A DNA stretch of 64,000 nt from Neocallimastix lanati (nom. inval.) (Eukaryota > Neocallimastigomycota > Neocallimastigomycetes > Neocallimastigales > Neocallimastigaceae). The notes beneath the pieces were generated by a model. It saw nothing but the letters and a program-made list of their open reading frames with translations. It was not told where the DNA came from and did not search any database. A program made the translations under genes and the position numbers. Location: positions 373,501 to 437,500 of the forward strand of contig JACVTC010000104.1 in NCBI GenBank assembly GCA_016946835.1, in the 5' to 3' direction. This document shows, piece by piece, positions 1 through 64,000 of the stretch (positions within the stretch are counted from its first letter, which is position 1; each line of letters begins with the position of its first letter).

Positions 1-4
1 AGTT

Positions 5-277
5 ATGACACCATTATATAATGTTTATATTTATAAATATCCATATTATAAATCTTCATTATTTTTATTATTTTATAGAACAAATTATGCTTGGTACTGT
101 ACTTCAAAAAAACTAAAACATATTACATATGATATAAGTTATCTTAAAACATATAAATGGAATTTAATAAACATATACAAACCAATTGAAAAAATAATCA
201 GTAATATTGATAAATATTATGAACTTAAAAATGAACATAAAATTATAATTATGTGGCTTAAACTTTCAGAATTATAA
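5..277 (+). CDS. Hypothetical 90-aa ORF at window edge
   Basis: This open frame encodes a Tyr/Lys/Ile-rich protein with one WYC and one IIMWLKL stretch. I do not recognise it. Its residue mix is less repetitive than random A/T translation, so it may be the end of a real or decayed gene whose upstream part lies outside the window. It stops 14 bp before the LTR of the next element, so it lies in the flanking DNA and not in that element. Low confidence. Confidence 0.22.
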   Translation: MTPLYNVYIYKYPYYKSSLFLLFYRTNYAWYCTSKKLKHITYDISYLKTYKWNLINIYKPIEKIISNIDKYYELKNEHKIIIMWLKLSEL

Positions 278-290
278 TATTTATAATTTG

Positions 291-625
291 TGATATATAA
301 TCAATTAATTTTTGCTCAAGTAAAATGTTGATATATTATTTTTTATTATTTGTAAACTTAATAATTACAATATTTTTCAATTTCTTGTATAAATATTTTT
401 TAATATTTCTATATATTAGAATATATAATTAATATAATACCTATTTCTTATAAATAGATTAGATTATTTATATTAGAAATAGAGGACTCTCTTGTAATTT
501 TTAGGAATTAGAATTATTATTTTAATTGTACGAATATTATAATATTATTAATAAAATTTACTAAACTACCATTATTTAAAACCCACTGCTTTATAAATTA
601 TTGCACATAAAAGTCCCGCATATCA
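291..625 (+). repeat. 5' LTR of Asn-rich Gag element, copy 1
   Basis: The segment starts TGATATATAA and ends CGCATATCA. From about position 409 to its end it matches, in reverse complement, the LTR at 11292-11677. A primer-binding site follows 5 bp after its end, which fixes the 3' boundary. The 5' boundary is chosen from the TGATAT start by analogy with the second copy and is less certain, because the first 110 bp of the two copies have diverged. Confidence 0.6.
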
Positions 626-630
626 AAATT

Positions 631-648
631 TGGTGGAGATATCGGGGA
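631..648 (+). promoter_or_regulatory. tRNA primer-binding site of Asn-rich element copy 1
   Basis: TGGTGGAGATATCGGGGA follows the LTR end by 5 bp. It begins with TGG, the complement of a tRNA CCA end, and would pair with a tRNA whose 3' end reads TATCTCCACCA. I cannot name that tRNA. Its place directly after an LTR is what supports the call. Confidence 0.6.
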
Positions 649-1362
649 TGTGCAATAGTGTTGTTATATTGTTTTAAAAAAATAAATTTGAGGATTAATT
701 ATACATATTAAATATTATATTTTTTTTTATAATTGGTTATTGAGCTGAGATTGGTTATAATTAATAATAATAAATCATTAAATAACACAAAACTAATTTA
801 AATTATTAAAAAGGATATATAATTAGAGACAACTGGGAATTCGGACCAGAATAAAAACGAACAAGTCTTTAATTTTCCTTTATATTAAAATTATTAAAAT
901 AGGATTAGTTATAATTGTTTAGTAATAATATTTTAGTTGAATAGTAATAATAATTATACTAAAAAAAAAAAAAAAAAAAAAAAAAAAAGAAAAAATTTTG
1001 ATATAAAATAAAAAAATAGTATAATTATTCTATATATAGGATAATAATTATTTGTATATAATATTAATAGAGTTAGCAATAACAAAATAAAAGAATAGAA
1101 TAATAAATTATTTCACAATAGAATTATAAATAAAAAAGAATTAAAATAAAATAAGAGATTAGTAGTATATAAAAAAAAAAAAAAAAAAAAAAAATACATA
1201 TTTTCATATTTAATAATAACTAAGCATAGGATATAAAATAAAATAAAATAAAATAAATGTAGAAAGTGTTTTTGGTATTTATTATTAATTATTAAACCAA
1301 AACGCAATAACGAATTAAATAAAGAAAAAAAAAAAAAAAAAAAAATATTTAATTTTTCTTTT

Positions 1363-2409
1363 ATGAGAGATAGTAGTAGTAGTAGTAGTGAACATATTAG
1401 TAGTGATTACAATAGTATTAACGGCACTATGTCAGACGTAGATACAAAGACTCTTCCAAGGATTGCTGGATCTCGTAGGGACGCGGAACTTTGGAAATTT
1501 AGGATCAATGACTGGTTTAAGAGAGAAGGCATTACTACTGATGAAAATAAATTTAGTTATATTATTGCCGCTGCTGAAGACGACATTGTAAGTGTGTTGA
1601 AAGAAAAAGAAGCAGAAGTAAATAGACCTCTTACATTAGATGAATATGTGAAACTAATAAAGAAAAAGTATTGGAGAGAAAACCAAAAAGATAATAAATT
1701 ACGTCAATTAAAACGTATTATTATCGAACCAAGCGAAACCGTATATGATTTCAATACCAGGTATTTAGAATTATACGACCTACTAGAGACAGAGGATAGA
1801 GCATCTATTTCGGTTATAGATTATGAAAATGCTCTTAGACCTAGGACTCAGATTTATACTAAAATAGCTATGGAGGAATGTGATTCCCTAGAAGACGCTT
1901 GTAGTAAAGCAGAGAAATATGAGAAAATATTGCAGGAATCACATTACAATAGGAATAATAGGAGAAATGAAAGAAATAATAATTATAGCATTTATTCACC
2001 TATGAATCAACCTGTTTCTAATCTTGTAAATAATTCTAATAATTCATGGAAAAGAAATGGTCTGAATTTTAGAAACAATAGGAATACTTTCACGAATATG
2101 CCTACCAATTTCATTCATCGAAATAATCATAATATGCTAAATAATTTTAATAATAATGGAATCAATAACCCATATAATATAAATAATATTTATTTAAATA
2201 ATAGAAACAATAATAATTATAAAATTAATAACAATCAAATACCTAATAATGATGGAATGGATGACTTGGTAATTAGAATGCAGAACTTACATATTAAAAC
2301 ATGCTATTTCTGTAACCAACCTGGTCATCTTGTTAAGGATTGTACTGAATTAGCCAAAGTTAAACAAGATCCAAATTTTATAAATTATTTTAATTTACAA
2401 AAATACTGA
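1363..2409 (+). CDS. Gag of Asn-rich LTR element (CCHC zinc knuckle)
   Basis: This 348-aa protein has a Ser-rich start, a helical capsid-like region (residues about 30-190, with RDAELWKFRINDWF and YDFNTRYLELYDLL), a long Asn-rich stretch (about 195-305) and one zinc knuckle near residues 315-328 (CYFCNQPGHLVKDC, pattern C-x2-C-x4-H-x4-C). Such Gag proteins build the intracellular particle and bind element RNA. After the TGA at 2407-2409 the same frame reads IMEEGKLP, and the intact Gag of element E ends MEEGKLPL. This suggests that the TGA is a recent nonsense change or a readthrough site and that Gag once ended at 2460. The start is the first ATG after the leader. Confidence 0.8.
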   Translation: MRDSSSSSSEHISSDYNSINGTMSDVDTKTLPRIAGSRRDAELWKFRINDWFKREGITTDENKFSYIIAAAEDDIVSVLKEKEAEVNRPLTLDEYVKLIKKKYWRENQKDNKLRQLKRIIIEPSETVYDFNTRYLELYDLLETEDRASISVIDYENALRPRTQIYTKIAMEECDSLEDACSKAEKYEKILQESHYNRNNRRNERNNNYSIYSPMNQPVSNLVNNSNNSWKRNGLNFRNNRNTFTNMPTNFIHRNNHNMLNNFNNNGINNPYNINNIYLNNRNNNNYKINNNQIPNNDGMDDLVIRMQNLHIKTCYFCNQPGHLVKDCTELAKVKQDPNFINYFNLQKY

Positions 2410-2426
2410 ATAATGGAAGAAGGTAA

Positions 2427-2858
2427 ACTTCCCATAATCAAATTGCTACTTCCCCAGTAATAACTGCAGCAACATGGAACACTAATTATGATGCAATTAT
2501 TGCTGCAGCGAAACGTAGTAGAGATGAAAAATATGCATCTCTACCTAAGGCAAAAAGAAACTTCAAAAATAATAATGATATTAAAATAAATAATAACAAT
2601 TACACTAATAATATAAATGAAAATAATAATAATGATTTAACTATCAATAATAATGTTAACAACAATATCTTATACAATTTACGAAATCGGAAAATTCTAA
2701 AACCAAATTTAAATAATAATATTAAGAATAATATTAATAATAAAGGAAGCAATAATAATAATGAAAATAATATCAATAATAATAATATTAATGAAAATTT
2801 AATTAATAATAATTCAAATAATTATAATATCAATAATGATACATCCAACTTGACTACA

Positions 2859-2893
<35 letters not shown>

Positions 2894-4381
2894 TGATGAT
2901 GATGATAATAATAATAATAATAATAATAATGATGATATTTATAATAATAAAAAAAATAATAATAAAAATGACACTTTGAATAACATAGTAAATGTGGAAC
3001 AAAAGAAATTATACTCGTTCAAAATGGATAATTTCAGAGAAAAAATTTATAAAATAGGAAATGCCAATAGTGGAAAATTTGAAACAAATAGTAATATTAT
3101 AATTACTAAAGAAGAAAATAAAAATAGTTTCACTGGTAATACAGATGTTAAGAAAAATCAAAATAATAATATGGAAATTAATAGTATTGTAACAATGAAT
3201 ATTAAAACTATTGATAATAATGAAAATATTAATTCATATAGTAAAAAGAATAAAGATAATAATGATATTGTAATGAATCCGTCAATTAAAACAGATTTTA
3301 ACAATAAAAAACACTTTACAATTTAAACAAATAAGTAAATTCTTTTATTATTAAATTCTTTTTTTATTAATTATAAATTTCTTTTATGTTATTAACTGTA
3401 AAATAGTTAATAACTAATACATCGATTTAATTGAGAAAAATTACATGTATTTATATTTTTTCTTATTACACTATTAATATATGATGTTATTTAATAATAT
3501 ATATAAAACTATTTATTTATAAACAAAAGATTTTTTAATTAATAATTTTTATTATTTATTAATTTACTAAAACTAAAATTAATTTTTTAAACTCTTTATT
3601 TTATTTATTATTTTAATACTTATAATAATTTTAATTATATATTTAATATTGAAAAACTATTTTTATAAATATTAACTATTTAAGATTATTCCTAAATTAA
3701 TATTTAACTATTTAAAACTAAACTAAGTTAACTAAACTAATTAAAAAATATTTTCAATTTAAAAAATAATTAATAAAACTTATATTAAAAAATAATTCAT
3801 ATACATTAAATAAATTAATTGTACGAAAAATTAAGCTATTTAATGTATTAAAGATTTATTAAATCTTTACAGATATTATTGAGAATTCTGAAAATATAAT
3901 TAACAAGAGAAATAGTAATAAAAATATAAAAGAAGTAATAAATAATAATGAACGTTTAAAAGTTGAAATTATTAACAATAGAACTAATAAATCTATAACT
4001 CCTAGTTTAGTAATAGAATCAAAAGTTATTATTAATAAAAATTCAAAAATAAACAATATTCAAGTTATTCCAAATGATAATAAAAACAAGCAATTTACAA
4101 ATAAAGTGTATTCAGTTAATAATAATAATATTTATATAAAAGAAAGAAAAATTATTAACAAAAATTCACCAATAGATGAATTTAGTAAAGTTGTTAATGT
4201 TGATAGTGATAAGAAAATAAAAATTAATAAAATTAAAAAGATAATTAAAATTCCAAATATTCGTATTAAAAATAACAATAAAAATAAAATAAATATTAAT
4301 AAAATTTTGATGCTCAAACCTGAGATTTAATTAAAAGAGATTATTAGTTATAACAACAATCGAGTTGATACAAAACGAATT
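2427..4381 (+). pseudogene. Asn/Asp/Lys-rich second ORF, split by a solo LTR
   Basis: The frame lies at -1 relative to Gag and is open from 2427. It reads through a basic segment (KRSRDEKYASLPKAKR), a motif YNLRNRKILKP, long runs of Asn and Asp coded by AAT/GAT repeats (2860-2935), and a charged segment with YSFKMDNFREKIYKIGNAN. An LTR inserted at 3269 breaks it, and it resumes at 3877 up to about 4330. The equivalent ORF in the 11292-13300 copy is continuous there. It takes the place of the charged linker ahead of the protease in Ty3 Pol proteins, but no protease or RT follows. Its function is unknown. Confidence 0.6.
3269..3871 (+). mobile_element. Solo LTR J1 (603 bp, TSD GATAT)
   Basis: The segment starts TGTAATGAATCC and ends AATCTTTACA, and is flanked by GATAT on both sides (3264-3268 and 3872-3876). 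The uninterrupted copy of the host ORF (reverse strand near 12290) has a single GATAT at this point, so the insertion and its 5-bp target duplication are directly proven. There is no internal coding region. A related LTR in the opposite orientation is at 7202-7958; the two share an ATCGATGTATTAG block. Confidence 0.88.
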
Positions 4382-5889
4382 TGGTGGTAGCCAGAAAATA
4401 AATCAATAGTACTTATAGCTTTAACTTCACCATCAATTGAAAAGAGAATTTCTTCTATAAAGGGGACGGAATAAGAATCTTTTATTGTTAATTCGTTAAG
4501 TTTCCGGTAGTCAATGCATAATCTCCATTTACCATTCTTCTTCTGAATCAGTACGATAGGAGATGACCACGTAGAGTGTGAGGGTACTATTAATTTCTTA
4601 TTAATTAATTTAGTTATTTCTTCCTTTAAAATGTCCGCTTTAGCTTTTGATAGACGATAAGAACGTTGTTTAACTGGTTTACTTCCTTTCTTTAATATTA
4701 TAGAATGGGGAAGTAATTTAGTTTCATTCAAATCGTCGGTACTGATGGCAATAATTTCGTCAAATTTGTTTAATAAATCTTTTATACTTTTTATAAGATC
4801 TTCATTATTAGAACCAATTCTGGTAGACAGAATTTCATTGAGTTTATGGGATCTATCGTTCTTTTCATTTTTGTTCTCATTATAGTTAAATAGGACAACT
4901 TCGTCAAGTATGACTTCGTCAGTACCTATTTTATATGGAATAAAGATTCCATTCTCCACGTTCTTTCGAGATGATTTATCCATCGACAAAATTAAGTTTC
5001 AAAGTGCACCATCTGGTACATCACCATCAGATATATCATTTTCAGTCTTGGTTTCGTCACTTCGATCTAGTTTTTCCAGGTCTTCGATGACTTCCCAAAG
5101 ATCAAATTTATTGACGATATCATTAATTTTCTTCGTGTCTAAATTAGAATTTATCTTACATAATTCTAATATAATGGGATTGATAAATAAATAATTTTTG
5201 ATAATAGTCTCGTAACAAATGATAATGTCGAATAAGAGGTTGTCTCTTTCCACAAGTCTAAAATTAGCATTAAATGTATGGGTTCCAATAGTTAAAGGTA
5301 ATTTGTATATAAGACCAGGTTTAGAATCGGAATCAGACAAAACTTGAACAATAGAACACGTAGCAATTCCAATTGGTTGTGGTTTGTTCGGTAGTTTATC
5401 AAAATAACTCTTTGAAATTAAATTGATACCGGCACCATAATCTAGATATACTTTAGAGGGAATATCAAACATTTTACATCTTGAGATAGCAATTTTTCCT
5501 TTATGAACTAAATTAACGATAGGATTATCCTTATCTAATTTTAAATTCTTAACAAGATCGGCTCTAACCTTCGGACTGACATCAAGCAATTGAGTATAAG
5601 AGATGTTTGCCGGAGTAGAGTTCAAGTCCTTCACCATACTATAACTTGGTTCGTTGCTAATCAACTTGATGTGCTTTGGAATACTTCTCTTCTTGATTTT
5701 CTTGTTATCTTGTATATCTTCCTCCATTATAAATTGTTCTATCTCTTCCCTATCATCATTCATTGGAGGGGGGTCCTTTAGATTTTTGTCTGGATTCTTC
5801 GGCTTCTTCTTTGCACTCTTCTTATCTTCCTTCTTTTCATTCTTCTTTTCCGCTTCCATGTTCTCTTTAATGCTATTTATTTCTTTCAA
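4348..5889 (-). pseudogene. Ty3 Pol fragment: protease and truncated RT (element A)
   Basis: The first frame (5889-4999, 296 aa) has a Lys/Glu-rich linker, the conserved motif ahead of the protease (YTQLLDVSPKVRADLVKNLK) and a retropepsin-like site written DYGAGINLISKSYFDKL, where the usual D-T/S-G-A reads DYGA. The second frame (4989-4348) carries the start of RT: SHSTWSSPIVLIQKKNGKWRLCIDYRKLNELTIKDSY in pieces, then STIDLFSGYHQI. The YxDD box, RNase H and integrase are absent because of the junction near 4381. A frame change separates the two parts near 4990. Confidence 0.8.
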
Positions 5890-6229
5890 TCTTTCATCTT
5901 TATTAGTTTTCTTAACTGCTTCGATCCTTGGTTAGGCTATTATGGATGGATGGATTACTTCCCTGGGTTCATTGAATGGGCGTATTACTTCCAAGGGTTC
6001 AACATCCATAGCCTTTTCCTTGCCCTTGTCTAATCTTTTCATAGCTGGATTATTAGAAATAGGTTGAGGATCATCTTTCATGATCTCCTTCCTCCATGGC
6101 CTGGTTCATAGACCTTCATCTTCTGTTGTTCAATAACAGGCTTTTTCCTCTCGGCTCCAAACATCTTGATTTTTCCGTCGCTGTTGTTAGTTTGATTTAC
6201 GAGAGCTAACGGACTCTCCTTTAGAAGTT

Positions 6230-7067
6230 TTTTGGTTTATCTTCCTTTGAAACTTCTTTCTTCTGTTTATTTACTCTTTGAGTTAAAAGTTTAAGTAAAC
6301 TTTCGTCGTCGTAAGGACAATTATAGCCTTTATGTCCCTCTTGTCCGCATCGGTAGCATTTACTGTTGGCCGTATGATATAAAACTGGAACATTAGGAGT
6401 ACTTGGTTTTCTCCTATTGTTCGAGGAATAGTTTTGGAATAATCTTGGTGTGTCCGTTTCTTCTTTCTGGTAATGTTTCGGCTGGCCTGTATGGTTTTAT
6501 AAACGGAGGTAAGAGTGGAGTTTCAATATAGTTACGTTCTTGATTTCCCCGTTCTCTGTCGAAATCCAGTAGTTTTTGGATCTTTTCGGCTGATTTTCAT
6601 GCTTCTTCTATCGTTTTTACTCCATCATAAACGACAGCATGACAAGCTTCTGGTCTCAGCCCAATAGCGTGTAAGTAGTCAGCAATCCTTATCCCGTCCT
6701 TTAGGTCTTCGCTGACCCTACCATAGAGGTCTAAATAAGCCTCGTTGAATTCTGGAATGCTTTGGTTATCTTGTATAACCAGAGCTTTGACCTTGTCATA
6801 AGTTTCCATTTTTGTTAATTGTGTGGCTTGTAATAAGGTAGCCTTAATCTGTTCCAATTTCGGAAAGGTAGAACTCTCTTCCTTCAACTTAGCAATGATT
6901 TTCCGGGCTTCTCCTTCAGATACCAGGTAGGCTAGACGGTAGCATGTTTCATCCTCGGTTATCTTCCCCAATTCCATAAGGTTAGATAAGTCTTCATACC
7001 ACCTCTCCACAGATTTCCTATCTACGTCCTTAAGACGAGGTAGCACATTAATTATCCCATAATCCAT
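6230..7067 (-). pseudogene. Ty3 Gag, broken (element A)
   Basis: The open part (7067-6597, 156 aa) starts MDYGIINVLPRLKD and has a capsid-like helical region (RWYEDLSNLMELGKI, FNEAYLDLYGRV). It ends at a TGA that would be TGG in the pattern EEAWKSAEK. Beyond the stop and further frame changes, a zinc knuckle CYRCGQEGHKGYNC can be read near 6365-6320. The region between 6230 and 5890 continues as a broken linker toward Pol with several stops. The start is the ATG directly before a T/A-rich tract at 7068-7140. Confidence 0.7.
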
Positions 7068-7156
7068 TTTGTTTTTTTTTTTTTTGTTTATTTTTTTTTT
7101 TTGTTTATTTTTTTTTTTTTTTTTTTTATTTTTTTTTTGTTACTCGGTTTGTTTAC

Positions 7157-7188
<32 letters not shown>

Positions 7189-7201
7189 TATGGTTACTCG
7201 G

Positions 7202-7958
7202 TGTAAAGATTTAATAAAATCTTTAATAATTAATTATTACATAATTAATGTAATAAAATTACATAAATTTATGATTTACGTATATGAAAATTAATTATAA
7301 ATTTATGTAAACTTTTCATAAAGGATAAATTATTATTTAAATGATTTTGGATAATAAATTTAATCTAAATAATTTATTTAAGTTAGTTAATTTAGTTTAT
7401 TTAATTTAGTTATTTTATTTTAGTTAGTTAATTTAGTTTAATTAGTTTAAAATACTTTAAAATTAATTTCGGAATAGTTTTAAATAGTTAAAATTAGTTT
7501 AAATAGTTTATAAAAATAGTTTTGAATTGTAAATATATAAACATTTGTATTAATAATATTTATATAATAAATATCTAATAAATGAGTTTTTATTGAATTT
7601 AATTATTATTGTAAATAAGTTGAAAGTTTATTGAATTAATTATTGTTTAGTTTTAGTTAATTATTATTTAATAAAATTATTAATAAATATTTTGTTTACA
7701 AATAAATAGTAATATATGTAAATTAGATAGAAATAATATATTATAATATAATCATAAAAAAATATAAATACATGAAAATTTCTATAATTAAATCGATGTA
7801 TTAGTTATTGACTATCAAATAGTTAATAACGAGAAGAGATTTATTTTTAATTTAATAAAAGATTATTTATTAAAAAAAAGGAATTTTTTTATTACGTGTT
7901 TTTATATATATTTTGTGTATTTTGTTATTTGTAATCTGTTTCATATAAACTCTTTACA
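7202..7958 (-). mobile_element. Solo LTR J2 (757 bp, TSD CTCGG)
   Basis: The segment starts TGTAAAGATTTAAT and ends ACTCTTTACA on the + strand, with CTCGG on both sides (7197-7201 and 7959-7963). It is related to solo LTR J1 in the opposite orientation, sharing the terminal TTTACA/TGTAAAG and the ATCGATGTATTAG block. It sits in the leader of element A between primer site and Gag, so it is younger than element A. Confidence 0.82.
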
Positions 7959-8203
7959 CTCGGTTTGTTTACTTTTAGTTATAATTACTCTTATAATTAT
8001 TATTTTTATTATTATTATTATTATGATAATTATTATTTTTTTTTTTATATTTTTTTTTTTTTGTTTTTTTGTTTACAATTTAATTTAATTATTTTTTTGT
8101 TTATTATAAATTTTTTTTATATGATTTCAAAATTATTCATTTATTTAAGTTATAATTATTAAAGTATTAAATGTTTTCATTAGTAATATTTACTTCGATG
8201 TAT

Positions 8204-8222
8204 TGTCCTGCATAGCTCGCCA
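8204..8222 (-). promoter_or_regulatory. tRNA primer-binding site of element A
   Basis: On the minus strand this reads TGGCGAGCTATGCAGGACA, identical to the primer site of element E at 44082-44064. It would pair with a tRNA ending in TAGCTCGCCA (discriminator G). I cannot name the tRNA. The exact 19-nt match between two diverged elements supports a functional primer site. Confidence 0.75.
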
Positions 8223-8229
8223 ACTTTCT

Positions 8230-8687
8230 TGGTCCATTACATCGAATTTCTATTTTGTTAAAGGTAAATATACTAATATTCCAAATAACACTTAACAATT
8301 TATTATTATTAAAATATTTAATTTCTTTCTTATTTATTATTTTATCTAATTTACTTTTTTATTTATTATAAAATTACAAATCTCTATTTCTCTTGATCTC
8401 AATTTCCCTAAATTGAGTCTTACTAAATTTCGAAATTATTTTTATTTTTAGTTTAATTATTTAACCTCTCTCTTTTAATTAAATTATTTCTAATTTCTAT
8501 ATATATTAAAAATTTTATACATTAAAATTTTGTACAGCTTTGTACTACATTTATGATTATTAATATTTATTTTCTACGCTAAGGCTATATTAATTTTATA
8601 AATTTCAGTTGGTCTCGTACCAAGACTGATAAAATGTAACAATTACCTTAATTTAGAAATTGTCCTAAAAGTGGTAATTGCTTATCA
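8230..8687 (-). repeat. Probable 5' LTR of element A
   Basis: On the + strand it begins TGGTCCATTACATCG next to the primer site and can be closed at GCTTATCA, so on the minus strand it starts TGATAAGC and ends GGACCA. Elements B and E begin TGATAAAT and TGATATGG, which fits. No second LTR survives to confirm the right boundary, so the end at 8687 is tentative. Confidence 0.42.
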
Positions 8688-10448
8688 AAAGTATTTACAC
8701 GTTATTATTTATTAATTATTATCTATAATTATTTATTATTTCTTATTATTATTTGTTATTATTTATTACTTTTTATTATTATTTATTTTTATTTATTATT
8801 ATTTCCTAGTTTAATAACTATTCTAATTATTATAAATTATTTTTATTAACTATTCTAATAATTATAAATTATTTTTATTAACTAAATTAATAATTATTTA
8901 ATTATACATTAAAGAATTATCAATTTTCATATTTTATTAAATTTTTACTATTAAATTTTTATTATTAACTTTATTTATAATAATTTTTTATATAAAATAA
9001 GTTTTTATTAATTAATTATTATTTATTATAATAATTTTAAAGAATAAATTATTTTTACTATTAATCTATTCTAATATTTCTAAACTATTCTAAATTATAG
9101 CTAAAATCTATAATTTTATTAAGCTATTTCATTTTATTATTTATTTAATTATAATGTAAAATAATTATTATTTATCATTATTAATTTTATTAAATAATTA
9201 TCTAATTTATTTTATTTGTTTATTTTGGTTATTATTTATTATTATATTAATAATTTAATGACAACAAAGAATAATTAAAAGAAATATTTACAAGTATTTA
9301 TATTTTTACACGAATTTAAGGTATTTATAATTTTAGTAAGAAAAGAAATAAAAGAATAAATATTTTTTTATATTAAAAGAAATAAAAGAATAACAATAAA
9401 GAAAATAAAGAAATTATATCGTTGATAAAAATAAGATTATTAAAAGTTATCTTTTAAAATTATTATAATATTTTTCTTTTTTTCTAGAAACACAATTTTT
9501 CTAGAAGATCATGATTGATTTTTAATTTTAATTTTATTAAAGCAGAATTATTTAAGGTTCAGATAATTTAATCTTATTTAAGGTTAAATTTTAATTTTTA
9601 AATAAATTTTATTATAATATTTGATTTTATAATTTCATTCTTCATCAGACATGATATGGTTCATATAGTTTTGGGAAAATATAATAATAATTAACACAAA
9701 TAATAAAATTACAATAAAAATAATTTTGTTTTAAAATTAATATTTATTTATTTAAATTTATAAAAGAAAAATAATAATAATATAATTATTTATTTAATAA
9801 AAAGAAAGTTATTCATTATATTTTATTTCACTAAAAATTACATGTATTTATATTTTTTGATCAAATTAAAATTTGTAAAGCCTAACTATTTTTTTAATAA
9901 ACTAATTACTAATTATTTTTATAAATAAAACATTTAAATTGAAATTGAATTATTATTTTAGTTAATAATATTATTGTTATAAATAGTAGTTATATATTAT
10001 TGAATTACTAATTATTTAATAATAGTTTAATATTAATATATATAAAATAAAAAATAAAGAGATTATACAGAATATTTTAATTGTGGTTTAGTTAAATTTA
10101 GTAATTAAAAATAAATTTAAATTGATAACGAAAATTTTAATAACTAATTAAATAGATTTGATTATTTTCAATATAACATATTACAAAAGAAATATAGTAT
10201 TAATATATTAAGTGGGCAAGGACAATATTCTTAGCTAAAGATTTTTAATACATTATAATGGAATCGGATCGATAATTCAAAAAGGAATTATAAGTTGATT
10301 GGTGATTTATTAACTTAAGATTTCTATTTAGTAATATTTGAAGAATATTGGAAAGTTCCAATTATATAGAATAGAATAATCTATAAGGTTAGAATAATTT
10401 ATATTATTCTAGCACAATTAGTATTATTTATTCATTCTGTATTAGACA
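8688..10448. other. A/T-rich stretch with probable LTR relics, no gene
   Basis: No credible coding frame is present. From 9652 a sequence starts TGATATGGTTCATATAG after AGACA, and another AGACA lies at 10444-10448, so 9651-10443 may be one more decayed LTR unit. A less A/T-biased patch lies at 10215-10300 (AGTGGGCAAGGACAATATTC). I can support nothing further. Confidence 0.3.
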
Positions 10449-10826
10449 TGTTGAGGTTCGGGAGAGATTATTAATAAATATAGAAATAAACACTAAAATA
10501 AAAAAATTAAAAATTAAAATATATCTTTTTTTTTAAAAATATTTTATTTATTTATTTAATAAAAATTATTCAATTAAAACTAAAGATAATTTAATTTCTT
10601 CAATAGGATTATATATTTTTTTTCCTTCCTTCTCTAAAATACAAATTTCTCATCTATTTATATTTTTTTTATCGTTAGAAATGGTAAAGCCATTTCTTTA
10701 TAATATTTTAGAGTTACATGTTTGAATTGTATTTAAATTATAAATTCATAATCTATTCTATTATAATAAATAATTATTGCATATTATTAAATTCTAAACT
10801 ATTTATTATTAATTGTAGTGATAATA
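10449..10826 (+). repeat. LTR-like repeat F, copy 1
   Basis: This is nearly the same sequence as 34111-34485. Both start TGTTGAGGTTCGGGA and share TAGAAATAAACACTAAAAT, a small inverted repeat around GAAATGG/CCATTTC, and GAGTTACATGTTTGAATTG. Similarity ends near GTAGTGAT (10826). Nothing that looks like an internal region follows, so it is probably a solo LTR. The right end is not well defined. Confidence 0.6.
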
Positions 10827-11291
10827 TATTTTAAAAATAATTTTATTACTTTTACAGAACTATTAGTAATAGAGTATTATTTAATTTTATACTATTTTTA
10901 AATAAAAGTATTTTAGATTATTATCTATTATTAATATTATTATAAATGGGGTGTATTTTGGAAGGAAGTATTACAAATTTTAATGACAAGGATCATGGAT
11001 TTAAGTAAAATATTTTTAAATCATTATTAATTATATTAATTTTTATTAATAATAAATAATCTGTATTAGTAATATTTGTAAAATAAAATTTTCTTTAATA
11101 ATAAAATATTAATAGAATAAATCATATTAATAAAACTAGATATTGATAATAATATTGATATTAATAATATAGTATTAATTTTAATAATAAAGTATTGATA
11201 TTAATAAAGAATTTATATTAATAATAATAAATTTAATATTAGTAATAATTTGGCAGTAATAGAACATAAGAAAGTTCTCCAAGTAAGGAAA
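10827..11291. other. A/T-rich spacer, no gene
   Basis: It contains short ATT/AAT repeats and a small mixed-base patch (10945-10995, GGGGTGTATTTTGGAAGG). I see no coding frame or RNA gene. It ends at GGAAA, the left flank of the next LTR. Confidence 0.3.
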
Positions 11292-11677
11292 TGATATGCG
11301 GGACTTTTATGTGCAATAATTTATAAGCAGTGGGTTTTAAATAATGGTAGTTTAGTAAATTTTATTAATAAAATTATAATATTCGTACAATTAAAATAAT
11401 AATTCTAATTCCTAAAAATTTACAAGAGAGTTCTCTATTTCTAATATAAATAATTTAATCTATTTATAAGAAATAGGTAATATATTAATTATATATTCTA
11501 ATATATAGAACTATATAAATTTTATATGAATTAATGTATTATAATTATTATAATTATAATAATACATATTGAAATAAAATAAAATAAAATAATTATTATC
11601 AAAAAGATATGAATTTAATATTTAATAATTATTGTTGAATATATAAATATGTTACTGCACATATTTGTTTTATATCA
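11292..11677 (-). repeat. 3' LTR of Asn-rich element copy 2
   Basis: On the minus strand it starts TGATATAAAAC and ends CCGCATATCA (386 bp). From the inner part to the end it matches the LTR at 409-625, including the CAGTGGGTTTTAAATAATGG block in reverse. A purine-rich tract abuts its start. Confidence 0.75.
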
Positions 11678-11691
11678 GAAATGCCCTTGCT
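11678..11691 (-). promoter_or_regulatory. Polypurine tract of Asn-rich element copy 2
   Basis: The minus strand reads AGCAAGGGCATTTC directly before the LTR start TGATAT. Elements B and E have the related tracts AGGGCGAGAAATCT and GAAAGGGCGTCA at the same place. This is the expected plus-strand primer of reverse transcription, so the family shares its priming signal with the autonomous Ty3 elements here. Confidence 0.62.
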
Positions 11692-11765
11692 AAAAATTAA
11701 ACTATATATTTATTTTATAAAAGAAAATATAAAGTTTAATTACAATTAATAATAATTTGAAAATT

Positions 11766-12660
11766 TTATTTTCTTTTATATCTATAATTTCTAATTATTC
11801 GTTTTGTATCAACTCGATTGTTGTAATAACTAATAATCTCTTTTAACATAATCTCAGGTTTGAGCATCAAAATTTTATTATTATTTATTTTATTTTTATT
11901 GTTATTTTTAATACGAATATTTGGAATTTTAATTATCTTTTTAATTTTATTAATTTTTATTTTCTTATCACTACCAACATTAACAACTTTACTAGGTTCA
12001 TCTATCGGAGAATTTTTGTTAATAATTTTTCTTTCTTTTATATAAATATTATTATTAACTGAATATACTTTATTTGTAAATTGCTTATTTTTATTATCAT
12101 TTGGAATAATTTGAATATTATTTATTTTTGAATTTTTATTAATAATAACTTTTGATTCTATTACTAAACTAGGAGTTATAGATTTATTAGTTCTATTGTT
12201 AATAATTTCAACTTTTAAACGTTCATTATTATTTATTACTTCTTTTATATTTTTATTACTATTTCTCTTGTTAATTATATTTTCAGAATTCTCAATAATA
12301 TCATTATTATCTTTATTCTTTTTACTATTTGAATTAATATTTTCATTATTATCAATAGTTTTAATATTCATTGTTACAATACTATTAATTTCCATATTAT
12401 TTTGGTTTTTCTTAACATCTGTATTACCAGTGAAACTATTTTTATTTTCTTCTTTAGTAATTATAATATTACTATTTGTTTCAAATTTTTCATTATTGGC
12501 ATTTCCTATTTTATAAATTTTTTCTCTGAAATTATCCATTTTGAACGAGTATAATTTCTTTTGTTCCACATTTACTATGTTATTCAAAGTGTCATTTTTA
12601 TTATTTTTTTTATTATTATAAATATCATCATTATTATCATCATCATCATCATCATCATCA

Positions 12661-12740
<80 letters not shown>

Positions 12741-13290
12741 TGTAGCCAAGTTAGATATACCATTATTGATAATATTATTAATTGAATTATTATTAATTAT
12801 GTTTTCATTAACATTATTAATATTGACTTTATTTTTATCATTATTACTGTTTACTTTATTATATTTATTGAACTATTTGTTGAACTAATTTTTAAATTTG
12901 ATTTTAAAATTTTCTGATTTCTGTAATGGTATGATATATTATTATCATTACTAATATTTAAATTATTGTTATTATTATTATCTATACCAAATCTATAATA
13001 ATTATTAGTATTTTGCTTAGGTTTAGTATATTTATTTAAGTTATTATTTTGTATTCCTTGAGTCAAAATATTTATAGGTGAATTCCTAAAATTCCTTTGA
13101 TTCCTAATATTATTTCCAGTCCATATATTAAATGCATTTTTATTATATTTATTAGAAAAATTATTTTTATAATTTGATCTTTCAATTTGGCCATAGTTTA
13201 TTACATTATTATTATTATTCTTAATATTAATAATATAAGAACCCCATATTTCATTGCCTACTCGAGATTTGTTTATTATACTTTCAAATA
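11766..13290 (-). pseudogene. Asn/Asp-rich ORF of copy 2 (one frameshift)
   Basis: The main frame (12749-11766, 327 aa) begins in a run of 28 Asn and 9 Asp codons and then matches the copy 1 ORF residue by residue through YSFKMDNFREKIYKIGNAN, FTGNTDVKKNQNN and KILMLKPEIM. Upstream, frames 13290-12851 continue the protein (NEIWGSYIINIK, YHYRNQKILKSNLKI), with a frame change near 12860. It is longer than copy 1 at the C terminus, ending RNYRYKRK. The Asn run comes from an AAT microsatellite. Function unknown; it may bind nucleic acid given its high Lys/Asn content, but no motif proves this. Confidence 0.6.
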
Positions 13291-13390
13291 CAAATTAATT
13301 TATATTTAATACTACAAAAAATAACAATTTAATTAAAAATATAATTTGTACACCTTAAATCTTTGTACCGTTCATAACCTAATTAATATT

Positions 13391-13560
13391 GTATTACATA
13401 TTAATTAATATTATCCCTTTTATACATTATTGAACCCCTAATATATTAATTGATTAATATTGTATTACATATTAATTAATATTATCCCTTTTATACATTA
13501 TTGAACCCCTAATATATTAATTGATTAATATTGTATTACATATTAATTAATATTATCCTT
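13391..13560. repeat. 71-bp tandem repeat, about 2.4 copies
   Basis: Units start GTATTACATATTAATTAA at 13391, 13462 and 13533. Each full unit holds TTATACATTATTGAACCCC. The copies look identical, which points to recent duplication. No gene is associated. Confidence 0.85.
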
Positions 13561-14047
13561 TTTTTTATTGATTAATATAGTTGAATATTATTTATAAAAA
13601 TTGTTTTTTATTAATTATATTATTTTATATATTTTTATTATCTTATATTATATATGTATTATTCTATTACTTTATATATTAAAATTATATTTTATATTGT
13701 TATCTTTAAATTAGTATTTATTAAAATATATATTATTAAATATTTATATTGTTTTTCAAAAATATAAAAGAACTAAAAAATATTCTTTTTTAAATCTTTG
13801 TAAGATTATTATTTACTAATAATCTGATAACTTTATAATAAATTATATTAAATAAAATATAGTTAATTAAAAATAAAATAATATTTTTATAATTTGAATA
13901 AATAAATTTATAAAATAAGATAAAATCCATAAGGTTATTAGATTAAAGGCTTCCAACCAAGTTTACCCTTTAATCTAAGTAACAACTTAACAACTATCAA
14001 CAATTTTACTAATTTTAACTATTTATTAATATTTCGTATCAACACAG
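13561..14047. other. A/T-rich spacer, no gene
   Basis: Nothing coding is seen. A mixed-base patch at 13945-13985 (AGGCTTCCAACCAAGTTTAC) and a final TATCAACACAG just before element B are the only notable parts; the ACAG at 14044-14047 is the left target duplication of element B. Confidence 0.35.
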
Positions 14048-14484
14048 TAATAAATCTTTGTTATAATAGATATTTATTTTATTATTTGATTTTATAAAAA
14101 TTGTTTTATATACTTTATAAATATATATAAGTATATAAATCTTTATTAATTTATTGATTCATTTATTATTAAAAATTTATTTTATTCAAAAGAGAGAGAT
14201 TAAAAATATTTTTTTTTTAAATTATTATTTTATATTCTAAAATTGGTGTAACAACAATATCCAATCAGTAATAATAAAAAAATAATATTTATAATTTTAT
14301 AATAAAATATTCTTTAGAAATAATAATAAAATATTAAGAATTATTAATAATTTATATATAATACTAATAAAATAATCTATTATTATTTATATCATAAATT
14401 TTATAATAAAATTAAAAATATTTTATATATATAAATATATATATATTTTTAATAAATAAACGTAATTATAGTTATTATTTATCA
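14048..14484 (-). repeat. 3' LTR of element B
   Basis: It matches 19589-20016 with small indels. On the minus strand it starts TGATAAATAATAACT and ends AAAGATTTATTA, so its terminal dinucleotides are TG and TA instead of TG and CA, in both LTRs. The purine-rich AGGGCGAGAAATCT on the minus strand abuts its start (14498-14485) as polypurine tract. Confidence 0.88.
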
Positions 14485-14538
14485 AGATTTCTCGCCCTAA
14501 GATAAAATTTTATTTGAATAATTAATATAAATAATAAC

Positions 14539-14570
<32 letters not shown>

Positions 14571-14580
14571 ATTAAAACGA

Positions 14581-17500
14581 TTATATTGAAGCTAAGTAGG
14601 GTTTAACATTCTTAACATGGACGTTTCTTTCTAGTATTTTGTGAGTATCTATAGTTTCTAAAACAAGTGTGTTAAATTTAGAAGCCTTAATTACTTTAAA
14701 TGGTCCAATGAAAAATGGATCTAATTTCTTTCTCCCAATGTAGCGAACTAGAACTAAGTCACCAGGTTTATAGGTATGGTTCATACTATCAACTGCTTTG
14801 CTTCTTTGAAGCCAGTAAGAATGAGCTTGCTTTATGTTTTCCATGGCTTCTTTTACCCATTTTTGATGACGAATGAATCCTCTTAAATTATATTCATCAT
14901 CTGATTCATTTTTTTTTGGCAATGTCAGGAATAACAACACTCAATGGCCATAGATCTTTCCTACCATATAGGAGTTCAAAACTACTGAAACCGGTTACGC
15001 TAGACCTAGAAGTTCGAAGTGCCCATAGGGAAGCTGGAATATATTCATCCCAGTTTGCTTGATAAAGACAGAGATGTCTTAATATTTTAATGATTTCTCT
15101 GTTCCTGTTCTCGACCTGTCCATTAGCTTCTGGATGGTGAGGAGCAACAAACTGAATCCACGAACCATATAAATCAACCATTGTTTTAATGACATCCGAC
15201 GAGAACTGCGTGCCATTATCTGTTATTATTAGTTCCGGCACACCGTGTCTTGCAAAAACATCTTTAAGAAAACTAATTACATCTTGACTTTCTATTTTCT
15301 TTAAAGGTGATGCCTCTACCCATTTAGTAGTGTAGTCTACAAGTCCGATTAAGTATTGATTTCCTTTACCTGTAATCGGTAGAGGACCTACAATATCAAG
15401 GCCTACTCTAACGAATGGTCTTTCAACAGGAGTGGGAATATTCGAAAGGTTTTTACTTATAGGCTTCGGACGATAACATTGGCAACGTAAGTATGTTTTA
15501 ACATGATTATTTACATCGTTTCTCATACCTGGCCAGTAGTACGCTTCTTTTAGTCTTTTGAATGTTTTCTCGGCACCTTCATGGCCCACAAGATGAGCCT
15601 TACTAATTAAAGAGGATTTAGTAGAATCGTCCTCTATCACTTTTAAAAATTTACCATTTTTGTCTTGAAAAACAAGTTGCCCATTATATAAAGAATAATT
15701 ATTTTTAACATATTCAATGATTTGGGGAGGAACGAAGGAAGAGGTGTCATCGCTATCAGTAAGGATAGACTTAATAGAACTAATACGCGAAGGTAAACGA
15801 GACAGAGCATCTGCAAAAACGTTATTTTTACCTTTTTTGTAAATTAAATTAACTCTAAACTCATTAAAAATTGAAATCCACCTAAAATGACGGTCTTTGC
15901 TGGGAATACTATTATAAAAAAAACCAACCAAAGGTTTGTGGTCAGTATAAATATTGACTGGAAAAGGATAAGCGGCTATATAAGAACGAAACTTCTTTAA
16001 AGCAAAGATAACTGCAATACCTTCTTTTTCGGTGACAGAGTAGCGGGTTTCAGCATCTTTTAAACAACGGCTTACACAATAAATGGGAAATTCTATGTTA
16101 GAATCGTCTTGGACTTGTAACAAAACAGCACCAACAGCGTAAGAGGATGCATCAGTCCGTATGATCAGTGGGCGGTGTGGATCTGGGTATTTCAAGACTG
16201 AATTTGAACAAATGACATTTTTAAGATTGTTAAAGGTGTCAGTATGGATGTTTGTCCAGTGAAATGGCTTTTTTGGACTAGTAAGTTTATATAAGCAGTT
16301 AGAGATACCTGCAAAATTTGGGATAAACTTCCGGTAATAGCTGATAAGGCCCAGAAAGGAACGTAGTTGAGTAACGTCTTTAGGAGTATTCCACGAGGCT
16401 ATTGCAAGAACTTTAGAGGCCATAGGCTTAATGCCCTCTCTGGTGAGCATGTGGCCAAGAACTTCAACTGAACCTTTACAGAACGAACACTTTTCGAGGT
16501 TAATAGAAAATTTATTATCTCTCAAAATGATAAATAATTTTTCTAAGTCTTGAAGATGCTGTTCGAATGTCGGAGAATAGACGAGAATGTCATCCATATA
16601 TACGAAAAGACAAACACCTATTAGTGGCATAAGAATACGATTCATCTCCCGTTGGAAGGTAGCAGGAGCATTAGTGAGTCCAAATGGCATTACTAAGAAA
16701 TTGAAATTTCCAAACTTTGTCGTAAATGCCGTTTTTTCAACATCTTTTGGGTTCATTGGAATTTGATGGAACCCTGAGAATAGATCAATAGCAGAGAAAA
16801 ACCTAGCTCCGTGGACCGATTCCAAAAGTTCATCAATGAAGGGGAGAGCGTATGCATCTTTTATAGTAATTTGGTTAAGTCGACGGTAGTCGACACACAT
16901 ACGCCATTTACCATTTTTTTTGCGTACTAGTATGACTGGGAACGACCAAGGTGAATGTGACGGTTCAATTAATCCATGGTTTAATAACTAAATAATTTCA
17001 TCTTTGAGGGCCTTGGATTGTTCCAGTGAGATTTTGTAGGGTCTTAATTTGATCGGTTTTTCATTGGTAAGTTCTATTGTATGTGGTTCAGCTTTAGCAA
17101 TGGATGCATCATCAATAGAATTTATAAGTACATCTTTATATTTGTCAATAAGATTATTAAGTTTTATGTTATCAATATCACTAAGTTCAATACCACCATC
17201 AGGAAGTTCAGAATAAGCGGGGAATTCATCTGGATTACTATAAATAGAGATTCTAAATAATCTATTTGATGTAGTGATATCAGTTGGATGCGCTACGAGT
17301 ACTGGGTTGGTGTCGGTTTTCATATACAGGGCATCATCGTCTGGATTGACGAACAAACGATAATTTTTGTGAACCTGGCGACCTATGATAATATCATAAG
17401 AAGGGTCGTCGTCGTCCAATATATAGAAGGGAGCATTAATGACAAGATTTTCAAATTTTAAGCATAAATTAATAACTTGATTAGTGGAGGTCATATTCTT

Positions 17501-18650
17501 TCCAGGGACTTTAAAGTAGTTTCTTTCAAGAATATGGACTTTATGATTTTAGCAATTAATTCAAAAAAAGGCTTGTTAATGATGTTTACTTCTGCTCCTG
17601 CATCTACCAGTACTTTCACGACATGTTTATCAATGGAACCAATCACAGCGGTGATATTTGCTTTATTTATTAGATTTATTCTTTTTGTGCTAAGGTCGTT
17701 TAAATTGGATTCAACTACTTTTTCACTTACAGGAGTAGTACTTTTGTAATCAGTGTTAATATTTTTAAAAACGTTTATAAGAAAATCGGAGTCATTTTCG
17801 TCTAGATTTGTATGGTGAACGGAATTGATTTTTCTAATATCTTTAGGGTTTAATTTTAAACCCTTAATGCATAAACGTCTTAATAGAGGACTTACGGCAA
17901 ATAGCTGAGCAAAGGTTATTCCGGCATTTGAATTGTTTAGGGCTTCAAAGAGGTCATATTCCTTCTTGTCATCTAACATAAGAATAGTTCTAAGGAAGTC
18001 ATAATAATTTTTCTTTGTAGCGTTGTCATTGATTTCCGTGTCTGGAACGTCTATTTCAACCTCCTCATTCTTATTAGTAGAATCCAGACCTATTCTTCTC
18101 TTATTTCTTTCTTCTTTATTCTTTTTCTTGGCTGAAGAAATATTTTTCCCGGCAATAACAGAAGTGTCTAATATTTCTAATTTATTGGAGTTGTTCTTAT
18201 GAGGAATTTTACCATTTTGGTTCCATTGATACACTTCTTGATCTGATTTTTCTTGTTGAGTTTCAGTTGAGTAGCTTTGGTATTTATAGGAGTAGCATTT
18301 TCCATAAGTCTCTTTTTGGAGAAAGTATATTGTTCATTTTTGTTTATTTTGTTAGTATCGGAGTATTTTCGTTTAATACCATATAAAAGATTATTATTAT
18401 CTTGGATGCTGGTTGAATTTACTAAATCTTCATGTGGGGAATTGTAATTATTTGATTTTTCTTCGGATTCGTCTGTAGATGATGTGGTATCAGACTCAGG
18501 GGCCTCTGGATAATTATGGTAATAGTTAACTTTGGATTTTTCACCGTGATGATCTGCAGTTGCTTTATGATTATTATGTTCGTTTTTGTTTCTATATTCA
18601 AAAGCGCTATCAATTTTGTTTATACGTCGGGAAGATTGAGAACTTCCCTT
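14581..18650 (-). pseudogene. Ty3 Pol: protease, RT, RNase H, integrase (element B)
   Basis: In order: a charged linker (18650-18000), the motif AQLFAVSPLLRRLCIKGLKL ahead of the protease, protease site VLVDAGAEVNIINKPFF, a frame change at 17491, an in-frame TAG at 16988, RT with SPWSFPVILVRKKNGKWR and YMDDILVYS (near 16590), RNase H (RTDASSYAVG, TDHKPLVGFF), then integrase. The zinc finger keeps HLVGHEG and CQC but its first Cys is Tyr (TYLRCQ; element E has TCKHCQ). The catalytic D, D and E lie in GLDIVGPL, ITDNGTQF and HHPEANGQVEN. A frame change in an A8 run separates the C-terminal part (14940-14581). Confidence 0.85.
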
Positions 18651-18652
18651 TA

Positions 18653-19507
18653 TTAATTTAAATGTTTTTGATATTTGATTATGGTAGCTATTGCTTTGTT
18701 CAGATCGGACATTTCATTAGGGCAAAATCTTTCTTCATGTCCCTTTTCATGACATCTATGACATACGTGGATCTTCATTTCAGCGAAGCTTTTGGTTAAA
18801 GCTTCTAGATCGGATTCTTGAATATCCTTGTCTATTTTCTTTCGATCTTTCTCAACTTTATTGAATTTATCTTCTGATAAGTTATTCTGTTTCTTTCTGT
18901 TGAAGCTTCTTCTTTTAGGTATTCTGTTAAATTGTGTACTATCGTATTCATCATCGCTTACATAAGGTTCAATAGTTTCTTCAACCTTCAATGCAATATC
19001 GTATGCATCTTTTAATGATTTTGGTTACTTGGTCAATAGCGCGTTAAAAGCAGGGGCTCTCTTCTTACAAGCTTTTTTATATAAGAATATCAATTTTTCT
19101 TCATTTGGCTTGTCTCTTTCGGATATTTCTAATAATAGTTCTTTAAATATTTTATTAAACTCTTTAACGGAGTATTTACTAATTTTTAAAGCTTCGAGTT
19201 TATGTAAATTAGCGTTAGATATTTTGCTATTACTGAATGGTTCCCCTATTTTTGAAATAAAATCGGAAAGTGATAGGTCTTTATTTTCGTAATATATATT
19301 AATACTACGATCTTTAGTTTTGCCATAGGTAGCTAGTATCACGATTTTCTTTTTTTCTTTTTCTGAAAGAGATAAATCTTCGAAGATATCTTTTACTTCC
19401 ATCTTCCACCGAAAGAATTTAGTATCTCTTCTTCCTAGAGCGGCAATTTCTTTAGCAATGAGAGTGGCTTTTTCATAATCATTTTCTTTTATTTTATTTG
19501 AAGACAT
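18653..19507 (-). pseudogene. Ty3 Gag (element B), one in-frame stop
   Basis: The frame runs from ATG at 19507 to the TAA at 18653 (about 285 codons) and is interrupted only by a TAA at 19027-19025 after FNALLTK; the same frame goes on with PKSLKDAYDIALKVEE. A capsid-like part covers residues 20-190 and a zinc knuckle CHRCHEKGHEERFC lies near residue 255. The start follows the primer site by about 60 bp, the expected short leader. Confidence 0.8.
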
Positions 19508-19568
19508 AAAATAAAACGGTAGATAATTTAAGAATATGGGGAATTGTGTTATATAAAGTAGGCTTTCC

Positions 19569-19586
19569 GGGGTAAGAGTGGCACCA
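19569..19586 (-). promoter_or_regulatory. tRNA primer-binding site of element B
   Basis: The minus strand reads TGGTGCCACTCTTACCCC, starting 2 nt after the 5' LTR end. It would pair with a tRNA ending in AGAGTGGCACCA. This differs from the primer of elements A and E, so two tRNA primers are used among the Ty3 elements here. Confidence 0.75.
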
Positions 19587-19588
19587 CT

Positions 19589-20016
19589 TAATAAATCTTT
19601 GTTATAATAGATATTTATTTTATTATTTGATTTTATAAAAATTGTTTTATATACTTTATAAATATATATAAGTATATAAATCTTTATTAATTTATTGATT
19701 CATTTATTATTAAAAATTTATTTTATTCAAAAGAGAGAGATTAAAAATATTTTTTTTAAATTATTATTTTTATATTCTAAAATTGGTGTAACAACAATAT
19801 CCAATCAGTAATAATAAAAAAATAATAATTATAATTTTATAATAAAATATTCTTTAGAAATAATAGTAAGAATTATTAATAATTTATATATAATACTAAT
19901 AAAATAATCTATTATTATTTATATCATAAATTTTATAATAAAATTAAAAATATTTTATATATATAAATATATATATATTTTTAATAAATAAACGTAATTA
20001 TAGTTATTATTTATCA
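19589..20016 (-). repeat. 5' LTR of element B
   Basis: Direct repeat of 14048-14484 (428 versus 437 bp, with several indels). It is bounded by the primer site on the left and by ACAG on the right. Confidence 0.88.
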
Positions 20017-20020
20017 ACAG

Positions 20021-20559
20021 TGTTGAGGTTCATATTAGAAAAGGAGTGTGAACATTAAATAAATAGATAACTTAACTAATTACTAAATTACACTAAAAGA
20101 AATTATTATTACACATTATAAATTTTATTTAAAGAATTATTATTAAAAATATTTATTATTTATAAATTATATTATTATATAATTATTTTATTGTTAAAAA
20201 TAACTTTATTAATATTAATATTTATTATTATAACAATATGGGAAACCTTTCAATTATTACTATTCCTAATTCATTTTTACTACTATTTCTAATTCTTTTC
20301 TCAGAAAGGCCCCCCTTCATAAAATAATATGGATCATACATATTTTATATTATTTAATTACATTATTAAAACCAATCACATAAATTAATTAATTACATAA
20401 ATTTAATATTTAAAATAATAAAATATTACAATTAATATAAAAATTATTAATATAGAATATAAGAAAATTATTAATAGTAAAGAATATAATAATATATTTT
20501 TATATAATAAATTATTAAAAATTTAATTAAAAATATCATTATTATTTCATTCTTTATCA
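20021..20559. repeat. LTR-like unit F' between ACAG sites
   Basis: It starts TGTTGAGGTTCATATTAG, sharing the first 11 bases with repeat F at 10449 and 34111, and ends CATTCTTTATCA. ACAG lies on both sides (20017-20020 and 20560-20563). No coding frame is present. I read it as an old solo LTR, but the body has no second copy in this window to prove it. Confidence 0.45.
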
Positions 20560-20563
20560 ACAG

Positions 20564-21167
20564 TGTACGATATTTTATTAAATACCGTATATGTTAGTTG
20601 GGCGTTTGTGCAAAAGCGAATTACTCCAAGAATATTATATTACAATAATTATATTTACTTTCTATTTATTTATCTTTTATTATTTTATTTATTATATTTT
20701 ATCATATAAAAAATACATGTTTTATTATTATTCATTAAAAAAAGAAAATACTTATTTATTAATTATTTTCATAATTATATTTTTACTAATTTTATAAATT
20801 TTATTTGTCGAAACACTAAAATTAATTAATAAATATAAATATTCATAATTTTTTTACTTATAACTATTAATTCATATTGTTTAACATTATTTAAAAATTA
20901 TTTTAATATTAACGTCAATTTAATTAAATATTCAATCTCCGTTATAATTAATATAACTAATTTTACTATATAATCAACAATTCTTTTAATAATTTTAATA
21001 TTATTATTTAATTTAATATTTTAATAATTATTAATAATAATAAATTATCTTTAATAATATATTTTAAGATTCATTATATAAAATTAATTTTTAATAAATA
21101 TTTATATTAATAATTTTTCTAAATAATTTTTCTATTATTTTATATTATTTCTACTGGACATGCATCA
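20564..21167. repeat. LTR-like unit K between ACAG sites
   Basis: It starts TGTACGATATTTTATT and ends GGACATGCATCA, with ACAG on both sides (20560-20563 and 21168-21171). A short mixed-base patch follows the start (GTTGGGCGTTTGTGCAAAAG). No coding frame is credible. Probably a solo LTR. Confidence 0.42.
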
Positions 21168-21763
21168 ACAGTGTAATAATCTATTTATAATATACTAACT
21201 ATAACTAGACTATTAATATTTTATGATATAAAAATTTATACTTAACTTTATATAGAGTTTATTATAAACACTAAATATAGGTATAAACAAAAGACTTTAT
21301 TTCTTTTAATTTATTATATAGCATTATATAATAATAACTCTAATTTCTTTAATCAAAGAAATTTGAGTTCTTTTATACTTTTTTATTTATAATTATTTTA
21401 ATAGATGAAATTATTAAATAGATGTAATTATTAAATAAATAAAATAGATAAGATAAAATAAACAAATCAAATAAAGGTATCTAATCTTAACAAATTGATA
21501 TTCAGGAAAAGATTAGTAGAAAAACCTGAATAACTTCGATTAATATTCTAATATATTAATCATCGTATTAATTAATAAAAACCCAATCATAATAATATTG
21601 GGGAAAAAATTAATTAACCGATTACTAAAATCTTATAAATTATCAACTAATTGAAATAATAAAATATAAATAATATTTTTAAGTAATTAATACATTACAA
21701 CAAATTTGTTTACATTATTTTTCAATATATTAATTTGGATAAATTAATATATTTTTTACATGT

Positions 21764-22007
21764 TGTTAAAAATATAAACATTTATCATTTAAGTTTTTAA
21801 TATATCATTAACCAATAAGTTATCATAAATAAATTAAATATACTTATATAAATTAAGAGAAATAAAATTCTTCTTAAAAATATCTTCTCTATTTTTATAA
21901 TTAATAAATACTTTATAATAAAATATTTTAAAACACCTTTTTATATTTATAAAATAAAACAATATTTGTATTTATTAAATTGAGTGTCTCTTAACCTTTA
22001 TTTAACA
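21764..22007 (+). repeat. 5' LTR of copia element D
   Basis: It starts TGTTAAAAATATAAACA and ends CCTTTATTTAACA. It is a direct repeat of 33770-34013 with few differences (for example ACCTTTTTAT versus ACATTCTTAT). Confidence 0.92.
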
Positions 22008-22008
22008 G

Positions 22009-22031
22009 ATTAAGAGTCTCAATCTCAACCG
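22009..22031 (+). promoter_or_regulatory. Half-tRNA primer-binding site (tRNA-Lys anticodon arm)
   Basis: One base after the LTR comes ATTAAGAGTCTCAATC and then TCAACCG. Its complement contains GACTCTTAAT, the anticodon loop and 3' stem of tRNA-Lys(CUU), preceded by CGGTTGAG, a D-loop/D-stem pattern. It would thus pair with tRNA nucleotides of about 17-39, not with the CCA end. Drosophila copia primes in this way from a cleaved initiator tRNA-Met ending at nucleotide 39. The tRNA-Lys gene of this organism is not in the window, so the match is judged from general tRNA-Lys sequence. Confidence 0.72.
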
Positions 22032-22204
22032 ATTGAGAATAAAATAAAAAAAAAAAAAAAAAAAAAAGCTAAGTGTTATTCAATATATATATATTTAATT
22101 AACTGAATATTACAAAATTCTAATACCTATATCTATATATGAAAAATACTATTATTTTAATATTAATTAAGAGGAACAAATATAACTATCCTCTTGAAAG
22201 TATA

Positions 22205-22370
22205 CAAAATTGAAACAAAAGTCAGCTATGCAAAAATAAGCTGAGAATCAAAACAAAAGTCAGCTACGCAAAAATAAGCTGAGAATCAAAACAAAAGTCA
22301 GCTATGCAAAAATAAGCTGAGAATTGAAATAAAAGGTCAGCTGTGCAAAATAAGCTGAAAGTTAAAATAA
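22205..22370 (+). repeat. Four tandem hairpin units (about 43 bp) in copia leader
   Basis: Each unit holds AGTCAGCTATGCAAAAATA followed by AGCTGAGAATCAAAA, with changes in the third and fourth units. Inside each unit CAGCT and AGCTG can pair across an A-rich loop, so the RNA leader would form four small hairpins in a row between primer site and Gag. A role in packaging or in translation of the RNA is inference only. The leader continues to 23199 without a coding frame. Confidence 0.8.
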
Positions 22371-23199
22371 AATACAAAATTAAATAAAATTAATATAATT
22401 CAAAATTATATGAATATTAATATATAAGCCATATATACTTCAAGAGGAAATTCAAAATATTATGGGCTTGAGATCGATATTATACAAAAGACTACATTAA
22501 AGGATAAAAACAATTACAAATATAACTAACTAAAATATTATTTTAATATAAATAAATTTATTGTATTTATTTATATATTTAAAATCATATTTTCATTAAA
22601 CATAACAAAAAAAAAAAAAAAAAAAAAAAACCAATCATAATAGAAATATTAAATATATTTCCAAGTTAATATAAACAGATAAATTATGACATGTAAACTT
22701 AATTAAATAAATATCCAATAACAAAAGAACAATCATTAAACATTAATAATATAATGTCTTATGACATGATTAAATGGCACACACATGAATCATATAAATA
22801 TGAAACAATAATTTAAAGGTAACAACTTTAGTCAGGGAATATTACGATAACATATAAACAAAATACAAAAATAAAATATAAAATAAACCTAAACAATAGG
22901 ATGGTCAAACTATTGAACAGAATTATATTACATAATTTAAAATTCTATTAATTTAATATAAACGAAAGTCATATTATTGATCATTTTCACAGGAATGATA
23001 ATAATTTAAGTTTGTTCCTAAAATAATAACAATCAATATCCAGTGATATACAAAATTTAATATAAATCATAGGACTATTAATAAACCATATAAAAAGTAA
23101 ATAAAATTTTTAAAAAATGTACAATTTTTAAACACAATAAAAACAATACTACAATTAAAATAAACAAACTCTAAATAATATATTTCAAAATCAATTAAA

Positions 23200-24043
23200 A
23201 TGGCTAGAAGAACAAATAGACTCAATAACAAGCAAGTAACTAATATTACTGAAGAAAATCCAAACCCAAAAGGATTCTCCTTTAATTATTATGAAAATTT
23301 TAATCATGTTACGGAACTGACTACGGAAAATTTCTTAAATTTGAAAACCAACATCTTCTACCTTTTAAGCATTAATAATTTAGACAGCTACATTGGGGAT
23401 CAAAAGGTCAAGAAATTAAGAAAAAAGGATATAAGAGGAAATTTAAACGATTATATTACGGATAAATTTGATACATCTCTTGTATATGAACTCGGAACGT
23501 CGGAAGAAGACATCAAAAATGATATACTTGTCAAGTGGATAATCACAAATAGTCTCGGTGAAAATACTAAAAGGATCTTGAATAGTCATAATAAAACTGC
23601 CTACGAAATTTGGAAACTACTTAATAACTCGTTCACAATGGGAGAAGAACATCAAAAGATGATATTAAAGGATAAACTCAATAAGTTAAAATACAACATG
23701 GAAGATGACATACATATATTTCTATCAAAATTTCAAAACTTAATTGATGACCTTGAGAGAATAGACAGTGACCTTAGCGATAATGTAAAGGTTGGGATGT
23801 TAAATCGATCTTTACCAGAAAACATTCGCTGGGTAAATGTCTTTCAATTCAATAATAACTGGAAGGGTTGCTGTAGTTATCTAGAGAGAATTATTCCAGA
23901 CATAATATTTTCAAAAATTAGAGAAAATACTATAACCGAGAATCAACAAAGTATCTTTAATGTTACAACACACAACATGAATAACAATGACCAAATTAAA
24001 AAGAATAACAAAAGAAAAAGAAAAAATGGTAAATGCTACTTGT
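23200..24043 (+). CDS. Copia Gag (element D), cut inside its zinc knuckle
   Basis: The frame starts at ATG 23200 (MARRTNRLNNKQ) and covers the copia-type Gag domain (UBN2/Retrotran_gag_2 family), with the typical YEIWKLLNNSF, LKDKLNKLKY, FLSKFQNLIDDLE and MLNRSLPE motifs. It reaches a basic stretch NNKRKRKNGKCYL and is cut there by chromovirus C. The last codons and the sequence resuming at 29979 join as KCYLCGKFGHYKKEC, a complete C-x2-C-x4-H-x4-C knuckle. In the present DNA the frame runs 5 bp into the foreign LTR and stops at 24048. The Gag part itself has no lesion. Confidence 0.9.
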
Positions 24044-24689
24044 TGTAACGGAGGTGCTTCTATTGTAAAGGCGGGATGAGATATAGAAACACAGAAAGGA
24101 GAAAACTCAATAGGTTTACACTATCTGTATAAATAATTCGTTTTATTAGAAATATTTTTTTTATTAATTATAAAATTTAAAATAATTATTAATATTAATC
24201 AACAAGGTAATATTTCGAATTACTTATACGTTAATTATTATTAATAAAAGCACGAAGAAAAATATTTTCATTCGTGAAGTTCGCACTATTTATACTTTTA
24301 ACGGAAAAACAGTTTTAACATGTAAAAATAATTTTAAAGAAATATTTAGAAATATGTTTGTAATAATTAATAATGTAAAGTTTCTAGAATATAGATTTTA
24401 ATTGATGAAAATGAATCTTATTAAAAAAGAATAAAATAATTTATATAATAAGGATTTCTAAATTCATTTCGGTTGAATTACGAACCGAAAGAATCTTTAA
24501 CTTTCTATAATTTTATACAGAAAGAATATTCAAGAAGATATTATTAATAATTAATAAAATAATTAATAAAATAATTATTTATGCAAAATGGGTTGAGGTG
24601 TGAGTCGAACCCATGAAGTATTGATCATGGTCAATGTAACTGACCATTGAACCAAGGTTCTAATTTTACTAACTGAGGATTTCGTTACA
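24044..24689 (-). repeat. 3' LTR of chromovirus C
   Basis: On the + strand it starts TGTAACGGAGGTGC and ends GGATTTCGTTACA. It is the same length as 29333-29978, and I found no difference on reading both through. TATA box, RNA start region and tRNA-like A/B boxes are present in both copies. Confidence 0.95.
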
Positions 24690-24706
24690 TGGTCCGCCTC
24701 CAGGAT
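24690..24706 (-). promoter_or_regulatory. Polypurine tract of chromovirus C
   Basis: The minus strand reads TCCTGGAGGCGGACCA directly before the 3' LTR start TGTAACG, with GGAGGCGGA as purine core. On the + strand it starts TGG and resembles a tRNA primer site, but ORF direction and the self-priming site at the other end show that it is the plus-strand primer. Confidence 0.6.
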
Positions 24707-25017
24707 TCGGATACCAGACGAATCTAACAGTTAGGCATAACTTATACTAAAATTAAGCAAACTAAACTAAACTAAACTAAATTAAAATAAAATAAAATAT
24801 AATAAAATAAAAATAATTAATTAACCATTTTATAGTACGAACTTTTTTGAATAAAATTACATGATATTAATAAAGTTACATGAATATAATATATAATAAG
24901 AATACATGAATATTAATAATATTTAATAATATAAAATAATATTTAGTAATATTGATATTAATAAATTAATATAAGTTTGATATTAATAAAGTAAAGATTC
25001 ATTTTCAAGTTTTAATT

Positions 25018-27465
25018 TTAGTTATTATTGTTAAATTCTTTTAAGAGTTTGGGGCAATTTAAATTTTCTTCGGGTTCCCAAGATGCTTCAGATAAAGGAT
25101 AACCTTTCCATTTAATAAGATATTGGGTTTTGCCATAATGTTTCCTTTTATCAAGAATTTTTTCAACTTCGTATTCTTCTTCATTGTCAATAATTATCGG
25201 TGGTGGTGGTTCTTTCTTTCGTCCAAAGTGATCTTCATAAAATGGTTCAAGTTCAGAAACATGTATTACAGGATGGATTCTGATTTCTTTTGGTAAGTCT
25301 AACTTATATGAGACGGGAGAAATTTTCTTAATGATTTTATATGGACCAAGTTTTCTGGGTTTAAGTTTTTTATTTCCATTATGAATTATAAGTGAACTAT
25401 TAATCCACACTTTATCACCAGGTTTAAAATTTGGAGCTTCAATACGATGTTTGTTTGCGAATTCTTCTTGCTTTTTTCTTGCTTGTTGTAAATTTTCACT
25501 AAGTGTTTTAAATAATTCTGAAAAATCTTTTGTAAATTCATCAGCTCTAGGAACATCTGTACTGTTTGGAATTGATGGTGAATATCTTGGATTATATCCA
25601 TAGTTTGCATAAAAAGGTGAGTGCTTAATTGATTCTTGAATTGAATTATTATAACTGAATTCTGCTAGGAATAAAAAATTATACCAATCAGAACCTTTAA
25701 AGTTTGAATAACATCTTAAGTATTGTTCAATAACGGAGTTCACCCTCTCCGTTAAACCATTGGTTTGGTGATGGAAGGGAGAAGCAAGTTTTGTTGTAAT
25801 ATTGAAGGATTTACAAATAGCTGACCAAAATTTTGAAGTGAATTGAGTATCTTTATCGGAAAAAAAATCGGAGGGTGGTTTATGAATATGGAAGAGGTCA
25901 TTTATGTCTTTCTTGGGAACAAATAAAACAGAAGCAGCAGCTGGAGATTTAGATTTTCTAATAAATTTTTTGTCTTCATTTTCTTTAATATAATTCTTCG
26001 AAGCTAGAGGTTCTTTTACAGTTAAGGGGTAGATTGGGTCATAATGAAGTTTTTCATTTTGTTTGGGTTTAATCTCGCTATCAAAAGGACAATAAGGAGG
26101 TGATTCATTAGTGTATATTTTACTGAAAGTGTCTATAAAGGGAAGTAATTTTTTTGGTAATGATTTGCTTATTTTATTATTGATTTCTTCATTTTCATTT
26201 TTGTCATTTTGTTTAGTAGTATTTAAAGGAACATAAGAAGTAAAGGAGTTAGGGATGATTAAACAATTTTCAACGCAATAATTGGAATTAAATCTTAAGA
26301 CTTTATTTTTAAAGTCAATATCAGGATTGTGAGTAGAAATCCATTCGAAACCTAAAATAGCACAATAAGAAGGAAGGTTAACCACATAGAATTGAGTCTT
26401 ACATTTATGGTTATTATAAGTGATGGAAATAGGAAGAGTTTTTCCAAGAATAGTTTGCTTTCCACCAATGCCAGATACCTTAGGGAAATTAGTTTTGGTT
26501 GAATACGGGATATTATTTTCTTTAATATAGTAGATATCCATTAAATTGATTTGAGAACCAGTATCGAGAAGAATTTTAGCAGTAGAATTTGTATTATCAA
26601 TACTTAAAGAAAATTCGTAAATAGGAAGATTTGAGTCAGAAACTCTGGGTCTAGATATAGGTTTTGATTCGGGATTAGAAACATAAGTGCTACTTGATGA
26701 AGGTTTATTTTTATTTTTATATTTATTTTTAAGTGGACAATTGTCGAGAGAATGTTCAGAGGATCCACAATACAAACAAAGATTTTCTCTTCTTCTTCTT
26801 TCTTTTTCTTCTTGAGATAGAGGTCCATGAGGTTTGGATTTAAATTGTTTTTGGAAAAAGAATGATTTTTTGCCCTTTTTATTTTTATTATTATTATTAC
26901 TATTATTTGAATTTTGACCTTGAAGATTGGAGAATTGTCTATGAGTAGAAATACGATTATCGATTCTAGATGCAATTGTTTGCATAGCAAAGAGGGTTTG
27001 AGGTCCAGGAAACATTTCTAAAATTCTAGTAGCAATATGGTCATGTAGACCGGCAAGAAAGGCGTCCATCTTGGCTTCTTCATTCCAAGAAGATTCATCG
27101 GCGTATTTATTAAATTCTAAAATATAATTTCTGACTTCACCAATTCGTTTTTGTTTGATTGTTCTTAATTTCTGATTCGCAATAAAGGTAGAATCGTAGC
27201 TTCCAAATACTGATTTTAATCTAGCAATGAATTGATTATAATTAAGGAGACAAGGATCTTGGTTTTCAATGAGAGTAGCAGCCCAATTCATGGCGTTTCC
27301 ATACAAACGAGAAATGATATAGATTACTTTAGCTTCATCGTTTGCAAATCTTTCTGGTTGAATCATAAAAATAAGTTCCATTTTAGCTAGAAATCCTTTA
27401 AAGAATCGACGATCACCAGCAAAACCATCCTTAAAGGTAGGATTTTCTTGATTATAGTTGTCCAT
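25018..27465 (-). CDS. Chromovirus Gag-Pol with in-frame deletion of RT/RNase H
   Basis: This 815-aa single ORF has a Gag capsid region (residues 15-180), a zinc knuckle ([14 protein letters not shown], 230-243) and a protease ([12 protein letters not shown], Asp at 301). The start of the RT region (VLFVPKKD, to about 520) then jumps to the middle of integrase ([14 protein letters not shown] at 533, NGLTERVN with Glu near 573). RT, RNase H, the integrase zinc finger and the first catalytic Asp are gone, yet the frame stays open. The C terminus keeps the GPY/F module ([18 protein letters not shown]) and a chromodomain ([26 protein letters not shown]; 764-811), which in this family binds modified histone tails and guides integration. 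A single Gag-Pol ORF is also seen in Tf1. Confidence 0.92.
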
Positions 27466-28507
27466 ATTGAAATAGATAAGGTAAAGTAGAATAAGTTTTC
27501 AAAGGTAAAGAATAGGCGGTAGAATCCAGAAGTTCCCAAAGTGGTAGTAGAGATTCCAATAATCCAAAAGGTAGATAGGTAGTAGAGATTCCAAAAGTTC
27601 AAAAGTTGTTTATTGGAGGTTTCCAAGGTTAATGGATAAGAACACAAAATTTTAATAACACTTAATAATATTTTATAATTGAATATTTCTATTTTATAAT
27701 TATTTATCAAAAATTACTGAAATATAAACTAGATTATATAGTATTGGACCAACTAAATATATAATCTATCAAAGTTTTATACGATAAGTTCCTTTAGCCT
27801 TTTAGTGATAACGCAGATAAAATCGATTGTTAATGTCTTATAGACAAAAGGAAGTAATGTTGTTAGATTCTTTATTATGTCTAACTTATTGTTAGCTGAA
27901 AAGAATAAAACAAATTATTTTCCCCTATATCAATAGTATCTGAACACTAAAATGTTACGAAAACAGAGACCAACTTCTGTCGCTTTGGAAGTCGTATAAA
28001 CCTTATATTTATATTTTAATCTTTGTTTTCTTAATTATAAAATAATATTAATTATAAAATTATTGATTGATAAAATAGAATAGTACTATTGACTCACAAC
28101 TATAGAAAAAACCGTCAGTACTATTATAACTAGTGCCGCGAGTAAGCACGAAATAAAATTTTAAAATACTATATAATTTTAATCTTACGCCTTCGGTGAC
28201 GTAAGCTCCTTATTCGCCAGAGTTGTTGCAAACCTAGAACCGTTTTCCTTTATAATAGGCTACGGTGCTCTCTTATAGAGTTTTACCTAGTCTAGAACCA
28301 AATCTATTCGTCGAGTGCAACACTAAAGAAGACAATTCTTCTAACTCTGTATATGAGCTCTATTCGCTCGTATAAACGCTTTTTTAAATAATTAAATAAA
28401 AAATAAAATTGAACAAGTTTTTCTTGCTATTATTTCAAGCAAGTAATTTATTAAAATAATTAAAAATAAAAAATTATTATTACAATTATTAATATTATTA
28501 TTATTAT

Positions 28508-28547
<40 letters not shown>

Positions 28548-28595
28548 CTAAGCTAATTTAAAAAATTTATTATTTTTGTAATAAATTAAATAAAA

Positions 28596-28632
<37 letters not shown>

Positions 28633-29322
28633 TTATCTAAAACTAATTGATTTATTTACTAAATTAATCTAAAATATTTATCTAAAAATTAAAAATTTTT
28701 CTTACTAAATTAATTTAATATTATTTATCTAATTATTAATTAATTTTGTTGGTAAATATTAGAATTAATTTTAAAGGGTTAAGGTAATACAAGATTAATT
28801 TAATATTATCTAAAAAATTTTTTTTTTTTTTTTTTTAAAGGTTAAGGTAATGCAAGTTTTATCTTAATAGGGTAGTACAAATTTAAATTGAATTATTTGA
28901 TCGGGTAGTACAAGAATTTTTGTTATAAGAATTAATTTCAACAACCATAGGATTAGGATTATCCTGTAATATAATAGATACAAAGGATTGAATTATATAA
29001 TAGTGAGGGTAACTCAAAACAGACAAGGTGATAATTTGAATAGGAATCAATAGACAGTAATTATTCGTCTGGGAAGAGATAAAATCCGAGATTAAAAGAT
29101 ATAGAAGTCCGGTATTAAAGAGATAGTAGATAAGAAGATTTATTCAAAGATTATTAGACTAAGATAGAGAGAACCGGAAGAATAGGTATTTGTTCTTTAA
29201 TAGTAGAATAGTAAAAGTAGAAACCCAACGATTGCCAAAAGATATTGAGAAGGTAGAATTCCTAAAAGTACGGTAGAATGTCTGAGAAATAGCGTAAAGG
29301 TATTGAGGGCTTGGATTAGCAG
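27466..29322 (-). other. Long leader of chromovirus C, no gene
   Basis: About 1.86 kb separates primer site and ORF, unusually long for such an element. It holds purine-rich repeats near both ends (27480-27620 and 29080-29300, with GTAGAATCC, GGTAGAATTCC and AAGATAG motifs), a mixed-base part (28090-28390) with a hairpin CTTACGCC/GACGTAAG, and T tracts at 28510-28543 and 28599-28630. It may include a nested old insertion, but I found no duplication to prove it. Confidence 0.4.
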
Positions 29323-29332
29323 GTGCTTTTAT
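29323..29332 (-). promoter_or_regulatory. Self-priming site of chromovirus C
   Basis: Directly after the 5' LTR the minus strand reads ATAAAAGCAC. Within the LTR, at 29542-29533, the minus strand reads GTGCTTTTAT, its exact complement, and with the last LTR base the match is 11 nt. That complement lies about 41 nt downstream of a TATA box, where the RNA is expected to start. This is the arrangement by which Tf1 of fission yeast uses its own RNA 5' end as primer. No TGG-starting tRNA site is present here. Confidence 0.75.
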
Positions 29333-29531
29333 TGTAACGGAGGTGCTTCTATTGTAAAGGCGGGATGAGATATAGAAACACAGAAAGGAGAAAACTCAAT
29401 AGGTTTACACTATCTGTATAAATAATTCGTTTTATTAGAAATATTTTTTTTATTAATTATAAAATTTAAAATAATTATTAATATTAATCAACAAGGTAAT
29501 ATTTCGAATTACTTATACGTTAATTATTATT

Positions 29532-29583
29532 AATAAAAGCACGAAGAAAAATATTTTCATTCGTGAAGTTCGCACTATTTATA
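29532..29583 (-). promoter_or_regulatory. Chromovirus LTR promoter: TATA box and RNA start region
   Basis: The minus strand has TATAAATA at 29583-29576. About 41 nt on, at 29542, begins GTGCTTTTATT, which matches the complement of the self-priming site. The predicted RNA therefore starts near 29542. The exact start is inferred from that complementarity. Confidence 0.6.
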
Positions 29584-29877
29584 CTTTTAACGGAAAAACA
29601 GTTTTAACATGTAAAAATAATTTTAAAGAAATATTTAGAAATATGTTTGTAATAATTAATAATGTAAAGTTTCTAGAATATAGATTTTAATTGATGAAAA
29701 TGAATCTTATTAAAAAAGAATAAAATAATTTATATAATAAGGATTTCTAAATTCATTTCGGTTGAATTACGAACCGAAAGAATCTTTAACTTTCTATAAT
29801 TTTATACAGAAAGAATATTCAAGAAGATATTATTAATAATTAATAAAATAATTAATAAAATAATTATTTATGCAAAA

Positions 29878-29943
29878 TGGGTTGAGGTGTGAGTCGAACC
29901 CATGAAGTATTGATCATGGTCAATGTAACTGACCATTGAACCA
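29878..29943 (-). other. tRNA-like Pol III box pair in chromovirus LTR
   Basis: The minus strand has TGGTTCAATGG (A-box like, 29943-29933) and GGTTCGACTC (B-box like, 29900-29891), then a TTTT at 29877-29874. Between them lies an ATTGA/TCAAT stem with a 6-nt loop holding CAT. The acceptor arms do not pair, so it is not a normal tRNA. The same sequence is in the left LTR. Confidence 0.4.
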
Positions 29944-29978
29944 AGGTTCTAATTTTACTAACTGAGGATTTCGTTACA

Positions 29979-30813
29979 CTTGTGCGGAAAATTTGGTCAT
30001 TATAAAAAGGAATGCTGGAGAAATAAAAAGAGTAACAACAAAAAGAAGAATAGATATAACAATAAAAGTAGAAAATTAAACCGCAAAAGAAATTATAAGT
30101 CTAGCAAGAAAAATACCGATAAAAACAACAATTATAATATCAATAATATAAATAATTATAACAGCGACATTCAGGAAGATTTTTCAACTGACTATAATAT
30201 TGAAAGGTGTTTTGAAATTAATTCCGCAATAATCAATAATAACAATCAATCTGACATAATCAACAATAATAATATCACATGCTGGATACTTGATTCTGGA
30301 GCTTCCATCAGCGTAACAAATAATTTAAATCAATTAACAAATATAAGAAAATGCAAAATAAATATATCTTTACCAAATGGCAAAGAAATAATCGCAAGTC
30401 ACTTAGGCAATTTTGAAGGATATATAAATAATCATAAATTTGTTTTAAAGAATGTATATTATTCAAACCAAATATATAAAAACTTAATATCAATTAATCA
30501 ATTAATGTTACAAAATTATAAAGTCGTTTTCAATAATTTTAACAATTTACCAAGAGCTTCAATTTACGACAATAATGGTAATAGAGTATGTGACATTCTT
30601 TCAAATCTTAATAATACTTTTAAAATTTATTTTTCAAAGTTTCCAATAATATTCGATAAAAAAGATTCATATATCACAAACGAAATTAGTTACACACACT
30701 TAAACAAAAGTCAAATTATGGAGCTCTGGCATCGCCGCCTAGGTCATTTCAACATTTCCTTAGTCAAAGATAAGCTAAATAATTCCACCAGAAAAATGCC
30801 AAATATGTATTAA
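29979..30813 (+). pseudogene. Copia Gag end, protease and start of integrase (element D)
   Basis: The frame resumes with CGKFGHYKKECW, the second half of the zinc knuckle. A basic, Asn-rich linker follows, then the copia protease CWILDSGASISVTNN (near 30280-30325) and the GAG-pre-integrase motif LWHRRLGHFN (near 30725). It ends at a false stop (30811-30813): after an A5 run near 30792 the frame changes by one base, and the other frame continues KCQICINSKLKNKP, the Cys pair of the integrase zinc finger. Confidence 0.85.
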
Positions 30814-32941
30814 CTCAAAACTCAAAAATAAACCATTTAAAAACGTTAAAAACAAAACTTTTCACATTTTTGAGTTAATCCATATGGACTTGGTAGGACC
30901 AGTTACAACTTCCTTAAATGGTTATAAATATTTTCTAACAATTCTGGATGATTTTTCACGTTTTGGATGGATAATCTTCATTACAAATAAATATGAAACT
31001 TTTGAAAAATTTACTCTCTGGTATAACAGAATATCAAATATTTTTAATACTAAAACAAAATATATTCGAACTGACAATGGTAAGGAATTTAAGAACAAAA
31101 GTTTTGAACAATTCTGCCAAACTAACGGGATTATTCAACAATTTACAGTCCCATTTAATCCAGCACAAAACGGACGATCTGAACGCTTTAACGGAACATT
31201 AATCTACTGCGCCAAATCACTCCTAAACGAATCAAAATTAAGCCATAACTTTTGGGAGTTTGCGGTGGATACTGCAAATTTTATTCATAACCGTTTACCT
31301 CATCAGGGAATTAACAATAAAATTCCCTATGAAATCTTATACAATAAACCAGTTAATTATAACAATTTTCGAGTTTTTGGATGTCGTGTCTATTTTTTCA
31401 TCCCTAAAGAATTTCGCTCAAAATTTGACAATAATTCTCATCCTGGTATCTTTCTAGGCTATAGCGAAAATACAAAGGCGTATAAAATTCTAGATATTAT
31501 AAATCATAAAATTATTCTTTCCAGAACTGTTGAGTTCCTAGAAAATCAACCTGGCAACACTTATTTCCATTACACCAATAACGAATTCAGAGAGGCTGAT
31601 TATACAAATAACAATTTTATTAAAAATTTAAAACACCTTGAAGGCAATTATTCAAAATATAACAATTACAGCAATGATAATTATAAAAAACATAATAATA
31701 ATTACAGCAATGAAAAGAACACTCAAAGCAACAATAAAGACAATAACAATAACAATAACAATAACAATGAAAATTATACCACTCAAAATAATAACAATAA
31801 TAAAGAAAATAATTTCATGGAAAATAAAAAAGTCAATGATAATAAAGTTGATTCTACAATAAATAAAAACAACACAATTAATAATAATTATAATGGAAAC
31901 AACAAAAATTACAACAAAAATAATAATGAAAAAGAAATTAATAATAATGGTAAAATCAATAACAATTTAATTGAAAATTATTCAGATACCAACACATCAC
32001 AATTTACTATAAATAACACTAATAATGAACATTTTTTAAGTCATCAATTAAATAAAAGCCATTCATTACACAGCACATCTAAAAGAAAGTCAATGTTTAA
32101 CAATAACAAATTAAATAAACGTTTTAAGTCTAACAAAAACAATAAAGTTAATAATCCCTTAACAGATCAGTTTAAAGAACCAATATATTATAATGACATA
32201 TTCAAATTAAAGGATAAAATAGAATGGATAAAAGCAATCCGAGAAGAACTAACAAATATGGAGAAACTTAAAGTGTTCGATATCATAAGAAAAATTCCCC
32301 CAAACACCAATGTAATATCTTCAAGATGGTTATTTAAACTAAAAAGGAATTCCGAAGGAGATATCATCAAGAGGAAAGCCAGATTGGTGGCGAAAGGTTA
32401 TAATCAAAAATACGAAATTGATTATAAAGAAACCTTTGCCCCAACACTAAAACAAGACACACTTAGAATATTTACCGTAATAGCTGTTATAAATAATTTT
32501 AAAATAAAACAAATAGATGTAAATTCGGCATACTTAAATGCCCCAATAGAAGAAGATATATACATGATAGCACCTGAAGGACACTATTCTCATGGAAAAT
32601 ATTTTTGGAAACTCAAGAAGGCACTTTATGGATTGAAACAGGCCGGAAAACAATGGAACAACAAATTAAATGAAGAGTTACTTAAAATGAACTTTAGGAG
32701 AATTAAAAGTGAACCATGTCTGTATGTAAAATTTGATAATGATAAAAACATAATTTGTATATTATCAGTCTACGTAGACGACATTCTGATTGCAGGAAAG
32801 GAAAATGAAATAAATAACGTCAAAAAATCAATTAAAGAGAAATTTAACATCAAAGATATTGGAGATGTCGAATTCGTTATTGGAATCAAATTTGAAAAGG
32901 TCAAAAATGGTTATATTCTTCATCAATCAAGGTATGTGTAA
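30797..32941 (+). pseudogene. Copia integrase and reverse transcriptase (element D)
   Basis: It begins with KCQICINSK and FHIFELIHMDLVGP. The integrase catalytic residues lie in MDLVGP, IRTDNGKEF and NPAQNGRSERFNG. After a long Asn-rich spacer (31600-32150) comes RT: SSRWLFKLKRN, RLVAKGYNQ, QIDVNSAYLNAPIEEDIYM, YGLKQAGKQW and the active-site YVDDILIAG near 32770-32795. It is cut by TAA at 32939-32941 after HQSRYV. Apart from these ends the 685-aa frame is unbroken. Confidence 0.9.
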
Positions 32942-33693
32942 AATATATTAAATAAATATAAAATAAACAAATTAACCCCGCTTAGAAACTTTATACCAAA
33001 GAAAATGAAAATCTAAGAAAGACAAAATTTAATGAAACAACATATAGGAGTGCAATTGGAAATCTACTATATTTAGCCATATGCACTCGACCAGATATTT
33101 TGTTTGGAGTCACTCGAGCAGCGAGAAAGGCACGTCAACCAACATTAGAAGATTGGGAAAACGTGCTCAAAATTTTCAGATATTTAAGAGGATCAATAAA
33201 TTACGGAATCAAGGTAGAAAAGAATATGAACCTCAAAATATTTGTCAATGCAGATTATGCTGGCGATCCAGGATCTAGGAAATCCACATCCGGTTTTCTT
33301 ATGATGATGGGACCTACTCCAACTAGCTGGTTTTCTAAACTACAGCATTGTGTTTCAACGTCCACTGCTGAAGCTGAATACTACAGCTTAAGCGAATGCG
33401 CAAAACATGCGTTATGGTACAAAAATCTTTTAAGCGAGTTAAATATAAATATTAAGGATATTACAATTTTTGGAGACAACAAAGCTACCATTTATAATAG
33501 TGAAAATGTATCGATAAATCCAAAATCAAAGCATATCGATATTCGTTATCACCACATCCGAGACTTAGTCAGCAAGAAAATAATCAAATTAAAATATATT
33601 AAATCAAAAGATAATATAGCTGATGGTTTTACGAAATACTTGAATAGTACATTAATGGATAATTTTAGAAACTCCTTACTCACTAAAACATAA
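32942..33693 (+). pseudogene. Copia RT thumb and RNase H (element D)
   Basis: After the stop the same frame continues NILNKYKINKLTPLRNF, changes frame near 33015-33050, and goes on with YRSAIGNLLYLAICTRPDI. The RNase H part shows VNADYAGDPGSRKSTSGF, STAEAEYYSLSECAK and ADGFTKYL. The stop is at 33693, 68 bp before the polypurine tract. Confidence 0.85.
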
Positions 33694-33760
33694 ATTACTT
33701 AATAGAAAATCTACTTCTTTTTTCTCTTTAATGAAGAGTTTTTTTTTTAGAAGCTAGTTT

Positions 33761-33769
33761 TAGGGAGAA
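33761..33769 (+). promoter_or_regulatory. Polypurine tract of copia element D
   Basis: TAGGGAGAA lies directly before the 3' LTR start TGTTAAAA. This is the standard position and composition of the plus-strand primer. Confidence 0.85.
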
Positions 33770-34013
33770 TGTTAAAAATATAAACATTTATCATTTAAGT
33801 TTTTAATATATCATTAACCAATAAGTTATCATAAATAAATTAAATATACTTATATAAATTAAGAGAAATAAAATTCTTCTTAAAAATATCTTCTCTATTT
33901 TTATAATTAATAAATACTTTATAATAAAATATTTTAAAACACATTCTTATATTTATAAAATAAAACAATATTTGTATTTATTAAATTGAGTGTCTCTTAA
34001 CCTTTCTTTAACA
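33770..34013 (+). repeat. 3' LTR of copia element D
   Basis: Direct repeat of 21764-22007, ending CTTTCTTTAACA, followed by the target duplication CATGT. Confidence 0.92.
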
Positions 34014-34110
34014 CATGTTAATAAATATTGAAATATAAATGAAATATAAATTAATTAAATAAGAAGATAGATTATTTTATAAGAAATAAATCTATATTCT
34101 TACAAACAGA

Positions 34111-34490
34111 TGTTGAGGTTCGGGACAGAATAATAATAAATATAGAAATAAACACTAAAATAAAAAAAAATTAAAAATTAAAATATATCTTTTTTAAAAT
34201 ATTTTATTTATTTATTTAATAAAAATTATTCAATTAAAAACTAAAAGTAATTTAATTTCTTCAATAAGATTATATCTTTAAGATTCATTCTTTTAAAATA
34301 CAATTTTCTCATCTATTTATATTTTTTTCTTTTGTCGTTAGAAATGGTCAAGCCATTTCTTTAGAATATCTTAGAGTTACATGTTTGAATTGTATTTAAA
34401 TTATAAATTCATAATCTATTCTATTATAATAAATAATTATTATATATTATTAAATTATAAACTATTTATTATTAATTGTAGTGATGTAAC
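34111..34490 (+). repeat. LTR-like repeat F, copy 2
   Basis: It matches 10449-10826 from TGTTGAGGTTCGGGA to GTAGTGAT. Unlike copy 1 it is followed by TGGTAGACTCGGGATTAAC (34494-34512), which looks like a tRNA primer site, so this may be a 5' LTR with a remnant of its internal region. The last bases before that site are TAACGAA rather than CA, so the end is unclear. Confidence 0.5.
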
Positions 34491-34521
34491 GAATGGTAGA
34501 CTCGGGATTAACACGTATAGA

Positions 34522-34570
34522 TTTAAAACCAAGCAGGGGGGGACGGGTATTACCCTGCTTTGATTTTAAA
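34522..34570. other. G-rich hairpin
   Basis: TTTAAAACCAAGCAGGG and CCCTGCTTTGATTTTAAA pair as arms of 17-18 bp with one bulge and one mismatch, around a loop GGGGACGGGTATTA. Such a G/C-rich stem stands out in this A/T-rich DNA. It may be the left-over inner part of the F element. Nothing coding overlaps it convincingly. Confidence 0.55.
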
Positions 34571-35558
34571 TTAAAAAAAATTCTTTTTATTAAAAGTTAT
34601 TTATTATTTATTAATATAAAAATTTATTTTTTTAAAGTACACATATTTAATTTTTAAGAAATTGTTACAATATTTATATTTTTTTATAAATTTAAAGTAT
34701 AATTAGTTGTTTATAATTTAAGTAATTTTATAGAATTATTGAATTAATTTTATATCAATAATTCATTTTTGTTTTAATTTTTATAAATATAATAATATAA
34801 TATTCAAATATAATTTAATTAAAAATAATTATAAAATAAATATATAGAAAATAGTTTTTACTATTTTCTTTGATATTTTTAAGTTAAATAAATTGTTTTT
34901 AAAGATTAATATAATAAATTTAATAATCTTTAATTATTTTAAATAATACTTGTAATTATTTTCAAAAATAAAATAAAATTTTTATAATATTTAATTAATA
35001 AATTTGATAATATTTAAATAATAATTTTTATAATAAGTAATAATTTTTAATAATAATTTTTAATAATAAATTTAATTAATAATCTTAATAATTTTATAAT
35101 AATATTTAATAGTTATAATAAATAAATTTTTATAATAATATTTAATAATTTTAATAATTTTATAATATTAATAGTTTATAATAATTTTTATAATAATATT
35201 TAATTAATAATTTTAATAATTTTATAATAATTTTTATAATAATATTTAATTAATAATTTTAATAATTTTATAATAATTTTTATAATAATATTTAATTAAT
35301 AATTTTAATAATTTAGTATCTTAAAAGGATAATTTTAATATTTACAATTGTATTTTAATATATACATATATTTAATAATATAACAATAAAGTAATTAATT
35401 AAAATTTATTTACATTATTTACAAGTTAAAATTAATTTATATCAAAATAAATTAAATTTTATTATTAAGTTTAGGTTATCAAGAATATAGGAAAGTACAA
35501 TTTAGTAAAGAATTATTAATAATAAAATAAAGGTTATTAATTCATTCTTTACCACAAA
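34571..35558. other. A/T-rich stretch with TAATAATTTT tandem repeats, no gene
   Basis: From about 35165 to 35320 a unit of about 50 bp (TTATAATAATATTTAATTAATAATTTTAATAA) is repeated three times. The rest is A/T-rich without a coding frame. It ends in ATTCTTTACCACAAA, the left side of the next LTR-like unit. Confidence 0.45.
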
Positions 35559-35871
35559 TGTTATGGTTTTAGAGAATTAAATAAAAATAAAGTAAGAAAC
35601 ACAAATTTTATTTATTTATTTATTATTTTTTTTTATTTGATTTTATTTTGATTAATTTTACTTGATTTTATTTTATGATTTTTAAAAATTGGTAGCAAAA
35701 TTTACAACTATTTATACTTTTTTCAAGGCATAAAAGTTGTTCTTGCCACTAAATTACATTTTATTTATTTTTTTTTATAAAAACTATTAAATTTAAATTG
35801 AATTTTATAATCAATTATATAAAATTTAATTATAACAATATAAATAAAATACATTTATAATATTAATAAAA

Positions 35872-35911
<40 letters not shown>

Positions 35912-36394
35912 CTAAAATATTACTAATAAGAATTTATTTAATTGGTTATAATTTTTATTACAATCTGTTAAAATATTCAAATAAAAATAAAAATACTATT
36001 CTAATATAAAGGTTTTTAATAAAATAAAACATTTTTCAATATAAAATAAAACATTTCGATATAAAATTTTATAATAAAAGTTAAAATATAATATATAAAT
36101 TTTTAATTATCAATATATAAAAATATTATTAATACAAATTTTCATTATTAATATAAAAATAAAAAAAATAAGATTTATTATTAATATTGCTAATATAAGT
36201 TTTAAATATATAAAAATATTACTATTAATATAAGATTTAATATAAAAATATAAAGTTTAATAAATTTTTAAATCCAAAGATCAAAAATTAAATCAAAAAT
36301 TATATTAAAGTACAAAAATAATAATGTACACATAATGTATTAGAAATAAATCGTAGATTTAATTAAGAATGCATTATTTAGTACATTCTTATCA
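35559..36394. repeat. LTR-like unit H1 between CAAA sites
   Basis: It starts TGTTATGGTTTTAG and ends ACATTCTTATCA, with CAAA on both sides (35555-35558 and 36395-36398). It holds a T tract at 35874-35904. There is no coding frame. Its ends resemble those of the Ty3 LTRs here (TGATATGG, TATCA). Confidence 0.45.
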
Positions 36395-36398
36395 CAAA

Positions 36399-36976
36399 TG
36401 ATATGAAATAGGATTTTATCTTGTTTCCCATTTCATAACGATTATGATTTTTATACTTGTCCATAACAAGTCTTTATATATTTAAATAATAACACTTAAA
36501 TAAAAATATTTAATTCATTTTTAAATAAAATATTGTTTTATTAATATTCTAATATTTATAGGTAATTAGTAAACCTTTAATACAATTCTTTTATAACATA
36601 ATTCTAATAATCAAAATATAAAATTAATCAATATTAATTCTAATAATCAAAATATAAAATTAATCAATATTAATTCTAATAATCAAAATATAAAATTAAT
36701 CAATATTAATTCTAATAATCAAAATATAAAATTAATCAATATTAATTCTAATTTTATTTAAAATATTATATACTAATTTTACTGGATAATTAGGAACATT
36801 TATTAAAATATTATTTCTAATAACTATTTATACTAATTCTTCATTTTAAAGTTATGTTTATAAACAATTATTTATAAAATTATTTAACTATTTAATATTT
36901 ATAATATATTTATTTCTTATTTTTCTTATTAACTTTATTTATATTAATTATTAATTAAATATTTCGTTTCTTATCA
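36399..36976. repeat. LTR-like unit H2, with a 36-bp tandem repeat inside
   Basis: It starts TGATATGAAATAGG directly after CAAA and ends TTTCTTATCA. At 36601-36744 four exact copies of a 36-bp unit (ATTCTAATAATCAAAATATA and so on) lie in a row. The right side was later split by solo LTR G', which separates TCA from CAA. No coding frame. Confidence 0.48.
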
Positions 36977-36978
36977 CA

Positions 36979-37838
36979 TGTAATAATTCTATTAAGAACT
37001 AACTCAAAATAGAATTATTAACTACAACTTAACGACTAATTCATTAAGTTGAGAAAATAAAATAAAATAAATTTTTTTTTACCTTTAGAGTAGAGTTTAT
37101 TATAAAATTAATTATAATAATAACACAAAAAGTAAGAAAAGAATTGTTTGTATAAATTGATTTTAAAAATATGTTTTTGAATAAAATATTTTTATTAATT
37201 TATTAAAGTTAAAAATATAAAAATGTTACTATTATAACTATGTTTTTTATAATAATAACTCTTGATTTCTCAAAGAGAACTCAAGAGCCTTATTTATATT
37301 TTTTTATGAAAATAAGGTTAAATAAGAAAGGGTTTTCTAATCTTAACAAATCTCTTATCTAGGAAAAGATTAGATAGAAAAACCTAGATAAGTTTTCGAT
37401 CGATATTCTATCCATATCGATCATCGCATTAATTAAGTAAAACCGATTACTTCTAAAAAGTAATTGGAAAAAATCTTAATTAACCGATTTTCCAATCTAA
37501 TGATCGAAAATAAAAGAATAAAATAATAAAAGATATTTCGATCATATAATTTATCCTTATATTAAAAATATAAAATTAAATAGTTAATAAAATACAGAAT
37601 ACATTATAAAATACAGAATAAAATACAATACAAAATACATTAGTTACAGTAGAGAATTTAGCATATTGTAAATATATTATTTAAAATTAATTAAATAAAT
37701 TTTGTTAAATTAATGAATATTTAAAATTAAATTAAATAAATTTAATAAATATTATATGTAATTAAATAAAGTTATAGTTATAATAACTTAACTAAGAAAA
37801 TATAATTATTTGCTAACAAATAATTATAGATTCTTACA
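36979..37838 (+). mobile_element. Solo LTR G' (860 bp, TSD TCACA)
   Basis: It starts TGTAATAATTCTATT and ends TAGATTCTTACA, with TCACA on both sides (36974-36978 and 37839-37843). The body shares TTTTCTAATCTTAACAAATC, GGAAAAGATTAGATAG and AATTAACCGATTTT blocks with LTR G at 21172-21763. No internal region is present. Confidence 0.82.
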
Positions 37839-37844
37839 TCACAA

Positions 37845-38509
37845 TGGTACAGGACTTTTCATTTATTTATTTTCAATAATAATATATTCTAATTAATTCT
37901 AATTAAACTTATTTATTTATTCCCGAATTTATCTAAATTAATTAAACTCAACATTAATATTCTAACTAATGTTTTTAATTATTAACTAAGCTCTCTTTTA
38001 TTTTATTTTAAACCCCTTAACTAACTTAATTATTATTTAAACTTAAAACTATTATATTCACAACACAACTTAACACTAAATTAAAACACCCTTAATTTAT
38101 TTTACCTTATTTTATTCTAAAATTTAATTTATAAAATTTGAGAGAGAGTTTTTAATATTTTTTGATTTTACAAGTTATTTATAGAATTTAATGAAGTTTT
38201 TTAATTGGTTCAAATAAATTTTTAATTAATTAAAATAAAATATAAAAAATAATAAAATAATATATAAAAATAATAAAAATTAAAGTAAAAATAAAAGTAA
38301 AAGTAAAAATAAAAATATAAAATAAAAATAAAATATAAGATAAAAATAATATAATAAAAATTAAAATAAAAATAAAGTAAAAGTAAAAATATAAATAAAA
38401 ATTTAAAATAAAAATAAAGATATAAAATAAAAATAATATAAAAAAAAATAAAAATAAATATAAAATAATAAATTCAATAATATAAGCAATATTAGATTGT
38501 TCCGTATAA
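37845..38509 (-). repeat. LTR relic related to element E (ACAA sites)
   Basis: On the + strand it starts TGGTACAGG and ends TTGTTCCGTATAA; the LTR of element E starts TGGTGCAGG and ends TAGTTCCGTATCA. ACAA flanks it (37841-37844 and 38510-38513). The 38220-38460 part is an A-rich simple repeat (AAAATAAAAATATA). It sits directly beside the element E LTR, head to tail. Confidence 0.5.
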
Positions 38510-38513
38510 ACAA

Positions 38514-39146
38514 TGGTGCAGGTACACAATAAACTTCAAAAAAAAAATGAAAATAATATATTAGTTAATAATTTAATTTCAATTTCCAGTTTTTTTATTT
38601 TTTTAACTCCTCCTTTTTTATTAAGTATTTTCTTTTTCTTTTATACTTTTTTACTACATGAATTTTTATAATAAATTATTTTAATTCTTATTAGTATAAT
38701 TATTACATGTGATTTTAAATAATATTTTTTAAGAGTTATTTTAATAATAAAAATATTAATACTAATATAATTAATATTATCTTTAATGACAAGTATTATT
38801 AATGATAAAATTAAAAAATTTAACAATAAAATTATTGGTAATATTTTTGATAATATAATTCTTGAAACAATTTAATATTAATAATAATTAAATATAATAA
38901 TAAAACAATTTAATTAATATAAGATAATAATTATTTAATAATTAGTCATTAATCAATTTAATTAAATAATGATTTTTTAATAATTAGTCATTAATCAATT
39001 TAATTTGATAATTTATATAATTATTTTAAATTAAGAATAAAATTTTGGAATTATAAAAATAGTTTAAAATATTTAATACATAAAGTTATTAAACTTAATT
39101 ATAATTTCCAATATTATAATACGAATTATTAGTTAGTTCCGTATCA
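38514..39146 (-). repeat. 3' LTR of element E
   Basis: On the + strand TGGTGCAGGTACAC to GTTCCGTATCA. The minus-strand polypurine tract GAAAGGGCGTCA lies at 39158-39147, directly before its start. Confidence 0.93.
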
Positions 39147-39159
39147 TGACGCCCTTTCT

Positions 39160-42100
39160 TTATTTAGACTTCGTCCCTGAAGTCTCTAATTCACATAATT
39201 TATAAGGAACTATATTTTTTAGATGTACATTCCTATCAGAAATTTCGCCGGTAATAGGATCTGCGAGAGTAACTGTATTAAATTCCTTTTTGATGATTTT
39301 CAGTGGGCCTACGAAATAAGGATCTAATTTTCTTCTGTTTATTAATCGTATTAATACTAGGTCTCCTGGATTGTAGTTGGCTTTCATTCTTTTCATCTGG
39401 TTCCTTCTGTCTTCCCAAATTTTGTTGGCTGTAGTGATATTATTAATTGCTTCATGAATCCATTGGTAATGTTTAGCAAATTTTCTTATAAGGTATTCCG
39501 TAATACTTTCACCTTTTTCTTTTTTATCCAGATTTAAAGATAGCTCGAAGGGTTGTAAGTCACGACGGCCGTAGAGTAATTCAAAGCTTGAAAATTTTGT
39601 TACTTCGTTTTTGCAGGTACGGAGAGCCCACAAAGCACTTGGTAGAATTAAATCCCAATTTTCTATATTTTTATTACATAATATTCTTAGATATTTTCCT
39701 ATTTCTTTATTTCTGTTTTCTACCATACCATTAGATTCAGGATGATAGACAGAAACAAAGTGCACATAAATACCATATAAATCTAGGAAAGCTTTAGTTT
39801 TGTCGGACTTGAACTGGGGACCGTTATCCGTTATTAATATTTCGGGAACTCCATGTCTTGAGAAAACTCTTGTTAAGAAGACTATTATATCATCAGATTC
39901 AATCTTGACAGTGGGTTCAGCTTCAACCCACTTTGTTAAATAATCGACTAATACTAGGATATACTGATTTCCATTTTTTGTTTGTGGTAAAGGGCCTACT
40001 ATATCCAGTCCTACCTGGGTAAAAGGTAATCCCGGCTTTGTTGGGATGTGTTCGGTGTTTGAATTGAAAGTTTGTGGTTTGAACAGTTGGCAGTGTTTAC
40101 ACGTATTGACTATGTATTTTACATCCAAGACCATGTTATTCCAATAGTAATCACGTTTGAGCCTGTTATACGTTTTGAAGATTCCCTCATGGCCTATCCT
40201 ATGGGCTTCTAATAATAGTTTAATTTTTTCTTTATCTTCTTTAATTACTTTTCTGAATGTGCCTCCATCTATAAAATATTCTTCATTGTTTATTCTTGAA
40301 AATTTTTCTTCAAACTTCTTTAATAACAAATTTTTTCCTGTATTAATTTCTTCTAAATAGGTAGCTATTACTTCCGATGGTTTTGATCTAAGTCGAGATA
40401 ACGCATCCGCTAATACATTACGTTTTCCTGGTTCGTAAATGACTTTAACTTTTAACATAGAGAACATAATTACCCATCTTGACTGTCTGGCATTTAAGGT
40501 TTCTTTACTTTTGAATATACTTATTAATGGTTTGTGATCTGTGAACAACAATATTTCGAATTTACTTCCCGAAATATAGGATTTAAATTTTTTAACACAA
40601 AAAGCGGCGGCAGCTCCTTCTAAATCTGTAATCCCATAGTTTACTTCAGCTGGTTTCAAAGTTCTGCTCATATAATGTATTGGTTTTTCGATATTATTTT
40701 CATCTTTTTGTATCAGGACTCCACCTATTCCATCTTTTGAGGCATCTGTCCTGATTATAAATTGTTTGTCGAAATCAGGCATTGATAAAATAGGGGCTGT
40801 GATTAATCTTCGTTTAAGTTCTTCAAAGCTCTCTTGTTGAACAGCTTCCCAAGAAAATTTTACATTCTTTTTAAGTAGTTTAAATAGAGGTTTGGCAATT
40901 GTTGCAAAGTTGTATATAAACTTCCTATAATAACCTACTGCTCCAAGAAATGATTGTAATTGCGTGATGTTGGTAGGAGGTAACCATTCACGTATAATCT
41001 CAATTTTTTTATTAATTGGTGATATTCCTTCAATTGATACTGTGTGGCCTAATAATTCAACTGATTCCTTGAAAAAATCACATTTGTCGAGATTGATTTT
41101 TAATCCATTATCCTTTAGGATATCAAATACTTTCTTTAAATCTTCTATGTGTTGTTCAAAAGTTGGAGAGAATATGATTAAATCATCGATATATATAAAC
41201 ATACACTTCCCAATGAGCGGAAAAAATATCCTGTTCATCTCTCTCTGGAAGGTTCCTGGGGCATTGCATAAACCAAACGGCATTACCCGGAATTGGTAAT
41301 TACCGTACATTGTTGTAAAACTTGTTTTGGGAATGTCTTCATGGAACATTGGAATTTGATAAAAGCCGGAGAATAAATCTATTGTTGAAAATACTTTAAC
41401 TTTCTTTCCGATTGAGAAAAGTATATCATCTATTAGTGGCAGAGAATAAGCGTCTTTAATAGTAACGTTGTTGAGCTTCCGAAAATCTATACACATTCTC
41501 CATTTATTATTCTTCTTCCTTACAAGAATAACTGGAGAAGACCATGGTGAACTGGATGGTTCAATTAAATGGTTGTTCAGTAATTTAATTAGTTCTTCCT
41601 TCAGGGCGTCTGCTTGTACTTTAGATAATCGATAAGCTTTTTGTTTGATTGGAATCGTATTTTCTTCTAAACTGATATGGTGCGGTAATAACTTTGTTGA
41701 ACCTAATTCATCTATTTTTATTGCTAAGATTTCAATATTATCTTTTAATAGTTCCTTGAATCGGCCTCTAACTACTTCTATTGTATTTTTTATAATTTGT
41801 TCAATTCTTGTCTTCTTTTCTTCAATGATTGTATTTTCTTCTTTGTTTTTTTTATTTTCCTTAATCGTAATTGCATTCTGTATTTCTGCTGATTCTTTGT
41901 TTATGAAACAAAATAACATGGAGTCTGGATTATCTTGCATTTCAGTTTCTTCAATTTTTACTTCTTCATCTATTTCTTTTTCTTCTTCATCTATTTCTTT
42001 TTCTTCTTCATCTATTTCTTTTTCTTCTTCATCTATTTCTAAAGCTGAGATTGTTGTAAATGTACCATCTTTCTTCATTTTACATAGACTATTACGAATA

Positions 42101-43002
42101 GGATTAATGAATAAATTATTATCCTTTAAGGTCCTAAAACCTATCAAGATATCAAACAGATCCTGATCATGTTCTATTACTCTAAATACGTCTTGAATAA
42201 TGAAATCGTTGAATTCAACTGTTAAATGATATAATTCAGAGGATATGTGGGTCTTCGAAGTTACCTGTATAATATTGTTAGTTGTATAACCAAATGGTTT
42301 TATATTTTTCAACTTGCCTAAAAACTTACTCGTTATTATGTTGATGCTTGCACATGTATCTAAAAAGGCGAATCCATCTTCTCCGTTAATTTTACATTTA
42401 GTAGTAGCTATATCCTTCCTTGAGACAGTAGATAATACCATTTCTTCCATTTTTCCGTTATGAGGTGTTTCTTTTAGCTTTAACAATTTATTAAGTTTAG
42501 CTCGTAATTTTGGACTTATTTCCAACAATTGAGCCAGAGTTATATTAGCTGTGGTAGATGTTAAATCAGTTACAAGATCGTACTTTGCTTGGTTTTCCAT
42601 TATAATAATGTGTTTCTCCTTTTTGTTATTTGGATTCTCTTCATTTTTATTTTCGATTCTCATTTCTTCTTTATTTTTATCATTTTTTAATCTTTCGCAT
42701 TTATTCTTCTTTTCTTCCATTTGAGTACTGGGTAGTTTAGCTTTAACCTTTTTTCTCATTTCTTCTTCTTCAGGTTTCTTATCCATTATTTCTGATATTC
42801 TTTCCTTCTTTGAATCCCTTTTTGCTTTGTTTATTGATGGGTTGGCTATCACAGACAAGTCAATTTCTTTTAAGGTTTCCGTTTCTTCTCTATTTTTTGG
42901 GTTATTTAAGGGTTCTTCTTCATTGTTACTTTTTGGTTCATTATTAATATTTTCTACTTCTACTTCCATTTTTCGATCATTTGTTTGTGATTTCGAAAGC
43001 AT
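39160..43002 (-). CDS. Ty3 Pol polyprotein (element E), intact
   Basis: This 1280-aa frame has a Lys/Glu-rich linker (1-130), the motif LAQLLEISPKLRAKLNKLLK, a retropepsin-like protease site FLDTCASINIITSKFL (Asp near 213) and an acidic repeat in which EIDEEEK occurs four times (about 325-350). RT follows (SPWSSPVILVRKKN, YIDDLIIFS near 600), then RNase H (RTDASKDGIGG, TDHKPLISIF), the integrase zinc finger HRIGHEG with CKHC, and D-D-E in GLDIVGPL, ITDNGPQF and HPESNGMVEN. It lies in the -1 frame relative to Gag and is open without ATG up to the Gag end. The first ATG at 43002 is therefore not necessarily the start; a -1 shift near the Gag stop is likely. Confidence 0.93.
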   Translation of the reverse strand: MLSKSQTNDRKMEVEVENINNEPKSNNEEEPLNNPKNREETETLKEIDLSVIANPSINKAKRDSKKERISEIMDKKPEEEEMRKKVKAKLPSTQMEEKKNKCERLKNDKNKEEMRIENKNEENPNNKKEKHIIIMENQAKYDLVTDLTSTTANITLAQLLEISPKLRAKLNKLLKLKETPHNGKMEEMVLSTVSRKDIATTKCKINGEDGFAFLDTCASINIITSKFLGKLKNIKPFGYTTNNIIQVTSKTHISSELYHLTVEFNDFIIQDVFRVIEHDQDLFDILIGFRTLKDNNLFINPIRNSLCKMKKDGTFTTISALEIDEEEKEIDEEEKEIDEEEKEIDEEVKIEETEMQDNPDSMLFCFINKESAEIQNAITIKENKKNKEENTIIEEKKTRIEQIIKNTIEVVRGRFKELLKDNIEILAIKIDELGSTKLLPHHISLEENTIPIKQKAYRLSKVQADALKEELIKLLNNHLIEPSSSPWSSPVILVRKKNNKWRMCIDFRKLNNVTIKDAYSLPLIDDILFSIGKKVKVFSTIDLFSGFYQIPMFHEDIPKTSFTTMYGNYQFRVMPFGLCNAPGTFQREMNRIFFPLIGKCMFIYIDDLIIFSPTFEQHIEDLKKVFDILKDNGLKINLDKCDFFKESVELLGHTVSIEGISPINKKIEIIREWLPPTNITQLQSFLGAVGYYRKFIYNFATIAKPLFKLLKKNVKFSWEAVQQESFEELKRRLITAPILSMPDFDKQFIIRTDASKDGIGGVLIQKDENNIEKPIHYMSRTLKPAEVNYGITDLEGAAAAFCVKKFKSYISGSKFEILLFTDHKPLISIFKSKETLNARQSRWVIMFSMLKVKVIYEPGKRNVLADALSRLRSKPSEVIATYLEEINTGKNLLLKKFEEKFSRINNEEYFIDGGTFRKVIKEDKEKIKLLLEAHRIGHEGIFKTYNRLKRDYYWNNMVLDVKYIVNTCKHCQLFKPQTFNSNTEHIPTKPGLPFTQVGLDIVGPLPQTKNGNQYILVLVDYLTKWVEAEPTVKIESDDIIVFLTRVFSRHGVPEILITDNGPQFKSDKTKAFLDLYGIYVHFVSVYHPESNGMVENRNKEIGKYLRILCNKNIENWDLILPSALWALRTCKNEVTKFSSFELLYGRRDLQPFELSLNLDKKEKGESITEYLIRKFAKHYQWIHEAINNITTANKIWEDRRNQMKRMKANYNPGDLVLIRLINRRKLDPYFVGPLKIIKKEFNTVTLADPITGEISDRNVHLKNIVPYKLCELETSGTKSK

Positions 43003-43139
43003 TTTTATTGGTTGAGGATTTTCTTTTAATGTGGCTATTTTCTGATGTTTATCGTAAGGTTTCTTTTTTGTATTTAATTGTCTTGTTTGCCTAGTGACAG
43101 CTGCTACGATATCATCAGTTTCAGTATCATTTATGGTTT

Positions 43140-43952
43140 TTATAAGGGAAGTTTTCCTTCTTCCATTTGGGAGTTTAAAGATTCCTTTGAAATCTGACCT
43201 TTTTCCTCTAACTCAGCTAATTCCTTAAATGAATAAGGGCATTGCTTGACACCATGACCTTCCTGGTTACATCTGAAACACTTATATGTTCTTTTATATG
43301 TATTGTTAGTCTCGTATTTTGGATTCTTATTTAAGAGTTTATCATTAGTGCGACTTCTCATATTTCTTTTGGGGTTGTTAACTTCTATATAATTATTGGC
43401 AGAAAATTGTCTAAAAGGATGTTTCCCAGTTCTATTTGATTGAGAAAAGTTTGAATAAACCCCCCGAGTATATAAAGTAGACATTACAGTTTCATTTGTT
43501 TCTTTCCTAGCAAAAGGTCGGTATGAAATGGATTCAGTATAATCCTCCACTGTTATGAAAGATTGATAAAGTCTTGGTAAATTATTGTAAAGTTTTTTAT
43601 ATCGCCAATTAAAATTTTTAATACTTTCTCCTCTTTTTATTTTTAATCTTTGTAATCTTTTACATTTATCCTGTGGAGTGATTTCTAAGGCTTCTTCTAA
43701 GGCTTCTTTTATTTTTTTCATAGAAGGAAATTCTTCTTCTTCATCTTCATTGACTTTCACCAGATCTTGTAAGACTCCCCTGAGTTTGCCCTCAACACAT
43801 TCAGTCGCCCAGGTATGAATGCTAGCTGGATTGTTAATACCAGCTAATTTCATTAATCTTGTGAATTCTTCGGCCCAGATATCAACGTCTCTAGCATCTT
43901 CATCAAGCATAGGTAGTAGTTCCTCAAGTTCTAAGATTTTCATTCTTGGCAA
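43140..43952 (-). CDS. Ty3 Gag (element E), intact
   Basis: A 270-aa protein starting MPRMKILELEELLPMLDED. The capsid-like region spans residues 15-150 (VDIWAEEFTRLMKLAGI, FNWRYKKLYNNLPRLY). A basic segment follows, then a zinc knuckle CFRCNQEGHGVKQC near 225-238. The end MEEGKLPL is shared in part with the Gag of the Asn-rich element. The start lies about 110 bp after the primer site. The protein forms particles and packages element RNA. Confidence 0.9.
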   Translation of the reverse strand: MPRMKILELEELLPMLDEDARDVDIWAEEFTRLMKLAGINNPASIHTWATECVEGKLRGVLQDLVKVNEDEEEEFPSMKKIKEALEEALEITPQDKCKRLQRLKIKRGESIKNFNWRYKKLYNNLPRLYQSFITVEDYTESISYRPFARKETNETVMSTLYTRGVYSNFSQSNRTGKHPFRQFSANNYIEVNNPKRNMRSRTNDKLLNKNPKYETNNTYKRTYKCFRCNQEGHGVKQCPYSFKELAELEEKGQISKESLNSQMEEGKLPL

Positions 43953-44063
43953 TTTAATTTAATTTATTATATTATTTTTAATATAGAATTAAATTTTTTC
44001 TTTTTATAATTAAAATTTCTTAATATTTATTTAAATTATTAATTTTTCATATTATTTTCTTTG

Positions 44064-44082
44064 TGTCCTGCATAGCTCGCCA
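44064..44082 (-). promoter_or_regulatory. tRNA primer-binding site of element E
   Basis: The minus strand reads TGGCGAGCTATGCAGGACA, three bases after the 5' LTR end. It is identical to the element A site at 8222-8204. The primer would be a tRNA ending TAGCTCGCCA. Confidence 0.82.
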
Positions 44083-44085
44083 ATT

Positions 44086-44719
44086 TGGTGCAGGTACACA
44101 ATAAATTTCAAAAAAAAAATGAAAATAATATATTAGTTAATAATTTAATTTCAATTTCCAGTTTTTTTTATTTTTTTAACTCCTCCTTTTTTATTAAGTA
44201 TTTTCTTTTTCTTTTATACTTTTTTACTACATGAATTTTTATAATAAATTATTTTAATTCTTATTAGTATAATTATTACATGTGATTTTAAATAATATTT
44301 TTTAAGAGTTATTTTAATAATAAAAATATTAATACTAATATAATTAATATTATCTTTAATGACAAGTATTATTAATGATAAAATTAAAAAATTTAACAAT
44401 AAAATTATTGGTAATATTTTTGATAATATAATTCTTGAAACAATTTAATATTAATAATAATTAAATATAATAATAAAACAATTTAATTAATATAAGATAA
44501 TAATTATTTAATAATTAGTCATTAATCAATTTAATTAAATAATGATTTTTTAATAATTAGTCATTAATCAATTTAATTTGATAATTTATATAATTATTTT
44601 AAATTAAGAATAAAATTTTGGAATTATAAAAATAGTTTAAAATATTTAATACATAAAGTTATTAAACTTAATTATAATTTCCAATATTATAATACGAATT
44701 ATTAGTTAGTTCCATATCA
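44086..44719 (-). repeat. 5' LTR of element E
   Basis: Near-identical direct repeat of 38514-39146, ending TTCCATATCA on the + strand. For the element this is the promoter LTR, and its outer end faces the tRNA gene. Confidence 0.93.
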
Positions 44720-44735
44720 ATAAAACAGGCATGTA

Positions 44736-44807
44736 TCCGCATTGGTCCAGTGGCTAGGATTCCACGCTCTCACCGTGGCGGCAGGGGTTCGATTCCCCTA
44801 TGCGGAG
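44736..44807 (+). tRNA. tRNA-Glu: tRNA-Glu (CUC)
   Basis: This 72-nt gene has an acceptor stem TCCGCAT/ATGCGGA (7 of 7 pairs), D arm TGGTCCAGTGGCTAGGA containing the A box, anticodon stem-loop CCACGCTCTCACCGTGG with CTC, and T arm CAGGGGTTCGATTCCCCT containing the B box. The discriminator is G and CCA is not encoded, as in eukaryotic nuclear genes. There is no intron. It reads GAG codons. A T-rich terminator follows directly. The 5' end of LTR element E lies 16 bp upstream. Confidence 0.96.
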
Positions 44808-44823
44808 TTTTTATTTTTTTTTT
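44808..44823 (+). terminator. Pol III T-tract terminator
   Basis: TTTTTATTTTTTTTTT starts at the first base after the tRNA discriminator. Runs of four or more T end Pol III transcripts. Confidence 0.85.
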
Positions 44824-45073
44824 TATGTAATTGGATGATAAAATTGCTTAAAGAAAAAATAATTTTTTTAATAATTTATTTATTTATTTATTTATTTATT
44901 TATTTTTCGTTATTTTATAAATATATTTAAAAATACTTAAAATTGATTTAAAAAAAAATATAAATATATGATTATAAATTTATTTTTTTAAATATAAAAA
45001 ATAAAATCATTTTATAGATAATATTAAAATCTATATAATAAATTTATTTAAGATTAAAAATTTTTTATTGGAA

Positions 45074-46490
45074 ATGAAGGAAAATATTAGAATTGATATA
45101 AGTGAAAGAAATCATGGAAAAAAGCAAATTATTATTAACAGAAAATATAAAAACTTAATTTTTCAAATGAAAAGAAAGATAATTCAAAGGTATATAGATG
45201 CACTGAATGTAAAACTTTAAATAAATGTAAAATTTTTTTATTTTAAATAATAAGATGAAAATTTTAGAATATGAAAGTTTACATAATCATCTTGAAAAAG
45301 AATACGAAGCATCTAAATCAATAGTAAAACATAAAATTAAAGAAACAATAAAAAAAATTTTTTTTTTTGGTTATTAGAACAAAGCATATATTTAATGAAA
45401 TTTCTCAGGACATGAGATTAATATGTCTTGAATTTAACTCCATTAGAACCCAAATAATAAGAAGTCGAAATAAGCAATTACTTCCTGACATAACAACTTT
45501 TGAAGAAATTCCAGGGGAATCAGAATATTATAAAACAGAAAATGGTGATAATTTTATGATATATCAAAAATTCTAATTTAATAATTTTACAATCCCTATT
45601 CCAAGCAAAACTATTCATACAATATAATGATAATATATTTGAGGATGGTACATTTTATATTGCGCCAAAATTTAGTTATCAGGTGTTCATTACAAGAACA
45701 TATGTTGAAAAAATAAATAGTTTTTACACTACTTCCATTTCAATATTAAAAGATAAAAAACAATCTACTTACGAAACATTATTTAAAAAAATAATAAAAA
45801 AAAAAATGGGAGTAAATTTTAGTAAGAGTATTGTTATTTCTCCAATTAATTTTCATTGTGACTTTGAAAAAGGCATATCAAATATAGCAAAAAATTTTTT
45901 TCCTTATATAAATATCAAATATTGTGTTTAGCACTTTAAAAGATCATTAGAAATTCAAAAAAAAAAAAAAAAAAAAAAAAAAACAAATTATGTTCTAGTG
46001 AAATTGATAATAATAATTTATATACTTATTATAAAGCTATTCCAAAATTTCCATTTATTAACCCTATTTATAAACAACGCATTTACTCATAAATAAAAAA
46101 TACATGCAAAAAAAATGAATATAATAATAATTTAGAATTTTTAGAATATTTTAAAATTAACTATTTAAATAAATGTAATGCAAATAACTAGAATTATTAT
46201 AATAATATAGAATATATTACAAATAATGCATTAGAATCATTTTAATAATTATTTAAATAATCTTTTCCCAAAAAAAAACTACTTTTTATAAATAAATAAT
46301 AGCATTAAAGAAGGTAGAAACCTTATCTTATAATGATTACGATAAGAGAATTAGAGGTTTTTTTAAAAAAAAATAAAAACCATTAATAGAACTGATGAAA
46401 TCAAGGCTTTAATTGAATGCTATAAAAGTAAAGAAGAAAAATTAATTTGTATTGGATGAGATGATGATGATATAGTTGAATTATGGTACG
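45074..46490 (+). pseudogene. Decayed MULE-type transposase with FLYWCH-like finger
   Basis: Reading across frames gives a zinc-finger piece YRCTECKTLNKCK (near 45190-45230), KHIFNEISQDMRL, then the transposase core: EDGTFYIAPKFSYQVF with the first Asp (near 45645), FITRTYVEKINSFYTTS, HCDFEKGISNIAKNFFP with the second Asp (near 45855), KYCV then TAG where Trp is usual, HFKRSLEI, and NNALESF with the Glu (near 46225). It ends NDYDKR, GFLKK and a tail ALIECYKSKEE. At least four stops or frame changes, some in A runs, show that it is dead. The family assignment (MULE domain, FLYWCH finger) is from memory of its motifs. Confidence 0.62.
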
Positions 46491-46519
46491 TATTCTTTTA
46501 TTATACAACTATATTTTTC

Positions 46520-48175
46520 GCTTTTCTGGTTGAAATTTATTCCGATTAAAAAAAAAATTTCCACTCTATCCTTTTTCTTTTAAACCAAAATAATATTTCC
46601 TTTTGCTGTATTTATTCATGAGCTTGATCTGCTGTATCATTCACTTTTAATTCCATTATTATAATTTCTCCATATATTTTATTTTCTTCTTTAGGATAAA
46701 AAATAAAATTTACTTTTTCATTACCTTTAAGATCTTCTTCAACAATATTATAATTCGTTCGAGCATGAAAATATGCATAATATATAATACTTTTAAATTT
46801 GAATGATTAATTTTATCCTCTGAACTTATTATTTTCCAGGTGTGATTTTGTTTAAAGTTTCACATATTCTTTTTGACATTTTTTATTTAATGTCACTTCC
46901 AACATTTCATTGGAATTCTTTATCATATAATAAAAAAATTTCAGTATCATTTCTTTTTTTTTTTTTTTTTAAAAAAAGTCTATAAAATTTCCCTCCAATT
47001 CTTTTTTTGGAATGGATATTATTCCATCACAGTATGTTAAATATCCAAAAGTAACCATTTTTTAAATATAATTCATCCTTCAAATATTAATGATTTTCTA
47101 ATTCATTTTGGATATTATGCACTCTATAATTTTCTAATTGAATTTCAATTTTATTATCATTAATTAATTCTAAAATATCTTCTTTTACACCAACAATATC
47201 GTAAAACAATATCGTAATTAATTATTCTTTTTCACTTCTTCGTAATGTCCTGATTGTGTCCAATAATTTTTAATGTTATTCGAATTTAATGCATTTACAA
47301 TTGACCAGGGATTAAAAAAAATTTTTTTTTCATTATAATAAGTTTTATATCCATTATAATGTTTTTTCTAAATCTTCAAAGGTTAATTTTTTATTATTAC
47401 TACATAAGATCTCGATTTTTTTGTTCAGTAAAAATCCAAAATATTGATATTATTTTTCATCATCTAACATAGTATATTCACATAAAACAATCTATTGGAG
47501 ACGAAAAAATTCACTGCAATTGGTATTATTCCCGTCTTATAAGCAAAGGCTAACTAGGAACAATCTTTAATTAAATCCTTTTTTAAAAAAACATAGATAA
47601 TTGTTGCGTTCTTTATGTGTAAACATTTTACTGATGATTATGTAGTCCCATTTATTAATAACAAGAACAAACTTTTTATCTGTTTCTGAATATAATTTAT
47701 TTAAATTTACACTTAAATCTTCATCATATTTATTAAAAATTTTTAGATTTAGGATAAAGTTCTTCAAGATCTAATTTTATTTTCGTATTAATTTCAGATT
47801 TAAATGCCTTTAAAGTTTCGAAAGAACTAACATGACTTTATTAATCTGAATATACGGTGTGATATTTTCCTTGAAATATTGTTTAATTTTTTTTCTCTTC
47901 ATTATCGGTAATTCATCCTTTGAATACTTTTAATTTATCAAATATTTTTTCGGAATCAATATTTTCACTATAATACATTACTAACTTTGCTACTATTGAG
48001 GTTTTACCAAATCTTCTTGGTTTTGTAATGCATACATATTTATTAGAATTTTTATCAATTAATACATTAAAATCATTTATGACATTCAATTTATCTACAA
48101 AAATATTTTTGATAAAATAAACCTTTAAAATTTTTCACACATATCCTCATTTTCAATAATTAACTTTTTTTTTTT
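46520..48175 (-). pseudogene. Decayed AAA-ATPase-like / PD-(D/E)XK nuclease gene
   Basis: On the minus strand, read across frames: VDKLNVINDFNVLIDKNSNKYVCI, a Walker A-type KPRRFGKT (48023-48000), AKLVMYYSENIDSEKIFDKLK, then LYSETDKKFVLVINKWDYII. The family normally has IDEYDYI there, so the Walker B acids are lost. It continues KMFTHKERNNYL. The C-terminal part (46780-46600) has ARTNYNIVEEDLKGNEKVNFIFYPKEENK and IIIMELKVNDTADQAHE with the E-x-K of a PD-(D/E)XK nuclease fold. Many stops and frame changes. Architecture fits the AAA-ATPase-like (PF09820) plus PDDEXK_9 family as I remember it. Confidence 0.6.
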
Positions 48176-48738
48176 AATGATTTATATATATATTTATTAG
48201 GAACTTATTAACAAAAGAGTGTATATTTTATTAAAATAATAATAATAATAATAATAATAAATTAAAACTAATTTTATATACTATATTTACTTCTTTTCAA
48301 ACAAAAAATAGAATATTTATAATAAACTGTTTTCTTGAAGATAATTTAATTTTCTGATAAAATATTAAAATATCAAAACAATATCAAATTAAAGTTACAT
48401 ATAAATGAAGAATTAATGATTTTTAACAGCTTTTATCAAATATTGTATAATTATTTTTATTAAAATAAATGTATTAAAATTTTTAATGTATTAAAAATTT
48501 TTTTAAAAAAAAAATTCTTTTGGAATGGTTAATTAATAATGACTCAATTTGTTTATTATCTTATTTCTATTGGCAATGATTAATTATGTTTGATTCACTA
48601 TTGTTATATTAATTTTAATTATGTAATTTTTTTTTTTTTTAATAAAATTTAAATACTTTTAATTTAAAAAATTTATTATTACTATAAAGTAATAAAAGCT
48701 TTAAGCATAGGAAAAATTAGAAAATTTTAAAATAGTTA

Positions 48739-48811
48739 AAATAAATATCCATTTTTATTAATATAATATTTTAAAAAAAAATATTATATTAATAAAAATG
48801 GATATTTATTT
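48739..48811. repeat. Perfect 32-bp inverted repeat
   Basis: Arms 48739-48770 and 48780-48811 are exact reverse complements around a 9-base A/T loop. Each arm carries ATATCCATTTTTATTAATA in one sense. It may be a foldback element or a terminator-like hairpin. The surrounding DNA (48200-49060) has no coding frame. Confidence 0.8.
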
Positions 48812-49064
48812 GTTAATGGAATATGTAACACCAAATAACAGATATTAAAAAAATTTTTTTTTTGCCTTTAACTTGTAATATATAAATATAGTTATATATA
48901 TAAGCTTAAAAAACTACCATTATATGTTAAACTATATCTATATATTCAAATATTGTTATACTATAATGATTACTTTGTATATAATATAATAATATTATAA
49001 AAAAAAATACAATTCAAACATATAAGATATAATAATATAACACTAGTATATTTTGAAATAAATT

Positions 49065-49330
49065 ATGTCATTTTGAATATCCTATAGAATATTCAATAGT
49101 TGTACCGTAAGTTGTACAAAGTTATACAATAATAGGGTGATGATGTATTAATTTTTTATACATTATAGAATATTTCACATTGACATAGTCATCTCACTGA
49201 GAAATGGATTATAGTTCCCTGACAGTCACTTTAGCCGTTTTGGCAAATTATTCATTATAGAAGTACTTTGTGGAGGAATTGTATATATTTGAGGTGATTG
49301 TCGATTAATGTATCAGTGATATAGTAACAT
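49065..49330. other. Mixed-base patch of unknown origin
   Basis: This stretch is clearly less A/T-biased than its surroundings (for example ACTTTAGCCGTTTTGGC, GAGGTGATTGTCG). Stop codons break all frames. It holds a GAATATCCTATAGAATATTC palindrome near 49075. Probably a remnant of a transposon or gene; I cannot identify it. Confidence 0.35.
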
Positions 49331-49434
49331 TTTTATTTTTAAACTAGTAGATTTCCTTCATTAATTTATTATTATTTTTTTTTAATTTTCTTCATTAATT
49401 TATTTTTTTTTTTTCACTTAAAAAAAATGTTACA

Positions 49435-49660
49435 TTATTGACTTCTTTCACCGTATCTATTTTTGATAAGTATATTTGAAGTTGGCTTGGTCTTTCTATT
49501 TTCATCTTTTTCACAAGTAATTTTTTCAAATTTAATTTCATGAGATCCATCTCTTAATCGTACAAATCAATCACTTCCATTTGGTACTTTATTACATCTT
49601 TCGAATTTACAGGTAGTGTTATCAATGTATTCTTTAACACATTTGTACTATCTTTCTTTA
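49435..49660 (-). pseudogene. Fragment of a Cys-rich protein, one stop
   Basis: The minus strand reads CVKEYIDNTTCKFERCNKVPNGSD, then TGA where Cys would fit the spacing, then FVRLRDGSHEIKFEKITCEKDENRKTKPTSNIL, ending at TAA 49437-49435. The even Cys spacing and mixed codons suggest the end of a real gene, perhaps secreted. No family recognised. Confidence 0.35.
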
Positions 49661-49693
49661 TATTAAAAAATCATTTGAAGAGATTACTCAATT

Positions 49694-49755
49694 AACTATT
49701 GAAATATTTTCTAGCATATATATTAATAAATGCTAGAAAATTTATTTCAATAGTT
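49694..49755. repeat. Imperfect inverted repeat, 23/25-bp arms
   Basis: AACTATTGAAATATTTTCTAGCA (as two blocks) at 49694-49716 pairs with 49731-49755, with a two-base bulge and a 14-base loop. It lies between the Cys-rich fragment and the antizyme gene. Function unknown. Confidence 0.65.
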
Positions 49756-50222
49756 CAGTGGTGAGAATAAATTTCTTTTATATATATCTCTCATTTAAAT
49801 TGGAAACAAAAATTAATTTTACAAATATAAAACACTATCATATCCTCAAAAAATTTTTCCTTTTTTTATTATGTATAATTTATAAGAACAAAATATTTTA
49901 AAACTAACACAAACATTATTTTCAATTATATATATTTTCTTATTATTTTATATTATATTTTATTTATTTACTATTTACTTTTAAGTTCATAAATATAATT
50001 TAAATATAAACTTTATATATTTTTGAATTATTAATAATTATTATTATTTTGTTATTATGTTAATTATAAAATTAATAACGTGTTAAATAATTGTTAATTA
50101 GATATTAATATTTATAAATAATCTTCATAAATTATTATTATTATTTATTAATAATGTATAGCGTTTTAATTATAGAATATTAATAGAAAAAAAATAATTT
50201 TTTTTTTTTTTTGTTACATAGT
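49756..50222. other. A/T-rich 3' flank of antizyme gene
   Basis: No coding frame. It contains the 3' untranslated region of the minus-strand antizyme gene, beginning just below 50223 with an A-rich stretch on that strand. The exact polyadenylation site cannot be read. Confidence 0.4.
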
Positions 50223-51044
50223 TTATAATTCATATCCTAATACACAATAGTCCACATTTCTTCTTAAATATACAACAGGATTAACGAGTTGGAAACCAAT
50301 GTACATAAAGGAATGAATTAATAATTTTATATCTTGTTTATTCTTTCGAATACAAATTACAATTTTTTCACAACCAAAGATTTCTTCAGCAAGGTCTAAT
50401 AACGAAGTCATACTTTCTTGGAAATTCCAATTACATTCTGTTGGAAGTTCAACAAATAAAGTAGTATTTTTTATAAATGCATAGAACACATTTACACCGT
50501 GACCATCTAATCGATTAGATATTAAAGAGACATATAACAAGTTCGGATCGTCCCCTTCACGGCCGATGACTTCGTTTTGAAATCTTTCACAGCCCTCCAG
50601 TAAACCCGCTCGTAATACATTGTTTATCGAAGCAGAGTCAGGAATACCACCCTTTTTATATTTTAATTTTATTTTTTTATTTTTTGATAATTTTTTTTTA
50701 AAAAAAATAATAAAATTTATTAAAAATAATTATTATTTAATTATTTATTCTTAAATATATATATTTTTCTAAAATTCATTTTATTATTTTTATTATATTT
50801 ATTTTAGAAAAAAATAATATTTACCGGTTTTGGTACCGCTGGTGTAATAATAATTGACAGTTTTACCCATTTTAGAGTAAATAGTGCATAAGGCAAGAGG
50901 GTCTTCATAGTTTTCATAGTAAGGCTCCTCAACCTCATCTAAGAAGGCCATGATTGATAAATCATTAATTGGATTATTATTTTCACTATTTAAATTTATG
51001 TTTGGATTTATCATACTGTCAAATTTTTCTTTCTTTTTTAACAT
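50223..51044 (-). CDS. OAZ1: Ornithine decarboxylase antizyme (two exons, +1 frameshift)
   Basis: Antizyme binds ornithine decarboxylase monomers, sends them to the proteasome and limits polyamine uptake. Exon 1 is 51044-50825 (ATG, then KKKEKFDSMINPN). After an intron, exon 2 starts at 50651 and reads Gly-Trp-Tyr-Ser-stop (TGG TAT TCC TGA). A +1 shift at TCC-TGA, skipping the T at 50640, opens a frame from GAC (50639) to the stop at 50223. The full product would be about 215 aa (77 + 138); human OAZ1 is about 228. The second frame shows the family core: TTLFVELP, ESMTSLLDLAEEIFGCEKIVICIRKNKQD and SFMYIGFQLVNPVVYLRRNVDYCVLGYEL in pieces. No lesion other than the programmed shift is seen. The first ATG is taken; a second ATG lies at codon 11. 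Confidence 0.93.
50634..50651 (-). promoter_or_regulatory. Antizyme +1 programmed frameshift site
   Basis: The minus strand reads GG TGG TAT TCC TGA CTC from 50650. UCC-UGA is the shift site of most animal and several fungal antizymes, where polyamines favour +1 slippage with UGA in the A site. Zero-frame translation ends at 50638; the +1 frame goes on as Asp-Ser-Ala. I did not find a convincing 3' pseudoknot by eye. Confidence 0.92.
50652..50824 (-). other. Spliceosomal intron in antizyme gene (173 nt)
   Basis: The donor is ACCG|GTAAATATT at 50824 and the acceptor AAAAAG|GGTGG at 50652. The intron is almost pure A/T, while both exons are mixed. Only this junction joins the first frame to Gly-Trp-Tyr-Ser and the shift site. 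No other AG lies near the acceptor. Confidence 0.85.
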
Positions 51045-54000
51045 CCGTTTTGAAAAATTTTAAATTTTTTAAATAATATTAGTGTTTTTTAATTTTTATT
51101 TTAGATTATTTTTCTTTTTTATTTTTTCAATTGATTATTAGTTTGTTATTTAAAGTATTTAGTTTAATATTATGAAATTAACTGCTTTTTATTTTAATTT
51201 TTGATTTTGTTTTTATAGATCTTTATTTAATATCTTTTAAAAGAATTGCTTTTTTTTATTTCCTTTTTTTTTTTTTTTTTAAAAAATTTCTTAAAAATAA
51301 AAGATTTCTTTTTTTTAAGTAAAATAAAAATTACTATTAAAGATAATTTTTTAAATTCTTTCTTTAATTTTTTTATAAAAATAAATTTTCAAAGTAAGAA
51401 AAATTTCATGGTATTTATAAGAAAAATAAAAATAAAGTTAGGGTTAATTTTTATATTAATAATTTATAAATAAACAAAACTTCATTTTATATTTAATAAT
51501 AATTTATTTTTTATTTATTTAATTAAAATAGTAGATTAAATAATATGATTGAATAAACATTATTTATTAACAAAAAAGAATTGTTTAATAATTTATTAAT
51601 TAACCATATTCAATATTCATTATTCAAAATTTAATATTTTATATTTTATATTTAATATTAAAAAATTAGTATTAAATATTAAATTTTTTATAATAAATAG
51701 TAAATATTAAAAATTAAATATTAAATTTTTAATAATAAACTTTTTTATATTTATTTTTAATGTTTTTTAACCAAATTCTATTTTTAATTTTTAATTTTTT
51801 ATTCTATTTTTTAAATAGATGTATAAAAGAATCTAATAGAAATATATGAGAAATGGAATGTATTGGAATATATTATTAATTTATTTAATATATTAGTAAT
51901 ATATTAATTGATTTATTTCAATCTATTGTAAATCTATCATCCGATAAAACTTTCAAACCTCAAAACATTGAAAAGAATAAAAATGTTAAATAATAATAAT
52001 TATAAAAATATTTATTATTATTAAAAAATTTATTATTATTAAAATATTTATTATTTATTATTTATTATTCAATTATTTTATTATTTATTATTTATTATTT
52101 ATTATTATCTATTATTTATTATTATCTATTATTTATTATTATCTATTATTTATTATTATCTATTATTTATTATTATCTATTATTTATTATACAATTATTA
52201 TTCAATAATTATTATTTATTTTTTTTTTTAATTATTGAATAAGGTCATATGAATTAATTACTAGAAAGTTTAAATTATTATAATTTGTTAATAAAGATTG
52301 ATTTTCTAATTTAATAAATATAAACTTTATATATTTATAAATAATAAATAATTCAATATATATATATTAATTATAAAATCTTAATACAATTGTAATATAT
52401 ATAGTTTATTAGACATTTAAGTGAAGAAGTTGAAAACTTTAAATTAAAATTATCTCAATATTATTCTAAAATGAAAGAGAAAAATGAATAGTAATGTATT
52501 ATTATATATAAACTATTCCATATAGGCTTTTAGTTTCAATTGATCTTTAATATAATTAATATATCAATTAATATAACAAATATATAATTTAATACATTTA
52601 ATATATTAAAAAGTATATTTATTTATTTATATCTATTTTATTTTTTTTTAAAACTTTAAAATAATTTTATTCGTATTTGCCAATGGGAATACTTTATTTC
52701 ATTGCATTTTATGGACAATTAAATATTTACATATATTAAAATTAACTTTGAGTTTTATATGAATAAGTAATATAAATAATTTACATATATTTGAATAGAA
52801 CCTTAAATTTTCATATATATTAAAACATATTAATGAGATTAATTTGAGTAAAAACTTTAAAATAAAAACAACAAAACAGTAAAATGGATGATTTTTATTA
52901 TTTTTATTATGTCAAAAATAATTTTAATTTTTATAAAACCATATCATATATCACATTTCATTTCACATGATTTATATAAATTATTGTATTTATTCATAAA
53001 TATCATTAATATATGTATAACCAAATTGTTTTAAAAGTAGATATGAAAAAAAAATATATATGAAAATGATGGGTTATTTTATTAATTTATTATTCTATAA
53101 TTATTATAAATAAAAACTATTTCATTTTTATTTTAATACTATTCCATTTAAATAATAGATATATTTTATTATTATTGATTTATTCAAAATATTAATATAT
53201 CATCTACTCTTTTATGATTACTAATGCTATCTTACTAAAAAAAAAATAAAAAAATACTATTAATAATAATAAATATTAAAGAAGAAGAGAATAAAAAAAA
53301 ATATATTTTTTATTTAATTTTAAAATGTGAAAAAGTTTAAAATTTTATCTTTTTTCGATATTTAATAAATTTTTTTTTATTTTTTTATTTTTAAGGCAGA
53401 TAAAAAATTCTGAGTAATCATATATTAATAATACTATTCATAATATATGTAATAATTTATTTTATTTTAGTTTAGTTTTTGTTAAATTTTTTTTAGTTTT
53501 TTTTTTTTTTTTTTCATTTATTAAAAATTAAAAATAAAAAATTAAAAAATTAAAATTAAAAAAAAAAAATAAAAAATTTCAATATAAAATAAAATTTTTT
53601 TTTTATATTTTAATTATCTGATTTCCATATAAAGTAATTTTTATATATTTATTAAATTTTTAATAATTGAATTTAAAGAGAAAATTAATTTTAATTTAAA
53701 TTTTTTTTTCTTTTTATAAATTCTTAATTAATAAAATAAAAAAAAAAGTATATATAAAATAAAAGTAAAAATAATTTGAGTAGATAATTTATCATAATTA
53801 ACAATTAAATATAAAAAAAGAATAAAATAAAAAGAATATAAAGAAATGATATTAATAAAATATTTTCTTTTATATCAATATATAATATTTATAATAAAAC
53901 ATGATTCTAGATGAATATAAATGTTGATTAATATCTTAATATGTAACAATAGTATTGAGAAGAAAAGTACTAATTCTTTTTTTTTTTTTTTGATATAATT

Positions 54001-54979
54001 ATTATCATCATTTTAATAATTAAAATATTATCATTTAAAAAAATGTTTTCCTTAAAGAATATTTTCCATTTCTTTATTAGTAATAAAAAAATAAAAAAAA
54101 AAAAAAATTCTATTTTTTTTTTAAAAATATTAATTCTATTATTAATTATTTATAACAAAGTTTAATTTAATAAAAACTCTAACATTAAAACTTTAATTTA
54201 AAAAAAAAATAAAAACTTTAAAAAAATTATAAATATATATAATAAAATAACACGAATGAAACTTTAAATAAGCTCATAATTAATCTTATTAAACTTTTTT
54301 ATATTTTTTTTTTATTTTTTATTTTTTTTTTTTTTTTTTTGATATCACTTTTAATTAAATATATATACATATTTAATAAATAAACTAACTTTTGTTTTAT
54401 TGATTTATTAATAGTCTTTAAGAGAAAAAAAAAAAGAAAAACATTTTAAATATAACTCAAAATAAATTTGTGAATTTATTTTATACATAGTTGATATTAA
54501 AGTGAACTATTTTTCATTTGAATATTTAAAATTTAAAAATATAGATGATACTATAAATTTCAAAAATTATCATAATAATAATTAAATTTAAATAATAGTA
54601 TGTTATTTACTTTTATAGATATATATACATATACATATGATAACATATTGAAAGAAGAAAAAAAACATTTAAATAGGATTAACAGAAAATAATACGTATA
54701 TATATAGTATTTTTTATAATAATATATGATATATGAAATAAAATTTTAACTGTAAAAGTATAAATTACAATCATAATTACTAATGATAATATGTTATAAA
54801 ATTACACTTTATTTATTTATTATTAAAAGTTCCGTATATATATTAAACTTATTTCTAACATAATAAAAAAAAAAGTTTTTTTTTTCTTATTTAGAGTTAA
54901 ATAAATATGTAGAATTATCATAATACAATACATATATATATCGTTTCATTTTATTTTTTTAAAATTTTTATTAAGATTT

Positions 54980-55022
<43 letters not shown>

Positions 55023-55488
55023 ACTCTATACTATCCAATAATAAATTTAAAGTTTTTAATGCATGTTATTAATAAATTTAATTAAATTTTAAATTTTAAA
55101 TATTATTAAAAAATAAAAATAAAAAGCAAAAATAAAAAAATATAATGTTTATAATAAATTAAATATAAATAAAATAATTCAAACTAATTTTTAAAATACA
55201 TCACGTTTATTCTTTAAAGTTAATTCAAATATGATAGTTTTTTTTTTTAAAAAAAAAATTGTTATTAATATATAAACTATATTTTTTTTTTAAAAAAAAA
55301 TAATTATCAATATAAATTCTATAGAATTATAGAAATAATTATAGTTTAATTGTAATGAAAAAAAAAATTGGAAAAAAAATAGTTCATATTTTTTATATAA
55401 AAGAAAACAAAAAAAATTGATGAAAATTAATCTTTATATTAGATAGCTCATGCCAATCTTATTATTTTTTTTTAATTTAGAATTACAA

Positions 55489-55533
<45 letters not shown>

Positions 55534-56396
55534 TTTTTTTGATTTCATTATTTAATTATTATTTATATATTAAATAGTACTTTTTATTTTATTTAATTTT
55601 TTTTTATACGTACATTCACATAAATTCTATTTTATTATTATTATTATTATTAGTTTTTTTTTTCATTTTTAACTCTTGTCATTTCAAATTCTTATATTTT
55701 TTTTTTTTTATTTTTTTTAAATTTCTTAAAAGTTTAAAATAAATTAAAAAAATAAAAAATAAAAATTAAAAATTAAAAATTAATTGTCATTTTAAATTCT
55801 TATTTTTTTTTTTTTTTTTTTTTTTTAAATTTCATAAGTTTAAAATAAATTAAAATAATATATATATAAAATATAAATAAAAAAATTAATAAATCTTTCA
55901 ATTTCATAATCTCGAATTTAGAATTTAGTCGTATAAAAATAATTAATGAAAAATAAATTTTTATTATTATAGATAACTTGTTGGCATTTCCAATTCCTTT
56001 TTATTTTAAATTTCAATTAAATGATAAAAAAAAAAAATATATTCAATTTTTTGATTTCATTATTTAATTTAAATTTGTATTAATTAGTATTTTTTTATTT
56101 TTATTCTTTATATGTACATTGATATAAATTTTATTTTTTTTTTGTTTTTTTATTTTTTTTTATAACTTATGTTAATTCCAATTCTTTTTTTTTTTTAAAA
56201 AAATTTCATTAAATTTTATAATGAATTAAATAAATAGATAGATTCAATCTATTATTTAATTTAATTTTACATATTTATTAGAATTTTTTATAATTCTTTT
56301 CATTATATGTATATTTATATAAATTATACTTTTTTTTTCTTTTTTATATTTATTTCACTTTTAATTAAAGTTATTTAATTTGTAAAATAAAATAAA

Positions 56397-56438
<42 letters not shown>

Positions 56439-58462
56439 TCTATTTATACATGTCATGGTTAAAAAATGATAATCATTTAAAAGTTAATAATTTTAAATCT
56501 TCATTAAAATGAATTAACTTTGTATATTATATTTAATTAATTATTTAAAATGTACAAATAATTTATTAAATAACTCTCTGAAAACCTACTATTATATATT
56601 AATATTCTTTTTGATTATTAACAGAAAAATTATTCAAATATTTATGAGAATTAAGTAAAACAATAGAAATATATTTAATAAAATTTAATATATATATATA
56701 TTAATTAGTAAGAAATAATAAAGTATTTTTTCTTTTTTAATTAAATATACATAATGAAATAAATTTTTATTATAATATTTATTTACATTAATAAATATAT
56801 ATTATAATAACATATTTTTATAATACCTAGTAGGGCATTAAAAAATTTTTTTTTTATTTATTTTCTCTAGGAAATAAAAATGATTTAGCTTAGATAATTT
56901 TTTTTGTACAGATAAACAAAGATCAAGAAAAAAAAAAAAAAAAAAAACTTTTTTTTCTCTATTCATAGTAGTAACATGTATTATTTTTATTATAAAAATA
57001 AAAATTTTTAAATACATTAATTTCATATAGAAAATATATATAGTCTTATTTTTTTTTCTTTTTATTCTTTCCTTTTTTTTAGTTTTTAAAGAATAATAAT
57101 CTTCATTGTCAACAGTTCTTCACTTTTTTTTTAAAAAAAAAAAATAACAATTTTCGCAGTCAAAAGTTCTTTATCCTTTTTTTTTTTTCTCATTTATTTT
57201 AAATTTTATTATTTCTTATATATTTATATACATATATATACTTTATTTTTATTTTTAGTAATTCTGTAATAGGTTATTAAATAATAAAAATCCTAATTAA
57301 TAAAATCATGAATTTTTTTTTAATCTTTATATATATATATATATATATATATACATTGGTGCTTGAGGTAACAATAAATATGATTCTATTTAATAATTGA
57401 ATAGAGGAGGCAAAAATAGTTTCTTTTTTTTTTTTTTCTTCTTGAAAATCTCTGATTTTAAAGATTAGAGAGAACCTTCCATACTGTAGTTTTTCAATTT
57501 TATATATACTCTTTTTTTTTCTAATTGTAATTAAGAATGAGTATACATCTTTATATCATAATATTTGAAAAAGAAATTGGCAATCCTTCAAAATGCAAGT
57601 GATTATCTTACTCTAGTTTTGTTTATTTTTTAATAATACAAAAACAAAAAGGATTATTATTTTTTTTTTATTTTTTAATTTTTAATTTTTTTATTTTAAT
57701 TTTTTTTGTTAATTTTTAGTTTTTTTCCATTTCTTTTTCAATTTTTTAACTTTTTTGTTTATTTTTTTTTAGTTTATACTAGATTACAAATAAATGTACC
57801 TTCCTTTCCTCTTATAAAGTCAATGGTTTAATATTAAACAAGAAAAGTAGGATTCTCCTTAAACTTTTTTTTTTTCACCCATTTCTTAAAGAGTCAGCTT
57901 TTTTTTTTTTTTTTTTTTCACCTACTTCTTAAAGAGTCAGCATTTTTTTTATTTTTTTTATTTTTTTATTTTTTTCTGTTTTTTCCCTATCGCTTAGTAA
58001 GTCAAGCATTCATATACATTTAGAATTTTCTTTCTTTCTTTTTATTTTTAAGTTGAGAAAAGTTTCAAGCTTTTTATGAATTTCATTCAATATAAGTAGT
58101 ATTTATAAAATAATTATTATATATATATATATATGTATATATATGTATTATTTTTTATACAAAATGAATAATTTTATACATATATATATATATTTATGAA
58201 TTATTATATAAATGAATTCATGTTATTAAAACAAAAAAAAAAAATAAAAATAAAAATAAAAAAAAAAAGAACAAAGGAAAAAAAAAGAAATCACTAATAA
58301 GTTCTATTATAAAGTATGATATATGATATATATAAATTATTAATACAAGTAATATTTAGAAAATAATTATTATATATATACATATGAATTCCTTTATACA
58401 TATGAATTATTTTATACAAAAAATGAATTATTATATTAATGAAATAATGGTTAGAAAGATAA

Positions 58463-58496
<34 letters not shown>

Positions 58497-58742
58497 AAAA
58501 AGAAACCACTAATATATTGTGTTATAGAGTATAGTATATATACATATATATATATAGAAATATAAATTATCAATAATAATGAAGAAAAATGGAAATTATT
58601 ATTATTATTTTTTTTTACTAGTTTTAAATAATTAATAATTAATTTTAAAATTGTAAGTTTTAAAATTTCAAAGATTATAATATCATATTCATAAATTATT
58701 ATTATGATATGATAAATATGATATGATATGATATGATAAATA
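51045..58742. other. A/T desert upstream of antizyme, no gene seen
   Basis: Nearly 7.7 kb with no credible coding frame on either strand; the open frames found are low-complexity Phe/Ile/Asn or Lys strings. The first part must hold the antizyme promoter and 5' UTR. Notable items: a TATTATCTATTATT-type repeat at 52080-52190, A tracts at 54980-55020, 55495-55528 and 56398-56436, a TA run at 57332-57353, a doubled unit with CTTAAAGAGTCAGC at 57870-57945, and a mixed patch at 57350-57420 (TGGTGCTTGAGGTAACAATA). Confidence 0.5.
58095..58560. repeat. Diverged tandem duplication, about 235 bp per unit
   Basis: Two copies (about 58095-58325 and 58340-58560) share TAAAATAATTATTATATATA, TTTTATACAAAATGAAT, a long A tract and then GGAAAAAGAAA followed by CACTAATA and TATAGAGTATAGTAT-like text. 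They differ at many places. No gene. Confidence 0.6.
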
Positions 58743-59212
58743 TGATAAATCATCCATAGATATTTTCATTCCAGTTTTTATCCTGGTGATCAGTACACAG
58801 GACTAACACACTTCCTAAATTTATATGTAGCAAATTTCATCCACCCAAGGGTGTTTTTTACCCTATAAATAGAGTTGGTATTCGCTCATTATGGTAAGTA
58901 CTTCTTGTTACTAGTACAGAGAGAACCCTTGATCTGTGAGAGAGAATTCTAGTAGTTGTTCCTCCCTCCCTCAATGATGGTTCAAGAGAGATCACTGAAT
59001 AAAATAAAATAAAAAAAAAAAAAAAAAAAAAAAAAACCCATCGTATAAAGCAGCGTAGAGGGAATTCTAATATTTTTCATATTAACCTTACTTAAAGAGA
59101 GCAGGTTCCTCATCGACTCCGAAACGGAATGACAAAGAATCTAATGAGAGTCAGATACGTTTAAGGAAAAGAATGACGGCCCTATTGCACTTCCCCCCTC
59201 TCGTTAATCTCA
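58743..59212. other. GC-richer island of unknown nature with TATA box
   Basis: This is the only mixed-base stretch in the last 13 kb. It includes CACCCAAGGGTG, a TATAAATAGAG at 58863-58873, then ATGGTAAGTACTTC near 58891 (GTAAGT fits a splice donor), CCTCCCTCCCTCAATGATGG, an A tract at 59011-59036 and AGCAGGTTCCTCATCGACTCC. No frame longer than about 40 codons crosses it on either strand. It could be the promoter and a non-coding first exon, a non-coding RNA gene or a transposon end. I do not recognise it as a spliceosomal, SRP or ribosomal RNA. Confidence 0.4.
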
Positions 59213-62200
59213 ATATAAAAAAAAAAATCAATTAATATTTATGAAAATTTTAAATATTAAAAAGAATAATTAATTATTAAATAATAGATATATAACAAAT
59301 AAATAATGGAATAATAAATAATAATAATAAAAAAATAAAATAATAAATAATAATAAAAAAAAAAAAGAGTATTTATTAATAAATATTAATAATAAATAAT
59401 AAATAATAAATAATTGAATAATAATAATAAGAATAAAAAGAATAAAAAGAATATTTATTAATAAATACTGATAATAAATAATAAAAAGAATAAAAAGAGT
59501 ATTTATTAATAAATATAAATAATAAATAATATAATAGTATAACTAATGAAGATTTTAACAATATATTTTTAATTATTTCATGACTAATATTACTAACAAA
59601 CTTGTCTATGGTTCATAAATATATTTCTATGGAATTTTCCATAATTATAAAAGTGATTTTAATGATGCTACTTCTAATTTTATTTTGTTCCTAATACTAA
59701 TAATTTTTTTTTATTAATGTTTTATTTGTTATGGATTAGAATAAAAAATAAAAATTTATATATAATAATTAATAATAAATAAATAAAAAGAAAAATGTAT
59801 CATATCATAATTTAAAAAGGAATTTTTTTTTTTTTTAATTTTAATGATCTTAAAAAAAAAAAAAAAAAAAAAAAAAGATGATAAAAAAACTAAATTAAAT
59901 TAGATTAAATTAAATTAAATTAATAAAAATAAAAAATAAAAAATAAAAAATAAATAATTAAATAATTAAATAATTAAAAAATAATAAAATATTAAATTAA
60001 AATAACCCAAAAGGATGACCATTTATAAAAAAAAAAAAAAAAAAAAAAAGAAAAATTAAAATTGTTTATTTTGTTTCACAGAGTTTTATTAATTTTTTTT
60101 TTATTTTTTTATTATTTAATAAAAATCATAAATTAAAAATATGATGTAAATTATGATAATAAGTAATATTATAATGATGATAATATAATTATATAATTAT
60201 AATTATTTTTATTTCTTTATGAATATGAATTATCTAATAGAAATAAAAAAAAATATATATATTAATAAATATATATAATGTCATTTTATTTTTAAATGAT
60301 TTAGAAAGATTTCTATTTTTTTTTATTTTTTTGATATTAAATAATAAAGAGTAAATAATAAATAATAAATAGATAAATAATAAATAATATATTTATAATG
60401 TATTTATACTTCATATTAAACTTTTTTTTTTTTTTTTGATAATATTAAAAATATGTATATTAGATAAATAAATAATTCAAATAAGGTCATTCTTTATTTA
60501 TTTTAAATTATTTCCCCTTTCTTAAAATGACGTTTCATAAACTTTAATTTATATTAAAATTACTAATAAAATTAATTTAATAATTATAATAATAATAATA
60601 ATATAAAATTATTTTAATATTTCTAATAATTTTATTTAGTAATAATATTTTATTTATTATTAATTATTATCATTTTTATTTTCCTTTTTTTTATTTTTTT
60701 ATATTTTTTTATTTTATTTAAACTTTTAGTTATTTCATAACAATAAATAATAAATAATTAAAATTATTATTACTCTAATTATATGAAAAATAAATAGTTT
60801 CGAAAGCAAATCTAATTTATATGAAAAAAAATTTATTAATTATTCTAAAGTTTAAAAAAAAAATTGGGCATATAAATAAAGAATAATATTTTTATTATAA
60901 AAATAATAGAAAAAATAAAAAAAAAGTGACGTTGATAAAATTTTTTTTTCTTATATACAAAATGAAATAATGGAAGTTTTTTTTTATTTATTTATTTATT
61001 TATTTATTTATTTCATCTATATAATAAAATTAATGGGAAAATTCTTTTTATTTTTATTTTATTCTATTTTATTTTATTTTTTTTTAAAAAAAACTATTAC
61101 ACTCACACAAACTTAAAAACATAAAAAATAAAAAATAAAATATAAAAAAGGAAAATAAAAATAAAAAAGGAAAAAAAAAGGAAAATAATATTTGAAATAA
61201 ATAGAATTAAAATTTTAAAGCTTAATTTTTTTATTATATATAAATTGTTAATAAAAAACAATACAAATAATTTAAATTTATGTATGACAAATAAATAAAT
61301 ATATAAATAAATAATAATTCATAAATTACTGATTAATTAATGAATAATTAAAATATTTTTAAAATTTTATAAATCAGTTAAAAAAAAGGTATAAACATAA
61401 ATATAAATTTATCATTACTACTAGTAAAAAAAAAATTAAATAATGTGTTGTTAGTTCAAAAATAAATTATACATGTTTATTTATATTTTTTATTTATATT
61501 TTTATTATTATTTTTTATTTATATTTATATTTTTATTATTTTTATTTTTATTTGAAATGGCCAAAAGTAATTAAAAATATAAAAAAAAAATAATTCTAAA
61601 TATTTTTTAAGTAAAAAATGAAATATTAAAATTAATATAAAAAGGGAAAAAAAAAATTTTTTTTTTATTATTTTTTATACTAAATTATTATCAGTTTTCG
61701 TTTCATCCATTCATTTTTAAGAGTAATTAAATGAAATGTAAACTTTATTTAATATCTTTTTGCTTTATATCATAAATGTTTTAAAAGGGAAATATTAATA
61801 TATGAAGGTGATACAATTTTCTGAGAAATATTATTGGACATTTAATTAATTTCATATTAAAATTAGATTATTAATTATTAAAATTTTAATTATTAATTGT
61901 TAATTACTAATCTAATCATCAAATCCATTTAATTTAGAATTATTAAGAAATAAAAAAATTTATAAATTTCATAAAATTTTATATTATTCTATTTTACTTT
62001 TAGAGTATAGATATTACCATTTCTAAATTATATTTTTATCTATTTTTATATGTATATTAAAATATTAAAATATTTATATATTATTTTTACATTATATTGA
62101 TAATTTTAAACAGAAAAATTAATGGAAAAATAAATTGTAAAATAATAAAATAATAATAATAATAAAAAGAAAAATTAAATCAAATCATATTAATATAAAA

Positions 62201-64000
62201 TAATATAAAATAATATAAAATAATATGATAATTAATAATTTATAATTCATTAATTCATTATATATTTATGTATCATTTAATATATACATTTTTTTTAGTT
62301 TTAATAAATGATAAATTCTAGATTTTTACTTTTTCAATTTTTTTTTTTTCAAATTGAAAATATAAATAAAAAGAAATTAAAAAAAAATTTTTTTTAATTA
62401 ATTGTATATTATTTATTTATATTTTTATTTATATTTATTATTTATTATTTATTTATTTATACTTGATTTAACTTTAATGTTACATTTATATATTATTATA
62501 GGCTGAAGTGTATAAAATTTTGTTTTTAATGAAAATTCAAAAATTTAAAAAGTATTACAAGTTAATATATTTAATGCAATATATTATAATACACTATAAA
62601 AATAGATTTAATATAATTTATATATTTAATTCATTAAATAAAAATATATTATAATTGTATTATTATATTAGATGTCACCAAATAAAGTAAATTATTTCCA
62701 CAATATAATAATTTATTATTGTTAAATTATTTCATATATTAGCAATATATTAAAATACTTAATCGAATATATTTTATTTAAATTATTTTAATTTGTTCTA
62801 ATTCATTTTTATAATTATCCATTATCCATCAAATAATTTTTAATAATTATTAGTAATAATAAATAAAGACTAATAAAAAAAGAATAATTTCCGACAGGAC
62901 TAAAAAACAACTACTACTACCTAAACTACATGGTTAAATGTTATTTACTTAACTAATTAAGTAGATGAATAAATAAATAAATATAAATAAATATGAATAA
63001 ATAAATAAATGGATAATTAATTGATAATTAAATAATTTATTTTAATATGGAATAGATTATAATAATTGATAATAATAATCAAAGATATATATATATATAT
63101 TAAAAAAAATGTTTTGTATATATTTTTATTAAATAAACAAAATAAAGAAAACAAAAAAAAAAAATATTTATATAAATATATATATATTATATATGTAAAT
63201 ATAAATATTATATATTATAATTCATATATATGTTAAATTATAAAATAATATAAAATAATATAAAATAAAATAATATAAAATAATTATATAAAATAATTAT
63301 ATTACATTTACAATTTTACAATATTATAAAATATATACAATGTAATTAAAATAAATAAAAGTATATAAATTGATATATATTAAAATACTATTTATATATA
63401 AAATAACACCAAATATTAAATAATATTTATAAAAAAAATTTTTTTTCGATATATATATATAAATAATAATTTCTTTAATTTTTTTTATTATTTATTTTTT
63501 GTTTTTTTTAAGTTTATTTTAAAATTCATTATTTATTAATTATTCAATATAATAATTAAAATAATAATAGTAGTAATAATAATAAAAGTTTAGTATATAG
63601 TTGTAATCATTGGAAATAATATTTATTATAAAAGTAAACCAAAAAAAAAATAATAATAATAAAATTATTATTATTTTGAAATTTATACAGAATAACAAAT
63701 AATATTATGTTTATTATTTAATACCATAAATTAAATAGAAGTATAAATTAAAAATTAAAAAAAAAAAAAAATAAACTGAAGTAAATTAGAATCATAAATT
63801 AAAGTAATTAAATTAAAGAAATAACAGTATAAAAAGAAAAAAAAATAATTCAAACAAGGAAGGAAATTTTAACTTTTTACAATACATAATTTAAAAACCA
63901 ATTATTTATTAATTTGGTTATTTCGACATAAAGAAGTAATACTGTAGTATATTAATTAAATATATTCCCCACTTTTTTTTTTTTTTTTTTTTTTTTCTCT
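59213..64000. other. A/T desert to window end, no gene seen
   Basis: No credible coding frame or RNA gene. It contains a repeat of about 57 bp with AAAAAGAATATTTATTAATAA units (59360-59525), many A and T tracts (59854-59876, 60029-60048, 63975-63996) and AAATAAAT runs (60985-61012). A short mixed patch at 62890-62940 (CCGACAGGACTAAAAAACAA) is unexplained. Confidence 0.5.

Follow-up and report, generated by a model that had tools for sequence, protein, structure and literature searches.

The window, a stretch of 64,000 nucleotides on a 667,577-base contig of the 199-Mb, 762-contig genome of the anaerobic gut fungus Neocallimastix lanati, carries on its minus strand what its sequence indicates to be a real and intact antizyme gene with a canonical +1 site (Table 1). 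The two exons are separated by an intron with a GC content of 4%. In the spliced mRNA, ORF1 comprises 77 codons with T-G-W-Y-S as the last residues, and the UGA starts at position 50640. The +1 frame, read from GAC, encodes 138 residues and ends in a TAA stop, and the joined product is 215 aa long.

Table 1. Features of the antizyme gene, of its second genomic copy and of other coding stretches in the window (positions are those of the window unless stated otherwise)
Feature	Position	Strand	Remarks
Exon 1	50825..51044	-	ATG at 51044; ORF1 codons 1-73 and first base of codon 74 (MLKKKEKF...TSGTKT-G)
Conserved ORF1 C-terminal peptide, exon-1 part (YENYEDPLALCTIYSKMGKTVNYYYTSGTKT)	50825..50924	-	+1 overlap: database N-terminus MKTMKTLLPY...
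Intron, 173 nt, GTAAATATT...AAAAAG	50652..50824	-	spliced joint read in 10/10 junction-crossing database proteins
Exon 2	50223..50651	-	ORF1 end (G-W-Y-S-UGA), shift site, ORF2
UCC-UGA shift site	50638..50643	-	UCC 50643-50641, UGA 50640-50638; UGG-UAU before, C after; identical in L003
ORF2, antizyme core	50223..50639	-	+1 frame, 138 codons and stop; PF02100
Exon 1 of second copy	L003 2366-2147		ORF1 with 10 substitutions over 231 nt relative to the window
Copia-type / Ty3-type LTR retroelement or gag-like coding	1363-2406, 4351-4989, 14909-16900, 23200-24045, 25021-27465, 30884-32938, 39163-43002
AAA-ATPase_like fragment	47916-48134		PF09820, 31.0 bits

LTR retroelement or gag-like coding fills much of the window. 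There are 18 ORFs of at least 150 aa, nine of which were scanned together with one shorter ORF; seven of these nine large ORFs carry retroelement-type domains (RVT_1 at 4351-4989 being just under the cut-off), and the other two gave no domain match. The initial annotation had described the antizyme as the only clear host protein gene in the 64 kb, which is roughly right among the nine of 18 large ORFs scanned.

The sequence UGG-UAU-UCC-UGA is present in both genomic copies of the gene, as is the two-frame layout with ORF2 in the +1 frame after the ORF1 stop. UCC-UGA is the commonest antizyme shift site, according to a 2016 review (PMC5009743). The first frame ending in Trp-Tyr-Ser-UGA and the 138-codon +1 frame, which had been noticed in the window at the outset, are thus found in both copies, and the database protein P0011 also ends in WYS. 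The 12-mer TGGTRBTCCTGA occurs 104 times in the genome, compared to 39 times for the reversed control, and the site alone is therefore insufficient as evidence against chance. The length of the overlap between the frames is also weak evidence: when the codons of ORF1 were resampled, a +1 frame free of stops over the 41 codons before the site arose in 10% of the sequences under the gene's own codon usage and in 25% under uniform usage. Beyond the shift site, frame 0 contains 11 stops (UGA counted) and the third frame 12. Since frame 0 has further stops past the UGA, reading the UGA as sense would not yield the protein, and UGA reassignment was rejected, as these further stops occur in both copies.

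The first AUG of ORF1 is in a weak context, with C at -3. The third AUG in frame 0 lies 31 codons further along and is flanked by A at -3 and G at +4. Two starts are likewise present in mammalian AZ1, where initiation favours the one 34 codons downstream (PMC5009743, in part). This likeness is not conserved, because P0011 lacks the third Met.

For ORF2, the homology to antizymes is clear. PF02100, with a curated cut-off of 24.2 bits, was matched by the joined protein at 51.8 bits (E 9e-14) and by the 168-aa ORF2 open frame at 52.7 bits (E 4.8e-14); the antizyme-profile search of the joined exons, which had been proposed as a check, therefore found the expected similarity. The ORF1 peptide alone matched no Pfam family at E 1, and ORF2 matched none of the NCBIfam models, which serve bacteria and archaea. 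In the PDB, the joined protein retrieved human and rat-type antizymes (4zgy at 5.8e-8), and a profile of eight ORF2 sequences (A2) retrieved 4zgy, 4zgz, 5bwa, and 1zo0 at 1.4e-10 to 2.6e-9, the best match being human AZ1 (5bwa_B, E 1.4e-10). The AlphaFold2 model of ORF2 (mean pLDDT 68.6) has mixed strands and two long helices, with residues 1-33 disordered. The assignment as an ornithine decarboxylase antizyme with a UCC-UGA +1 site is thus borne out by PF02100, by the solved antizymes and by the second copy, and the shift itself would take place by analogy with these antizymes.

The predicted partner enzyme is also encoded in the genome: PF02784 was found at one place, in a 455-aa ORF of the eukaryote type whose match to human ornithine decarboxylase stands at 1.5e-134 (L006 1306-2673, G000:C37), and the spermidine synthase family PF01564 was likewise found at one place. 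The interface residues were compared by hand from printed alignments, with the human contacts taken from PMC4595762, in part. On the antizyme side (human numbering, hand-read), E165, K178, and Y216 are retained, whereas K153 is altered to Gln, A157/V158 to Thr/Ser, R188 to His, and F192/L193 to Tyr/Ile, and E219 falls past the C-terminus. On the decarboxylase side, also hand-read, P113, Q116, D134, D361, and N398 are retained, whereas Q119 is altered to His and V137 to Asp. In the human pair, V137 is packed on A157/V158, and the changes of 119 to His and 137 to Asp weakened binding of human decarboxylase (PMC4595762, in part). In the fungus, Thr/Ser in the antizyme would face Asp137 of the decarboxylase, making both sides polar, and position 137 and positions 157-158 may therefore have co-adapted, which is a speculation from two sequences.

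A second PF02100 place lies on a 507,854-base contig (G000:C40), and a search with the ORF1 protein against the whole genome found only the window and C40 places. The C40 copy retains the intron position, the GTAAATATT donor, UGGUAUUCCUGAC, TGGTATTCCTGAC, and both frames, and its intron is 105 nt long, compared to 173 nt in the window. In ORF2, 69 of 414 aligned columns differ between the copies, one 3-nt gap included. The dN and dS values between the copies were 0.016 and 0.196 for ORF1, and 0.122 and 0.459 for ORF2. In the last 37 ORF1 codons, four silent and no replacement changes were observed (dS 0.205), and the same four substitutions, when read in the +1 frame, are all replacements. At the residue level, 0/37 positions differ at the end of ORF1, compared to 27/137 in ORF2 (Fisher 0.0015); within ORF1, the difference between the N-terminal part (3/40) and the C-terminal part (0/37) is not significant alone (P 0.24).

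Searches with the joined protein and the ORF2 profile yielded twelve proteins, ten of which (P0001-P0009 and P0013) span the exon junction. All ten begin at a +1 Met in exon 1 (MKTMKTLLPY... or the next Met) and continue across the spliced joint into GGIPDS. These results indicate that the gene callers followed the open +1 frame of the spliced mRNA, so that ORF1 was lost, and the sequences imply that the antizyme N-termini of gut fungi in the databases are +1 translations of exon 1, an annotation error across several genera. The entries belonging to this same gene family and listed with a +1 N-terminus and no ORF1 include P0007 from Piromyces finnis, the UniRef name of which starts with 'Ornithine decarboxylase antizy...', P0004 from Piromyces sp. 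E2, the Orpinomyces-labelled P0003, and P0006 from N. lanati, the sequence of which is the translation of the C40 copy. The initial annotation had anticipated that gene callers would miss or split the gene; the failure did occur, in the form of a wrong-frame start with ORF1 dropped in all of the ten junction-covering proteins.

P0012, a 105-aa fragment, is the window's own product, and P0014, a remote antizyme of fungal appearance (43% over 51 residues), lacks the +1 N-terminus. The ORF1 search yielded P0010, a relative's ORF1 running into the unspliced donor, and P0011, a 69-aa diverged fungal ORF1 with the end TKTGWYS. No relative was found among the 43 pattern matches on viral contigs. The contigs behind several of the junction-crossing proteins are short (916-1284 nt) and lack the intron, which suggests transcripts as the source of several entries, the contig type not being stated. 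P0002 is of the C40 type at its start and of the window type at its end, and may, from its sequence, be an assembly chimera or a recombinant of the two copies.

As the ten N-termini are +1 translations, the overlap of codons sets limits on what the frame-0 codons can be, the minimum frame-0 differences being lower bounds and the sequence rows being related. Among the distinct +1 replacements relative to the window in the ten proteins, 14/16 had a route that is silent in frame 0, compared to 52/181 random +1 replacements (binomial 1.7e-6) or, for transitions only, 30/59 (P 0.0026); the 16 events are not phylogenetically independent, and the ten proteins include P0002, the possible chimera, and P0006, the C40 copy. 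The frame-0 minimum was 0 or 1 differences in 10/10 proteins. For P0013, with an ORF2 identity of 57%, 9/31 positions differ in the +1 frame, whereas at most 1/30 differences are required in frame 0. In a simulation without frame-0 constraint, P0013 was the only strong case (P 0.006), and the values for the others were 0.03 (P0002/P0006), 0.07 (P0004/P0007), 0.10 (P0008), 0.10 (P0009), and 0.21 (P0003/P0005).

In addition, 31/33 residues of P0011 beside the site are identical to those of the window, whereas only 15/34 aligned residues are identical before them. The last 30 residues of P0011 before Ser are co-encodable with the +1 peptide of P0008 without a mismatch, as if the two came from one kind of mRNA, and the ORF2 of P0008 is 73% identical to that of the window. 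The pattern of changes silent in frame 0, together with P0011 and P0013, indicates at the sequence level that ORF1 is a translated frame under purifying selection in frame 0, and that its end is more conserved than the antizyme domain.

The locus is thus very probably an ornithine decarboxylase antizyme gene with a UCC-UGA +1 shift and feedback on the decarboxylase, in which the shift, the polyamine response, the binding and the degradation would proceed as in the rest of the family. In antizymes, ribosomes either terminate at the UGA or slip by +1 at UCC, the two outcomes being in competition; polyamines promote the shift, and the decarboxylase is inactivated and removed (PMC5009743, in part). 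On the spliced mRNA, most ribosomes would terminate at the UGA of the ORF1 end UGG-UAU-UCC-UGA-C, while a fraction would advance by a single base (UCC-U|GAC) and go on through a further 138 codons to produce antizyme. Polyamines would raise the shifting fraction. The resulting antizyme would attach to the monomer of ornithine decarboxylase, block its activity and target it for proteasomal degradation, which would complete a negative feedback loop.

ORF2 could in principle be produced without a frameshift, by initiation at a +1 AUG in exon 1 to give a 173-aa protein (MKTMKT...PKP-GGIPDS). All of the ten junction-covering database proteins have that start or the next Met, and A occupies -3 at two +1 AUGs, which lie at nucleotides 127 and 136 counted from the first AUG. 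Ribosomes would, however, first have to scan past three AUGs in frame 0, of which one combines A at -3 with G at +4. Moreover, the +1 N-terminus drifts whereas frame 0 stays, as seen for 4/4 substitutions between the copies, for 14/16 replacements, and for P0013 (9/31 +1 differences against at most 1/30 required in frame 0, simulation P 0.006). No antizyme is known to be produced by +1-frame initiation, and we regard this origin as extremely improbable here. Scarcely credible is alternative splicing that would bring the two frames together with no need for a shift, even though 13 GT and 18 AG sites form 20 frame-joining pairs with introns of at least 40 nt; in one of these, the real donor would be combined with an AG whose last base is 50609, an AG that the second copy shares, to skip 43 nt and give 201 aa. 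Such splicing would remove GGIPDS..., which is invariant in the eight-sequence alignment, and 50825/50651 is used in 10/10 junction-crossing proteins, some of which are gene models and several of which are, as the intronless contigs of 916-1284 nt suggest, probably transcript-derived. Transcripts joining the two frames, which would have argued against the initial annotation, were not seen among these proteins. It is also very unlikely that the window copy is a decaying duplicate, although two copies exist, retroelements surround the window copy, and its own product is in the database only as the fragment P0012; the splice sites and both frames are intact, dN/dS is low, and P0001, from contigs of at most 1284 nt, is spliced and 99% identical to the window over ORF2. 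The likeness of exon 1 in the two copies may have arisen via gene conversion with a tract limited to exon 1, in contrast to the intron (71/105 aligned) and the upstream region (254/395 aligned), which have diverged between the copies; P0011 and P0013, however, are independent evidence for the conservation of the ORF1 end.

Within antizyme frameshifting at UCC-UGA, the reading favoured above, the conserved end of ORF1 calls for an explanation. Its last ~33 residues (NYEDPLALCTIYSKMGKTVNYYYTSGTKTGWYS) might, as a tentative proposal that we consider somewhat doubtful, form a nascent peptide that would act in the exit tunnel as both stimulator and polyamine sensor in Neocallimastigomycota, replacing a 3' RNA structure. 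About 33 residues is close to the length that fills the ribosomal exit tunnel. Beside the site, the peptide is conserved with silent changes in its codons (0/37 versus 27/137 differing residues; P0011; 14/16 replacements). The Gly/Pro pattern described for codons -8 to -5 (PMC5009743, in part) is, however, only partly present, as G-T-K-T, with Thr at -7.

A 3' stimulatory structure is frequent but not universal in antizymes, and no convincing one was found in folds, consensus or Rfam. In pseudoknot-free predictions, the 141-nt folds after the site were no better than shuffles in either copy (z -0.38 and -0.34), and 60- and 90-nt sliding folds gave nothing common to both; the strongest single windows (z -2.1, C40 at -90 and +105) are uncorrected for several dozen windows. 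The two-copy consensus alignment contained 0 pairs changed on both sides, and the Rfam scan found no antizyme element. A match to a Tetrahymena snoRNA in Rfam was dismissed as chance (17.8 bits versus a gathering score of 80).

It is slightly more probable than otherwise that the frameshifting is of the ordinary antizyme kind and that the ORF1 end is kept for a folded protein, for localisation or for an mRNA 5' stimulator. The dS of ORF1 (0.196; last 37 codons, 0.205) is under half of that of ORF2 (0.459), and the mRNA GC content is raised to 42-52% in the 50-nt windows that run from some 53 nt ahead of the UCC to 72 nt past it, a region extending to about 120 nt past it, compared to 18-40% elsewhere, which hints at constraint at the RNA level. 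Together, the low dS and the raised GC make an mRNA-level 5' element also possible, although no RNA structure explaining the GC-raised region was found. One 60-nt ORF1 window in C40 folds at z -2.1, a fold that C7 does not share. On the other hand, silent changes are tolerated at the ORF1 end and replacements are rare. Human AZ1 ORF1 has a length of 68. Residues 69-228 of human AZ1, without the N-terminal part, are enough for decarboxylase binding (PMC4595762, in part), and the conserved ORF1 stretch therefore need not serve this binding. As for localisation, mammalian ORF1 carries such signals (PMC5009743, in part).

Compared with eukaryotic antizymes such as human AZ1, the gut-fungus gene has the same two frames, a predicted +1 shift at UCC-UGA, UGG as the second codon 5' of the site and the conserved C-terminal domain, but its ORF1 sequence is unrelated to anything found outside gut fungi, no 3' structure was detected, several AZ1 contacts are changed, and there are two copies in one fungus. 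Shifting in Agaricomycetes is stimulated, and tuned to polyamines, by an ORF1 peptide of 11 residues (PMC4505036, in part). As in the gut fungi, the site-adjacent ORF1 peptide of the Coprinopsis antizyme is conserved with silent third-position changes, whereas the site there is UUU-UGA and the peptide has 11 residues (-15 to -5), compared to UCC-UGA and about 33 residues of a different sequence here (PMC4505036, in part). The basidiomycete 3' double stem-loop was not found in the gut-fungus gene. Saccharomyces cerevisiae OAZ1 is likewise a fungal antizyme with a +1 shift before C (UGA-C), but its site is GCG-UGA, at which shifting is intrinsically high, and its nascent peptide lies close to the ORF2 end (PMC5009743, in part).

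No antizyme paper for Neocallimastix or anaerobic fungi was found in the literature searched, and with the present gene, strictly anaerobic gut fungi would join the organisms that have the polyamine-antizyme frameshift circuit. The gene also corrects a systematic annotation error, the wrong-frame start of 10/10 junction-covering database proteins, and illustrates how conservation of the true frame can be recovered from a wrong-frame database N-terminus through the overlap of codons. Agaricomycetes were the sole bioinformatic nascent-peptide case so far in the 2016 review, which predicted others (PMC5009743, in part). The gut-fungus gene lends itself readily to testing whether antizyme frameshifting is under nascent-peptide control beyond Agaricomycetes; if so, these fungi would be a second such lineage, with an unrelated sequence and a UCC-UGA site.

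Upstream of the gene, a block ~380 nt before the ATG (AACCCTAA...TATAAATACCAT; window 51400-51460, L003 2630-2690) is common to both copies, whose flanks have otherwise diverged. This block is likely, from its sequence, to be the core promoter.
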